Source: Alphaproteobacteria bacterium (GTDB taxonomy: Bacteria > Pseudomonadota > Alphaproteobacteria > Rickettsiales > JABCZZ01). Taken from it: a stretch of DNA of 55,915 nt. The notes under the pieces are model-generated. The model was given only the letters and a program-made list of their open reading frames with translations, did not search any database and was not told the DNA's origin. The position numbers and the translations under genes were made by a program. Shown here piece by piece: positions 1 to 55,915 of the stretch. The stretch lies in assembly GCA_013288335.1 (NCBI GenBank), contig JABDCC010000008.1, positions 1-55,915 of the forward strand. The letters are read 5' to 3'. Each line of letters starts with the position of its first letter. Position 1 is the stretch's first letter.

Positions 1-224
1 ATCGGGCGGAATAAGCCGGAGCGCTCCAGATCGGCGGCGACTACGCCGGAAATATCGCGACCAAGTTGCGCGGCATTGGAATCATCCGATTGCAGATCGT
101 AAACAGCAATAGGCATCGGGGCAATATTGCCTTTGGTAATATCGATATGCAAAGCAGCTTGTGCGGATGCTGCCAAAAGCAATGTGGCGAGAGTTACCAA
201 AAGTCCCGAAAATTTCATTTTCAT
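1..224 (-). CDS. tolB: TolB, N-terminal part (runs off the window edge)
   Basis: The reverse strand from 224 encodes a signal peptide (MKMKFSGLL followed by a hydrophobic stretch ending in SAQA) and then a mature start reading ALHIDITKGN, then PMPIAVYDL and a GRDISGVVAADLERSGLFRP segment, which is the TolB N-terminal domain. TolB is the periplasmic beta-propeller partner of Pal in the Tol-Pal envelope system. Only about 74 residues lie in the window; the propeller is beyond position 1. I chose the ATG at 224 because AAGGA sits 6 bases upstream; a second in-frame ATG is at 218. TolA/Pal cannot be checked here. The family call is strong although the gene is partial. Confidence 0.88.
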   Translation of the reverse strand, partial: MKMKFSGLLVTLATLLLAASAQAALHIDITKGNIAPMPIAVYDLQSDDSNAAQLGRDISGVVAADLERSGLFRP

Positions 225-358
225 AATTATTCCTTGAGAAGTAATTTTATAGGTTTTTCTATAATGGTTCTAATCCAACCGCATTGCAGGTCAAGAGCGG
301 ATTATCAATTTTCTGAATTAGTTTTCTATGTGGAAAATATATTTAGCAGTTTAGGCAA

Positions 359-946
359 TTAGGCAAATTGTGTTTTTTGCTCAGGCCAGTGCATTGCCAG
401 CGCAATTTTCTTACGCAACATTTTCTGCACCGACTCAATTTGTGTTTCAAGTTCGCTGGTTATATGACCTATCAGATCAATCCCGTGCAGGCTTTTTTCA
501 AACACTTTTTCTTTTAATATCCATTCTGGATTCGCCAGAATTTCATTCCTGCGGGCTTTTACATCGCGCAAAATATTCGCAATTTCCTTGCGTTCCTCTT
601 CAAGATACCGAGCAAGCTGTGTGTTATCATTTATAAATTTACAGGTATGCTCAATAGACATCTGCCACAATTTACCCAGATTGTTCTCGTCGTAGGCTTT
701 TATGATTTTAATGATGTGGGTAGAATCATGTGCATGATTATTATCCGGATGGTATGCTTTTATGAGCTTGCGATAGAGTGCTTTTATCTGGTGTTCAATG
801 GCGCAGTTTTTAGTAGGCGCAGCAATATCATGATTTTTTGTAAAGGGATGCCGGACCAAACGGCAGCGCATTATTTCAAGTTTTTCGCATAACGGCACTA
901 CGCGTGGATAATAATCGGCAAGAAAAGCCTCAAGCTCCCGTTCCAT
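359..946 (-). CDS. J-domain-like protein
   Basis: A protein of about 195 residues. Its middle holds a helix with IKALYRKLIKAYHPDNN, the helix II-HPD signature of DnaJ-type J domains that stimulate the DnaK ATPase. Flanking segments are charged and probably helical or coiled-coil (ERELEAFLADYYPRV near the start; EEERKEIANILRDVKARRNEI later). There is no Gly/Phe linker, zinc finger or membrane segment, so it is not DnaJ itself. An ATG at 1072 would add 42 residues; I prefer 946 because GGAG lies 8 bases upstream, while 1072 has no visible ribosome site. Client and role are unknown. A degenerate J-like domain without DnaK interaction is possible. Confidence 0.65.
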   Translation of the reverse strand: MERELEAFLADYYPRVVPLCEKLEIMRCRLVRHPFTKNHDIAAPTKNCAIEHQIKALYRKLIKAYHPDNNHAHDSTHIIKIIKAYDENNLGKLWQMSIEHTCKFINDNTQLARYLEEERKEIANILRDVKARRNEILANPEWILKEKVFEKSLHGIDLIGHITSELETQIESVQKMLRKKIALAMHWPEQKTQFA

Positions 947-1204
947 GGAATATACTCCACGCCACGTAGTATCCAGCTCATTTAGTTCGTTTTTTATAAG
1001 GGTGAAAGCTGCAGAGACCCCATTTGGAGGTTGTAGATGCGGTGTATTTGAGCGCCTGTCGTATGCCTGCATGCGGCATTTTATAAACTATATGTAGCAT
1101 AAAATCCAGCAAAAACATCTATTGGTTGTATTTATAAATCTGATTTGTCGTAATAAAATCTTAACGGTTATCTGTTATATTGTCAGGATACTAATCAACA
1201 AAAG
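947..1204. other. Intergenic region between divergent genes
   Basis: About 258 bases between the preferred start of the J-domain gene and the + strand gene at 1205. It contains the alternative longer start of the J-domain gene at 1072. The 1080-1200 part is AT-rich and should hold divergent promoters, but I cannot point to a convincing -35/-10 pair. No RNA gene is seen. Confidence 0.4.
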
Positions 1205-1699
1205 ATGCAAATTATGAAAATAGATTTTGAACATAAAAGGGGATGGGACACTGCTAATTGCAGTATTGATGTAAAAGAAGATGGCGGCATCACTTTAACC
1301 TCAAACATTCTTATTCATAATTATGTGGTAGAATTTGATAAGAATTTTCTGATTACTACTATAAAAAGAACGGGAGTTAATGAAAAGGATGGGCTTAATT
1401 ATACGGAAAAATACGGAGAAAGAATGGCTAACAAAAAACCGATCATAGTAAAAACCTATACCAACAGTGATAATGAAATACTTTATGCAACTGGTCGGAG
1501 TCCCGATCTGCAAGAATATGACAAGAAAAGATTTGCGATAACACCCGGAGGATTAGGTAATCAGTATGCTATACTTGAAGCAGGCCTAAAAAGCTTGCCG
1601 GAGGGAGAGCAAAAAACAGAATTACTTGCAGGCTTTAAAAAAGCGGCAAGGGAAATGGGATATAGGGCTAAGCAAATAAATTATATTAAGAGTCACTGA
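1205..1699 (+). CDS. Hypothetical protein, first of a tandem paralogous pair
   Basis: A 164-residue soluble protein with no signal peptide or membrane segment and no family I recognise. The first two-thirds alternate charged and beta-prone residues. The last 45 residues look helical and read EAGLKSLPEGEQKTELLAGF followed by KKAAREMGYRAKQI, which resembles the C-terminus of the next gene ([20 protein letters not shown] then [13 protein letters not shown]). The ATG at 1205 is weakly supported by AAAG upstream; an in-frame ATG at 1214 is also possible. The coding sequence is AT-rich compared with the housekeeping genes to the right. The next gene starts 11 bases downstream, so the two are probably co-transcribed. 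Confidence 0.6.
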   Translation: MQIMKIDFEHKRGWDTANCSIDVKEDGGITLTSNILIHNYVVEFDKNFLITTIKRTGVNEKDGLNYTEKYGERMANKKPIIVKTYTNSDNEILYATGRSPDLQEYDKKRFAITPGGLGNQYAILEAGLKSLPEGEQKTELLAGFKKAAREMGYRAKQINYIKSH

Positions 1700-1710
1700 A
1701 AGGCACTTCA

Positions 1711-2184
1711 ATGCAGGCGAACTTTAAATATATAATTAATAAAACAGAATTTGATTGCAGTTTATCTACTGCGTATGATGGAATTATACTTCAATTAACT
1801 AACGAGAAAGATAATAATTTAGTTCAGGAAATGAAATTTGACGCGCAAACATTCCTGCCACTTTCTTTTGCACAAGATTCTAAAAATACCCGTCGGCAAT
1901 ATACTGCGGAGATGAAAGATAGGACCGACGATAAATATACTTTGCTTAAAATCATTAAGACAAGCGGCGATGCTTACATGCAGCCCGTGGGACATAATAG
2001 CAAATATGAAAAAATTAAATTAGCGCGCGATAAAGATTTTATAGATTTCTACCAAGCGTTGGAGTTTGGCATACATGCTTTGGAGCCCAAACCAGAAAAA
2101 TTAATTCTTAAGGAAAACTTTTACGAAATGACAGCAAAGCTAGGCTATAAACCACAAATAACTAGTAATAAATACAGATATTAA
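1711..2184 (+). CDS. Hypothetical protein, second of a tandem paralogous pair
   Basis: A 157-residue soluble protein, similar in length and C-terminal pattern to the preceding gene, so probably its diverged duplicate. AAGG lies 8 bases before the ATG. The N-terminal part alternates hydrophobic and polar residues as in a beta-rich fold; the last 40 residues are helical and lysine-rich. Its stop overlaps the stop of the convergent tsaD gene: TTAA at 2181-2184 supplies TAA on each strand. No function can be assigned. Confidence 0.6.
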
Positions 2185-3215
2185 ACGGATTCGATTTCCG
2201 TCAAAGGCCAGCGCGCGCGGGCTTCGATGGAAAGTGAATCGGTGAATCCCAGTTTCAGTCGCTCTATTCCTGCCCAGGCAATCATCGCGGCGTTATCCGT
2301 GCAGAGTTTTATTGGCGGCGCAACGAGTGTAAAATCATGCTTTGCTGTCACCACTTCCAACGATTTGCGTAAATACTGATTTGCGGCAACACCCCCTGCA
2401 ACTACCAGTGTTTTGGAAGCATATTTTTTTGCAAAAAGCGTGAAGGCATTTTGCATTCGGTCTTTTACTACTTCGCTCACCGTATATTGAAACGAAGCGC
2501 AAATATCGCGCATATCCTGCGCAGCAATTTTATTATCTATTGCAATTTCCTGCGCGACGAGCCGTACGGCAGTTTTAAGGCCTGAGAAAGAAAAATCACA
2601 ACCTTCGCGGCCCTTTAAAGGCATCGGAAAATGATGGCGCAATGGGTCACCACTTTTTGCCTGTTCTTCTACCTGCACACCGCCGGGATAGCCGAGCCCC
2701 AGCATCTTTGCGGTTTTGTCGAATGCTTCGCCAAGCGCATCATCCAGTGTGGTGCCAAGCTTCACATATTTGCCGACACCTTCTACTGCCATCACCAGGC
2801 AATGCCCGCCGGAGATCAGCAGCAGCAGGTAAGGAAATTCGACCTTATCAGTCAAGCGCACGGTAAGTGCGTGACCTTCCAAATGATTCACCGCGATGAA
2901 TGGTTTTTTAAGCGCCGAGGCAAATGCTTTGCCTGCCATCGTGCCGACAATGACTCCGCCAATAAGCCCTGGGCCTGTAGTTGCCGCAATCCCGTCAATA
3001 TCATTCCATGTGCAGCCAGATTCTTTGAGTGCGAGGGTTACGACTCTGTCCATATTAGTAATATGCGCGCGCGCGGCAATCTCCGGCACCACTCCGCCAA
3101 AAGGCTTGTGTTCTAAAGTTTGAGAGACCACAATATTGGAAAGGATTTTGCGCTCATCCGTCACGATGCTCGCCGCCGTTTCGTCACAACTTGATTCTAT
3201 TCCGAGTATTATCAT
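2181..3215 (-). CDS. tsaD: tRNA N6-adenosine threonylcarbamoyltransferase TsaD
   Basis: TsaD transfers the threonylcarbamoyl group from TC-AMP to A37 of ANN-decoding tRNAs, with TsaB and TsaE. The 344-residue protein starts [13 protein letters not shown], the ASKHA nucleotide-binding opening of the family, and carries the metal-binding HLEGHA motif, a GSGG-like loop region (LISGGHCLV) and the C-terminal [10 protein letters not shown] and [10 protein letters not shown] segments. The frame stays open upstream to 3881, but that part is antisense to hemC and does not belong to the protein, so 3215 is the start. It is divergent from hemC with a 61-base spacer, an arrangement common in alphaproteobacteria. 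Confidence 0.96.
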
Positions 3216-3276
3216 ATAAGCATCAACGTAAATTTTAGTAGATAATGCGCAAATAAGGTAGTTAAACAAGAAATAT

Positions 3277-4197
3277 ATGAAAGAATTACAGATAATAAAA
3301 ATTGCAACCCGCAAAAGTAAGCTGGCGTTGGTGCAGGCAGAACTCGTAAAAAACAGGCTTATGGCGGTATTCCCTGCCATTGCTGTCGAGATTATTCCTA
3401 TGAGCACGACGGGCGACGAAAACACCGATCGATCGCTTTCGGAAATTGGTGGTAAAGGGCTTTTTACCAAAGAACTCGAAGAAGAACTTCTCTCTGGCAC
3501 ATTTGATATTGCGGTGCATTCCTTGAAAGATATGGAAACCAAATTGCCGCAAGGTTTGGTAATAAGCAGCGTGTTGGAACGGGAAGATCCGCGTGATGCG
3601 CTCATTGCTTCGGAGGGTAAAACTATCGCTACTTTAGAAAAGGGTGCGCGTGTTGGTACTTCTTCCATGCGGCGCTCTGCACAGCTTAAAATTATACGCC
3701 CTGATTTGGAAATCATGCCATTTCGCGGCAATGTGACTACCCGAATTGAAAAACTGAAAAAGGGCGAAGTAGTAGCGACTTTGCTGGCTGTGGCAGGACT
3801 CAAGCGGTTGGGAATGGAAAATGAAGCGACGGAAATTTTAGACACAGAGAATTTTATTCCGGCGGTAGGGCAGGGCATCATCGCGATTGAGTGCCGCGAA
3901 GATAATTACGATTTACGCGCGATGCTTGCGGGAATAAATCATGCGCCCACACTCTATGCCAGCATCGCCGAGCGCAGTATGTTGGCGCGTCTTGATGGAT
4001 CGTGCAGAACACCTATTGCCGGTTACGCGCGATTTGAAGACGGAAAACTCCGTCTTGATGCGATGGTGGCAAACTTAGATGGCACTCGCCATGTAAAAGC
4101 CACAAAAACGGGTGACGCGGAAAAGGCGCAGGCAATGGGTGAAGAACTTGCCGAAGAATTGCTCGCAAATGGCGGCAGAGAATGCCTCACAAAATAA
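3277..4197 (+). CDS. hemC: Porphobilinogen deaminase (hydroxymethylbilane synthase)
   Basis: HemC polymerises four porphobilinogens into hydroxymethylbilane in the cytosol. The 306-residue protein has the family's N-terminal [14 protein letters not shown], the [21 protein letters not shown] segment, [17 protein letters not shown] and FRGNV motifs, and Cys243 in [11 protein letters not shown], which carries the dipyrromethane cofactor. Length is normal. The gene overlaps hemD by 16 bases, so translation of the two is likely coupled. It is divergent from tsaD. Confidence 0.96.
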
Positions 4198-4922
4198 AAA
4201 ATATTCTCATCACGCGTCCCAAAGAAGATGCTGAAGTGCTGGCGGCTGCTTTGCAGGAAATGGGTTTTAACCCTATCATTGAGCCGCTACTTACTATTGA
4301 GCCGATTTATAAAGATAAAAAACTGCTGGAGTCACTGCTTGCCAAAAACCCGCAAGCAGTACTCATCACCAGTAAATATGCGGTGGTTGCACTCGCACAT
4401 ATGACAGCGTTGCGCAATATTTCCATACTTACCAGCGGCGAAACTACTGCGGCATGTGCAAGAGAAGCGGGCTTTAAAAATGTAGCCTCAGTCAATGATA
4501 CTGCCCGGGTGCTTGTGGAGTATATTTTGAAACATTTTGAGCCAAAAAATGGCAGTATATTATATGTGCGTGGGGCAGAGGTTACCGAGGACATTGAAGG
4601 GCAGCTTTCTGAAAAAGATTTTAGTATTGAGTCGGTTATTGTGTATAATGCCCGCCCGGCCTCAGAATTTTCAGGCAATCTCATTGAAAAAATCAATCGT
4701 GGAGGTGTGGACGCAGTCGTATTTTTCTCGCAAAACACTGCAAATACCTATATAAAACACGCTGTAGCCAATCAGCTTGCGGGTGCGCATCAGAATATGA
4801 TTGCCATTTGCTTAAGTGAAGCTATAGCAGGTACCATCAGACAATTACCATGGAAAGATATTGCGATTAGCAATCAGGCCGATGTGAAAAGCATGATTGA
4901 GAAAATTACGGAATATAAATAG
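4182..4922 (+). CDS. hemD: Uroporphyrinogen-III synthase
   Basis: HemD closes hydroxymethylbilane with inversion of ring D to give uroporphyrinogen III. Sequence conservation in this family is low; the call rests on the opening [21 protein letters not shown], the SKYAVVAL ("T/S-S-x-x-A-V") segment, a VVFFSQNTA element in the second domain, the 246-residue length and the overlap with hemC. No residue looks abnormal. The lipA ATG follows 4 bases after the stop. Confidence 0.92.
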
Positions 4923-4926
4923 TAAA

Positions 4927-5844
4927 ATGAATCAGCCACAGATAACTGAAACCACAGATAAACTCCCGCGCCCTGACTGGATACGTGTACGTGCGCCGGT
5001 TGCAAAAGAATATCAGGCAACGCGTGATATTATTCATAATTTAAAATTAAACACAGTGTGTGAAGAAGCTGCTTGCCCGAACATTGGTGAATGCTGGAGC
5101 AAGAAACATGCAACCGTGATGATCATGGGTGACACCTGCACGCGCGCTTGTGCGTTTTGCAATATTAAAACCGGCGTGCCCGGAGCGCTTAACCCGCATG
5201 AGCCGGATAATTTAGCCGAGGCGATTGCAAAGCTAGGCTTAAGCCATGTGGTAGTGACATCGGTTGACCGTGATGATTTAGACGATGGCGGAGCGACGCA
5301 TTTTGCCGAGTGCATCGAAAAGATTCGTGCGAAGTCACCAAAGACTACGATTGAAATTTTAACGCCGGATTTTCTGCGTAAAGAACACGCGATACCTGTC
5401 GTGGTGAAGGCGAGGCCTGATGTGTATAATCATAATGTAGAAACGGTTCCGAGGCTTTATCACTCCATTCGTCCGGGTGCGCGTTATTTTAATTCGCTGC
5501 ATCTTTTGAAAACCGTGAAAGAAATCGATCCGTCGATTTTTACGAAGTCTGGCCTCATGGTTGGGCTTGGTGAAACCAAAGAAGAAGTGTTGCAGGTAAT
5601 GGATGATTTGCGCTCTGCCGATGTCGATTTTATTACTATCGGGCAGTATCTGCAGCCGACGCCAAAACATGCAAAACTCGAGGCCTATATTTCACTCGAA
5701 GATTTCGAATATTATTCACGCATGGCAAGCGCCAAAGGGTTTTTAATGGTATCTTCCAGCCCGCTTACGCGCTCTTCTTATCATGCTGGCGAAGATTTTG
5801 AAAAAATGCGTAAAGCCCGCGAAGTGAAGTTAAAAATGGCTTAA
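4927..5844 (+). CDS. lipA: Lipoyl synthase (radical SAM)
   Basis: LipA inserts two sulfurs into the octanoyl chain on lipoyl domains of 2-oxoacid dehydrogenases. The 305-residue protein has the auxiliary 4Fe-4S cysteines C45, C50 and C56 ([12 protein letters not shown]), the radical SAM cluster C71, C75 and C78 (CTRACAFC), and a C-terminal RSSYHAGE containing the auxiliary-cluster serine. An upstream in-frame TTG at 4897 would overlap hemD; I prefer the ATG at 4927, which matches the usual family start. Placed directly behind hemCD, it probably shares their transcript. Confidence 0.97.
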
Positions 5845-5986
5845 AACCGTGCTTTCTATAAGCTTTGTCATAATATCTTCATCAAAACTTCATAAAACTG
5901 TAATAATTCTGGGATAGCGCCCTGCTATAATGCTGACTTCTATTCGTATTTGCAAAATATCGCACTTACCTAAACAATAGAGTACA

Positions 5987-6014
5987 TTGTAACCTATTAT
6001 TATTCACATATACT
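5987..6014 (+). promoter_or_regulatory. Candidate sigma-70-type promoter for the small gene at 6028
   Basis: TTGTAA at 5987-5992 and TATACT at 6009-6014 are 16 bases apart. Transcription would begin a few bases before the ATG at 6028, implying a very short leader, consistent with the lack of a ribosome-binding site there. Confidence 0.4.
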
Positions 6015-6027
6015 AAAAACAATTATT

Positions 6028-6246
6028 ATGACTACTGAAGAAAGAGACCTAGTTAAAAATCAAAGCAGGGCCGCATTTTTATTTATGATCATTGCAGTAC
6101 TTATTGGCTTTGCAGCATTTGCTGGCGCTTCATCAGCTGATGGTGTGTGTTTTATGGCTAGCGCTGCTATTTGTACGATTGTGGCAATAGTGTTTCAACT
6201 CAAAGCCCAGAGGCTGAAAGATGAAACCGGCTACTACAGCAAGTAA
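6028..6246 (+). CDS. Small membrane protein, unknown function
   Basis: A 72-residue protein with a short charged N-terminus (MTTEERDLVKNQSRA), a hydrophobic segment around residues 16-34, a second around 42-58, and a charged tail ending in GYYSK. This predicts a two-helix inner-membrane hairpin. I do not recognise a family. It lies alone between lipA and a candidate terminator and has a plausible promoter, which supports it being real. No Shine-Dalgarno sequence is visible. Confidence 0.5.
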   Translation: MTTEERDLVKNQSRAAFLFMIIAVLIGFAAFAGASSADGVCFMASAAICTIVAIVFQLKAQRLKDETGYYSK

Positions 6247-6259
6247 GCTTTAAAGCTTT

Positions 6260-6306
6260 AGATCTTCCTTTTTCCTTCGGGGAATTGGCAGATCTTTATT
6301 TTTCCC
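6260..6306 (+). terminator. Candidate Rho-independent terminator
   Basis: AGATCTTCC at 6260-6268 can pair with GGCAGATCT at 6287-6295 with one mismatch, followed by TTATTTTT. It sits 14 bases after the stop of the small membrane-protein gene. The stem is modest, so this is a tentative call. Confidence 0.4.
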
Positions 6307-6356
6307 AAGGTTTCAAAAACTAAACAAATTACTGACTTCCTCATACTAGAGAAGAG

Positions 6357-6533
6357 CTAATCTTCAATCTTACGTGCTTCATCAATCAGCATAATGGGAA
6401 TTCCATCGCGGATAGGGTAAGCGAGTTTTGCCTTATCACTGATGAGTTCATTTTTTTCTGCGTCATACTTAAGCGTGGATTTGGTGAGTGGACAGACGAG
6501 AATTTAGAGTAATTTTTTATCGATAACGGCCAT
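6357..6533 (-). pseudogene. Trm112-like (UPF0434/YcaR) gene with an in-frame TAA at codon 10
   Basis: Reading the reverse strand from the ATG at 6533 gives MAVIDKKLL, a TAA stop at 6504-6506, and then in the same frame [18 protein letters not shown], continuing to [19 protein letters not shown] and a normal stop at 6357. Skipping the TAA yields a complete Trm112-type small zinc-ribbon-like protein of about 58 residues, with the CPLTK and [11 protein letters not shown] signatures. The usual residue at the stop is glutamate, and GAA to TAA is one base. It lies 18 bases downstream of the chaperedoxin gene, its common alphaproteobacterial neighbour. It could be a recent null allele, a sequencing error, or a read-through case; TAA acts as an ordinary stop in other genes here. 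Confidence 0.8.
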
Positions 6534-6551
6534 AGTGGTTACCCCGGATAT

Positions 6552-7472
6552 TTATTTAAATAAAATTGCGGATAGCTTGCGGCGTCCTGCTTGCGCTAGA
6601 GGATTGCTAAAGCCTAACGCTTCAAAAATGGTGAGTAGTTGTTTGCGCGCGGCGCCTTCGTTCCAGTCTTTTTCTTTGGCGATGATCGTGAGTAATTCTT
6701 CAATAGCTTCTTCCTGCTTACCGCTTGCAAACAGTAAATTAGAAAGTGCAAAGCGCGATGCATAATCTTCAGGGTTATTTTTTATTTTACCCCGCAACTC
6801 ATTTGTATCACCAGACTCTGCCGCCGATAATGCAAGTGAAAGCGCAGCCTTTGCGGTAATCACTGCTTCATTGTTTGCCTTGTCTTCAGGAATGGAATTG
6901 AGCAACGCCTGCGCTTTGTCGGTTTGTTTCAGTGCAATGTAACAAGAGGCCAGCCCGGCGGTTGCATCCACATTATCTTTGTCCATATGTAGGAGCGCTT
7001 GGTAGCATTCGGCGGCTTGTTCTGCATCGCCCGCGGCGAGTAATTCAATGGCGCCAGCAAGGATGGCCTTGGCGTCTTCTTCTTCGGGGGAGGCGGTGAT
7101 AAATTGTGCGAGTAACTGTTTTAACTGGCCTTCCGGCATTGCGCCGGAAAAGCCGTCGGCGGGCTGGCCCTGCACAAAAATATAGACCATCGGCACCGAC
7201 TGAATTCTAAATTGCTGCGCAATTTGTGGTTCTTTGTCGACATCAATTTTTGCAAGTTTTAAGCGTCCCTTTGCATCGTTCACCACTTTTTCAAGCAATG
7301 GGCCGAACTGCTTGCACGGGCCGCACCAAGGTGCAGTGAAATACGCCAGTACTGGAACGTGCAGAGAAGCTTCAATGACCTCCTGCATGAATGTTGCGGC
7401 AGTCACTTCTTGTACGAAAGAAGATGATGCTGAATCAGAAGAAATAGGTTCGGATGTGGCGGTTAATGTCAT
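6552..7472 (-). CDS. cnoX: CnoX/YbbN-type thioredoxin-TPR chaperedoxin
   Basis: A 306-residue cytosolic protein: an N-terminal thioredoxin fold with an intact WCGPC active site (residues 49-53) and the cis-Pro loop SVPMVYIF, then TPR-like helices from about residue 130 to the end. CnoX (YbbN) proteins hold unfolding substrates and hand them to DnaK/GroEL. Forms with a full CXXC motif, as here and in other alphaproteobacteria, should also have thiol-disulfide activity, unlike E. coli YbbN with a single active-site Cys; that is inference from the motif. Followed 18 bases later by the Trm112-like gene; the LON-domain gene often found between the two is missing. Confidence 0.88.
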   Translation of the reverse strand: MTLTATSEPISSDSASSSFVQEVTAATFMQEVIEASLHVPVLAYFTAPWCGPCKQFGPLLEKVVNDAKGRLKLAKIDVDKEPQIAQQFRIQSVPMVYIFVQGQPADGFSGAMPEGQLKQLLAQFITASPEEEDAKAILAGAIELLAAGDAEQAAECYQALLHMDKDNVDATAGLASCYIALKQTDKAQALLNSIPEDKANNEAVITAKAALSLALSAAESGDTNELRGKIKNNPEDYASRFALSNLLFASGKQEEAIEELLTIIAKEKDWNEGAARKQLLTIFEALGFSNPLAQAGRRKLSAILFK

Positions 7473-7530
7473 ACTTCAAATGGCAAGAATTAGAAAATGA
7501 GTGAATACGGCAAGTATGACAATAACAAGA

Positions 7531-7674
7531 TTATTCCGACTCTTTATTGCCCGTTTTGCCCGAACGAATGATGTCTAACATAAGCAGGATAAAGATGGTA
7601 AACATACTACCAAGTATAAAACTTCCACCCATGAGGTAGATAACATTTACAGACAGTTCTTGTAAGTTGTTCAT
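7531..7674 (-). CDS. Small single-span membrane protein, unknown
   Basis: From the ATG at 7674 the product is 47 residues: a short N-terminus (MNNLQELSVN), one hydrophobic span of about 25 residues containing GGSFILGSMFTIFILLML, and a charged tail ending in GKTGNKESE. A TTG at 7746 would extend it by 24 residues, but that TTG is part of a TTGACA that looks like a -35 box (with TTTGAT 17 bases on), so the shorter start is preferred. No family is recognised. Confidence 0.4.
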   Translation of the reverse strand: MNNLQELSVNVIYLMGGSFILGSMFTIFILLMLDIIRSGKTGNKESE

Positions 7675-7802
7675 AATATTACCATTAGTTGAGTTGGTTA
7701 TTATTGTAGCGCCCTGAATCAAAGCTGTTTTAGCGGTATTTGTCAATTGTCATAACAAAATTAGTATATTTTTTTGACAATTAACTCTAACATTTGGTGA
7801 TA

Positions 7803-8012
7803 ATGGCAGAAAATTTTGGTTCCTATATCATTGAAGTTGTAAGGCTTGGCAATCAAGTGAAAGTAACCGCTTGTGAGCCTGAAAGCGGCGTAGAGGCATC
7901 GATTATTACGCCGCTCACTGCGACGCATAAAGAACGCACGGATCTTGCCATAAAAAAATTGCAATATGTACTCAGGAAAAAGACGGAAGAAGGCAACGAC
8001 GATCTTGTCTAA
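7803..8012 (+). CDS. Small conserved alphaproteobacterial protein (DUF6898-like)
   Basis: A 69-residue protein reading YIIEVVRLGNQVKVTACEPESG, then EASIITPLTATHKE and AIKKLQYVL. The pattern of a short beta domain with GNxVKVTAxxPxTGxEaSI followed by a helix with LRKLxYVL matches a small family I recall from alphaproteobacteria as DUF6898; its function is unknown. I choose the ATG at 7803; a GTG at 7797 and TTG at 7794 are also in frame. Its stop overlaps the stop of convergent ubiA (CTAA at 8009-8012). Confidence 0.65.
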   Translation: MAENFGSYIIEVVRLGNQVKVTACEPESGVEASIITPLTATHKERTDLAIKKLQYVLRKKTEEGNDDLV

Positions 8013-8872
8013 TTATTAAACCCGTCTAACGCTATGCTCGCAAATAAAATCAATCCGATGAAAACGTTGGAGCGGAATAATTTCATGCAGTTAATGGAAT
8101 TATTAATATCAAGCATTATCAGCTGCCACATAAAATGTGCGGCTATCGCTAAGATTCCTAGATAATATATAAAATGGTTGTGGTTAATTATACCTGTCAA
8201 TGACCAGCCAATCACGGCAATACTATAAAAACCTGTAATCCAAGTTTTGCTATGTTCTGCTAAACGGAGTGCGGTTGATTTTACACCGATTTTTATATCG
8301 TCGATTTTATCCTGATGGGCATAGATGGTGTCATAACCGAGTGTCCAGAAAAAGCAGCTAAAATACAGCAATATAGCTGGCCATTCCACATCGTTTCTGA
8401 TTGCTGCCCATCCAAGTAAAGCCCCCCAGTTGAATGTGATACCGAGGAACGCCTGTGGCCACCAGGTAATGCGTTTCATGAAGGGATAAATTACCACCAG
8501 TATAAGTGAACTTGCAGCAAGTATCAGAACGGTCATGTTCATCTGCAATGCAATCAGCAGTGAAATAAAAAGCAGAAAACACAGAAGCAAAATTGCCTGT
8601 GTAACCGTTAATGCCCCGCTTGCAAGTGGACGAGTTTTTGTACGCTCAACATGCTTATCAAAATCACGGTCAATAATATCGTTTATAATACACCCGGCAG
8701 CGCGCATACAAACGGCACCAATAGCAAAAAGAAAAAGCACTTGTAATGGCAAATTTTCTACCCCTGCAAGTGCCACTCCACACCAGCATGGCCACAGTAA
8801 TAACCATATGCCCGTCGGTTGATGAAGGCGCATTAAACGAAAGTAAGGTTCTATATGTAATTTCTTGTGCAT
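8009..8872 (-). CDS. ubiA: 4-hydroxybenzoate polyprenyltransferase UbiA
   Basis: UbiA prenylates 4-hydroxybenzoate in the inner membrane, the first membrane step of ubiquinone synthesis. The 287-residue protein has the first Asp-rich motif NDIIDRDFD at residues 64-72 followed by RPLASG, the second DTIYAHQDKIDD, and about eight hydrophobic spans. The open frame extends upstream to 8995 but overlaps the secretin gene; the ATG at 8872 gives the normal family N-terminus (RLMRLHQPTGIWLLLWP). UbiK, an accessory ubiquinone factor, is encoded at 35032. Confidence 0.94.
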   Translation of the reverse strand: MHKKLHIEPYFRLMRLHQPTGIWLLLWPCWCGVALAGVENLPLQVLFLFAIGAVCMRAAGCIINDIIDRDFDKHVERTKTRPLASGALTVTQAILLLCFLLFISLLIALQMNMTVLILAASSLILVVIYPFMKRITWWPQAFLGITFNWGALLGWAAIRNDVEWPAILLYFSCFFWTLGYDTIYAHQDKIDDIKIGVKSTALRLAEHSKTWITGFYSIAVIGWSLTGIINHNHFIYYLGILAIAAHFMWQLIMLDINNSINCMKLFRSNVFIGLILFASIALDGFNN

Positions 8873-8974
8873 AAATTTTAATAAATAGTTGAACCTGTAA
8901 TTATAATATATATAGTGGTTTCGCGTGGGATACTTACTACATATATTACTCAAATTAGAAAAAGGCAGTATAAA

Positions 8975-10972
8975 TTGCATAATAACGCAATTCAAAAGTT
9001 AACGAACAATCTGAATTTTCTGCGTTTGGGTACGCTTATTGTAGCTGCTTCTTTACTGCTTGCTGGCTGTAGTACTATGGGCAGTATAGGTGAATCTTTT
9101 GATCGTATGAAATCTGGTGATGACAAACATCTGGATAATATAGATCCTTACCAGAATCTGTCGCGTGACGATTACCGACATATGAGTGCGCCAAAAAGTG
9201 ATGGCGAACCTAAATTACAGATAGATAAATCCGCGCCTCCTATTCCCAAGCTGGCCGAGATTTTGGCAGCTCCACGCCCACCTAAAATAGGTGAGACGCA
9301 AATTGTTTCCATCTCTGTAACGGACGATGTTCCGCTGAAAGATGCGTTGCTGGAGCTTGCCAAACTTGCTGATATTGACATAGAGCTCGATGCTAACATT
9401 ACCGGTGGAATAAATTTTGTCGCAAAAGATAAACCGTTTAATGAGGTAATTGATCGAATCGCAAATCTTGCAGGTCTGCGTTATACTATGAAGGGTGGCG
9501 TGCTCAGGGTTGAAATGGATACGCCTTATATACAAAGCTATCCGGTCGATTTCTTAAACGTGGATCGTGACAGTGACAGCTCTGTTATGGTCGATACAAA
9601 TCTCGCTGCTGGAAAAGGTGGCGCTCCTACTGCCGGTGGCGGTAGTAGTGGTAGTAGCTCTAGCAGCAGTACAAATGGTTCCACTTCCTCCATAAAAACC
9701 AAATCTGCCGGGGATTTCTGGAAGTCTATGGAAATAGGTGTTCAGCAAATACTGGGTTATCAGGAATCCCCTCTGGTTTCTGAGACTACTTCCCAGGCAC
9801 AGATGCTTGCTTCTTCTGTAAATACTCCCGAAAATGGCGCCGTAGCGGGTGCAGCCGCAGCGGCTCCTGTCGCGCCAAAAGCATCTGCAGCACCAGCCCC
9901 TGCCGGAGCTCCTGTTGCGGCAACGGCAACTGGGTCGGGTCCTAAATACACACTGAACAAACAAGCCGGCGTTTTGACTGTCGATGCCACAGCCAAGCAA
10001 CATGATCTTATAAAACTCTTTCTTACTGAATTGCGAAAGACCGCTTCAGCGCAGGTTCTGATTGAGGCTAAAATTATTGAGGTGGATCTTAATGACCAAT
10101 ATGCCAGCGGCATAAACTGGAGCGCCATCAGCGTAGGAGCTGGCATTGGTACTATTACCACTTCCGCAGCGATTGGGACGCCAGGGTCTCTTGCCGGTTC
10201 AACCTTTAATGATTTACAAGATGCTTTCTCGCTAACAACGAGTAATAATCCTAACAATATTTTAAATATGCTGGAGCAGTTTGGTACTGCGCGTACACTT
10301 TCAAGCCCAAGACTTCATGCGGTGAATAACCAGCTTTCGACACTCACATTTACTACCAATCATGTATATTTTACCATTCAGGTGACACCCGGAACCGTTA
10401 CGCCAGGCACAGCAGGAGGGGCGGCAACTGTGACTCCTCCGGCCTTTACTTCTACGGTCAACACCGTGCCACTTGGTATATTGATGTCAATTATGCCTTC
10501 GGTTGATTTGGATAATAATGAAGTCACTTTGTCAGTGCGTCCGACTTTAACTACTTTTATTAAAGATGTAACGGATCCGGCGTTTGATCTTGAAGCTTTG
10601 CTCACTGCCACGGGCGCTACTGCATCAGTTACTGATCCAAAAATTATATCCGCAATACTTGCCACGCATAACGAAGTGCCGGAAATTGAGGTGCGCGAAC
10701 TTGATTCTACTGTCAAACTTAAAAGTGGTCAGACCATGGTTATCGGTGGTTTAATGCAACAGGAGTCACAGAACATGGACACAGGCGTTCCATTTGTGAG
10801 TGGAATTCCAGTGGTAGGAAATATTTTTAAAAGTGTCGCAAAATCCGCTCATAACAAAGAACTTGTACTACTTATCAAGGCAACGATTGTAGATACACGT
10901 GGTTCTCTTAGCAATACGGACAAAAATATCTTCCATAAATTCTCGGATGATCCGCGTCCCGTATCTTTTTAA
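8975..10972 (+). CDS. Secretin-family outer-membrane lipoprotein (MshL/PilQ/GspD-like)
   Basis: About 665 residues from a TTG at 8975, preferred because AAAGGCAG lies a few bases upstream; a GTG at 8915 without a ribosome site would add 20. The start is a lipoprotein signal with lipobox LLAGC. Roughly residues 105-185 form an STN/N0-like domain, 210-245 a Gly/Ser linker, 287-323 an Ala/Pro linker, and 430-645 the secretin channel domain (VLIEAKIIEV, a SSPRLHAVNNQ loop, VKLKSGQTMVIGGLM, GIPVVGNIF). Secretins form outer-membrane gates for type IV pili, type II secretion or phage export. No inner-membrane platform or ATPase gene is adjacent, so the machine it serves is unknown. It heads a cluster with the next three genes. 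Confidence 0.85.
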   Translation: MHNNAIQKLTNNLNFLRLGTLIVAASLLLAGCSTMGSIGESFDRMKSGDDKHLDNIDPYQNLSRDDYRHMSAPKSDGEPKLQIDKSAPPIPKLAEILAAPRPPKIGETQIVSISVTDDVPLKDALLELAKLADIDIELDANITGGINFVAKDKPFNEVIDRIANLAGLRYTMKGGVLRVEMDTPYIQSYPVDFLNVDRDSDSSVMVDTNLAAGKGGAPTAGGGSSGSSSSSSTNGSTSSIKTKSAGDFWKSMEIGVQQILGYQESPLVSETTSQAQMLASSVNTPENGAVAGAAAAAPVAPKASAAPAPAGAPVAATATGSGPKYTLNKQAGVLTVDATAKQHDLIKLFLTELRKTASAQVLIEAKIIEVDLNDQYASGINWSAISVGAGIGTITTSAAIGTPGSLAGSTFNDLQDAFSLTTSNNPNNILNMLEQFGTARTLSSPRLHAVNNQLSTLTFTTNHVYFTIQVTPGTVTPGTAGGAATVTPPAFTSTVNTVPLGILMSIMPSVDLDNNEVTLSVRPTLTTFIKDVTDPAFDLEALLTATGATASVTDPKIISAILATHNEVPEIEVRELDSTVKLKSGQTMVIGGLMQQESQNMDTGVPFVSGIPVVGNIFKSVAKSAHNKELVLLIKATIVDTRGSLSNTDKNIFHKFSDDPRPVSF

Positions 10973-11016
10973 ATGGAAAATAACCCGGTTCCACGGGTCG
11001 AAGTAAGGCGTAATCT

Positions 11017-11781
11017 ATGTTAACTAATATTCGTTATATCTTGCTTACGGCACTGCGTGACTGGCTATTTGCTGCGCTCATGATAGGGGTGGTTGCCTGC
11101 ACGCTCGTTGCTTATATGTTGGGCAGCATCGCGCTTATTGAGACTCAGGAAATGACGCTTGCCTACACCAGTGCATCCACGCGCGTGATTATCATCGTTG
11201 GTCTTATCATATTTACCTGCTTCCATGTGCGTAGTGCGTTTGACACTAAAGAGATTGACGTTTTTCTGTCGCGCCCGATTACGCGTTCCAATCTGGTACT
11301 TTCCTACTGGCTTGGATTTTCTGCCGTTGCTTTGTTGCTCGTCATACCAACGGTTGCACTTATTGCGGTTCAAGGTGTGCTGAACTGGCACGGATTCTTT
11401 TTCTGGGCAGCGAGCTTGCTGATTGAATGTCTGCTGGTCGTGGCGATAGCGCTGTTTGCTTCCTTTACTCTCAAAAGCGCAGTAACTTCCGTGATGGCAA
11501 GTATGGGGTTCTACATATTCGCACGCATGATGGGATTTTTTGTGGCAACTTCAGAATCATCCTACATATTTGGCAAACATTGGATTAATATTGCTCTTAT
11601 TTATATGTTAAATTTTATTTCCATTATAATGCCTCGTCTCGATTTTTTCTCGAAAAGTGATTGGCTTATTTATGGAGTAAAAAATATTGAGGACTTAAAG
11701 CTATTTACCATTCAGGCTGCGGTGTATGTTCCGCTGCTTATTTTTGCTACTATCGTTGATTTCCGCCGCAAACAATTTTGA
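11017..11781 (+). CDS. ABC-2-type transporter permease (no ATPase adjacent)
   Basis: A 254-residue integral membrane protein with about six hydrophobic spans. The segment RSAFDTKEIDVFLSRPITRS, between spans two and three, and the overall layout resemble ABC-2 permeases that normally pair with an ATP-binding subunit. No ATPase gene lies in this cluster or elsewhere in the window. It follows the secretin by 44 bases, a spacer with a small hairpin (ACCCG/CGGGT), and precedes the next gene by 5 bases. The substrate is unknown. Confidence 0.7.
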   Translation: MLTNIRYILLTALRDWLFAALMIGVVACTLVAYMLGSIALIETQEMTLAYTSASTRVIIIVGLIIFTCFHVRSAFDTKEIDVFLSRPITRSNLVLSYWLGFSAVALLLVIPTVALIAVQGVLNWHGFFFWAASLLIECLLVVAIALFASFTLKSAVTSVMASMGFYIFARMMGFFVATSESSYIFGKHWINIALIYMLNFISIIMPRLDFFSKSDWLIYGVKNIEDLKLFTIQAAVYVPLLIFATIVDFRRKQF

Positions 11782-11786
11782 TATTT

Positions 11787-12482
11787 ATGAGAAAATTCTT
11801 ACGCAATTATATATTACTGATTGTTTTTGCGGGTCTTCAGCTAGGGTATTGGGATATGACCCGCCAGAAACTTCCCGATATGGGAATTGTACCCGATGTC
11901 CCTGGTAAAGTTGCTGTGAAGGCATTATCATTTGGTGACGAAGAATTTTATTTCCGCCTGCTTGCGCTTGATATTCAGAATGCCGGAGACACATTTGGAC
12001 GCTTTACCGAATTATATAAATACGATTACAAAAAACTTTATGACTGGTTTACTTTGCTCGATACACTCGATAACGAATCGGATTATATGCCATTTATAGC
12101 CAGTTATTATTATAGCCAGACCCAGCATATTCCTGATGTGCGCTATGTGGTCGATTATCTTTATAACCATTCCGCGAGCAGGCCAGCGAGAAAATATTGG
12201 TGGCTGGCACAGGCGGTGTATCTCGCGGAACATAAACTCAACGATAAAGATCTCGCGCTTAAGATGGCATTGCCACTGGAACATGCTGATAACGCACCAT
12301 TCTGGGTGCGCCAGTTGCCGGCGTTTGTGCATGAAAAGCGTGGCGAGATGGAAGATGCCGCTCGCATTATAGAAAATATTGAGGCAAACTCAAAAAACAT
12401 ACCCCCGGGCGAACTGAGGTTCATGGAATATTTTGTGAAAGAACGTACGAAGAAATTGGAAAAATTACAAACAGGTAAGTAA
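11787..12482 (+). CDS. Membrane-anchored or secreted helical (TPR-like) protein
   Basis: A 231-residue protein with an N-terminal hydrophobic segment (LRNYILLIVFAGLQLGYW) that acts as signal anchor or uncleaved signal, then an all-helical part rich in aromatic residues. Paired helices such as ARKYWWLAQAVYLAEHKLND, followed by DLALKMALPLEHA and WVRQLPAFVHEKRGEMEDAA, resemble TPR repeats. I start at the ATG at 11787 rather than the TTG at 11778 that overlaps the permease stop. With the permease 5 bases before and the regulator 1 base after, it is clearly in one operon. A periplasmic scaffold role is inference only. Confidence 0.6.
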   Translation: MRKFLRNYILLIVFAGLQLGYWDMTRQKLPDMGIVPDVPGKVAVKALSFGDEEFYFRLLALDIQNAGDTFGRFTELYKYDYKKLYDWFTLLDTLDNESDYMPFIASYYYSQTQHIPDVRYVVDYLYNHSASRPARKYWWLAQAVYLAEHKLNDKDLALKMALPLEHADNAPFWVRQLPAFVHEKRGEMEDAARIIENIEANSKNIPPGELRFMEYFVKERTKKLEKLQTGK

Positions 12483-12483
12483 G

Positions 12484-13566
12484 ATGGACACAACAATTCT
12501 TTCTTGGTATCAGGCATTGCAATTACTGGCTCTTGGGCCATGCCTTTTCATGATATTCTTTTTATGTGTTACGGCTCGCCATCCAAGCAAAGTAATTGTC
12601 CCGGCGCTTTATTTTCTCTCGCTTTCCTGCAGTTTTCTTTTGCCACTTACCGATGCGCTTGGGCTTGGTACTAGAATTCATGGCGTATTATTTATGGGTG
12701 AAAGCCTTACCCCGGCTTTAAGTTTTCTGCTGATTATACAGTTTATCACTGGCAATATACCCTCGCTTATTTACTGGAGCATTCTCGCAGTTCCGCTGGT
12801 GGGCGGTAGTTCTATTATCTATGCCATGTTAATTTCAAAAGGCGAAGTGTGCCTCGGTGATAATATATGTACTGGTGCCGTTGTATTTAAGACTCTTTAT
12901 GAAATATTCAGTGCTTCGCTTACTTTCCTGTTAACGGTCATCATCTATCACCGCCTGATGCTGGAAGTGGACAATAATTCCAGCGAACGCAAGAATAAGT
13001 ATGCACTTATTATAGCACTTATCATGCTCAATTTGAGCTTGCTTGCCATTGAGCTTTTGCAGATAAGCGGTCATGTGCAGGCCGACAGCGCAGATAATGC
13101 TATCACTGTAGTGCGCATAGGATTTATCTATCTGGTGCTGACCTCTTTCTTCCGCGTATTTGATCATTCGGTGGAAATTGATTTTGAGCGCGTTCCCACT
13201 ATCAAACCTGTTGGCCCGTCGCCGCGTGATATGCAGCTTGCAGATAATATCCGCAAACTTCTGGCGGATGATAAAATTTATCGCTCGATGGATTTAAACC
13301 GCGATAGCTTAGCGAAGAAACTGGCAGTTACTGAGAATCAGTTGTCGCGCGTGATAAACCAATGTTTTCAGCAAAACTTCAGTATGCTGGTTAATCAGCG
13401 CCGCGTTGAAGAAGCGAAGGAAAGACTCAGCAAAGAGAAAACTGCAATCACGGTCATTGCGTTTGAGGTGGGCTTTAGCAGTATTCCCTCGTTTAACCGA
13501 GTGTTTAAGGCATTCTCTGGGGTGTCGCCTACGGAATACCGCAGCAAAAATTCCGCAGGCACCTGA
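12484..13566 (+). CDS. AraC-family regulator with membrane-embedded N-terminal half
   Basis: A 360-residue protein. The first 215 residues hold about seven hydrophobic spans. The last 110 residues form an AraC-type DNA-binding domain: first helix-turn-helix around SLAKKLAVTENQLSRVIN, then the conserved second half with RVEEAKERLSKEKTAITVIA, FEVGFSSIPSFNRVFKAFSG and VSPTEYR. Such proteins probably sense a membrane or periplasmic signal and bind DNA from the membrane. It starts 1 base after the previous stop and is the last gene of the secretin cluster, so it may regulate that cluster (inference). Its stop abuts convergent panB with no spacer. Confidence 0.85.
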   Translation: MDTTILSWYQALQLLALGPCLFMIFFLCVTARHPSKVIVPALYFLSLSCSFLLPLTDALGLGTRIHGVLFMGESLTPALSFLLIIQFITGNIPSLIYWSILAVPLVGGSSIIYAMLISKGEVCLGDNICTGAVVFKTLYEIFSASLTFLLTVIIYHRLMLEVDNNSSERKNKYALIIALIMLNLSLLAIELLQISGHVQADSADNAITVVRIGFIYLVLTSFFRVFDHSVEIDFERVPTIKPVGPSPRDMQLADNIRKLLADDKIYRSMDLNRDSLAKKLAVTENQLSRVINQCFQQNFSMLVNQRRVEEAKERLSKEKTAITVIAFEVGFSSIPSFNRVFKAFSGVSPTEYRSKNSAGT

Positions 13567-14382
13567 TTACTTTTTTGTAAAACAATGCTTCAGCGTCGGG
13601 AATTTGCGCGCGCGCACTTCTTTGGCGTAAGCCTCTGCCGCTTTCTTTATCTGCTCACCTACATCGGCGAACTGCTTTACAAAACTTGGCGGTGAATCAG
13701 TAAGCCCAATCATATCTTCCGTCACTAACACTTGTCCGTCACAATCCGGTGAGGCGCCAATACCGATGGTTGGTATAGAGAGTTTTTTAGTAATCTCACG
13801 GGCCAAGCTTTCTTCGATCCCTTCAAGCACAATGGCAAATGCTCCGGCTTTTTCGACTGCCAAAGCATCTGCCAGTATTTTTTTACGTTCTTGCTCGGTT
13901 CTGCCCTGATAGCGATAGCCACCCATAGCATGCACATGCTGGGGCATGAGCGCCACATGTCCCATGACTGGTATGGCGCGCGCGGTTAAGAAAGCAATGG
14001 TCTCTGCCATCTCCACACCACCTTCGATTTTCACTGCCTGGCATCTGGTTTCTTTGATGACACGCACACAGGAATTAAATGCGGTTTCGTGCGAACCCTG
14101 ATAGCTGCCAAATGGCATGTCGACTACACACAAAGATTCGTGGGAAGATTTTACCACAGCTTTGCCATGCGCAATCATTATATCAAGTGAGACTGGCAAC
14201 GTGCTTTCCATGCCGTAGAGCACCATGCCGAGCGAATCGCCTACGAGCAATATATCCGTTTTGCCATCGAGCAGGCAGGCTATGGGTGCGGTATAAGCAG
14301 TCAGCACCACAATAGGCGTTTTACCTTTTAAGGCTTTTATATCCAGAATGGTTTTGCGTTTTTTGGGTCTGGGGTCGTGCAT
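13567..14382 (-). CDS. panB: 3-methyl-2-oxobutanoate hydroxymethyltransferase
   Basis: PanB adds a hydroxymethyl group from methylene-THF to 2-oxoisovalerate, the first committed step of pantothenate synthesis. The 271-residue protein has the family motifs [53 protein letters not shown], the catalytic region [16 protein letters not shown] and [15 protein letters not shown]. Length is normal. panC, its frequent partner, is not in the window. It ends back to back with the AraC gene. Confidence 0.96.
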
Positions 14383-14526
14383 GTGAAGTTTCCAAAATGA
14401 ATTTGCAAGAGAAATACCCGATATTTCCTGATCGGTACAATATAAAATTTGCCTATAGCGGTTCTTTTGAATAAGAATAAGGTAATGGAGTGAGGGGCGC
14501 AGAATTTTATATGATGATTCAATAAC

Positions 14527-15171
14527 ATGGACATAATGAAGAAACTATATTTCTTGCGTGATCGCGAAGCTTTTTACCGGTTTCTGGCAAAAATCGCCTG
14601 CCTTGCCGTTTACCAGCCTAAATATATTGGTTTTGAACAGATACCCGAAACCGGCGCTGCCATCCTCATCAGTAACCATGTTTCCTATGCGGACGGGCTG
14701 GTGATTGCCTCGGGCGTTAACCGTCCGGTGCGTTTTATTATCGATAAGGACATTTATAATGCTCCGCTTGTTCATTATTTCATGAAGTATAACCGTGCGA
14801 TTCCCATAGAGCCGACGCGTGACAGCGTGATAAAAGCGCTGGAAGAAGTCTCCAGCGGCCTTGCTAACGGTGATATTATTTGTATTTTTCCAGAAGGGCA
14901 GCTTACTTATACTGGCAGTCTTGGACGGTTTAAAACGGGCATTGAATCGATGGTAAAACGCAACCCCGTGCCGGTGTATCCGATTGCGCTTACCGGGCTT
15001 TGGGGCAGTATGTTCAGCCGCAAATATTTAGGCTCACTAAAGCGCTGGGTGCCCAAGAAATTTTCTCAGAAAGTACATGCCATATGCGGCGCGCCTATCC
15101 CTGCCGAGCTGGTATCCATAAACCGCCTGCAGGAAACCGTAATGCGGCTGAAGTATAAGGTGGGGAATTAA
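14527..15171 (+). CDS. 1-acyl-sn-glycerol-3-phosphate acyltransferase (PlsC family)
   Basis: A 214-residue acyltransferase. The HX4D motif is at residues 51-56 (HVSYAD) within [13 protein letters not shown], and the substrate-binding [18 protein letters not shown] motif follows near residue 125. The family moves acyl chains from acyl-ACP or acyl-CoA to lysophosphatidic acid at the inner membrane. The sequence resembles the acyltransferase half of Aas-like fusion proteins, so lysophospholipid reacylation is an alternative role. It stands alone, with its stop overlapping that of the convergent hydrolase (TTAA, 15168-15171). Confidence 0.85.
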
Positions 15172-15983
15172 TTCGGGTTTATTAACCCATATTTCCGTGC
15201 GGCGTCTAAGAGCGGTACTAGCAATTGTTCGTTGGTGTAGTCCGTATGGTGGACATCAGGATATACCACAAATGTTTTAGGCTCATTGGCGGCAGCAAAA
15301 AGTTCACGCCCGTGACGTATGGGGATAATAGCGTCTTTTTCGCCATGAAACATGAGTAGCGGCGATTTTATATGGCTGATTTTTGCCAGCGAATAATATT
15401 TATCGCGCACCATTTTGCGCGCAAATAACAGATAGGGATATAATTCCGCGGAGCGGGTTTCTACCGAAGTGTAAGCGGCTTCCAGCACCAAAAGGGCAGG
15501 CGGGAGATCGCATGCCATCTGTATAGCAACTCCAGTGCCGAGCGATTCGCCAAAATAAATAAGCTTATCGGGTGCGATATTCATTTTATCGATTGCATAG
15601 GCAATCGCCGCACGCGCATCGTTATAAATTCCATATTCGCTTGGGCGACCTTCACTTTTGCCAAATCCGCGGTAGCTGACTGCCACCAAACCAAACCCTG
15701 CATCAACAAAACCACTGAATTTCACCGCGCGATCTGCTAAATGAAAGGCATTGCCGTGAAAATAGAGTATGGTGGGAAACCCTGCGCGTGGTGCATGTGT
15801 CCAGGTTTGGAGTTTGGTGCCATCTGAAGAGGCAAGAAAAACCTCATCGACTGTGGTAAGTCCATAAATTGCGGGTTCGGCTATCGATTTCACCGGGTGG
15901 TACATGAGTCGGCGTTGGAATATAAATGCAGCGGCGGTAATGATTAAATACGCAATCAATATATATTCAATAGTAGTCCACAT
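15168..15983 (-). CDS. Membrane-anchored alpha/beta hydrolase (ABHD13/17-like)
   Basis: A 271-residue protein with an N-terminal membrane anchor (about residues 5-24), then YHPVKSIAEPAIYGL and an alpha/beta hydrolase fold: oxyanion-loop YFHGNAF, VSYRGFGKSEGRPSE, nucleophile Ser147 in GESLG, an acid in FHGEKDAIIP, and the catalytic His in DVHHTDY. The anchor and motif order resemble the BEM46/ABHD family of serine hydrolases, whose bacterial substrates are mostly unknown. It is divergent from the prepilin peptidase. Confidence 0.85.
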   Translation of the reverse strand: MWTTIEYILIAYLIITAAAFIFQRRLMYHPVKSIAEPAIYGLTTVDEVFLASSDGTKLQTWTHAPRAGFPTILYFHGNAFHLADRAVKFSGFVDAGFGLVAVSYRGFGKSEGRPSEYGIYNDARAAIAYAIDKMNIAPDKLIYFGESLGTGVAIQMACDLPPALLVLEAAYTSVETRSAELYPYLLFARKMVRDKYYSLAKISHIKSPLLMFHGEKDAIIPIRHGRELFAAANEPKTFVVYPDVHHTDYTNEQLLVPLLDAARKYGLINPN

Positions 15984-16070
15984 AAATATTTTACTGCCGA
16001 TTAAGATTTGCCTAATTGATTATAAATCAATATTATTCTTATTAAAGGAATAATATTCGCGAGGGGATAA

Positions 16071-16634
16071 ATGCTGGTTATAAGTGTAATTCTGACCTTT
16101 CTCATTATCACGGTAATGATTACTGATATTACGCGGTTTATTATTCCCAACAAGTTTGTTTTAGTCATATTGCTGCTCTATCCGGTGATGGTGTATATCG
16201 CTCCGGTAAAGCCAGACTGGCAGTTTGCGCTTATGGTGGCGGCGGCAGCTTTTATTGTTGGGTTTATCCTTTTTGCACTTAAAGTGATGGGTGGTGGTGA
16301 TGTCAAATTACTGGCGGTTACCTCGCTCTATGTGAATCACACCGATTTTCTTGATTTTATAGTAGGCGTCGCAATATTCGGCGGTTTACTTTCCATTATA
16401 TTGATAATCATTCGTCCGCTTATCGTTTATATTTTCTCAAGACTTGGGAAATCCATAGAATCAGTACCGCGTGTACTCACAGTAAATGCACCTTTGCCGT
16501 ATGGCCTTGCTATCGGCACGGCATTCTTGGTGTTACTCTGGAGTGGCGAAATCAACGGCATAGATATTTTAGGCAATGCCAGGGACAATATGTATCTTAC
16601 CAGCCCCCACCCAGACTCTTATAAACCGCAATGA
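16071..16634 (+). CDS. A24-family prepilin peptidase (CpaA/TadV-like)
   Basis: A 187-residue membrane protein with about five spans. It has both aspartates of A24 peptidases: Asp19 in MITDITRFIIPN and Asp77 in the GGGDVKLLA motif. It lacks the N-terminal methylase domain of PilD, as expected for the short CpaA/TadV class that cleaves Flp-type or related prepilins. GAGGGG precedes the ATG. No pilin, ATPase or platform gene lies nearby; the only other pilus-like component in the window is the secretin at 8975. Its 3' end overlaps the convergent nodT-like gene by 38 bases. Confidence 0.85.
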   Translation: MLVISVILTFLIITVMITDITRFIIPNKFVLVILLLYPVMVYIAPVKPDWQFALMVAAAAFIVGFILFALKVMGGGDVKLLAVTSLYVNHTDFLDFIVGVAIFGGLLSIILIIIRPLIVYIFSRLGKSIESVPRVLTVNAPLPYGLAIGTAFLVLLWSGEINGIDILGNARDNMYLTSPHPDSYKPQ

Positions 16635-18015
16635 AATCCTGCGCTTTATTGGCATTGGAATCAGCAAGTTTCGTTTGTGCAGTATAGAGATTGCGCTCTG
16701 CGTCCAGCACGTCGGTGAATGAGGTGATTCCTGCGTTATAGCGCTGCTTTGCAATATCCACCGTGTTCTGATTTTCTGCGACCGCCTTTTCCACCAGTTC
16801 GCTATTTTCGTTTTCTTTGTTGTAAGCAGTCAATGAGCGCTCCACGTCAATGAGCGCGTTTATCACTGCTTTCTGATAAGTAATCAACGCTTCTTTCTCT
16901 TCGGCTTTAGCAGCTTTTATATTGGCTGATAACCGGCCGTAATCCAGAATAGGCCATAGCAATGTTCCGCCAAAATCCCAGGATTTACTGGTAGCGCTCA
17001 ATAGCTTGTCGGAGTTGGTGTTGAGTGTGCCAATAAACCCGGAGAGCGAAATATCCGGATACAGCTTGGCAATGGCAACGCCGTGTTTTGCAGTGCTTGC
17101 AGCAAGTTTGCGCTCGGCGACCCGGACATCCGGGCGTTTCGCGATGACTTCTGCAGGGGCTGCGATTACGAGCTTATCATCACCCGTTGGAATTGGTTTT
17201 ACTGCTGACACTATTTTATGGGCTTCACCAGGATTTTTACCGAGTAATAAATCGAGCTGGTATTCTGATTGCGCCAAAAGATTCTGGTAGGCTATCGCCT
17301 GTGATTTTACCTGCATCAGCTCCGTGGTTGCTTGTAAAAAGTCGAGCTTTGATGTGCTGCCATTCTCAAAACGCTCATTGGTAATTTTCACGGTTTCTTC
17401 TGCCGATTTCACGGTGTCATCTGCGATGGCAATCTCTGCCTGGTAACGTCGGATATCCACATAAACACGGGCAATTTCGGCAAGCATCTGCACTCTTGCA
17501 TCATCTCTGCTATATATCTCTGCCGTAAATAATGCGGTATCTGCTTCAAGAGCGCGGCGTTTGCCACCGAATAAATCAAGTTCCCAACTTGCGTCAAAAC
17601 CGGCTTCAAATGTATTAAATGGCTTAGCCAAATCAAATGGAGTGTTACCAAAAGCTATCCGGTTGGCTTGACGGTTGCCATCGGCTTTGACATCTGCTGT
17701 GGGCAGCAGATCTTCCTTCGCATACTCACGGGTGGCGCGGGCTTCTTCAATACGTGCGCCTGCAATTTTTAGATCAAAATTACCCGCTATTCCTTTATCT
17801 ATAAGCTCATCTAACACCGGGTCATTAAAATGTTTCCACCACCCTTTTTCTATTTCTGTCTTTTTATCGCTATCGGGCTGCAATTTTGCGGATAGCCAGC
17901 TTTTCGGAGTATCGGCTGATGGCGGATGATAGTCTGGTCCAACCTTGCAACTGGCGAGCAGAATGATCATTCCGCTAATGCCGCACGTCATGTAAATTTT
18001 ATATTTTTGTTTCAT
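16597..18015 (-). CDS. NodT-family outer-membrane efflux lipoprotein (TolC-like)
   Basis: A 472-residue lipoprotein with lipobox LLASC followed by KVGPDYHPP, the typical start of NodT/OprM factors. Two repeats of long coiled helices follow, with family features such as ASWELDLFGGKRRALEA, KRPDVRVAERKLAA and LNTNSDKLLS. It forms the trimeric outer-membrane duct of a tripartite pump. It is the last gene of an operon: the EmrB-like transporter stops 4 bases before its start. Confidence 0.93.
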   Translation of the reverse strand: MKQKYKIYMTCGISGMIILLASCKVGPDYHPPSADTPKSWLSAKLQPDSDKKTEIEKGWWKHFNDPVLDELIDKGIAGNFDLKIAGARIEEARATREYAKEDLLPTADVKADGNRQANRIAFGNTPFDLAKPFNTFEAGFDASWELDLFGGKRRALEADTALFTAEIYSRDDARVQMLAEIARVYVDIRRYQAEIAIADDTVKSAEETVKITNERFENGSTSKLDFLQATTELMQVKSQAIAYQNLLAQSEYQLDLLLGKNPGEAHKIVSAVKPIPTGDDKLVIAAPAEVIAKRPDVRVAERKLAASTAKHGVAIAKLYPDISLSGFIGTLNTNSDKLLSATSKSWDFGGTLLWPILDYGRLSANIKAAKAEEKEALITYQKAVINALIDVERSLTAYNKENENSELVEKAVAENQNTVDIAKQRYNAGITSFTDVLDAERNLYTAQTKLADSNANKAQDFIAVYKSLGGGW

Positions 18016-18019
18016 ATGT

Positions 18020-19594
18020 TTAATGCGCTGCCACTACATCGTCGGTTTTTGCTTTGCGTGGATTATTATACGGCATGAATAATGCGACAATCGCAAGTGA
18101 GCCCATCACTAAAGTCACTGCCCAAAACGCATCGCTAAAGGCCATGATGCTAGCCTGTTTAGCAAGCTCTGCGTAAATGCGCCCCATAGCAATATGTGTG
18201 GCGGATGCAAGATTATTTCCCTGTGCTAGGGCAGCACTAATGTAATTATTCAGTGTATAACGGTAACCTGTGTTTGCGGCAGACAGGTTGCTGCCCAAAT
18301 AAGTTTGATGAATTTGCTGATGACGCGTTACATAGCTTACCATCATTGCAATACCGGCGCTGCCGCCCAAATTACGTGACATTGCAAAAATAGCCGATGC
18401 ATTGCTGCTTTTTTCTTTGGGGATATGGGTGAAGGCAAGGGCACTGATCGGTACGAACAGAAACGGCAACCCTATTACCTGGAATATGCGCATCATAACA
18501 AAGGTGGAATAGTCGGATTGCGGCGATACATGCATGGTAATCCACATGCCAAATGCCGAGAGTGCCATGCCAATGGAAACAAGGTAACGCGATGGCATAT
18601 AACCTACTAGTTTTCCAGCCAGAGGCATAAAGAATATCACCGCAATACCTCCGGGCGAAAGCACAAGACCGGCAAGCGTCGCATCGTAACCAAAGTTGGA
18701 TTGCACCAGAAATGGCAGAAGCGTACTGCTGCCATAAAGGCTGGCGCCGATAAAAAACATCATCATGCAGGAAAGGCCAAAGCTAGGCTCGGCAAGCAAT
18801 CTTAAATCTACCACCGGATGTTTTTGTTTGAGCAACCAGGCCACTGCCACGGTAAGGCATACGGCACTTACAATGGAAAAATAGGTTATGAAATTACTTG
18901 CGAACCAATCGTCCTGCTGGCCTTTATCGAGCACTACCTGCAACGTACCGAGCCCTAATGCAATCAGACCCAAACCAATATAATCAATAGAGATAAGGCC
19001 TTTTGCCTCTGCGTGCGGCGGGTCTTGCACCATTCTTCCCACCATGATGAATGCAAAGATACCCACCGGTACATTCATAAAAAATATCCACTCCCAACTG
19101 AAATTATCAGTGATGTAGCCACCGAGTGTTGGGCCAAGAATTGGCGCGACGATCATGGTAATGCCAGTAATCCCAAACACTGCTCCGCGCATTTGTGGTG
19201 GAAATGCATCGAGGATAATTGCCTGCTGGACGGGTTGCAATCCGCCGCCGGAAAGCCCTTGCAAAAGCCGGAAGAAAATTAGCATTCCTAGCGAATTTGA
19301 CATACCGCAGGCAAAAGAAGTTGCGGTAAACATAGCGATGCAAAGCATAAAAAAGCGCTTGCGGCCAAATACGCTGGAAAGCCAGCCTGACAAAGGCAGG
19401 ATAATTCCGTTTGCGACCAGATAAGAAGTGAGTACCCAGGTGCTTTCATCCTGGCTTGCGCCTAAGGTTCCGGCGATGTGAGTGAGTGAGACGTTAGTAA
19501 TGGTAGTATCGAGCACTTCCATGAAGGCGGCAAGACTCACCACCACTGCAATCAGCCATGGATTATAGGCAGTTGCTGGAGTAGAAGTTTCCAT
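18020..19594 (-). CDS. EmrB/QacA-family MFS drug exporter (DHA2)
   Basis: A 524-residue inner-membrane transporter with about 14 spans. It carries the DHA2 signature LDTTITNVSLTHIAGTLGAS, the STWVLTSYLVANGIILPLSGW segment, motif A-like GRKRFFM, RLLQGLSGGGLQPVQQAI and motif C VAPILGPTLGGYI. Paired with the EmrA-like adaptor upstream (6-base gap) and the NodT-like duct downstream, it should export hydrophobic compounds using the proton gradient. The specific substrate cannot be read from the sequence. Confidence 0.93.
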   Translation of the reverse strand: METSTPATAYNPWLIAVVVSLAAFMEVLDTTITNVSLTHIAGTLGASQDESTWVLTSYLVANGIILPLSGWLSSVFGRKRFFMLCIAMFTATSFACGMSNSLGMLIFFRLLQGLSGGGLQPVQQAIILDAFPPQMRGAVFGITGITMIVAPILGPTLGGYITDNFSWEWIFFMNVPVGIFAFIMVGRMVQDPPHAEAKGLISIDYIGLGLIALGLGTLQVVLDKGQQDDWFASNFITYFSIVSAVCLTVAVAWLLKQKHPVVDLRLLAEPSFGLSCMMMFFIGASLYGSSTLLPFLVQSNFGYDATLAGLVLSPGGIAVIFFMPLAGKLVGYMPSRYLVSIGMALSAFGMWITMHVSPQSDYSTFVMMRIFQVIGLPFLFVPISALAFTHIPKEKSSNASAIFAMSRNLGGSAGIAMMVSYVTRHQQIHQTYLGSNLSAANTGYRYTLNNYISAALAQGNNLASATHIAMGRIYAELAKQASIMAFSDAFWAVTLVMGSLAIVALFMPYNNPRKAKTDDVVAAH

Positions 19595-19600
19595 AAAAAC

Positions 19601-20635
19601 CTACTTTGTGTAAACCGTTGGCACCACTGACATGCCCACCCCAATTGGCAATGCTGGGTCAGGCTCAGAATCAAAAAGTATTTTTACCGGGACACGTTGC
19701 ACAATTTTTACAAAATTTCCGGTAGCATTTTCCGGCGGGAATGCAGAGAATCTGCTGCCGGTTCCGGTTTGTATGCTATCTACCTTTCCAGAGAGTTTTA
19801 ATTTCGGAAATGCATCGATATGGATATCGACTTTATCACCCGGATGCATATGGGAAAGTTGGGTTTCCTTGAAATTAGCAACTACCCATAAATTATTATT
19901 CACAATCGATCCAAACATCTGCCCGGGCTGTACGTAGTCGCCTTGTTCGACGCTGCGGTTAGTAATATGACCGCTTTGCTGTGCGATAACTTTAGTATTT
20001 GCAAGATCTGATTCCGCCTGTGCCAGATCAGCCTCGGCCTGTTTAACTTGTGCAGCTTGCGCTTCGGTATTAGATTTTGCCGAGGCTATCACCTTGGGTG
20101 CGGTTTCAGCGGAGCGCAGCTTTGCTTTTGCATCCTCTAAATTGGATAGCGCGGTTTTTTCTGCGGCAATGGCAGCATCAAGCTGTTCGGTGGAGCGTGC
20201 TTCTTTGCTTAACCCCTGCAAGCGTTTTAAATCACTGTTGGCTTTTGCCCAGTTGGCTTCCGCAGCATTTACCTGCGCTTGCGCGGCGTCTAAATTAGAA
20301 GGCGCAGAAATCATAGTGGTATCGAGTGTGCGGCTGGATGCAGTATGACCGGCGCGTGCTGCAGCGAGCGCTGCAATGGCGTGGTCACGGCGTATGATAT
20401 AGTCGGTCGGATCAATCTCCAAAAGCACATCGCCAGCGTTTACCATCTGGTTGTCTTTCATATTGAGGGTCTTTACAAATCCGCCAACTTTCGTGGATAT
20501 AGTGACTATATGCGCGTCAATCTGCGCGTCATCGGTGGATTCTTCCCCGGCATGGATTAACAGATATATACCGCAGACAGCTACTGAAACAGCGACAATG
20601 GTTATAATGCCAATAGATTTTTTGGAGAATTTCAT
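19601..20635 (-). CDS. EmrA/HlyD-family membrane fusion protein
   Basis: A 344-residue periplasmic adaptor with an N-terminal membrane anchor (SIGIITIVAVSVAVCGIYLL), the TDDAQIDAHIVTISTKVGGFV lipoyl-half motif, a long Ala/Glu-rich coiled-coil hairpin (about residues 80-200), then the second lipoyl half (TKVIAQQSGHITNRSVEQGD) and a beta-barrel domain with DKVDIHIDAFP. I chose the ATG at 20635; a TTG at 20671 would add 12 residues. No clear ribosome site precedes either. It is the first gene of the efflux operon, so that operon's promoter should lie in 20636-20870, where I see no convincing consensus. Confidence 0.92.
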   Translation of the reverse strand: MKFSKKSIGIITIVAVSVAVCGIYLLIHAGEESTDDAQIDAHIVTISTKVGGFVKTLNMKDNQMVNAGDVLLEIDPTDYIIRRDHAIAALAAARAGHTASSRTLDTTMISAPSNLDAAQAQVNAAEANWAKANSDLKRLQGLSKEARSTEQLDAAIAAEKTALSNLEDAKAKLRSAETAPKVIASAKSNTEAQAAQVKQAEADLAQAESDLANTKVIAQQSGHITNRSVEQGDYVQPGQMFGSIVNNNLWVVANFKETQLSHMHPGDKVDIHIDAFPKLKLSGKVDSIQTGTGSRFSAFPPENATGNFVKIVQRVPVKILFDSEPDPALPIGVGMSVVPTVYTK

Positions 20636-20870
20636 GAAACTATTGATAGAGATTTTCTGCGCTTTTTGCAAAGCAAAATCACTGCCTCGGCAGCTTTCTA
20701 AAAAAATATTGCTTTTTTATTTCAGGAGTATTCTGAACATTGCAAATAATTAATGTGGTGGTGAAATTGCCCTAACAATAATAATGTACTATGAGCTCAA
20801 GTTAAATGAATATCAGGGTGAAGGAATTTTTCCAAACCGCATTTAACACTTGAAACCTAGGAGAACATTT

Positions 20871-21101
20871 ATGAATAAACTTCTTGCAACCGTTGCAGCT
20901 CTCGCAATCCTTTCCGCTTCTGCAGCAGTATATGCCGCTGACGAATCAATGGCGCCAACCACTGCAACTAACACTGCCGCACCAGCAAAGTCTGATGCTG
21001 CTCCTGTTAAAGCGAAAAAAGCTCCAAAGAAAGCGAAAAAAGCTGCTAAAAAGAGCAAAAGCAAAAAAGCTGCGAAACCAGCTGCTGACACAACTAAGTA
21101 A
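20871..21101 (+). CDS. Small secreted Lys/Ala-rich protein
   Basis: A 76-residue protein: a clear signal peptide (MNKLLATVAALAILSASAAV, with cleavage likely after VYA) and a mature part made almost only of Ala, Lys, Pro, Ser and Thr, with repeated KKA/KAKKA units. TAGGAG 8 bases before the ATG is one of the best ribosome sites in the window, and a strong terminator follows, so it is probably a well-expressed single-gene transcript. The mature part resembles histone H1-like tails, but the signal peptide points to the periplasm. Binding to lipopolysaccharide, peptidoglycan or DNA would be speculation. Confidence 0.75.
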   Translation: MNKLLATVAALAILSASAAVYAADESMAPTTATNTAAPAKSDAAPVKAKKAPKKAKKAAKKSKSKKAAKPAADTTK

Positions 21102-21124
21102 TCTTAGGGTTATTTAGCCAAAGA

Positions 21125-21161
21125 ACCCGCGTCAGGCAGCCTGTCTGGCGCGGTTTTTTTT
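21125..21161 (+). terminator. Rho-independent terminator
   Basis: CCCGCGTCAGGCAG pairs with CTGTCTGGCGCGG (two G-U pairs), followed by eight T residues. It ends the Lys/Ala-rich gene and separates it from the response regulator at 21178. Confidence 0.88.
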
Positions 21162-21177
21162 AAACCATAGTAGAATT

Positions 21178-21864
21178 ATGCGAATACTTGTAGTTGAGGA
21201 CGATAAAAGTAATGCCGAATATGTACGTGAAGGCCTGATTGAATCCGGCCATAATGTTGACATATCCTCTGATGGCATGGACGGCCTTTATATGGCCACC
21301 GAACAAAAATATGACGCGCTCATTATTGACCGCATGTTGCCAAAGCTTGATGGACTCGCGCTCATTCAGGCGCTCAGATCTTCAGGTAATAAAACCCCGG
21401 TGTTGGTACTCAGCTCACTTGCAAAAGTGGAAGAGCGCGTGAAGGGTTTACGCTCCGGCGGAGATGATTATCTAGTAAAACCGTTTGCGTTTTCGGAACT
21501 TCTTGCCCGCATTGAAACACTGACAAGACGGGGAGGGAATGTCGCGCAGTCCGAACAAGGCCAACTGCAGGTGGGCAATCTGGTGATGAATTTACTCAGC
21601 CACACCGTTACACGCGATGGCAAAAATATACCACTGCAGAACCGCGAGTTCAAACTGCTGGAATTCCTTATGCGCCATGCCGATCAGGTGGTGACGCGCA
21701 CAATGTTGCTTGAGGGGGTGTGGGATTTTTATTTTAACCCGCAAACCAACCTGATAGATGCCCAAGTTAGCAAATTGCGTCAGAAGATTGATAAAGGATT
21801 TGATAAATCACTGATTCACACTATCCGTGGCGCCGGATATAAAGTAAGTGCAAATGGGCCCTAG
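21178..21864 (+). CDS. OmpR/PhoB-family response regulator
   Basis: A 228-residue two-domain regulator. The receiver domain has acidic residues VEDD near the start, phospho-acceptor Asp51 in LIIDRMLP, and Lys101 in DDYLVKPF. Residues 130-225 form a winged helix (LQNREFKLLEFLMRHADQVV, DAQVSKLRQKI, IHTIRGAGYKV). It shares an operon with the kinase 18 bases downstream and should be its phosphorylation target. Promoters it controls cannot be read here; the adjacent efflux operon, Lys/Ala-rich gene and MFS gene are candidates by position only. Confidence 0.93.
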   Translation: MRILVVEDDKSNAEYVREGLIESGHNVDISSDGMDGLYMATEQKYDALIIDRMLPKLDGLALIQALRSSGNKTPVLVLSSLAKVEERVKGLRSGGDDYLVKPFAFSELLARIETLTRRGGNVAQSEQGQLQVGNLVMNLLSHTVTRDGKNIPLQNREFKLLEFLMRHADQVVTRTMLLEGVWDFYFNPQTNLIDAQVSKLRQKIDKGFDKSLIHTIRGAGYKVSANGP

Positions 21865-21882
21865 CGGTTCTATAACTAACCC

Positions 21883-23286
21883 ATGATGATTTTTCCGCGT
21901 AAACTATTTCACTCTACCATCTTCCGCCTTACGCTGCTGAATGCGGCGTTTTTTTGTATTTCGATTATTGCCATTCTTACGTTCGTCTATTTTGCAACCG
22001 TGCGTGAGATGGAAAGCCAGATTAAACACCGCATCACCATACAAATAACCCAGGCGCAATCGGTGTATAAGGCGCGCGGCCTTGAGGAGCTTAAAAAACA
22101 AATTTCTGAATTTATTGAAGAGGATGATGAAGGACTGTTTATTTATGTTCTGGTGGATAAGCAGGGCAAGACCATCATCGGAAATATGGAAAGCTGGCCT
22201 GAGGATTTTGAGTATTCAGAAAACTGGCTGATGTTTGATTTAGAATCCAGAAATGCTAGTGAAGCGCCGCATATTCTGGCGCGCGACGTTACATTTCCGG
22301 ATGGTACCCGGCTGCTAGTCGGTTACAGTTTAAAAGGTCCCGAGCGCGCAAAGAAAACTATGTTTGACGTAGTATGCGCAAGTATCTTGCTCGCATTTAT
22401 TATCACCGGCTTTGGTGGCACGATGTTTTCCGGTGTTATTCGCAGAAGGCTTGAGAAAGTGAACCAGATTTGTTCGCAGGTGATTGGTGGTAACCTCGAT
22501 GTAAAAGTACCGCTTACCGGTGGTGCCGATGAGTTTGATCACCTGGCAAGCAATGTCAACACCATGCTTGCGCGTATTGCCGAATTGGTAAATGGTTTGA
22601 AACAAGCTTCCGACAATATCGCGCATGATTTACGTACACCGCTGAACCGTCACCGCATACGCATGGAGGGGATTCTGAATCATCCTTTAGAGCCCAACAA
22701 AATAAATGAAAATATCAAAGCGGGCATTGAAGAAGTGGATATGATTGTAGAAACGCTCAATTCCATTTTACGTATTTCTCAAGCGCAGGCAGGGGTGGCA
22801 AGCGGCCATTTTGTCACGTTTGATTTGTCGATGGTGATGACCAGCGTCATTGAATTTTACGAAGAGTTTGCAAGCCAAAAACATATTGCCATGCAGAGCA
22901 GTATCCCTACAGGTATTTTTGCCTATGGTGACAAACCGCTCATTACGCAATCCATCGCAAACCTGATTGATAATGCCATCAAATACACTCCCAAAGGCGG
23001 AAGTATATCGGTAGCGCTCGCGCAATATGAGCAGTTTATTGAGTGCATCGTGGCAGATAACGGCCCCGGAATTCCAGCGGATTTTTATGATAAAGTGAAA
23101 GAACGGTTTTTCCGTATGGAAGAAAGCCGCACCTCTGCGGGTACCGGATTAGGCCTCAGCCTTGTGGATGCGGTAGCAAAACTGCATCGCGGTGAGCTTT
23201 TGTTGCAGGATAACAACCCAGGGCTTAAAGCGACACTCCGCCTTGCTATTGTGGCTTCGCAAGATTCTGCTCCACCAGCCGCATAA
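21883..23286 (+). CDS. Sensor histidine kinase
   Basis: A 467-residue membrane kinase: first membrane span about residues 15-40, a periplasmic domain of about 120 residues rich in acidic residues, a second span about 160-185, a HAMP linker, the H-box with His248 in ASDNIAHDLRTPLNR, and an ATPase domain with the N-box (NLIDNAIKYTP), G1 (DNGPGIP) and G2 (GTGLGLSLV). It partners the preceding OmpR-type regulator. The periplasmic domain is not one I recognise. Its 3' end overlaps the convergent MFS gene by 41 bases. Confidence 0.93.
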   Translation: MMIFPRKLFHSTIFRLTLLNAAFFCISIIAILTFVYFATVREMESQIKHRITIQITQAQSVYKARGLEELKKQISEFIEEDDEGLFIYVLVDKQGKTIIGNMESWPEDFEYSENWLMFDLESRNASEAPHILARDVTFPDGTRLLVGYSLKGPERAKKTMFDVVCASILLAFIITGFGGTMFSGVIRRRLEKVNQICSQVIGGNLDVKVPLTGGADEFDHLASNVNTMLARIAELVNGLKQASDNIAHDLRTPLNRHRIRMEGILNHPLEPNKINENIKAGIEEVDMIVETLNSILRISQAQAGVASGHFVTFDLSMVMTSVIEFYEEFASQKHIAMQSSIPTGIFAYGDKPLITQSIANLIDNAIKYTPKGGSISVALAQYEQFIECIVADNGPGIPADFYDKVKERFFRMEESRTSAGTGLGLSLVDAVAKLHRGELLLQDNNPGLKATLRLAIVASQDSAPPAA

Positions 23287-24463
23287 GTACTGGTACTAAC
23301 AGTGAAATCGCGGCGGCGATCACTGCAAGAATTTCCATGCCGTTTAAACTTCCGTCATTATTTTCGGTAAGCAGCTTGGTGGAAAGAAATGCGCCCGCTG
23401 CCATGCCCGCGCCCTGCACGCAGGACATCAGCGACATAAATCCGGCGCGCTCCTCAGGAGTTGGAATTTTGGTGGCAAGGGTAGTGGAGCTTACGTTGCG
23501 CATACCCATGGCAAACATAAACAGCGTAAAGAACATCATCACCGACATATGATGCAAGGGACGAATAAAAGTAAGCCAGAGGACGGTGATATAAGTAAGC
23601 ATACTGATGAAGCTGGTGGTAGATGCGTTTAAGCGGTCAATCAGTTTTCCGGTGATTCGCAAGGTGAAGAAGCTCACCATGCCGCCGATGCTATAGAGCC
23701 AGCCCAGATTCGCGCGCGGATAATGCAGGTTAAACTGCACATACGCAGAAATGTTAGGAATAATCATGAAACTCGCAAGCATCGCGAGAATAATATAGAA
23801 ATAGGTGAGGGCATTAAGCGGTTTGAGCGCGAGATGCAAAAGATAACGCAGTGACACATGCTGGTGCACATGCAATGCGAGATGCGCGCGCATGGCGGGC
23901 ATGAGTTTGTAAGCAATCAGCATGACGCCGCAGCCCATAAGCGAAGTGCAGAAGAATGGCGTTGACCATTTGTCCAAGTGCGCCATTTCCAAACCAAATG
24001 GCACGCCAAACACGGCAGCGAGCGAAAACGCGCCCATGACTTTGCCCATTGCCTCACCGCGTCTCTCAGGCGGCACGGTATCGGCGACAATTGACCAAGC
24101 GATGGAAGTAGCGGGGCCGCCAAAGAGGCCAGCAAGGATGCGGCAGGCAAGCAGACTGTGAAAATTCCATGCAAAGCCGCCAAGCGTCGTGGCAACAATC
24201 AGCCCAAAAATGGCAACGAGCAGAGCCGTTTTGCGGTCGAGCCTGTCAATGAAGGTGGAGGAAATAATTCCGGCAACGGCGGAGGCTGCGGTGTAGCTGC
24301 CACCAATCCAGCCGAGATCGGTGTTGGCAATGCCAAGTACCTGGCCGAAGTCGGGGCCGAGAGGCATCACCATCATGAAATCGAGAATGTTCACAAACTG
24401 CACCATGCCGACAATCAGCAGAATCGAACGCTCGGAAATATTGGGGTAGAGGGACGTGGACAT
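23246..24463 (-). CDS. MFS transporter (DHA1-like)
   Basis: A 405-residue protein with about 12 hydrophobic spans. Family features include VQFVNILDFMMVMPLGPDF in span one, FIDRLDRKTALL (motif A) after span two, and a long central loop rich in His (AHLALHVHQHVSLRYLL). The overall pattern is that of drug or sugar-efflux DHA1 members; the substrate cannot be predicted. It converges on the kinase gene with a 41-base overlap. Confidence 0.88.
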   Translation of the reverse strand: MSTSLYPNISERSILLIVGMVQFVNILDFMMVMPLGPDFGQVLGIANTDLGWIGGSYTAASAVAGIISSTFIDRLDRKTALLVAIFGLIVATTLGGFAWNFHSLLACRILAGLFGGPATSIAWSIVADTVPPERRGEAMGKVMGAFSLAAVFGVPFGLEMAHLDKWSTPFFCTSLMGCGVMLIAYKLMPAMRAHLALHVHQHVSLRYLLHLALKPLNALTYFYIILAMLASFMIIPNISAYVQFNLHYPRANLGWLYSIGGMVSFFTLRITGKLIDRLNASTTSFISMLTYITVLWLTFIRPLHHMSVMMFFTLFMFAMGMRNVSSTTLATKIPTPEERAGFMSLMSCVQGAGMAAGAFLSTKLLTENNDGSLNGMEILAVIAAAISLLVPVLMRLVEQNLAKPQ

Positions 24464-24597
24464 GATTATTTTGAATTTATTGCGCCAAATTAGCCTGTTA
24501 ACATACTTAATGGAAGTAGAAAATCACTTTAACTATATCTTAATAGTTTATTGATATTCTTCTCTCATCTTAAAAGACTGCGTTTAGGGGGGTATGT

Positions 24598-25332
24598 ATG
24601 AGCAAAGAAGACGACAAATATATTTTTATCGTAAGGCACGGCCAGTCGGAGGGCAATGTCGATGAAACCGTACATCAGAAGAAGGCAGACTGGCAGATTG
24701 AGCTCAGTGAATTAGGTCATCAGCAAGCCCGTAAAGCTGGTGAATTTATGGAAGCCTATCTTCAAGGCCCTGAATTGATAGGAAAGAAATTATGTGCTTG
24801 GAGAAGTCCTTATAAACGCACACGTCAAACTCATGCAGGAATCATGCGATCCATGGAGCCGTTTGTAGAGAATGTATATGAAACGGATAAATTGCGCGAA
24901 CAGGAGCAAGGTCTTTGGGATGGGCTCACTGATGCAGAGAAAGAACGATTATACCCCAATGAATGGAAAAATTATAGAAAAAATACTGGTGAGGATTGGC
25001 TAGGTAAATATTTTGCGCGATATTTTGGCGGTGAAAGCGGCGCCGATGTTGCCTTGAGGGTGGCACAATTTCAGGAGAGTCTTTTCAGGGATATTAATGA
25101 AGGGCAGAAATACCATTTCATCACTTCCCATGGCGCTACCAATCGTATATTCGTTCAGCAATTTATGCACTATCCATTTGAATGGCTCGCCAAAGAACCG
25201 AACCCCGGAAATTGCCACATTCGTCTCATAAAAGGCAATAAAATCGATGGATATAAAGATATGGGCTATATCTACACTGGACAGCAGGCCGAGATTGATG
25301 CCGCTAAAAAGAATATGGTCAAAACCAAATAA
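24598..25332 (+). CDS. Histidine phosphatase family protein
   Basis: A 244-residue protein with the RHG motif at residues 13-15 (IVRHGQSEGN), Arg in WRSPYKRTRQT, a catalytic Glu region in REQEQGLWDG and the second His in TSHGATNRIF. This is the phosphoglycerate-mutase-like histidine phosphatase fold; the divergence from GpmA and the unusual 25-residue Lys-rich tail make a phosphatase more likely than a glycolytic mutase. AGGGGGG lies 5 bases before the ATG. It is a single gene ending at a strong terminator. Confidence 0.85.
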   Translation: MSKEDDKYIFIVRHGQSEGNVDETVHQKKADWQIELSELGHQQARKAGEFMEAYLQGPELIGKKLCAWRSPYKRTRQTHAGIMRSMEPFVENVYETDKLREQEQGLWDGLTDAEKERLYPNEWKNYRKNTGEDWLGKYFARYFGGESGADVALRVAQFQESLFRDINEGQKYHFITSHGATNRIFVQQFMHYPFEWLAKEPNPGNCHIRLIKGNKIDGYKDMGYIYTGQQAEIDAAKKNMVKTK

Positions 25333-25343
25333 CTCTCCACAAC

Positions 25344-25382
25344 AAAAAACGCCCCGGAGATTTCTCTCTGGGGCGTTTTGTT
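25344..25382. terminator. Bidirectional Rho-independent terminator
   Basis: AACGCCCCGGAGA pairs with TCTCTGGGGCGTT across a TTTC loop. T-rich tracts follow on both strands (GTTTTG on +, GTTTTTTG on -). On the + strand it ends the phosphatase gene; on the - strand it lies about 20 bases beyond the 3' end of 5S rRNA and can end the rRNA transcript. Confidence 0.9.
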
Positions 25383-25404
25383 ATAAATAAGAACTGGCTT
25401 AGAA

Positions 25405-25522
25405 GGCTTGGCAGCGACCTACTCTCCCAAGACTTAAGTCTTAGTACCATTGGCGCGGAGCGTTTTCACGGTCGTGTTCGGGATGGGAACGTGTGTTTCC
25501 CACTCGCAATAACCACCAAGCC
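25405..25522 (-). rRNA. rrf: 5S ribosomal RNA
   Basis: The reverse strand reads GGCTTGGTGGTTATTGCGAG at the 5' end and GAGAGTAGGTCGCTGCCAAG near the 3' end; the two ends pair to form helix I. The conserved CCCATCCCGAACACG loop and GGTACTAAGACTTAAGTCTT segment are present. Length is about 118 bases. Ends are set by the terminal helix and may be off by a few bases. Confidence 0.95.
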
Positions 25523-25667
25523 ATCAAAGCCAGCTCTTATTCACATAAAGTGAACAGGTTTATTCTGATAATTTAGATGCACAAGAATTAAATAGTTAAT
25601 GTGCCACCAACTCAATAACTTTACCATTTTTTGCACTACATGCAATGTAAGCAGTATATAAAGTAAA
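25523..25667 (-). other. 23S-5S internal spacer
   Basis: About 145 bases between 23S and 5S, with no tRNA gene. Part of it (25599-25659) forms the 3' arm of the 23S processing stem. The rest is AT-rich with no other structure that I can see. Confidence 0.7.
25599..25659 (-). other. 3' arm of the 23S rRNA processing stem
   Basis: The + strand here reads ATGTGCCAC, then ATTTTTTGCACTACATGCAA and TGTAAG. The - strand leader of 23S (28506-28571) reads ATGTGCCAC, then ATTTTTTGCTCTGCATGTAG and TGTAAG. The two transcribed regions are therefore complementary across 23S, with an inner duplex of about 25 bp containing G-U pairs and an outer block of 9 bp. Such stems are RNase III substrates in pre-23S rRNA. 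Confidence 0.75.
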
Positions 25668-28470
<2,803 letters not shown>

Positions 28471-28475
28471 CGCAA

Positions 28476-28491
28476 ATGTTCAAAGAACACT
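28476..28491 (-). promoter_or_regulatory. boxA-like antitermination site
   Basis: The reverse strand reads GTGTTCTTTGAACATT just before 23S, close to the rRNA boxA consensus (TGCTCTTTAACA). boxA loads the Nus antitermination complex. Its place directly before 23S matches the second boxA of ordinary 16S-23S spacers, so it may be a remnant of a linked operon. Confidence 0.55.
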
Positions 28492-28505
28492 TACGTCTTG
28501 AGATA

Positions 28506-28571
28506 CTTATCTTACACTACATGCAGAGCAAAAAATTGTTCTGCACATAATTAAAGAGTTATGTGGCACAT
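28506..28571 (-). other. 5' arm of the 23S rRNA processing stem
   Basis: Complementary partner of 25599-25659 described above. It also holds a local hairpin: TGTGCAGAACAATTTTTTGC followed by TCTGCATG, in which GTGCAGA pairs with TCTGCAT. Confidence 0.7.
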
Positions 28572-28755
28572 TATTTTAATCAGCATCAACTCTTATGAAT
28601 TAGAATTTTTAATGTTTTGTCCACGAAGTCATCACACTTCGCAAAGCAAAACCTTCTAAAAAATAAGGGTTTTATCAGAAAAACCTATTCACAATATCTC
28701 ACAGCAGGTTCACACAGATAGACGTGCGAACACACCTTCTTTCGAAGGGAGGACA

Positions 28756-28784
28756 TTCATAGCGACACCCCCCATGAGTGTCAA
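28756..28784 (-). promoter_or_regulatory. Promoter of the 23S-5S unit
   Basis: On the reverse strand, TTGACA (28779-28784) is followed 17 bases later by TATGAA (28756-28761). An A/T-rich tract with runs of A lies immediately upstream, like the UP elements of strong rRNA promoters. Transcription would start near 28749, giving a leader of about 280 bases before 23S. It is divergent from the candidate clpS promoter. Confidence 0.7.
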
Positions 28785-28792
28785 CAACGATT

Positions 28793-28821
28793 TTGATTTT
28801 TTTTAACGGTTATTTTATATT
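28793..28821 (+). promoter_or_regulatory. Candidate clpS promoter
   Basis: TTGATT at 28793-28798 and TATATT at 28816-28821 are 17 bases apart, upstream of clpS and back to back with the rRNA promoter. The A/T tract between the two promoters could serve both. The predicted leader is about 140 bases; 28822-28965 shows no gene. Confidence 0.45.
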
Positions 28822-28965
28822 CGTGTTAATATGTCGCAACTGGCGGATTTGCTAGGGTTGCTGAGATCACGTATTTTGTCGCTCGTAATATTTTTCACAA
28901 AATAAGCATAAAGCGTGCGTAAGTTTTTTTACAAAAACCCGAATAATTGCTATATACACTATGGC

Positions 28966-29301
28966 ATGACAGTAAAAGACATAAAATCGTCGGAAGAAAA
29001 GCATGACGGGCTGCTTGTGCTTGAGCCAAAAACCTTGGCCAAAACGGCGCGTCCCCCTTTATATAAGGTGTTATTGCTCAATGACGACTACACGCCGATG
29101 GATTTTGTCGTCTGTATATTAAAGGACATTTTTCATAAAGGTCACGAAGAGGCAATTCGCATTATGTTTGAGGTGCATAAAAGTGGTATGGGAATTTGCG
29201 GGACTTTCACGCGCGACGTGGCGGAAACCAAGGTGGAGCACGTGACTGCGGAAGCGCGCAAGAATGAACACCCCCTGCAATGCATATTGGAGAAAGAATG
29301 A
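28966..29301 (+). CDS. clpS: ClpS adaptor of the ClpAP protease
   Basis: ClpS delivers N-degron substrates to ClpA. The 111-residue protein has the core motifs PPLYKVLLLNDDYTPMDFV, the helix ILKDIFHKGHEEAIRIM with the conserved H-x-G pattern, VHKSGMGICGTFTRDVAETK and the C-terminal ARKNEHPLQCILEKE. The N-terminal tail is disordered-like, as in the family. I start at the ATG at 28966; the frame is open to 28915 but without a ribosome site. An out-of-frame ATG at 28961 gives only Met-Ala-stop. clpA is not in the window. The stop overlaps queD as ATGA. Confidence 0.95.
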   Translation: MTVKDIKSSEEKHDGLLVLEPKTLAKTARPPLYKVLLLNDDYTPMDFVVCILKDIFHKGHEEAIRIMFEVHKSGMGICGTFTRDVAETKVEHVTAEARKNEHPLQCILEKE

Positions 29302-29723
29302 TTAGTTGTACAAGGCGTATAGAGTTCGACGCGGGTCACCGAGTGATGGAGCATGAAAGCAAATGCAAGTATTTGCACGGCCACCGCTATGCGATTGAAG
29401 CGACGTTTGTGGCGGCAGGCCTTGATAACCTTGGCAGAGTCATTGATTTTGGCGTGGTGCGTGAGCTGCTCGGCACTTGGGTGGATGAGAACTGGGATCA
29501 CGCGACGATATTAAATGATAAGGATCGCGAGCTTGGCGAGGCTATTGCTACAAAAACCGGTCAGAAGATTTTTTATATGAATGCGAACCCGACAGCGGAA
29601 AATATGGCGGATTACTTATTAAATAAGATTTGCCCTGAATTATTTGTGGCAGAAAACGCCAAATGCACCCGCATAAAACTCTATGAAACGCCGAATTGCT
29701 ACGCTGAGGCAATTTCCGCGTAA
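29298..29723 (+). CDS. queD: 6-carboxytetrahydropterin synthase (QueD/PTPS family)
   Basis: The 141-residue protein has the zinc-binding histidines His14 (FDAGHRV), His27 and His29 (YLHGHRY), the catalytic Cys23 region in SKCKYLHGH, DFGVVRELLGTWVDENWDHATILN, PTAENMADYL and the C-terminal Glu in LYETPNCYAEA. It converts dihydroneopterin triphosphate to 6-carboxytetrahydropterin for queuosine. GGAG 7 bases upstream favours the ATG at 29298 over 29280. Other que genes are not in the window, so a pterin role other than queuosine cannot be ruled out. Confidence 0.9.
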   Translation: MISCTRRIEFDAGHRVMEHESKCKYLHGHRYAIEATFVAAGLDNLGRVIDFGVVRELLGTWVDENWDHATILNDKDRELGEAIATKTGQKIFYMNANPTAENMADYLLNKICPELFVAENAKCTRIKLYETPNCYAEAISA

Positions 29724-29797
29724 ATATAAAAATTCTCATTGTATATAGAGTGGAAAATTATGTATGAAATAATTCACATTATTATATAGATAGAGTC

Positions 29798-30202
29798 ATG
29801 ACAGAAAAAGCACCACCAACATATACACGTCCCACCTCGCCGCATTTGCAGATTTACCACTGGCAACTGACTATGCTGGTCTCGATTCTGCACCGCGTGA
29901 CCGGTGTTGCGCTTTTTGTAGGGACGTTTGTGCTCATCGCCTGGATATGGGCTGCCGCATATGACGCGAATAGTTTTACCATCATTCACAATTTTCTTGC
30001 CGGGATCTATGGGCGGATTTTGCTTATCGGCTGGTCGCTTGCATTTTATTTTCACCTCGCAAACGGCATTCGCCATTTATTCTGGGATGTTGGCATGGGA
30101 TTTGAAAAGCACCAGGCAGATGCCTCCGCATGGGCGGTGGTAATTAGCAGTGTAGCGCTTACTGCTGGTACATGGACAATTATATTACACGGAGCGCAAT
30201 AA
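29798..30202 (+). CDS. sdhC: Succinate dehydrogenase cytochrome b556 subunit
   Basis: A 134-residue membrane subunit with three spans. It opens with RPTSPHLQIYHWQLTMLVSI and continues to LHRVTGVAL, and the second span carries HLANGIRHLFWDVG with the haem-ligand His region, both SdhC signatures. It anchors complex II and helps bind haem b and quinone. Its stop overlaps the sdhD start by one base (TAATG). Confidence 0.96.
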   Translation: MTEKAPPTYTRPTSPHLQIYHWQLTMLVSILHRVTGVALFVGTFVLIAWIWAAAYDANSFTIIHNFLAGIYGRILLIGWSLAFYFHLANGIRHLFWDVGMGFEKHQADASAWAVVISSVALTAGTWTIILHGAQ

Positions 30203-30600
30203 TGGAAAAATCTCCTTTGCGTTCTCCACTTTCAAAAGTTCGTGGTCTAGGCTCCGCAAAGCATGGCACCGGCCATTTTATTATGCAGCGCTTGACTGCG
30301 ATTGCACTGATTCCACTTAGTTTGTGGTTTGTCTATTCGCTCTTAAATGTTGCGGTAAGTCCTGACAGTGCAAAAATAGAATTATGGCTTTCCGGAGAAT
30401 TTAATGCCTGTCTTCTTATTGTGATGCTGATCGCGGTTTTTTACCACGCCAAGCTTGGGCTGCAGACAATTATTGAAGATTATATTCATTGCCCATGCAT
30501 GAAAATCACCACGCTGATTGCCAATATTTTTGTCAATTTCGCATTCGCCGCAATCAGTATTCTTGCGGTTTTAAAACTTCATTTTACTTTGCTTCATTAA
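30202..30600 (+). CDS. sdhD: Succinate dehydrogenase membrane anchor subunit
   Basis: A 132-residue protein with three spans. SPLSKVRGLGSAKHGTGHFI and QRLTAIALIPLSLWFV at the start and FYHAKLGLQTIIEDYIH in the second half (haem-ligand His, quinone-site Asp-Tyr) identify SdhD. The ATG at 30202 overlaps the sdhC stop; an upstream start at 30172 would lie inside sdhC and is rejected. sdhA follows after 12 bases. Confidence 0.95.
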   Translation: MEKSPLRSPLSKVRGLGSAKHGTGHFIMQRLTAIALIPLSLWFVYSLLNVAVSPDSAKIELWLSGEFNACLLIVMLIAVFYHAKLGLQTIIEDYIHCPCMKITTLIANIFVNFAFAAISILAVLKLHFTLLH

Positions 30601-30612
30601 GGAAAAGCGGCA

Positions 30613-32403
30613 ATGACTCAGACGTATAAAATTGTCGATCATTATCACGATGTTGTGGTTGTAGGTGCGGGCGGGGCAGGACTCCGCGCAACGTTCGGTA
30701 TGGCGCAGGCTGGGCTTTCCACCGCATGCGTTACCAAAGTATTCCCGACACGCAGCCACACGGTTGCAGCGCAAGGTGGCATTTCCGCAGCGCTTGGAAA
30801 TATGGGCGAGGATGATTGGCGCTGGCATATGTATGACACCGTTAAAGGCGGCGACTGGCTTGGCGATCAGGACGCGATTGAATATATGTGCAAGAACGCG
30901 ATGGACGCGATTATTGAGTTAGAGCATTATGGTGTTCCATTTTCGCGCACGGCTGAAGGCAAAATTTACCAGCGCCCGTTTGGTGGCATGACTACTAATT
31001 ACGGCGAAGGTGTTGCGCAGCGTACTTGCGCGGCTGCAGACAGAACCGGCCACGCAATTCTGCACACGCTGTATCAGCAGGCGCTCAAACATAATGCGGA
31101 TTTCTTTATCGAATATTTTGCGATCGATCTGATTATGGATTCCGAAGGCGCATGCCGCGGCGTGGTTGCCTGGAATCTGGATGACGGCTCGCTGCATCGT
31201 TTTCATGCGCATACCACGGTGCTTGCAACAGGTGGTTATGGTCGTGCGTATTTTTCCTGCACCTCTGCGCATACTTGCACAGGTGATGGTGCTGGCATGG
31301 CAGTGCGTGCTGGTTTGCCGCTACAGGATATGGAGTTTGTGCAATTTCACCCGACCGGTGTTTACGGCGCAGGCTGTTTGATCACCGAAGGCGTGCGCGG
31401 TGAAGGCGGGTATCTGGTCAATTCTGAAGGTGAGCGTTTCATGGAACGTTATGCGCCGCATGCAAAAGATTTAGCTTCGCGTGACGTGGTAAGCCGTGCC
31501 ATGACGATTGAAATTCGCGAAGGTCGCGGAGTAGGCCCGGAGAAGGATCATATATTCCTGCATCTGGATCATTTAGACCCGAGCATTATTCATGAGCGTC
31601 TTCCTGGAATTTCTGAAACCGCACGCGTGTTTGCCGGTGTGGATGTTACCAAGCAGCCGATTCCTGTGCTGCCAACGGTGCATTATAATATGGGTGGTAT
31701 TCCTACTAACTATCACGCAGAAGTCGTAACGCTTAAAAACGGCAATCCAGATTCTGTGGTGCCGGGGCTGATGGCGATTGGTGAAGCGGCCTGCGTTTCC
31801 GTGCATGGTGCAAACCGTCTCGGTTCAAACTCACTGCTCGACCTCGTAGTGTTTGGCAGAGCCGCCGCAATCCGCGCGCGTGAGACGATTACTCCGGGTG
31901 CAGCGCATAAACCACTCACAGAATCGGCAACTGATCATATCATCAGCCGGTTTGATAAAATTCGTTATGCCAACGGCACCAAGCGCACATCTGAGATTCG
32001 CAAAGACATGCAAAAAACCATGCAGAATCACGCCGCTGTGTTCCGTGATAAGAAAACTTTACTCGAGGGCGCTACCAAAATAAAACAAGTCTGGCAGAGC
32101 TATGACGATTTAGCCGTGACCGACAGAAATTTAGTGTGGAACAGCGATCTGGTGGAAGCGTTGGAACTTGATAATTTGCTTTCGCAAGCCGTGATTACGG
32201 TAAATGGTGCGCTCAATCGCGAGGAAAGCCGCGGCGCGCATGCGCGTGAGGATTTTGCTAATCGTGATGATGAAAACTGGATGAAACATTCACTCATCTG
32301 GTTTGATGAAAAAGGCAAAACCAAAATCGATTACCGTCCCGTGCATATGAACACGCTCTCTAATGAAGTAAAACCGATCCCGCCGAAGGCCAGGGTGTAT
32401 TAG
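30613..32403 (+). CDS. sdhA: Succinate dehydrogenase flavoprotein subunit
   Basis: SdhA oxidises succinate to fumarate. The 596-residue protein has the dinucleotide-binding [13 protein letters not shown], His49 in [10 protein letters not shown] that binds FAD covalently, the [15 protein letters not shown] active-site loop, [13 protein letters not shown], the [17 protein letters not shown] segment and the C-terminal [13 protein letters not shown] with catalytic Arg. Length is normal and nothing is broken. The iron-sulfur subunit gene sdhB normally comes next but is absent from the window. Confidence 0.97.
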
Positions 32404-32442
32404 AAGAATCTAAAATCCGCTGCTGAACATATTATCAAAGCA

Positions 32443-32943
32443 GTGTGGATTGGTGGATTGGCTGTTTTTGTGCTTTTTTTTAGTATGGCTAATAGCTATG
32501 CTAGGTGGGGTGAAGGAGGGGGAGCAGGCTTTGAAGGTTATTTTAGCCTCATGTTTCCCCTCTTCTTATTTACGGTATATGTTTTCCCCTTTTTGTTCAT
32601 ATATGCAGGAATTCGTATGTCGGTATTTATTTATAAATACTATGCTTACAGTAGATTCCGGATTGTATTAGATAAAGACTCAACTGTTAAGGCCAGTATA
32701 AGCGGGCATATTGTTGCTATAATTTTATATATAATATTTTTATATTATGGAGGACTTGACGAAACTACAGCCCCACTCCTACTCTTTGTAGGCTTGCTAT
32801 ATTTGATGAACTTTATTTTTCTAAATACATTTATTGATAATTTGACCAAGAGCCAGATTACTCAATTGCCAATTCCTTATATTGCAATGATTTGGGCATG
32901 TATCCATTTATATATATTTATAATGCACAAATTATTTTTCTAA
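32443..32943 (+). CDS. Membrane protein, first of a paralogous pair behind sdhA
   Basis: About 166 residues with four hydrophobic spans and few charges. No family is recognised. The C-terminal part holds LLYLMNFIFLNTFIDNLTKSQ, which matches ILLNFIFLNRFINNLSKKQ in the next gene. The start is uncertain: the GTG at 32443 has no clear ribosome site, an ATG at 32485 would remove the first span, and the frame is open straight from the sdhA stop at 32401-32403. The region is AT-rich compared with sdhA. Confidence 0.5.
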   Translation: MWIGGLAVFVLFFSMANSYARWGEGGGAGFEGYFSLMFPLFLFTVYVFPFLFIYAGIRMSVFIYKYYAYSRFRIVLDKDSTVKASISGHIVAIILYIIFLYYGGLDETTAPLLLFVGLLYLMNFIFLNTFIDNLTKSQITQLPIPYIAMIWACIHLYIFIMHKLFF

Positions 32944-32993
32944 CCCGCCAACTCTTTCGCTCTCATTTTACCGCTGCAGGAGTTTATGAATAT

Positions 32994-33404
32994 ATGAATG
33001 AAGCACACTTTTCTTTGCCACCTTTTTTTGGTGGGATAATTTACTTAATTACATTTATAATAGGTTCAATAAATATTTCCCCTTTTTTGTATAAGTTTAT
33101 TGCGCGGTTTTGTTTTAGAGTGAATATAGATCTGTTCGCTACATTTATGGCATGTTTTTGTGCTGATTTTGGTACACTGCTTCTTGTAATATTCATCGTT
33201 CCTAAAATGATAATAGATCTTTCATTACCATTACCTATAACGGAATATTTTAATAGAATTCCAGAATTATTCACGGTTTGTATTATTTTATTGAATTTTA
33301 TTTTTCTCAATCGTTTTATAAATAATTTATCAAAAAAACAAACAGTAATATTAGTATCTATTAAGCCAGCATTACTTTGGGTAATTTTGTTATGCCTATT
33401 TTGA
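32994..33404 (+). CDS. Membrane protein, second of the paralogous pair
   Basis: About 136 residues from the ATG at 32994 (AGGAG 11 bases upstream), with four hydrophobic spans. It shares the NFIFLNxFIxNLxKxQ motif and the closing hydrophobic span with the previous gene. The reading frame is open to 32892 inside its neighbour, but a start there would lie upstream of the AGGAG. Strongly AT-rich. It converges on proC with a 10-base gap. Unknown function. Confidence 0.5.
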   Translation: MNEAHFSLPPFFGGIIYLITFIIGSINISPFLYKFIARFCFRVNIDLFATFMACFCADFGTLLLVIFIVPKMIIDLSLPLPITEYFNRIPELFTVCIILLNFIFLNRFINNLSKKQTVILVSIKPALLWVILLCLF

Positions 33405-33414
33405 AATTCATTTA

Positions 33415-34182
33415 CTAACCCAATTCCTTCGCCCTCTTCACCGCTGCCGCCACTGCATCATTAAACAGTGATTTCAACCTACTATCTTTCATCAGAACAT
33501 TTAACGCCGCTTCGGTGGTGCCGCCTTTGCTGGTGACATTTGCACGCAAGGTAGTGAGGGACTCAGAAGAAGATTTTGCAAGTTCGGCACTACCTATTAA
33601 TGTTTCAATGGCGAGTTTCTTTGCGGTTGCTTCATCTAGCCCTTGCGCGATACCTGCTTCAATGAGGCTTTCTAAAAATAAAAACACATAAGCAGGGCCG
33701 CTGCCGGAAATAGCAGTCACCGCATCCATTTGTTTTTCATCTTTTAACATCACGACTTCTCCTGCTGCTTTAAATAATGTGCTTGCTGTCTGTATCTCAC
33801 TATCGCGGGCTTTTTTATTTCCAATAATAGCGCTGATGCCTTTGCCGATGAGGGCAGGGGTGTTTGGCATCACACGAATAATAGTGGCATCGCCTAGCGT
33901 TTGCTCAAAATAAGCAATGGTTTTGCCAGCGGCTATGGAGATATAAAGTGGGGTTTCGCCAAATTTGTTTTTGAGTGTGGGGAGCAACGCATCCATTGAT
34001 TGGGGTTTTACCGCAAGCACAATGCACTCAGGAATAAAATCTACAGCCTCTAATGATTTCTTTCCTGCATCTGCATCGACAATCACAATTGCAGACTCCT
34101 TCATTCCCGCTTTTATCCATGCCGCGCATAATGCGCTGCCCATTTTGCCGTAACCAATCAGGAGTAAAGATTTTGGAAACAC
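33415..34182 (-). CDS. proC: Pyrroline-5-carboxylate reductase
   Basis: ProC reduces pyrroline-5-carboxylate to proline with NAD(P)H. The 255-residue protein has the Rossmann start LLLIGYGKMGSALCAAW, VLAVKPQSMD, RVMPNTPALIGKG, the substrate region AISGSGPAYVFLFLESLIEA and the C-terminal VTSKGGTTEAALNVL. It starts at a GTG with GAGG 8 bases upstream. A long hairpin (34217-34269) separates it from ybjN. Confidence 0.95.
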   Translation of the reverse strand: MFPKSLLLIGYGKMGSALCAAWIKAGMKESAIVIVDADAGKKSLEAVDFIPECIVLAVKPQSMDALLPTLKNKFGETPLYISIAAGKTIAYFEQTLGDATIIRVMPNTPALIGKGISAIIGNKKARDSEIQTASTLFKAAGEVVMLKDEKQMDAVTAISGSGPAYVFLFLESLIEAGIAQGLDEATAKKLAIETLIGSAELAKSSSESLTTLRANVTSKGGTTEAALNVLMKDSRLKSLFNDAVAAAVKRAKELG

Positions 34183-34216
34183 TGGTACCCTCAGAAAAAT
34201 ATGGGCACAAAAGAAA

Positions 34217-34269
34217 TCCGCCCTTGAAACACAAACTTACAATTTAGTAAGTAAGGATTCAAGGGCGGA
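34217..34269 (-). terminator. Long hairpin between ybjN and proC, probable terminator of ybjN
   Basis: TCCGCCCTTGAA (34217-34228) and TTCAAGGGCGGA (34258-34269) form a perfect 12-bp stem; ACTTAC/GTAAGT forms a nested 6-bp stem. On the reverse strand the stem is followed by TTTCTTTTG, a fair T-tract. The nested structure and length are also compatible with an attenuator before proC. Confidence 0.6.
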
Positions 34270-34327
34270 CTACAAAGAGTTGTTGTTTAACCTCTTTATT
34301 CTGTTCGGGCTCTTTATTCCGTATTCC

Positions 34328-34831
34328 TTAAGCTTCTCCGACCGTTTCAAATATCGCGGCCTCGAGCGCAGCTTCAGGTGATTTATGTCCCCACACCAGC
34401 GCCTGGAAGGCGGGGAAGAATCGTTCGCATTCCGACACAGCGATGTCGATCAAGTCTTCAAGCTGTTCGATGGAAATTACACAACCACCGCGCATCAACA
34501 TAGTGTGGCGGAACGCGATTGCGTTATCGTCATTTACTAAATCGAAATGCCCGATCCATAATTTGTCATTCACCATCGCGAGCAATGGATATATTTTTGC
34601 GTAAGCAGATTTAGGCAGCTTGGTTTCGAACGCGCAGGAAAAAATCATCGCGCCTTGTTCGGCTTGCCATGTAAACCACACACGATAATTACACCATGCG
34701 CTGGTTACTTCTGCGACGAGTTCTTCATCAGATGGGCGATCATATGCCCAGTCACGATCGATTATTACCTGCTCCACGAGATCGAGTGGGTTAGATAGAA
34801 GGTTATCCGTTTCAACGCGCAATGTCGTCAT
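34328..34831 (-). CDS. YbjN domain-containing protein
   Basis: A 167-residue acidic cytosolic protein that starts MTTLRVETDNLLSNPLDLVE at the ATG at 34831, with GAGG upstream. Its middle reads WFTWQAEQGAMIFSCAFETK and later VNDKLWIGHFDLVNDDNAIA then FRHTML, the layout of alphaproteobacterial YbjN-type proteins, which resemble type III secretion chaperones in fold. The role is unknown; E. coli YbjN affects motility and stress responses. Confidence 0.8.
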   Translation of the reverse strand: MTTLRVETDNLLSNPLDLVEQVIIDRDWAYDRPSDEELVAEVTSAWCNYRVWFTWQAEQGAMIFSCAFETKLPKSAYAKIYPLLAMVNDKLWIGHFDLVNDDNAIAFRHTMLMRGGCVISIEQLEDLIDIAVSECERFFPAFQALVWGHKSPEAALEAAIFETVGEA

Positions 34832-35031
34832 TGAACCAATCCTCAAGTTGTAGAAATTAAAAAATGGAAAGATAACTAAAGCTAAACGCCTCAAGGACAA
34901 GATTACACTGTAGACGGCAAAAATCCAGGGTTTTTAGGGTCTATTTGAGTAAATTATTCACAACCATGAGCTGTATTGATAAGTTGGTGTGACTCTTTTA
35001 AGGACTTATCAACAGTGACATTTTACAGAGT

Positions 35032-35283
35032 TTATTTAGATTCCAGTGACTTCTCTAATTCCGCGAGTTTCTTTTCAAGGTTTTCTTGTTTTAGGCGAGC
35101 CTGTTCTGCCATGAGACGGACGACTTCAAACTCCTCGCGCCGCACCAGATTCATGCGGGAGAGGATTTTCTCTACTTTATCCATTACCATAGCTTCGACC
35201 TCGCGTTTCATATCGGCAATGGTACCTGCTGCACCAGATGCGAGCTTGGCAAAATCATCAAACAGTTTGGAATCTTTTTGCAT
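35032..35283 (-). CDS. ubiK: UbiK-type ubiquinone accessory factor (BMFP domain)
   Basis: An 83-residue helical protein. The first half (FDDFAKLASGAAGTIADMKR) is amphipathic; the second (MNLVRREEFEVVRLMAEQAR then a Lys/Glu/Leu-rich coiled coil) is the BMFP/YqiC signature, VRREEFEVVR being typical. UbiK supports the aerobic Ubi complex that hydroxylates the quinone ring. It is far from ubiA, as usual. A role in membrane fusion has also been proposed for the family. Confidence 0.85.
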   Translation of the reverse strand: MQKDSKLFDDFAKLASGAAGTIADMKREVEAMVMDKVEKILSRMNLVRREEFEVVRLMAEQARLKQENLEKKLAELEKSLESK

Positions 35284-35397
35284 AAAATTTTCAATTATAA
35301 AAATTTGAAGTGGTTATGAAATTGGCACACGATTTAAACTCGACTCGAAACTTTAACCATGTATAAGATCAAAAATCAATCAACAACGGAGGAAACT

Positions 35398-36015
35398 ATG
35401 TACACACTTTATTATATGCCCGGCGCATGCTCTATGGCAATTCACGTAGTCTTAAATGAACTTGGCCAGCAAGTGACTCTTGAAAATGTTGGCGGCGACA
35501 AACGCCCGGAAGCATTCTTAAAAATAAACCCACGTGGTAATGTGCCAACACTCGTAGATGATGGCCACACGATTCGCGAGGGTGGTGCAATCATCGTCTA
35601 TTTGAACGATAAGCATAAAGGCGCGCTGTTGCCCGCATCAGGCTTTGAGCGCGCAGCTGCACTTGAGTGGTTGATGTTCTGCAATGCCACTTTGCACCCT
35701 GCTTACGGCCGCGCATTTTTTGCCATGAAAGCATTAAAAGGTGAAGAGCAGAAAAATATTCTTTCCTTGAGCGTGAGCAACATCAATAAATTATGGCAAG
35801 ATGTAGAACAGCGTTTAGGCAGCTCAGAATATCTGGCTGGCAATACACTCACTGCCGGAGATATTCTGCTTACGGTTATTGCTAACTGGTCAGCACATTT
35901 CCCTGATATTAAAATTGGTGAAAATACAAAACGATTGCTCCGTGAAGTAATTGCGCGTCCTGCTTACCAGAAAGCGCTGCAAGCGGAAAAAGTTGAATAT
36001 AAGGTTGCGGCGTAA
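35398..36015 (+). CDS. Glutathione S-transferase family protein
   Basis: A 205-residue protein with an N-terminal thioredoxin-like domain (YTLYYMPGACSMAIHVVLNE, NPRGNVPTLVDDG, IREGGAIIVYL, the glutathione-site Glu-Gly pattern) and an all-helical C-terminal domain (YLAGNTLTAGDILL). The serine in ACSMA is the likely activating residue, as in beta-class enzymes with Ser/Cys. GGAGG before the ATG at 35398 decides the start over 35359. gshA nearby provides the cofactor pathway. The substrate is unknown. Confidence 0.9.
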   Translation: MYTLYYMPGACSMAIHVVLNELGQQVTLENVGGDKRPEAFLKINPRGNVPTLVDDGHTIREGGAIIVYLNDKHKGALLPASGFERAAALEWLMFCNATLHPAYGRAFFAMKALKGEEQKNILSLSVSNINKLWQDVEQRLGSSEYLAGNTLTAGDILLTVIANWSAHFPDIKIGENTKRLLREVIARPAYQKALQAEKVEYKVAA

Positions 36016-36032
36016 CTTTAAATTTTATCTTA

Positions 36033-36803
36033 ATGGCAACTCATCCGGAATATCCGCGCACCCGTCTTTATAGTGAACAACCGCTCATGGGTGGCGCGAG
36101 TATATCTCTGGATGAGAAGCGATCCCATTACCTTGCTAACGTGCTGCGCCAAAAAACTGGCGATAAAATAGCTATTTTCAATGGGATAGATGGGGAGTGG
36201 CTGGCGGAAATCAGCTCTCTTAGCAAAAAATCCGTAACATTGTCTGTGCAGAAACAACTGAGAGCTCAGAAAACTTCTTCTGATTTGTGGCTTGTTTGCG
36301 CTCCGCTTAAGTCCGGTAAAAGCGAATGGGTTCTGGAAAAAGCTACCGAGCTTGGCATATCGGCGTTTGTTCCGGTAAAAACCAACTTTACCATTGTGGA
36401 TAAAACTAATGCAGAACGTTTGACCGTCATTGCTATTGAAGCTTCCGAACAATGTGAGCGTTTAGATGTTCCTATTATTAAACCTATCATAACTTTGGAA
36501 AAACTGCTTGGAAGCTGGCCGAAAGATCGCCTGTTGATTTATGGTGATGAATCCGGTGCCAGCAAAAGCGCGAAAGAATTATTGCCGGAAATTCCACATA
36601 CAAGTTATGCGGTACTGATAGGACCCGAAGGCGGATTCTCCACCACTGAACTTGCTTTACTGCGCGAGTTACCTTATGCAGTGGGGATGTGTCTTGGGCC
36701 ACGTGTGCTGCGTGCCGATACTGCGGCAATAGCGGCGCTTACACTCATGCAGGCATGGCTGGGCGACTGGAACGAGAAACCAGCTTTCAGGGCGGCGGAA
36801 TAA
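36033..36803 (+). CDS. rsmE: 16S rRNA m3U1498 methyltransferase RsmE
   Basis: RsmE methylates U1498 of 16S rRNA with SAM. The 256-residue protein has the N-terminal PUA-like part (RSHYLANVLRQKTGDKIAIF) and a SPOUT knot with KSEWVLEKATELG, the SERCxR-like EASEQCERLDVP, LLIYGDESG, IGPEGGFSTTELALL and LGPRVLRADTAAIAAL. It precedes gshA by 24 bases, a common alphaproteobacterial pair. Confidence 0.95.
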   Translation: MATHPEYPRTRLYSEQPLMGGASISLDEKRSHYLANVLRQKTGDKIAIFNGIDGEWLAEISSLSKKSVTLSVQKQLRAQKTSSDLWLVCAPLKSGKSEWVLEKATELGISAFVPVKTNFTIVDKTNAERLTVIAIEASEQCERLDVPIIKPIITLEKLLGSWPKDRLLIYGDESGASKSAKELLPEIPHTSYAVLIGPEGGFSTTELALLRELPYAVGMCLGPRVLRADTAAIAALTLMQAWLGDWNEKPAFRAAE

Positions 36804-36827
36804 AAGGGCCATAATAATAGGGATGCT

Positions 36828-38084
36828 ATGTCACAGATAATTACCAAGCTTGATGATTTATTTCAGGCGCGCCGCGAAGAAATAGAAGAATGGTTACATA
36901 AAAAACGCACCAAGAAACCGCCTTTTTTCTATAGCTCGGTGGATTTGCGTCATTCAGGTGTGCGCATTGCGCCGGTAGATACCAACTTATTTCCAGCAGG
37001 TTTTAATAATCTTTCACCGGCAGCACGTGATCGCTCAATCAATCTGATGCATGACCGGCTTGAGGCTATGAAGCCTGTGCCAAAGAAAATATTGATTATA
37101 CCAGAAAACCACACGCGCAACCTTGCTTATATTGAGAATCTTTTTGTACTGAGTGGATTGATTAGTGAGACGGGCAGGGAAGTGCGCATTGGCAGCCTTA
37201 CCGCGACGGAGCCGTTGTCACTTCAATCCATGAATGAAAATACAGTCATGGAATTTCCGCTGATCAGAACCAACAACCGGATTTCCACCAGTGATGGCTT
37301 CGAGCCCGATTTAATAATTCTCAATAATGACTGCACTGCGGGTGCGCCGGAAATATTGATAGGAATAAAACAGCCGATTGAGCCCAGTTACCATATGGGC
37401 TGGTACACAAGGCGTAAGAGTGAACATTTTCGGGCTTATACACAAATCACTCGTGAGTTTGCTGAGAAATTTAATTTTGACCCCTGGCTGATATCAGCAG
37501 GGTTTCACCGTTGTGGAGTGGTGAATTTCCATGAACGTGTTGGCATTGAATGTGTGGCGCTCGGTGTCGAGAAAGTGCTACATACAATGCGTCAGAAATA
37601 CGAAGAGTACGGAGTGACCGAGAAACCTTATGTATTTGTAAAAGCTGATAGCGGTACTTACGGTATGGGTATCATGACGGTTGGAAGCAGTGATGAGCTT
37701 TTGGAGCTCAACAAAAAAACCCGCAATAAAATGAATACCATTAAAGAAGGCACGCAAAATACCGAAGTGATTATTCAGGAAGGTATTCCCACGATTGATG
37801 TTGTGGAGGGTGCTCCTGCAGAGGCGATGGTGTATCTGGTGGACGGCGTTCCGGTAGGGGGTGCTTACCGCATCAATAGCGAACGCGATGCAAATTCTAA
37901 CCTCAATGCTGCTGGCATGCGCTTTGTTGGCATGTGTGACGAAAGCGAATGTGCGGAAAGTGCGCGCGAGAAAATAAAAATCCCGGGATGTAACTTCAAT
38001 GTCTTTGGGCTCGTCTCAACGCTTGCTGCCCTTGCTGCCGCCAATGAAGTATATGACAGTTTAGATATTGGCTTTAGTATCTGA
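36828..38084 (+). CDS. gshA: Glutamate-cysteine ligase (proteobacterial GshA type, TIGR02049-like)
   Basis: The enzyme joins glutamate and cysteine, the first step of glutathione synthesis. The 418-residue protein starts with a helical segment, then SSVDLRHSGVRIAPVDTNLF and PAGFNNLS, PENHTRNLAYIENL and, in the C-terminal half, an ATP-grasp-like YVFVKADSGTYGMGIMTV and VDGVPVGGAYRIN. This is the type first noted in Acidithiobacillus and found in many proteobacteria, unrelated in length to E. coli GshA. gshB is not in the window. Confidence 0.92.
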   Translation: MSQIITKLDDLFQARREEIEEWLHKKRTKKPPFFYSSVDLRHSGVRIAPVDTNLFPAGFNNLSPAARDRSINLMHDRLEAMKPVPKKILIIPENHTRNLAYIENLFVLSGLISETGREVRIGSLTATEPLSLQSMNENTVMEFPLIRTNNRISTSDGFEPDLIILNNDCTAGAPEILIGIKQPIEPSYHMGWYTRRKSEHFRAYTQITREFAEKFNFDPWLISAGFHRCGVVNFHERVGIECVALGVEKVLHTMRQKYEEYGVTEKPYVFVKADSGTYGMGIMTVGSSDELLELNKKTRNKMNTIKEGTQNTEVIIQEGIPTIDVVEGAPAEAMVYLVDGVPVGGAYRINSERDANSNLNAAGMRFVGMCDESECAESAREKIKIPGCNFNVFGLVSTLAALAAANEVYDSLDIGFSI

Positions 38085-38086
38085 AT

Positions 38087-38173
38087 TTATTCAGGGGGCA
38101 CGCTGCCCCCGATTTCGCTCCACGAAATCTCCCCTGCGATGTCGTCGTGAAGAACTCCTCCGCGTACCGTCAT
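38087..38173 (-). other. GC-rich double-hairpin segment with a 28-codon open frame
   Basis: GGGGGCACGCTGCCCCC (38094-38110) is a perfect 7-bp stem around CGC, and GATTTCG/CGAAATC (38111-38129) forms a second stem around a 5-base loop. On the reverse strand an ATG at 38173, sharing a base with the stop of the GT87-like gene, opens 28 codons reading MTVRGGVLHDDIAGEISWSE, ending at 38087. It looks more like a copy of a dispersed palindromic repeat than a gene. It could also end gshA transcription, though no T-tract follows. Confidence 0.45.
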
Positions 38174-39354
38174 CAGATTAATCTGTTTGGGACAGTAAAT
38201 TTTTGGCGTATCGCAGTAAAATACACATGGATATAAAACCAGATTAAGATAATCGCCCCGCATTTAGTGGAAAGCTGTAGAATGGGCAGCAACCATATCG
38301 AGCTATATAGGAGTATTTTATAGAGGCTCACGGGGGAGGTCTCACGGGATATTAAGCAAATCAACGCCACCGCTAAAATCGGCAAATCGTAGATGTATAT
38401 ATAGGGGGTAAGCAACGCGATACCCGCAGCAAAAATTACAAAATGCATCAGCTGGTCACGAGATTTTTTAAATGCGTGAAAGCTAGCAAACGCAATGGCG
38501 ATACTTAAACCTATTTGGAGTGCCCATGCGGCAGCCACATTCTTCGTAAGTAATAAAACCAGCATATAAACTGTCGGCATACCAATGTGAAATATTTCTC
38601 CCACGCCGTAATGACTATAAAAAAGCAGCGCCGAAAAATACACAGTCCAGATATGGGTATTAAACACTAACAGTGTGGTGATAATCAATGTGCCGGCGCT
38701 CAGAGAAGTGGCGGCGATAGCTTTCCAGTTGTGAGTGGCAATAAGATATATAGGCACCATTGCAGCAAGCTGGGGTTTTATTATCATCATGCCGAATAAT
38801 AGACCTGCAAGAAAAGGACGTGTGGGACTCAGGCGTATCCCTGCAATGAGTAATGCGGAGGTTAGCAAACCGTTCTGTCCCATATAGAGGCTAAACGTGA
38901 CAAGGGGCGTGAAAATACAAGCAGAAATATATAGAAAGAAATTATGTCGGGAAGTTTTGCACGCAAATACTAGGGTAATTACAGAAATAACGGCAAATAT
39001 GATATAAGCCGTTTTGTAGGTCATAAATCCCAGAGGCCATAAAAACAGTGACTCTGTAGGCGGGTAGGGCCACAACATGACCATACTATCGCCGAATGTT
39101 TTTTGAAGTTCGGCGATAAAAATCGTGGGATCATATATTACCGAAGCGCTGCTTTCAACTATCAGACGCGCTGCAGTCCAGAACGCTGGAAAATCCCGAC
39201 CTGTTATATTGGAGTTGCTGCCTAAAAACCAATCTTCATATAAAAATACGACAAATCCCAGAAAATAAACCGCGCTGATAATGATGCCTATCAGTACGTA
39301 GGTTTGCAGAGGGTTTAGTTGCTGACTAGATTTTTGCCGCAATAAGGCAAACAC
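38173..39354 (-). CDS. GT87-like (DUF2029) integral membrane glycosyltransferase
   Basis: A 393-residue protein with about ten spans. The first periplasmic loop holds GRDFPAFWTAARLIVE, with the Asp-Phe-xx-Phe-Trp-x-Ala pattern of DUF2029/GT87, whose characterised members use polyprenyl-phosphate sugars; LWPYPPTESLFLWPLGF is also typical. The donor and acceptor here are unknown. It begins at a GTG 5 bases after the sucD stop, so it is probably transcribed from the mdh-sucCD operon. Confidence 0.75.
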   Translation of the reverse strand: MFALLRQKSSQQLNPLQTYVLIGIIISAVYFLGFVVFLYEDWFLGSNSNITGRDFPAFWTAARLIVESSASVIYDPTIFIAELQKTFGDSMVMLWPYPPTESLFLWPLGFMTYKTAYIIFAVISVITLVFACKTSRHNFFLYISACIFTPLVTFSLYMGQNGLLTSALLIAGIRLSPTRPFLAGLLFGMMIIKPQLAAMVPIYLIATHNWKAIAATSLSAGTLIITTLLVFNTHIWTVYFSALLFYSHYGVGEIFHIGMPTVYMLVLLLTKNVAAAWALQIGLSIAIAFASFHAFKKSRDQLMHFVIFAAGIALLTPYIYIYDLPILAVALICLISRETSPVSLYKILLYSSIWLLPILQLSTKCGAIILIWFYIHVYFTAIRQKFTVPNRLI

Positions 39355-39359
39355 GTTTC

Positions 39360-40244
39360 TTACGCGCTTTTCTTTTTCAGAAATGCGGTCAGAGTCGTGC
39401 CAAGCGTTGCAGGTGATTCCGAAATACGGATACCGGCAGATTTCATCGCTTCGATTTTACTGTCAGCACCGCCTTTACCACCGGAAATAATCGCGCCGGC
39501 ATGTCCCATGCGCCTTCCCGGAGGTGCGGTACGGCCGGCAATGAAGCCAACGATAGGTTTCTTGGTTTTGCTTTTCTTGATGAACTCTGCGGCTTCTTCT
39601 TCAGCGGAGCCGCCGATTTCACCAATCATGATGATCGCGTCAGTTTCATCATCGCCCAAAAACAAGTCAATTACATCGATGAAGTTGGTGCCGTTAACCG
39701 GATCGCCGCCAATACCAATGCAGGAAGATTGGCCGAGTCCTTCAGCGGTTGTTTGTGCTACTGCTTCGTAAGTTAAAGTGCCGGAGCGCGATACGATGCC
39801 GATGCGTCCTTTTTTATGAATATGGCCTGGCATGATGCCGATTTTGCATTCACCGGGGGTGATTACGCCTGGGCAGTTCGGGCCAACAAGGCGGGTTTTG
39901 GTGCCGCACAAAGCGCGTTTTACTTTTACCATGTCGAGTACGGGAATTCCTTCAGTGATGCAGACTACCAATTCCACTTTTGCATCAATCGCTTCTAAAA
40001 TTGCATCAGCTGCATACGGGGGTGGCACGTAAATTACTGATGCGTTTGCGCCCGTCTTGGCAACCGCTTCTTCAACCGTATCAAAGATAGGTAAGTTCAG
40101 GTGTAGACCACCGCCTTTGCCAGGTGTAACGCCACCTACCATTTGTGTGCCGTAAGCGAGTGCCTGCTCAGAGTGATAGGTTCCTTCTCTGCCGGTAAAA
40201 CCCTGGCAGATAACTTTGGTATTTTTATTGATGAGAATAGACAT
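39360..40244 (-). CDS. sucD: Succinyl-CoA synthetase alpha subunit
   Basis: The alpha subunit binds CoA and carries the phospho-histidine. The 294-residue protein has [59 protein letters not shown] and the active-site [16 protein letters not shown]. Length is normal. It follows sucC by 24 bases; the two form the alpha-beta enzyme that makes ATP or GTP from succinyl-CoA. Confidence 0.97.
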
Positions 40245-40268
40245 TTTAGATTCCCTAACTGTTATATT

Positions 40269-41441
<1,173 letters not shown>

Positions 41442-41472
41442 AATAGTAGTTCCTTGAGTGTCTTAACGTAAT

Positions 41473-42465
<993 letters not shown>

Positions 42466-42529
42466 TTAGGCTGGAAAATACACTTATAAAACAAGAATAC
42501 AAAGCATTAATTCGACCCAAATGAAGAAA

Positions 42530-43222
42530 TTATAGTTTACTTAGGCGGTCAGGATAATCGCTGATAATCCCGTCAATACCCATAGAATGCAGCCTTGCGA
42601 TATCCTCCGGGTCATTTACTGTCCATGTAAATATTTTCAAATCAAGTTTGACTGCTTTGTTGATAAATTCACTGGTGAGCAGCTTGTAATTAGGCACAAT
42701 GGCACGCGCGCCCCAGATTTTGGCTTCTAAAACGGAGTTATCAAACAATCTTTTAAAACTGGCACCGATAAAAACATCGGGAAATTCGCGATGCACGGTT
42801 TTTAATGCTTCGTGATCAAATGATATCAAGTAGAGATTCTCAGCTTTCCAGCCTTTGTTTATATATTCAGCAATGAGCTTTGCAACGGGGAGGGCAGCGT
42901 CCGCGTGTTTTACTTCAATGAAATATATAATGTTACTACCGATTGTCTCAAGCGCTTCCTGCAAAGTGGGGATATGTTCATCGCCAGAAATAGTGAGTGC
43001 CTTTAACTGAGCGAGAGTTAACTCAGCAACCAAACCTTTGCCGTTTGTTGTGCGATCCACTGTATCATCATGAATCACGACCGGCTCACCGCTTTTGCAT
43101 AAGTGCACATCAAGCTCAATCGCTTCTGCGCCAAGCTTCAGGGCTTTGTTAAAGCTGCTAATCGTGTTTTCCGGCAAGTGCCCACTCGCGCCACGATGGC
43201 CTATTTTGAGGCATTTTTTCAT
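42530..43222 (-). CDS. Glycerophosphodiester phosphodiesterase
   Basis: A 230-residue TIM-barrel enzyme of the GDPD family: catalytic HRG in KIGHRGASGHLPENT, metal ligands in AIELDVHLCKSGEPVVIHDD followed by TVDRTTNG, and the closing TVNDPEDIARLHSMGIDGII. It splits glycerophosphodiesters into glycerol-3-phosphate and alcohol. No signal peptide, so it is cytosolic (UgpQ-like). Its start overlaps the pgi stop by 4 bases, so translation is coupled to pgi. Confidence 0.92.
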   Translation of the reverse strand: MKKCLKIGHRGASGHLPENTISSFNKALKLGAEAIELDVHLCKSGEPVVIHDDTVDRTTNGKGLVAELTLAQLKALTISGDEHIPTLQEALETIGSNIIYFIEVKHADAALPVAKLIAEYINKGWKAENLYLISFDHEALKTVHREFPDVFIGASFKRLFDNSVLEAKIWGARAIVPNYKLLTSEFINKAVKLDLKIFTWTVNDPEDIARLHSMGIDGIISDYPDRLSKL

Positions 43223-44499
43223 GATTGAGAAAGATACTTTATGGCAAGCTGTTTGCTTTCTTCCACTGCTGGCTGGCCAAACACATCAATATCCCAGATT
43301 TGTGCCATGATCATGGTTTCTAACATAAAATGCATCATGAGTGCACCAAGGCTTTCTTCATTGAGTTTGTCGAGATAAAATACGCGGTTCGGGCAGTTAT
43401 TTTTAGTGAGTGTCTCAGCAGTTGCTTTTTGTTCTGCACCCATTAAATCACCGATGGTATGATTCTTAAAATAACCGAGTGATTTTTCAGCAGAGGTAGG
43501 AATGTGAGAGCCAAGCTTTTCCTGTTTTAGCATTATCAAGGTAATAAATTTATCTTTCGGGCCATCCAGATAAAGCTGCAGCTGGCTATGTTGATCAAAT
43601 GCACCAAGCGCGCGCAGTGCCGTGGTTCCCATGCCATTTTTGCCCAAACTTTCTGACCATAATTGCTGATGCCAGGCGCCAAACGCATTGAGCCGGTTGC
43701 AGTAAGGCATCATCACCGAAACGGTTTTGCCGCGTTTCCATAACGCATAATGCAATGCTGCGCCCAGAGCTGGCTCTGGTGATTTATCCGTGAAGCAATG
43801 TTTTACAACATCTAAGGCGCCCTTGCGTACTGCGCGTATGTCGATCCCCGCGACTTTGGCGGGAAGCAACCCTACCGCAGTGAGGCTTGCAAAACGCCCG
43901 CCGATGCCTGCGTCATGTTCGAGGATTTCTACGTTATGCTCCTCACCGATAGTGCGAAGCGCATTTTTTCCGGGTTCTGCGATAAATATAAAATGATTTT
44001 TAATAGCATTCTTGCCAAGCCGTTTTTCTACTTCTTTAAGCAGCACCAGCAACTGCGCAAGCGTTTCGGCAGTGCCGCCGGACTTGCTGATAATAAGGAA
44101 CATGGTCTTTTTGAAATCCAGTGCGCCCACTAGCTGATCAAATGTATAGGGATCGATATTGTCGATGAAATGGATTTTTGTTTTCCCAGACATATGGGAA
44201 AAAGGATTCTCGGTGAGTGCAACCAATGTTCTTCCGCCCCGACTTGATGCGCCCATACCCACTACTACCAGCGTATCGTAATGTTCGGTAATGCGTTTTG
44301 CTGCAGATTCAATTTGTGCGAGATCATCCTCGCGTTCGGCAATATTCAGCACTGGCCAGGAATTATTTTTCTTGTAAGCGTGTAAAGCGGCAATGGCTTT
44401 CTCTGCTTCTCTATGCGCTGTATCAAAGTCCGCGGTAGAAGCGCCGTTTTCACCGACAATCTTATCGAAAGCGTTGCCAATATCCTGTGTGTAAATCAT
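43219..44499 (-). CDS. pgi: Glucose-6-phosphate isomerase
   Basis: A 426-residue isomerase, shorter than the roughly 550-residue E. coli form but like several alphaproteobacterial ones. It has two SIS-fold halves with VVVGMGASSRGGRTL, IISKSGGTAETLAQ, GGRFASLTAVGLLP (catalytic GGRxS region), and a C-terminal QIWDIDVFGQPAVEESKQLA with the substrate-site Gln-Pro-x-Val-Glu and a Lys nearby. It interconverts glucose-6-P and fructose-6-P. Confidence 0.93.
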   Translation of the reverse strand: MIYTQDIGNAFDKIVGENGASTADFDTAHREAEKAIAALHAYKKNNSWPVLNIAEREDDLAQIESAAKRITEHYDTLVVVGMGASSRGGRTLVALTENPFSHMSGKTKIHFIDNIDPYTFDQLVGALDFKKTMFLIISKSGGTAETLAQLLVLLKEVEKRLGKNAIKNHFIFIAEPGKNALRTIGEEHNVEILEHDAGIGGRFASLTAVGLLPAKVAGIDIRAVRKGALDVVKHCFTDKSPEPALGAALHYALWKRGKTVSVMMPYCNRLNAFGAWHQQLWSESLGKNGMGTTALRALGAFDQHSQLQLYLDGPKDKFITLIMLKQEKLGSHIPTSAEKSLGYFKNHTIGDLMGAEQKATAETLTKNNCPNRVFYLDKLNEESLGALMMHFMLETMIMAQIWDIDVFGQPAVEESKQLAIKYLSQS

Positions 44500-44516
44500 G
44501 TGAGGACAATCAGTAC

Positions 44517-45137
44517 TTAAAAAATATTACCAAAAATTCCATTATCTTTTGGCACAATTACCGGGGTGTCGCCCGTGGTAATTGGTTTGTCCTGCGCTTT
44601 ATCCTGCTTTATGCGGTCGGCTTCTTTGGTTGGATCCACAACGCTTTCGTCTGTTTTGTCAGTCCCCAGCAAATAAGAACTATTTTTGGGAGCCGTGCCA
44701 TTTAATTTGTCATCAAGCAAAGTTTGGCGAATATTGGGATTGGCTTTATCTGCGCCAACATTGGCAAGGAACTGCGAGTCTGCATTCGTCGGCAATTCGG
44801 AAGCAGAAACAGGCGATACAGCGGTCGGCGCTATGGTGGTATTGGCGGCGGGGGCGGTAAACCCGGGAGTGTTATTTGCGCTTGCGCCAATAATCGCATT
44901 ATGAGCTTTGTCCGGCGCGGGTATCATGCTGGCCGATGATCCTTCGGATGCTCCAGCAGGCGGACGCAGATTAAATTCTGGGGGAATATTTAAAGGTGGG
45001 CGCGAATATACCTGAAATTCATCCGGTCCCTGACGGTTTAAGCCTAGTGTTTCCCTCATATCGCCCGAACCACAGGCAGATAATATAAGGCAAAAAATAA
45101 CGCTTATCGTTTTTATAGTTGATGTATTTTTCAGCAT
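44517..45137 (-). CDS. DUF3035-type lipoprotein
   Basis: A 206-residue lipoprotein with signal peptide and lipobox ILSACGSG, then the family segment ETLGLNRQGPDEFQVYSRPP and LNIPPEFNLRPP, followed by a long low-complexity Ala/Pro/Thr/Asp-rich part and a short C-terminal IFGNIF. Known alphaproteobacterial neighbour of lspA; no biochemical function is established. It begins 8 bases after the lspA stop. Confidence 0.85.
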   Translation of the reverse strand: MLKNTSTIKTISVIFCLILSACGSGDMRETLGLNRQGPDEFQVYSRPPLNIPPEFNLRPPAGASEGSSASMIPAPDKAHNAIIGASANNTPGFTAPAANTTIAPTAVSPVSASELPTNADSQFLANVGADKANPNIRQTLLDDKLNGTAPKNSSYLLGTDKTDESVVDPTKEADRIKQDKAQDKPITTGDTPVIVPKDNGIFGNIF

Positions 45138-45145
45138 TTAATCGG

Positions 45146-45658
45146 TTATTCCTTGCGATCCATTGTAATTTTTAAATCTCTATTTTCGCTTATTATATTC
45201 GTAAAGACGAAGAGCACAACCCCTATGAAAATAGCACTGTCAGCAATATTAAATGCCGGCCAGTGGTAAGCATTTACGTGAAAATCAAGAAAATCAGTTA
45301 CTCCTCTGAGGCGCACCCGGTCAATAATATTGCCAATGGCGCCGCCGATGATAAAGCCAAGCGCTGTAATTACAAGTTTTTCCTGCGCCTTGAGAAGCCA
45401 AACCGCGAGTATAATTACAATAAAACAAAGGCCTATAAGCAAAAGCAGGCCCACCAAAGGCGCGCTGCCCGCGAACATTCCAAAACTTACGCCAGTATTA
45501 AAAACCAGCACGATATTAAAGAAAGGCAGAAGCTTCATCGGAAGCAGAGAATCATGAGCATAGGCAATCACCAGGGTTTTACTCCACTGATCGCATGCAA
45601 TTATGGCTAGGGATAAAAAGGCTCCGAGTAGACGCGAGCGCAAATAGGGGTGTTTCAT
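45146..45658 (-). CDS. lspA: Lipoprotein signal peptidase
   Basis: A 170-residue inner-membrane aspartic peptidase with four spans. Catalytic Asp residues lie in GNIIDRVRLRGVTDFLDFH and FNIADSAIFIG; VFNTGVSFGMF is also typical. It removes signal peptides from diacylglyceryl-modified lipoproteins such as the DUF3035, secretin and NodT-like proteins here. I chose the ATG at 45658 over an upstream start at 45700. ileS, which often precedes it, is absent. Confidence 0.94.
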   Translation of the reverse strand: MKHPYLRSRLLGAFLSLAIIACDQWSKTLVIAYAHDSLLPMKLLPFFNIVLVFNTGVSFGMFAGSAPLVGLLLLIGLCFIVIILAVWLLKAQEKLVITALGFIIGGAIGNIIDRVRLRGVTDFLDFHVNAYHWPAFNIADSAIFIGVVLFVFTNIISENRDLKITMDRKE

Positions 45659-45773
45659 AAAACAGTTATTACAGTATTTGTGGCGAATATACAAAACCAT
45701 GTTGCCAAAGCAAAGCAGTTTGTATATAGCCCTTTAAATAATTATTTCGACCTAAAATTCGGACACTATAAAT

Positions 45774-46175
45774 ATGGATACTATAAGATTTGACCTTGTT
45801 ACCCCCGAAGCAACTTTTTATTCAGGTGCTGCCGGTATGGTGGACATTCCCGGAACGCTGGGTGACTTTGGTGTGCTTCCCGGGCATATGGATTTTATCT
45901 CTACACTGCGCCCCGGAGTTATTAAGATACATAATGATAAGGAAGAAACCCTGCAGATTTTTGTGGCAAGTGGCATCGCTGAAGTGAACGCTGTCTCCTG
46001 CACTATCCTTGCTGAACGGGCGGTAGATTTGCAAAAAATAACGTTACCAGAGGCAGAAGCTCGACTGGCCCGCGCCAAAGGAGCGCTGGATGGAGCTTTT
46101 ACCGAAAGCGCAAAAGCGGATGCTTTAAAGGAGTTGGAGCTTTCTGAGGCTCTTGTTGCAGCTTTGGCTGCCTGA
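45774..46175 (+). CDS. atpC: ATP synthase F1 epsilon subunit
   Basis: A 133-residue protein: the N-terminal beta sandwich with FDLVTPEATFYSGAAGMVDI and PGTLGDFGVLPGHMDFISTL, GVIKI and a C-terminal helical part (LPEAEARLARAKGALDGA). The subunit couples F1 to the c-ring and inhibits ATP hydrolysis. The remaining F1 genes are not next to it: lspA is divergent upstream and a porin gene follows. Confidence 0.93.
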   Translation: MDTIRFDLVTPEATFYSGAAGMVDIPGTLGDFGVLPGHMDFISTLRPGVIKIHNDKEETLQIFVASGIAEVNAVSCTILAERAVDLQKITLPEAEARLARAKGALDGAFTESAKADALKELELSEALVAALAA

Positions 46176-46448
46176 TTGGCCCCTAGAAGCCTGATTTTAC
46201 TCCTTATATATATACGGACAATTTTTTACCCGTCGGGATGGGTTGTTGTATCTGAGCAACAGAGTGTCAAAAATACAGCTTATTGTGACTGGGTTTTAGT
46301 ATTCTGTGCTTGCATAGAAGGGGGCGACTAAACATATTGTCCCGCAGGTAACGCAACTGTGTCGCCGCAAATGTCTTTGATTCACTAAGATTACAGGCCT
46401 TTGCATCTAGTAATTACTATAACAACCCTAAGGAATAGGAAACGTATT
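46176..46448 (+). promoter_or_regulatory. Porin upstream region (273 bases)
   Basis: No gene is seen. GGCGAC near 46323 and GTCGCC near 46363 can pair around an inner CAG/CTG stem, and TGTTG/CAACA forms a small hairpin near 46245-46262, possibly in the 5' leader of the porin mRNA. AAGGAATAGGAAA before the ATG gives the ribosome site. I cannot assign a promoter with confidence. Confidence 0.4.
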
Positions 46449-47642
46449 ATGAAAAAAATACTTCTTGGTACTTCTGCTCTTATCGGTGCTGCTACCCTGC
46501 TCGCAGGCGCTGCATTCGGTGACGATCCAAAAGTAACAATCGGTGGATTCAGCACTTTTGAAGCTGCTTTCGCTAAATCAGACAATGGTTCTGGCGTGCA
46601 AGATGTTGCATTCCGCAACGACAACGAACTCCATTTCAACGTTGCTGGCAAGACCGATGCAGGTCTTGGTTACGGCGCTGAAGTTGACCTTATCGCTGAT
46701 GTTAATGGTGCTGGCACTGCCCAGGCTAATGGTAACACCGGTGCTGGTTTGACTGCTCACCGTACATACGGTTGGTTGCAGGGTGACAATTGGGGCCATT
46801 TCGAATTCGGTTCCAACGATGGTGCAGCTCGCAATCTTAAAGTTGACGCATCTAACATCGCTCGCGCTACTGGTGGTATTGATGGTGACTGGGAATATTT
46901 TGCTCAGACCAACAACCCAGTTGTAGGTAATGGTGCATTTGCTGGTGGCAGAAGCTTCATCACTGCTCCACGTCTTCCAGTTGAAGCAGGTCCGTCTACT
47001 GGATTTGCTAGCGAAGCAACAAGCAACGATACCAAAGTTACTTACTACACTCCACGTTTCTCTGGTTTCCAGCTTGGCGTAAGCTATGCTCCTTCTACTA
47101 CTAACCGTGGCGAAACTGTTATCACCACTACCAGCACTGCTGGCAGCGCTACCGACTTCTTGAGCGGTGGTTTGAACTACGAAGGTCAGTTTGACCAGGT
47201 TGGTGTAGCTGTAGCTGTAACTGGCGAAACTGCTAACGCAGATACTAACGTCCCAGGACCAAACGTTAACGACGTACAGGCATGGAACGCTGGTGCTAAA
47301 TTGTCTTACATGGGATTCAGCGCTGCTGGTTCTTATGGTGACTGGCAAGATAGCTTTGCTTCTAGCGGTACCAAAGCTGACTATTGGACTGGTGGTCTTG
47401 CTTATGAAACCGGCCCACTCGGTGCAAGCGTGACCTACTTGGGTTCTGAATCCAAGCCAACTGGTCAAGACAACAAATTCTATGATGTGTCACTCGGTGT
47501 TGATTACAAATTGGCTCCAGGTCTGACCCCATTCGTAGAATGGACATATTACGATGTTAACGGAACCGGTGGTTCAGTAGCAAGTGGTGCTGTTGAAAAC
47601 CGTGGCAACGTTGTTATCGTTGGTTCACAGCTCTCCTTCTAA
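46449..47642 (+). CDS. Gram-negative porin
   Basis: A 397-residue outer-membrane protein: signal peptide (MKKILLGTSALIGAATLLAG, cleavage before DDPKVT), an opening strand VTIGGFSTFEAAFA, a loop-and-strand pattern with GGRSFITAPRLP and FSGFQLGVSYAPS, and a last strand ending in Phe (VIVGSQLSF), the BamA recognition end. It resembles the porin_4 family of general diffusion porins. The codon use is biased to GCT, GGT, AAC and GAC more than in its neighbours, as expected for a highly expressed gene. Confidence 0.92.
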   Translation: MKKILLGTSALIGAATLLAGAAFGDDPKVTIGGFSTFEAAFAKSDNGSGVQDVAFRNDNELHFNVAGKTDAGLGYGAEVDLIADVNGAGTAQANGNTGAGLTAHRTYGWLQGDNWGHFEFGSNDGAARNLKVDASNIARATGGIDGDWEYFAQTNNPVVGNGAFAGGRSFITAPRLPVEAGPSTGFASEATSNDTKVTYYTPRFSGFQLGVSYAPSTTNRGETVITTTSTAGSATDFLSGGLNYEGQFDQVGVAVAVTGETANADTNVPGPNVNDVQAWNAGAKLSYMGFSAAGSYGDWQDSFASSGTKADYWTGGLAYETGPLGASVTYLGSESKPTGQDNKFYDVSLGVDYKLAPGLTPFVEWTYYDVNGTGGSVASGAVENRGNVVIVGSQLSF

Positions 47643-47665
47643 TCTGCTGTGAGTTACAAAGAATT

Positions 47666-47697
47666 GAGGCGGCATGAAAATGCCGCCTCTTTTTTTC
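47666..47697 (+). terminator. Rho-independent terminator of the porin gene
   Basis: GAGGCGGCAT and ATGCCGCCTC form a perfect 10-bp stem around GAAA, followed by a run of T residues. It lies about 24 bases after the porin stop. Confidence 0.92.
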
Positions 47698-47749
47698 GAT
47701 TATATTTTCGCTGATAAAAGTATTCCGACTTGCGTGGGAATGGAGATTT

Positions 47750-48901
47750 TTATATCTCAATAAATGCTAGGCCGTTTTTACCATCGGCTTTGAGGGCGAT
47801 TTTACCATCCAGCAAGCGTAAGGCTTCCTTGCCGAATATCTCATAACGCCAGCCATGCAGCACATGTAAACCGTCGCGTTTTCCGAGCGCCAGCAATTCC
47901 AATTCATCCTTATCGGCAATGAGGCGTGGTACTACCTGATTTTGCGCGGCACATGCTTTAAGCAATAAGCGCAACAAATCCACCAACGATTCACCAAGAT
48001 TAGAAATTTGTGGTTTCGCGGGTAATTGCGGATATGTAGATGCCGGCATTTCCTCCACACCTTTTAATATGGCAAAAAGCGGCTCATATTGAGATGCGGG
48101 CATCGTTGGGTAAAACCCGCGTATTGCCTGTAACGCGGTAAAATTGTCCGGCTTGGATTGTGCAACTTCCGTAAGTGTTTCGTCCTTCATAATCCGTCCG
48201 CGCGGCACATTTTTGGTGCGTGCAGTGATTTCACGCCAGGCTGCAATGGCCTGCAAAACTGCCATATAACGTGGAGAGGGATTGCGTAGGCGCAATTTGC
48301 GCCAGGCATCGTTTGGATTGGTATCATAGGTTTCCGGGTCAAGCACCGGTTCCATTTCTTCCAATATCCAGCTTATGCGTCCGCTCTTTTTAAGCTGTTC
48401 TTCAAGCGCCAGATAAATACCGCGCAAATGCAGCACGTCATCAAGCGCATATTGCAATTGTTTTTCCGATAATGGGCGTTTTGCCCAATCGGTAAAGCGT
48501 GAGGATTTATCTACGGGTTTGCCCAGAATTTTGCTCACCAGCGATTCATAGCTTACTGACTCACCATAACCACAGACCATCGCGGCGACCTGCGTGTCAA
48601 AGAGTGGCGCGGGGATGGATTTCATCGCATGGTAGAAAATTTCAACATCTTGGCGGCAGGCATGAAAAACCTTCAAAATATTAAGGTCGGCAAGGAGTTT
48701 ATAAAGCGGGCTTAAATCAATGCCGGGCGCCAGCGGATCAATGGCCGCGGCATTGGTTTCTCCAGCCACCTGTACCAGGCATAATTCCGGGTAAAAGGTT
48801 TTTTCACGCATGAATTCGGTATCAACCGTAATAAATCGCTCATTTTTCAGCGAATCGCAGAATGCCTGAAGGGTGGCGGTATCGGTTATGACATTAACCA
48901 T
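47750..48901 (-). CDS. rnd: Ribonuclease D
   Basis: A 383-residue 3'-5' exoribonuclease for tRNA maturation. The DEDDy catalytic domain has FITVDTEFMREKTFYPELC, KVFHACRQDVEIF, and SEKQLQYALDDVLHL with the fourth Asp and Tyr; an HRDC domain follows around residues 205-290. Length is typical. Divergent from aspS, a common alphaproteobacterial arrangement. Confidence 0.95.
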   Translation of the reverse strand: MVNVITDTATLQAFCDSLKNERFITVDTEFMREKTFYPELCLVQVAGETNAAAIDPLAPGIDLSPLYKLLADLNILKVFHACRQDVEIFYHAMKSIPAPLFDTQVAAMVCGYGESVSYESLVSKILGKPVDKSSRFTDWAKRPLSEKQLQYALDDVLHLRGIYLALEEQLKKSGRISWILEEMEPVLDPETYDTNPNDAWRKLRLRNPSPRYMAVLQAIAAWREITARTKNVPRGRIMKDETLTEVAQSKPDNFTALQAIRGFYPTMPASQYEPLFAILKGVEEMPASTYPQLPAKPQISNLGESLVDLLRLLLKACAAQNQVVPRLIADKDELELLALGKRDGLHVLHGWRYEIFGKEALRLLDGKIALKADGKNGLAFIEI

Positions 48902-48978
48902 TAAGATTCCTTATTGCGCTTGTTTCATAAGGGTATATCTACTATAAGTCTCGCCAAATAACGAGGATAAATACACTC

Positions 48979-50802
48979 ATGACCATGCATCAATATAGAA
49001 GCCATACATGTAACCAACTTACCTCTGCCGAGGCGGGGCAAACGGTGAAACTTTCCGGCTGGGTGCATCGTAAGCGCGATCATGGCAATCTGTTGTTTAT
49101 TGATCTGCGCGATCACTATGGCATTACACAGCTTGTGGCGAATTCCGAAAACAACAAAGCTCTGTTTGATGATTTAACGGCTGTGCGCTTTGAGAGTGTG
49201 ATTACAATTACCGGAAAAGTGTTGGCGAGAACCCCTGAGACTATCAATAAAGATCTGGCGACCGGCACGATTGAAGTGGCGGTAGAGTCCTATATTCTGG
49301 AATCCGCAGCGGAGCTTTTGCCATTGCAGGTGAATTCCGATGCGGAGTTTCCGGAAGATACCCGTCTTACTTATCGCTTTCTGGATTTGCGCCGTGAAAA
49401 GCTGCATAAAAATATTATTTTGCGCTCTAACGTGATTGCGAGCCTGCGCCGCCGTATGATTGAGCGGGGTTTCACTGAATTCCAAACTCCTATTTTAACA
49501 GCAAGCTCGCCAGAAGGCGCGCGCGATTACCTGGTGCCAAGCCGCGTGCATCCGGGAAAATTCTACGCGCTGCCGCAAGCGCCGCAAATGTTCAAACAAT
49601 TGCTGATGGTGGCGGGTTTTGACCGTTATTTCCAGATTGCGCCATGCTTCCGCGATGAAGACGCACGCGCTGACCGCTCGCCGGGCGAGTTTTACCAGCT
49701 CGACATTGAGATGAGCTTTGTGACGCAAGAAGATGTATTTGCGAGCATTGAGCCCGTGCTGCATGGGTTGTTCAAAGAATTTGCCGGTAAAAAATCAGTG
49801 ACGGATTTTCCATTTCCACGCATCCCGTATAAACAATCGATGTTAGAATATGGCAGCGACAAGCCTGATTTACGCAATCCGCTGAAAATTAGCGATGCGA
49901 GCGAAGTGTTCAAAGGCTCAGGCTTTGGCATATTTAACAAAATCATTGAAGGTGGTGGCGTTATACGCGCCATTCCTGCACCAAACACCTCTGAGCAACC
50001 GCGTAGTTTCTTTGATAAAATGATTGGCTACGCGCAGTCGCTCGGGGCGGCGGGGCTTGCCTATATTACCTTCGGCGTAGACGGCACGCCGAAAAGCCCG
50101 ATTGCCAAATTTTTAACTCCTGAAAAACTAGAAGAACTCAAGAAAACTGCCGGAATTAAAAACGGTGACTCGGTGTTTTTTGCATCCGGTGAGGAACTCA
50201 CCGCTTCCAAACTTGCGGGACAAATACGCACCAAACTCGGTGAAGAGTTAGGCCTCATCGAAAAAGATTGCTACAAATTCTGCTGGGTGGTGGATTTCCC
50301 CTATTACGAATGGGACGAAGAAGAAAACAAAATTATCTTCAGTCATAACCCGTTCTCCATGCCACAAGGTGGAATGGATGCATTGCTTGCCGCAAATGGC
50401 GACAAAAAGAAACTGCTCGATATTATGGCTTACCAATATGACATCGTGTGCAACGGCATTGAGCTCTCGAGCGGTGCTATCCGTAACCACCGCCCGGATT
50501 TAATGTATAAAGCTTTTGAAATCGCCGGTTATGGCAAGGAAGTAGTCGATGCAAAGTTCGGCGCTATGATTGCTGCGTTTAAATTTGGCGCGCCTCCGCA
50601 TGGTGGCCTCGCTCCTGGAGTTGACCGCATGGTGATGCTGCTTGCTGATGAGCCGAACATCCGCGAGGTTATCTGTTTCCCGATGAACCAAAAGGCTGAA
50701 GATCTTATGATGCAGGCACCGGCATTTGTGGAAGAAAAGCAACTGCGCGAACTGCATATTCAGCTCTCGCCTAAGGCCAAGGCCGCGAAGGAAGATAATT
50801 AG
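48979..50802 (+). CDS. aspS: Aspartate-tRNA ligase
   Basis: A 607-residue class II synthetase: N-terminal OB domain ([20 protein letters not shown] then LRDHYG), motif 2 [20 protein letters not shown], a bacterial GAD insertion around residues 285-420, and motif 3 in [14 protein letters not shown]. Alphaproteobacterial AspRS is often non-discriminating and also charges tRNA-Asn; whether that holds here depends on gatCAB, which is not in the window. The 3' end overlaps the convergent small gene by 4 bases. Confidence 0.97.
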
Positions 50803-51173
50803 CGACCTCTTTTGGGGCCTGGTTTGCCAGGTTCTACCTCAGAAGATAATCCCCAATTTTTTGCCAGAACTGTCTCTCTTGCTTTGTCTGAAAAGCTGCC
50901 AGCTTTAATATCATCTTGGGTAAATGCACGAGCCAATGGCAATTTTAAATCAGCCAGCGCGGTCATAAAGAATTCTTTATCAATAGCGTGAACGTAATTA
51001 CCATTAGCAAGATTATGCTTTAATGCATATACTGTGTTAAAATCTATGCCTTTTTCGAGTGCATATTCTTTAAATGGTTTGGTCGAAAGATATCTACCCG
51101 AAGAATCTCTAAATGCATCGCCTAGATTTTCCAGATTAATATCTGTATCAGGATTAAATATCGGTTTTTCCAT
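50799..51173 (-). CDS. Hypothetical protein
   Basis: A 124-residue soluble protein without signal or membrane segment. The middle reads [20 protein letters not shown], then [11 protein letters not shown], which looks like a short helix-turn-helix-like stretch, but I cannot assign a DNA-binding family. The C-terminus is basic and Pro/Gly-rich (GKPGPKRGR). I prefer the ATG at 51173 with GGGGAG 8 bases upstream. It overlaps the aspS end by 4 bases (TTAG). Confidence 0.55.
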
Positions 51174-51272
51174 GACCTTGCTCCCCAAATTATTATTTAA
51201 CTTATCTATAATTTAGCAGAAACAGGTTAAGAAAGCGTTAATCTGGTAAGATATTGGTATTATATTGCATTT

Positions 51273-51354
51273 CGTCGTTGCGAGGAGGCCGTGGGCCGAC
51301 GTGGCAATCCAGGCTTTCTTTAATCTGGATTGCTTCGCTGCGCTCGCAATGACG
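51273..51354. repeat. Palindromic dispersed-repeat-like element
   Basis: CGTCGTTGCGAG (51273-51284) pairs with CTCGCAATGACG (51343-51354), and CAATCCAG (51305-51312) with CTGGATTG (51325-51332), with GGCC inverted motifs between. This double palindrome, with the common core CGTCATTGCGAG and GACGTGGCAATCCAG, resembles short interspersed repeats I recall from Rickettsiales and some other bacteria. It lies between two genes, after the M16 peptidase stop on the reverse strand. Copy number is unknown. Confidence 0.75.
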
Positions 51355-51366
51355 GGGATAGGAAGA

Positions 51367-52626
51367 TTAACCAAAAATTTTCTTCACCTTCTCATACTCT
51401 GGGATATTCTTTTGCGGACCCAATGTAGTTAGCGTAATATTATTTTTGCTAAGCAGCTTACCACTTGCGCGGATGATGTGGTCCGCGGTAATCGCATCAA
51501 TGAGTTTGGTAATTTCTGCAGCGGGCTTATAGCGGCCGTAGTTAAGCAGATGTCTGCCAATCCACTCGGCAATCGATGCGCTGCTCTCGCGCGACATCAA
51601 AAGGCTCGATTTTATCTGATTCTTTGCACGCTGTAATTCATGCTCGTCTATGCCGTCTTTTAATTTAATCACTTCGTTGCAAATGACGGGCAACATTTCA
51701 GCGGCTTTGTCTTCGGCCGTGGCAGCATAAATACTCAGCATACCGCTATCGGCGTAAGCGGAAATAAATGCCTGCACGGTATAGGCAAGGCCACGTTTTT
51801 CACGCACTTCCTGAAATAATCGTGACGACATTCCGCCGCCAAGCAGGGTGGCGAGCACCTGCCAGACGTAATAATCCTTATCATGGAAAGACACCCCTTC
51901 AAACCCAAGCACCATATGTAGTTGCTCGAGTTTGCGCTTGGTGCGTTTGTCGCCACCTTCGTAAATAGCTTTTGGCGCGGGAAGTTGCGCGGAGGTGGAA
52001 AGCGTAGTGAAGTTCTCACCCACTAATTGCAGGAACGCATCGTGATCAATATTACCGGCAGCAGTCACCACCATATTCGGCGCGTGGTAATGTGCGCCCA
52101 TATAGCGTTTCAGGTCTTCGCTTTTATAGAAACTTACTTTCTCCGATGTGCCAAGTATGGAGCGACCAATCGGCTGATTCGGGTAGGCGGTTTCGCTGAA
52201 ATGATCAAAAACCAAATCGTCCGGAGTGTCGTAATGCATGGCGATTTCCTGCAAAATCACCTGCCGTTCACGCTCTAACTCTTCCGGCTCAAACACCGAA
52301 TTTTGCAAAATATCGGCGAGCATATCGACCGCTAAGGGCATGTCGTTTTTGAGTACGCGCGTGTAATAGACCGTATTTTCAAGCGAGGTGTATGCGTTCA
52401 TATTGCCGCCGACCATATCCATCTCTTCGGCAATGGCGCGGGCACTGCGGCGCTTAGTGCCTTTGAATGCCATGTGCTCTAACATGTGCGAAATGCCGCC
52501 TTCTTCCTCGCGCTCAAACCGTGCGCCAACGTCAACACTTACTGCGACAGTAACGGATTCGATGCCGGGCAGGGCTTCAGTGGCAACGCGCAGGCCACTT
52601 GGCAGAGTGGAAATTTGATAGGTCAT
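51367..52626 (-). CDS. M16-family zinc peptidase (mitochondrial processing peptidase-like)
   Basis: A 419-residue peptidase with the inverted zinc motif HMLEH (residues 47-51) in GISHMLEHMAFKGT and the distal Glu in the ENTVYYTRVL region. The two M16 halves are present, with GGGMSSRLFQEVREKRGLAY in the second. It belongs to the subfamily nearest mitochondrial MPP-beta. Its ATG overlaps the thrC stop (ATGA); thrC-M16 is a common alphaproteobacterial pair. The natural substrate is unknown. Confidence 0.93.
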   Translation of the reverse strand: MTYQISTLPSGLRVATEALPGIESVTVAVSVDVGARFEREEEGGISHMLEHMAFKGTKRRSARAIAEEMDMVGGNMNAYTSLENTVYYTRVLKNDMPLAVDMLADILQNSVFEPEELERERQVILQEIAMHYDTPDDLVFDHFSETAYPNQPIGRSILGTSEKVSFYKSEDLKRYMGAHYHAPNMVVTAAGNIDHDAFLQLVGENFTTLSTSAQLPAPKAIYEGGDKRTKRKLEQLHMVLGFEGVSFHDKDYYVWQVLATLLGGGMSSRLFQEVREKRGLAYTVQAFISAYADSGMLSIYAATAEDKAAEMLPVICNEVIKLKDGIDEHELQRAKNQIKSSLLMSRESSASIAEWIGRHLLNYGRYKPAAEITKLIDAITADHIIRASGKLLSKNNITLTTLGPQKNIPEYEKVKKIFG

Positions 52627-54011
52627 GAATGCTTTTCTATGTAAGATTTTATTTGGGTAGCGTCATTGGCGATGATGCCCATTTTTTCTTCGCGTGTCAT
52701 GAGGTCAGAAAGATGCGCAGGTAAGTAAGGGTGTACACCTGTTGCCGCTGTCACCGCATCAGGAAATTTTGCTGGGTGGGCGGTGGCAAGTGTTACCATA
52801 GCGATGTTTTTATCTTTATGAAATTCGCGGGCAACGCTGAGGCCTACTGCTGTGTGCGGGTCAAGCAACTCGCTGCATTCTTTATAGACAGCGGCAATGG
52901 TTGTTTTCGTTTCAGTATCATCTGCTCTTCCGGCGGCAAATTGCGTACGGAGTTTGGTTAGTGCTTTTTCGGATAAAGTGAATTTCTTTTCTTTGCGGAA
53001 ATCATTCATAATTTTATCAATTGCAGAACCATCACGATCATAGAGATCAAAGAGCAGCCGCTCAAAGTTGCTGGAAATCTGGATATCCATACTCGGGCTT
53101 AAAGTGGGTGATACCCCTTCCATAGCGTATGTTCCGGTCTTTAAGCAGCGTGCTAATATATCGTTGCTGTTAGTGGCGATGATAAGTTTTTCAACAGGTA
53201 AACCCATTTTCTGCGCTATGTAGCCAGCGTAAATATCACCAAAGTTTCCGGTAGGTACGCAGAAGCTTACGGGTTTTGCGGAACCCAACTGAAAGGAAGC
53301 ATAAAAATAATAGACCACTTGCGCTAAAATCCTGCACCAGTTGATGGAATTCACCGCAGTTAGTTTTTGCTTTTCGCGGAATTTTTTGTCGGCAAAAAGC
53401 GATTTCACAATATCCTGACAATCGTCAAATGTGCCATCCACTGCGAGGTTGAATACGTTACTATCTTCAACCGTTGTCATCTGGCGGCGTTGGACTGCTG
53501 AGACTTTATTATGAGGGTGCAGAATAAATATCTTCATGTGTTTGCGCCCGCGGCAGCCTTCGATTGCGGCAGAGCCAGTATCGCCAGACGTTGCACCAAT
53601 AACTGTTAATTCCTGATGATTGCGCTCAAGGAAATATTCAAGCACACGGCCTAAGAACTGGAGGGCAAAATCTTTAAAGGCGAGGGTAGGCCCGTGAAAC
53701 AGTTCCAGCAGATATTCATTATCGCCCAGTTTTTTAAGCGGGGCAATTTTGGGATCGCGGAAGTTTTTATAAGAATCGACAATAATCGCGTGCAAATCTT
53801 TTTCTACAATCGCATCGCCAATAAAAGGCTGCATTACTTTATAGGCCAAATCCGTATAGGATAATGTGGACAGTGCTTTCAAATCTTGCGCAGAAAATTG
53901 CGGGATGGAATCCGGCACATAAAGCCCGCCGTCGCTTGCAAGTCCTGCAAGTACAACATCTTCAAATCCGAGAATCGGCGCTTTGCCGCGTGTGGAAATA
54001 TATTTTATCAT
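52623..54011 (-). CDS. thrC: Threonine synthase
   Basis: A 462-residue PLP enzyme converting O-phosphohomoserine to threonine. It has the N-terminal YISTRGKAPILGFEDVVLAG, the PLP lysine Lys113 in FHGPTLAFKDFALQF, the VIGATSGDTGSAAIEG loop and FCVPTGNFGDIYAGYIAQKM. Length is normal for the bacterial type. It begins at the stop codon of a small upstream frame and overlaps the M16 gene downstream. Confidence 0.96.
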   Translation of the reverse strand: MIKYISTRGKAPILGFEDVVLAGLASDGGLYVPDSIPQFSAQDLKALSTLSYTDLAYKVMQPFIGDAIVEKDLHAIIVDSYKNFRDPKIAPLKKLGDNEYLLELFHGPTLAFKDFALQFLGRVLEYFLERNHQELTVIGATSGDTGSAAIEGCRGRKHMKIFILHPHNKVSAVQRRQMTTVEDSNVFNLAVDGTFDDCQDIVKSLFADKKFREKQKLTAVNSINWCRILAQVVYYFYASFQLGSAKPVSFCVPTGNFGDIYAGYIAQKMGLPVEKLIIATNSNDILARCLKTGTYAMEGVSPTLSPSMDIQISSNFERLLFDLYDRDGSAIDKIMNDFRKEKKFTLSEKALTKLRTQFAAGRADDTETKTTIAAVYKECSELLDPHTAVGLSVAREFHKDKNIAMVTLATAHPAKFPDAVTAATGVHPYLPAHLSDLMTREEKMGIIANDATQIKSYIEKHS

Positions 54012-54124
54012 CAGCTTGTAAATTCTCTCATTTTAATCCAAACAAACACTATTCCTGCAAGTAGCGGCAGAATTAGAAGAATGACAATTAACTTAAACAG
54101 AAATAGATTAGGTTTATGGTCCAT
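54011..54124 (-). CDS. Small single-span protein translationally coupled to thrC
   Basis: From the ATG at 54124 the product is 37 residues: MDHKPNLFLF, a hydrophobic span of about 22 residues, then WIKMREFTS. Its TGA overlaps the thrC ATG (TGATG), and its start region overlaps divergent rluD by 9 bases. It may be a small membrane protein or a coupling leader for thrC. No family is recognised. Confidence 0.4.
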   Translation of the reverse strand: MDHKPNLFLFKLIVILLILPLLAGIVFVWIKMREFTS

Positions 54125-55042
54125 CACAGTAAAAAAGTTATTATTAACGCGGACGATGCAGGCAGCAGGCTCGATAAGATCCTCGCGCAACATCTGCCGG
54201 AGTTCTCCCGCAGTCGCATGCAGCAACTCATCGGTCAGGGGCAGGTGAGCGCGGGAGGCGAGACTATAACGGATGCGTCGCGCAAGGTCAAATCAGGAGA
54301 AACCTATATATTAACAGTGCCGCCGCCGGAAAGCAGTGAGCTGGCCTCCACCGAGATTGCGCTCAATATTATCTTTGAAGACAAGCATTTTCTGGTGATT
54401 GATAAACCCGCTGGAATGACTGTCCACCCCGCTCCGGGCCATTATACCGATACGCTGGTAAATGCGCTGCTTGCCCATTGTGGCGATTCGCTTTCCGGCA
54501 TTGGTGGGGTGATGCGCCCGGGAATTGTGCACAGAATTGATAAGGATACCAGTGGGTTACTGGTGGTAGCTAAAAACGACGCGGCTCATAAGCATCTGGC
54601 TGAACAATTGGCCGAACGCACATTAAAACGCCAATATATAGCCATTGTGAAGGGAATCCCGACGCCTGCAATCGGCACCATTGACGCCAATATTGCCCGC
54701 TCCAACACCAATCGTAAGAAAATGGCGGTGGTAAAATCGGGTGGGAGAGCTTCAGTAACCCATTATAAAGTCGAAGAAATGTTTGAAAGTGCCGCGCTCG
54801 TGCGTTGTACGCTTGAGACTGGCCGCACCCACCAGATCCGCGTGCATTTAGGCCATAAGGGCTATCCTATTATTGGCGATCAGGTGTATGGCCGGAAAGG
54901 CAAAACCTTTGATTTTCCACGACAAGCGCTCCATGCCGCCATGCTCACCCTGATTCACCCAAAAACCGGGAAACAGATGGAATTTTTATCGCCAATTCCG
55001 CAGGATATGCAGGAATTGATAAATACCCTCAGAGGCACTTGA
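54116..55042 (+). CDS. rluD: Ribosomal large subunit pseudouridine synthase D
   Basis: A 308-residue protein with an S4 domain (SRLDKILAQHLPEFSRSRMQ) and the RluA/D catalytic domain, with catalytic Asp142 in VHRIDKDTSGLLVVAK, ERTLKRQYIAIVKG and LETGRTHQIRVHLGHKGYPI. It modifies U residues of 23S helix 69. Directly followed by rpoH, the standard alphaproteobacterial order; the rpoH promoter overlaps its stop codon. Confidence 0.95.
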   Translation: MVHHSKKVIINADDAGSRLDKILAQHLPEFSRSRMQQLIGQGQVSAGGETITDASRKVKSGETYILTVPPPESSELASTEIALNIIFEDKHFLVIDKPAGMTVHPAPGHYTDTLVNALLAHCGDSLSGIGGVMRPGIVHRIDKDTSGLLVVAKNDAAHKHLAEQLAERTLKRQYIAIVKGIPTPAIGTIDANIARSNTNRKKMAVVKSGGRASVTHYKVEEMFESAALVRCTLETGRTHQIRVHLGHKGYPIIGDQVYGRKGKTFDFPRQALHAAMLTLIHPKTGKQMEFLSPIPQDMQELINTLRGT

Positions 55043-55066
55043 AAACTCTGCGACTTACCTTATAAT
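55038..55066 (+). promoter_or_regulatory. rpoH promoter, with sigma-70 and possible sigma-32 features
   Basis: TTGAAA (55039-55044) and TATAAT (55061-55066) are 16 bases apart. The same sequence reads CTTG, 17 bases, CTTAT, which agrees with most of the alphaproteobacterial sigma-32 consensus CTTG-N17/18-CYTAT, so rpoH may be autoregulated. The -35 box overlaps the rluD stop codon. Confidence 0.65.
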
Positions 55067-55103
55067 ATCCTTAGCTTTTCAGCTATTCACAAAAGGCAAA
55101 TTC

Positions 55104-55915
55104 ATGACAACTCAGTTACCCGTCGTTTCTGCCGAAGGCGGACTCAGGCGCTATCTTCAGGAAATACGCAAATTCCCGCTTCTTAGCGAAGAAGAGGAAT
55201 ATATGCTTTCCAAGCGTTTCCTGGAACATAATGATGTATCGGCCGCGCACAAACTGGTCACGAGCCATTTGCGCCTGGTTGCCAAAATCGCTGCGCAATA
55301 TCGTGGCTATGGCTTGCCTGCAAGTGAACTGGTTGCCGAAGGTAACATCGGCCTCATGCAAGCGGTGCGTCGCTTTGACCCTGAAAAAGGGTTTCGCCTT
55401 TCTACCTATGCGATGTGGTGGATTAGGGCTGCGATTCAGGAATATATTCTGCGCTCATGGTCGCTGGTAAAAATTGGTTCCAGTGCCGCGCAGAAAAAAC
55501 TTTTCTTCGGGCTTCGCAGACTTAAAAACAGCATCCGTAGCGCCGAGACGGGAGTCAGCAGTGTGCTTACTCCGCAGGAAGTCACAAAAATCGCGAAAGA
55601 TATGGGTGTTGGCGAGAGTGATGTAATTGATATGGATACGCGCATGTCGGCGCATGACCAGCATTTGAACGCTAAAATCGGCGCGGACAGTGACGACGAA
55701 TGGCAGGATATGCTGGCTGACCCCGCTGACAATCAGGAAACGCTGATGGCGGAAAAGCAGGAGCGCAACATAAAGCATGAATTGCTCGAAGGCGCGATGG
55801 CAAAACTCAATGCGCGTGAGCAGGATATTATTCGTGAGCGGCATCTGAAGGATGACCCTTCAACGCTCGAAGACTTAAGCAAAATCTATAATATATCGCG
55901 CGAGCGTGTCCGCCA
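55104..55915 (+). CDS. rpoH: RNA polymerase sigma factor RpoH (sigma-32), 3' end missing
   Basis: About 270 residues up to the window edge. The N-terminus has LRRYLQEIRKFPLLSEEEE, region 2 with AHKLVTSHLRLVAKIAAQYRGYG, EGNIGLMQAVRRFDP and FRLSTYAMWWIRAAIQEYIL, then the QKKLFFGLRRLK RpoH box that identifies the sigma-32 subfamily, and region 4 begins at NAREQDIIRERHL. It directs heat-shock transcription. AAAAGG precedes the ATG. Confidence 0.95.
   Translation, partial: MTTQLPVVSAEGGLRRYLQEIRKFPLLSEEEEYMLSKRFLEHNDVSAAHKLVTSHLRLVAKIAAQYRGYGLPASELVAEGNIGLMQAVRRFDPEKGFRLSTYAMWWIRAAIQEYILRSWSLVKIGSSAAQKKLFFGLRRLKNSIRSAETGVSSVLTPQEVTKIAKDMGVGESDVIDMDTRMSAHDQHLNAKIGADSDDEWQDMLADPADNQETLMAEKQERNIKHELLEGAMAKLNAREQDIIRERHLKDDPSTLEDLSKIYNISRERVR

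Follow-up and report, generated by a model that had tools for sequence, protein, structure and literature searches.

The locus studied here raises the question of why a secretin gene should be followed directly by genes for an ABC-2-type permease, a TPR-like protein and a membrane-embedded AraC-family regulator. The four genes lie on the same strand of the window, i.e. the whole 55,915-nucleotide stretch of alphaproteobacterial (Rickettsiales) DNA that was analysed, and are separated by 44 (secretin-permease), 5 (permease-TPR) and 1 (TPR-AraC) bases. Recomputing coordinates and gaps confirmed this layout and the family assignments of the original prediction. The relevant features are as follows.

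8878 to 8916, + strand: candidate promoter(s) of sigma-70 type ahead of the secretin gene, weak pattern matches (TTAATA-18-TATAAT and TTGAAC-16-TATAGT)
8975 to 10972, + strand: predicted MshL-like type IV pilus secretin, TTG start; matches to PF00263, PF07655 and TIGR02519
11017 to 11781, + strand: ABC-2-type permease with a predicted NosY-like fold, 254 aa; PF12679 over cut-off, AlphaFold model
11787 to 12482, + strand: TPR-like protein, 231 aa, predicted to be membrane-anchored and probably periplasmic; helical-repeat model
12484 to 13566, + strand: AraC-family regulator with about seven predicted N-terminal transmembrane segments; HTH_18 match, hydropathy

The genes flanking this cluster, UbiA and PanB, are unrelated to it and differ from relative to relative.

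The secretin matched the Pfam models PF00263 (E 2e-28; 99.6 bits versus a cut-off of 27.5) and Secretin_N_2 (PF07655, E 3e-8). Its best model was MshL (TIGR02519, 2.2e-59), but its 200.9 bits lie below the equivalog cut-off of 250.2, so that identity as an MshL equivalog was rejected. Cys32 of its LAGC lipobox is the same in all 18 aligned sequences, and the protein is predicted to be an outer-membrane lipoprotein. The TTG start at 8975 was chosen in the original prediction; a GTG at 8915 is also a possible start. The permease scored 30.8 bits with ABC2_membrane_2 (PF12679, E 2.3e-7, cut-off 27.2) and is conserved at 74% mean column identity among 16 relatives. Its AlphaFold model (mean pLDDT 78) gave NosY as the best PDB match (TM 0.73), at 13–15% identity and with several other ABC-2 exporters matching as well. 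No Pfam or NCBIfam model, and hence no Pfam TPR model, matched the third gene, whose predicted structure consists of an N-terminal helix and a helical-repeat body; the PDB matches of this model were weak (E 0.04 or more), so the protein is TPR-like by predicted fold only. The AraC-family protein matched HTH_18 (E 1.7e-20; 73.5 bits versus a cut-off of 33.6) and carries about seven hydrophobic segments N-terminal to the helix-turn-helix domain.

The original prediction would have been refuted by a promoter and terminator between secretin and permease, and no convincing pair was found there. A pattern scan detected no + strand promoter-like site starting inside the 44-bp gap, whose 5-bp hairpin lacks a + strand T-run. 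A weak terminator-like match on the same strand (10945–10959, five pairs) stops 13 bp short of the secretin gene's 3' end. Across the region, promoter-like sites were near chance level (14 found, 10.4 expected) and terminator-like matches little above it (9 found, 5.1 expected).

Secretin and permease genes are 1–45 bp apart in 17/17 relatives rather than consistently apart, an arrangement that would have refuted the proposed grouping, and the TPR gene comes next after the permease in all 15 relatives whose contig reaches far enough. In three more distant alphaproteobacteria, the whole set forms one 15-gene, one-strand locus in the order pilB-pilC-pilMN-pilO-pilP-ATPase-TPR-pilD-pilT-pilU-secretin-permease-TPR-AraC-prepilin. 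Other Pseudomonadota carry the permease and TPR genes beside PilB/PilC/PilMN or prepilin genes. In two genomes (G019 and G067) the permease-TPR pair is separate from the secretin. As its alternative, the original prediction had suggested that a pilus secretin gene and an unrelated transport operon had come to lie side by side by accident. Unrelated flanking genes that vary between relatives would fit such an accident; we nevertheless reject it and regard it as scarcely credible, because the secretin-permease linkage and the following TPR gene are so consistently conserved, and because distant genomes hold the set in single contiguous loci.

The TPR gene adjoins or neighbours the permease gene in 10/10 permease loci at class level and in 8/10 others, and the TPR-like protein thus appears from gene content to be the permease's constant partner. 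An apparent permease-TPR fusion in one genome (G033, L115) was rejected, as these are adjacent genes in different frames. The regulator gene is found nearby in 7/17 close relatives and between the TPR and prepilin genes in six loci (L112–L115, L123 and L124); several relatives (L022, L024–L026 and L032) have no such gene next to that for the TPR protein.

As originally noted, the window holds neither pilus platform proteins nor an ABC ATPase. In the genome, however, both are encoded. An ABC ATPase gene (G000:C12:9434-10168) closes a pilC-pilMN-pilO-pilP operon, a position that also argues against chance adjacency. Orthologues with 60–79% identity are present in 17/17 relatives (the next-best ABC ATPase reaches about 34%). 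In 16 of them the gene immediately follows pilP, and in the remaining one it is truncated by the contig edge; the catalytic motifs are invariant. The earlier proposal, in which a module for envelope assembly relies on an ATPase from another locus, was therefore right in outline. PilB (T2SSE, 397.8 bits, plus an MshEN domain), PilT and PilU (TIGR01420, 475.5 and 403.7 bits versus a cut-off of 319.1) are likewise encoded elsewhere in this genome, which is 67% complete, and PilC matched T2SSF with 169 bits. The names PilMN, PilO and PilP rest on gene position and topology: none of the three proteins matched a Pfam model, and PilMN lacked a significant PDB-profile match, its match to PilN being weak (E 0.37). 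Prepilins with a class III signal account for 17 N_methyl matches, 16 of them over the cut-off. As candidates for a prepilin peptidase (PilD), the window has a short A24 peptidase gene at 16071–16634, and a peptidase-like gene, identified by eye, is located before the secretin gene in L019, L022 and L031 and within the L112 locus. The genome also has two more secretins and further secretion-ATPase matches.

GspE and GspF models give the assembly ATPase and PilC slightly higher scores than the PilB and PilC models do, which would be expected if the locus encoded not a pilus but a type II secretion system. All of these scores, however, lie below the curated cut-offs, and membership was rejected for GspD (97.9 bits, cut-off 351), GspE (499.5, cut-off 630) and GspF (296, cut-off 424). 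Together with PilT and PilU, which pass their cut-off and whose genes adjoin the system in relatives, and with many long prepilins, this makes a type II secretion system very unlikely.

Permease and ATPase genes also co-occur strongly across genomes. Among 385 alphaproteobacteria, 10 carry both, three only the permease, one only the ATPase and 371 neither; counted by family, the numbers are seven with both, three with only the permease and none with only the ATPase. A survey of 398 Pseudomonadota gave 21 with both, five with only the permease, seven with only the ATPase and 365 with neither, and here the two genes lay on one contig, 0.8–13.3 kb apart, in 14/18 cases. The corresponding Fisher p-values (1.8e-16 for alphaproteobacteria and 1.6e-24 for Pseudomonadota) overstate the significance because the surveyed genomes are related. 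A mirror-tree comparison between the permease and the ATPase gave r 0.84, with a partial r of 0.29 given PilMN, and was uninformative as evidence of pairing, as the correlation is no higher than that of other pil genes.

Sequence and synteny establish which parts make up this system, that their genes are linked and that permease and ATPase co-occur, and the odd gene mix is a real, conserved variant of a pilus system. The cluster in the window probably constitutes the outer-membrane half of a type IV pilus system that is scattered over the genome and has an ABC transporter of its own. Three sister pilus loci (L131, L135 and L136) lack the permease and ATPase nearby, and the transporter is thus not essential to this pilus type. 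In the arrangement we propose, the secretin would serve as the pilus channel, PilB would extend the fibre and PilT/PilU would retract it, while the permease, the membrane-anchored TPR protein and the ABC ATPase from the pil operon would form one complex, an ABC-2 transporter dedicated to this pilus. The regulator with seven transmembrane segments probably senses an envelope signal and switches the pilus genes, and we infer that it regulates the locus.

What the transporter does is less certain. By analogy with Myxococcus, we tentatively favour, at somewhat under even confidence, that pilin export or pilus assembly depends on the complex, in which the TPR protein would serve in the periplasm for hand-over or docking between transporter and pilin or secretin. 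Mechanical work on a periplasmic partner has been proposed for NosDFY, and TPR proteins frequently act in assembling pili and secretins. The present transporter might likewise export no substrate and work mechanically on the secretin, a pilotin-like TPR protein or the pilus base; NosY as the best solved-structure match of the permease and the tie of permease and TPR to the secretin rather than a pilin gene in close relatives are consistent with this. As the NosY likeness is shared with other ABC-2 exporters and confined to the fold, and the permease-TPR pair lies beside prepilin genes in other Pseudomonadota, we consider a mechanical role unlikely. Polysaccharides and lipids are frequent substrates of ABC-2 permeases, and the transporter could instead export another pilus-associated product (exopolysaccharide, lipid or adhesin) and merely be co-regulated with the pilus. 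Loss of exopolysaccharide in M. xanthus pilGHI mutants (PMC5544727) would agree with this, but its suppression by a pilB mutation points to signalling (PMC3724824), and among the 17 relatives no recurrent glycosyltransferase or export genes were found next to the permease gene, making such a product improbable. Returning to export or assembly of pilins, it is possible, though on the doubtful side, that these loci represent an undescribed, widespread type IV pilus subclass of Pseudomonadota, in which a built-in ABC transporter, equipped with a TPR arm in the periplasm, would be a third energy source besides PilB and PilT, loading pilins or driving assembly at the secretin under control of a membrane AraC sensor.

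In the textbook view, PilB and PilT power type IV pili. An ABC transporter within such a pilus has been discussed mainly for Myxococcus (PilGHI), where its mode of action is unexplained. With a similar partner, including a constant TPR subunit, now found linked to secretin and platform genes in several alphaproteobacterial families and in other Pseudomonadota, the question becomes general and testable, and orphan permeases and ATPases of this type gain an annotation rule. We found no paper describing this ABC-pilus arrangement in alphaproteobacteria in the open-access literature searched, an absence that proves little. The novel elements are the TPR partner, the membrane-embedded AraC, the link to the secretin and the wide occurrence in Pseudomonadota.

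Several known systems share parts of this set. Among the basal Rickettsiales (Mitibacteraceae, Athabascaceae), type IV plus Tad pili have been reported for Mitibacteraceae, in passages that do not mention an ABC transporter (PMC9352585); our genome likewise carries further secretion-ATPase matches, two additional secretins and a small A24 peptidase. The MSHA pilus resembles the present system in its MshL secretin and an assembly ATPase with an MshEN domain, but differs in that the secretin here stays under the MshL cut-off and PilT and PilU are encoded with the system. The classical msh locus is not known to include an ABC transporter. NosDFY shares the permease fold, whereas the partner genes here are pilus genes rather than nitrous oxide reductase genes. 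ToxT and PerA, AraC-family regulators of type IV pili, are likewise linked to pilus loci, but are cytoplasmic, unlike the regulator described here with its transmembrane segments. Contrary to the original view that the set matches no known system, it reads as a type IV pilus with an ABC transporter for which Myxococcus PilGHI is, by analogy, the closest known counterpart. PilGHI was called unique to its cluster in older literature, as quoted in PMC6060248, and was reported to be necessary for pilus assembly and PilA export (PMC3924187, PMC3724824, PMC3546991). The likeness considered here is one of gene content: an ABC ATPase (PilH), an ABC-2-size permease (PilI, at least 250 aa) and an accessory protein (PilG) are encoded with pil genes, and our genome has the corresponding set over two operons. 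In M. xanthus, pilGHI follow pilA in one operon; here the permease and TPR genes come after the secretin gene, and the ATPase gene is the last of the platform operon. A membrane AraC gene is also linked here, and PilMN appears to be a fusion.

The four open reading frames lie on the forward strand at the coordinates originally predicted, separated by gaps of 44, 5 and 1 bases:

8975-10972, forward strand, secretin
11017-11781, forward strand, ABC-2 permease
11787-12482, forward strand, TPR-like gene
12484-13566, forward strand, AraC gene

The secretin has an N-terminal lipobox and matches PF00263 and PF07655, its top curated model being MshL of the MSHA pilus, with a score under that model's cut-off. 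The second gene encodes an ABC-2 permease (PF12679 above cut-off) that is highly conserved, with a mean column identity of 74% in an alignment of relatives. The third product matched no database family; because its AlphaFold model has a helical-repeat body behind an N-terminal helix, it is read as a membrane-anchored, probably periplasmic TPR-like protein. About seven hydrophobic segments precede a C-terminal AraC-type HTH in the fourth. No forward-strand promoter-like site was found to start in the 44-bp secretin-permease gap, whose sole hairpin is without a T-run on that strand; a weak terminator-like match lies within the 3' end of the secretin gene.

Using the permease as query against 84,980 species genomes yielded 17 relatives, each of them a MAG that carries the label Alphaproteobacteria, Rickettsiales or Pseudomonadota. 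The permease follows the secretin end by 1-45 bp in all 17, and the TPR gene comes next in each of the 15 that have enough contig beyond the permease, which contradicts chance adjacency of a pilus secretin and an unrelated transport operon, the alternative first considered. Genes flanking this block differ from clade to clade. AraC is near the cluster in 7 of the 17, either shortly after the TPR gene (loci L016, L017, L028, L031) or at greater distance (L018, L020, L021); it is missing from that place in L022, L024-L026 and L032, and in the remaining relatives the contig was too short or AraC was not seen. In L019, L022 and L031, for instance, a prepilin peptidase, identified by eye, immediately precedes the secretin.

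The search of the own genome (67 contigs, 1.47 Mb, completeness 67%) for platform genes and an ABC ATPase encoded elsewhere, as originally proposed, recovered both. An operon on contig C12 encodes, in order, a PilC-like platform protein, PilM/PilN-like (545 aa), PilO-like and PilP-like proteins and, last, a 244-aa ABC ATPase with conserved catalytic motifs and top model matches of DrrA/GldA type; PilB with MshEN and c-di-GMP motif domains is encoded on C2, and PilT and PilU on C1. The names PilMN, PilO and PilP were given by position and topology, as no Pfam family matched, a weak PilN match (E 0.37) being the single hint. The ATPase has an orthologue in all 17 permease genomes (identity 60-79%; next ABC ATPase about 34%), immediately after the PilP-like gene in 16 of 17 relatives; in genome G002 it was seen only as a fragment at a contig edge, beside pilP.

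Several further features were observed. In the PilB-like ATPase (L034:6759-8543, C2) the c-di-GMP-binding motif domain scores 59.5 bits against a curated cut-off of 38; taken with the MshEN domain, this means that pilus extension may be under c-di-GMP control. Immediately upstream of pilT-pilU, here as in many relatives, lies the gene for a proline-rich protein of 641 aa that has TPRs at its C-terminus (L035:4441-6366, C1). The genome has 17 N_methyl prepilin matches (16 above cut-off) spread across many contigs (for example C12:2786-2857, C20:6347-6424 and C1:16116-16196), mostly of about 300 aa with near-identical N-termini, a predicted pilin repertoire that is large. At window 16071-16634, forward strand, is a gene for a short prepilin peptidase of the A24 family (187 aa, PF01478), probably TadV-like. 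Additional secretion-type ATPases are encoded on C13, C18, C31 and C41, and two other secretins on C7 and C41. The genus has a second, closely related permease copy (L128:5582-7365 on C20; L126:7143-7961 on C6 of genome G321), which in the own genome is oriented divergently to a prepilin gene and has no TPR partner. Window positions ~25400-28900 form a 3.5-kb stretch nearly without ORFs, save one of 147 aa resembling the usual rRNA shadow ORF, and are possibly a 23S rRNA gene.

Among 385 alphaproteobacterial genomes, the permease profile was found in 13, the ATPase profile (counted at E <= 1e-60) in 11, and both in 10. In three of the shared genomes, all from one family (G153, G254, G336), all components sit in a single locus on one strand, and three others show related orders:

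G153, G254, G336: pilB-pilC-pilMN-pilO-pilP-ATPase-TPR protein-pilD-pilT-pilU-secretin-permease-TPR-AraC-prepilin
G033, single strand: secretin-permease-TPR-AraC, then prepilin-pilB-pilC-pilMN-pilO-pilP-ATPase
G245, G355: secretin-permease-TPR-AraC-prepilin

Judged from these gene orders, the window cluster is best interpreted as one part of a contiguous locus of this kind that has since dispersed, and AraC is a genuine member, though often lost. All ten top-scoring secretin matches of the class are in permease genomes, and neither permease nor ATPase of these families was found near three related pilus loci whose secretins score lower (L131, L135, L136), so that the transporter marks a subclass. 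Other Pseudomonadota also have permease homologues, though weaker ones. Permease and ATPase were found together in 21 of 398 Pseudomonadota genomes, permease alone in 5 and ATPase alone in 7, counts that are inflated by relatedness of the genomes; the linkage itself is direct, as both lie on one contig, 0.8-13.3 kb apart, in 14 of the 18 non-alphaproteobacterial genomes with both. Outside the class, the TPR gene adjoins or flanks the permease in 8 of 10 loci examined, several of which also carry PilB, PilC, PilMN or prepilins.

We infer that ATPase, permease and TPR protein would form one ABC-2 transporter belonging to the pilus machine. The main rival is a transporter that uses ATP to act mechanically on a partner in the periplasm, to which the permease model points, its best likeness being NosY (TM 0.73). 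Less likely is the export of a polysaccharide or lipid, as genes of that sort do not recur near the permease. The simplest proposal, by analogy with PilGHI, is a role in pilus assembly or pilin export; with such a role, the TPR protein might take pilins, or some other component of the pilus, from the transporter and deliver them to where assembly takes place near the secretin. The membrane AraC protein would probably couple an envelope signal to pilus expression.

In Myxococcus xanthus, the genes behind pilA encode an ABC ATPase (PilH), a permease (PilI) and an accessory factor (PilG), and three papers, all citing Wu et al. 1998 for this role, describe these proteins as required both for pilus assembly and for moving pilin across the inner membrane (PMC3924187, PMC3724824, PMC3546991). 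Myxococcus is a known example of such a system, in which a type IV pilus has an ABC transporter dedicated to it, and the one described here probably works like PilGHI, a likeness of description rather than of compared protein sequences or proven membership. Basal Rickettsiales are reported to have type 4 pili, in passages that make no mention of an ABC transporter (PMC9352585, PMC10847448). Contrary to the original view that the combination matches no known system, its kind is known from Myxococcus; the secretin-permease-TPR unit, the division of the transporter between two operons, the linkage of a 7-TM AraC and the wide distribution are new.
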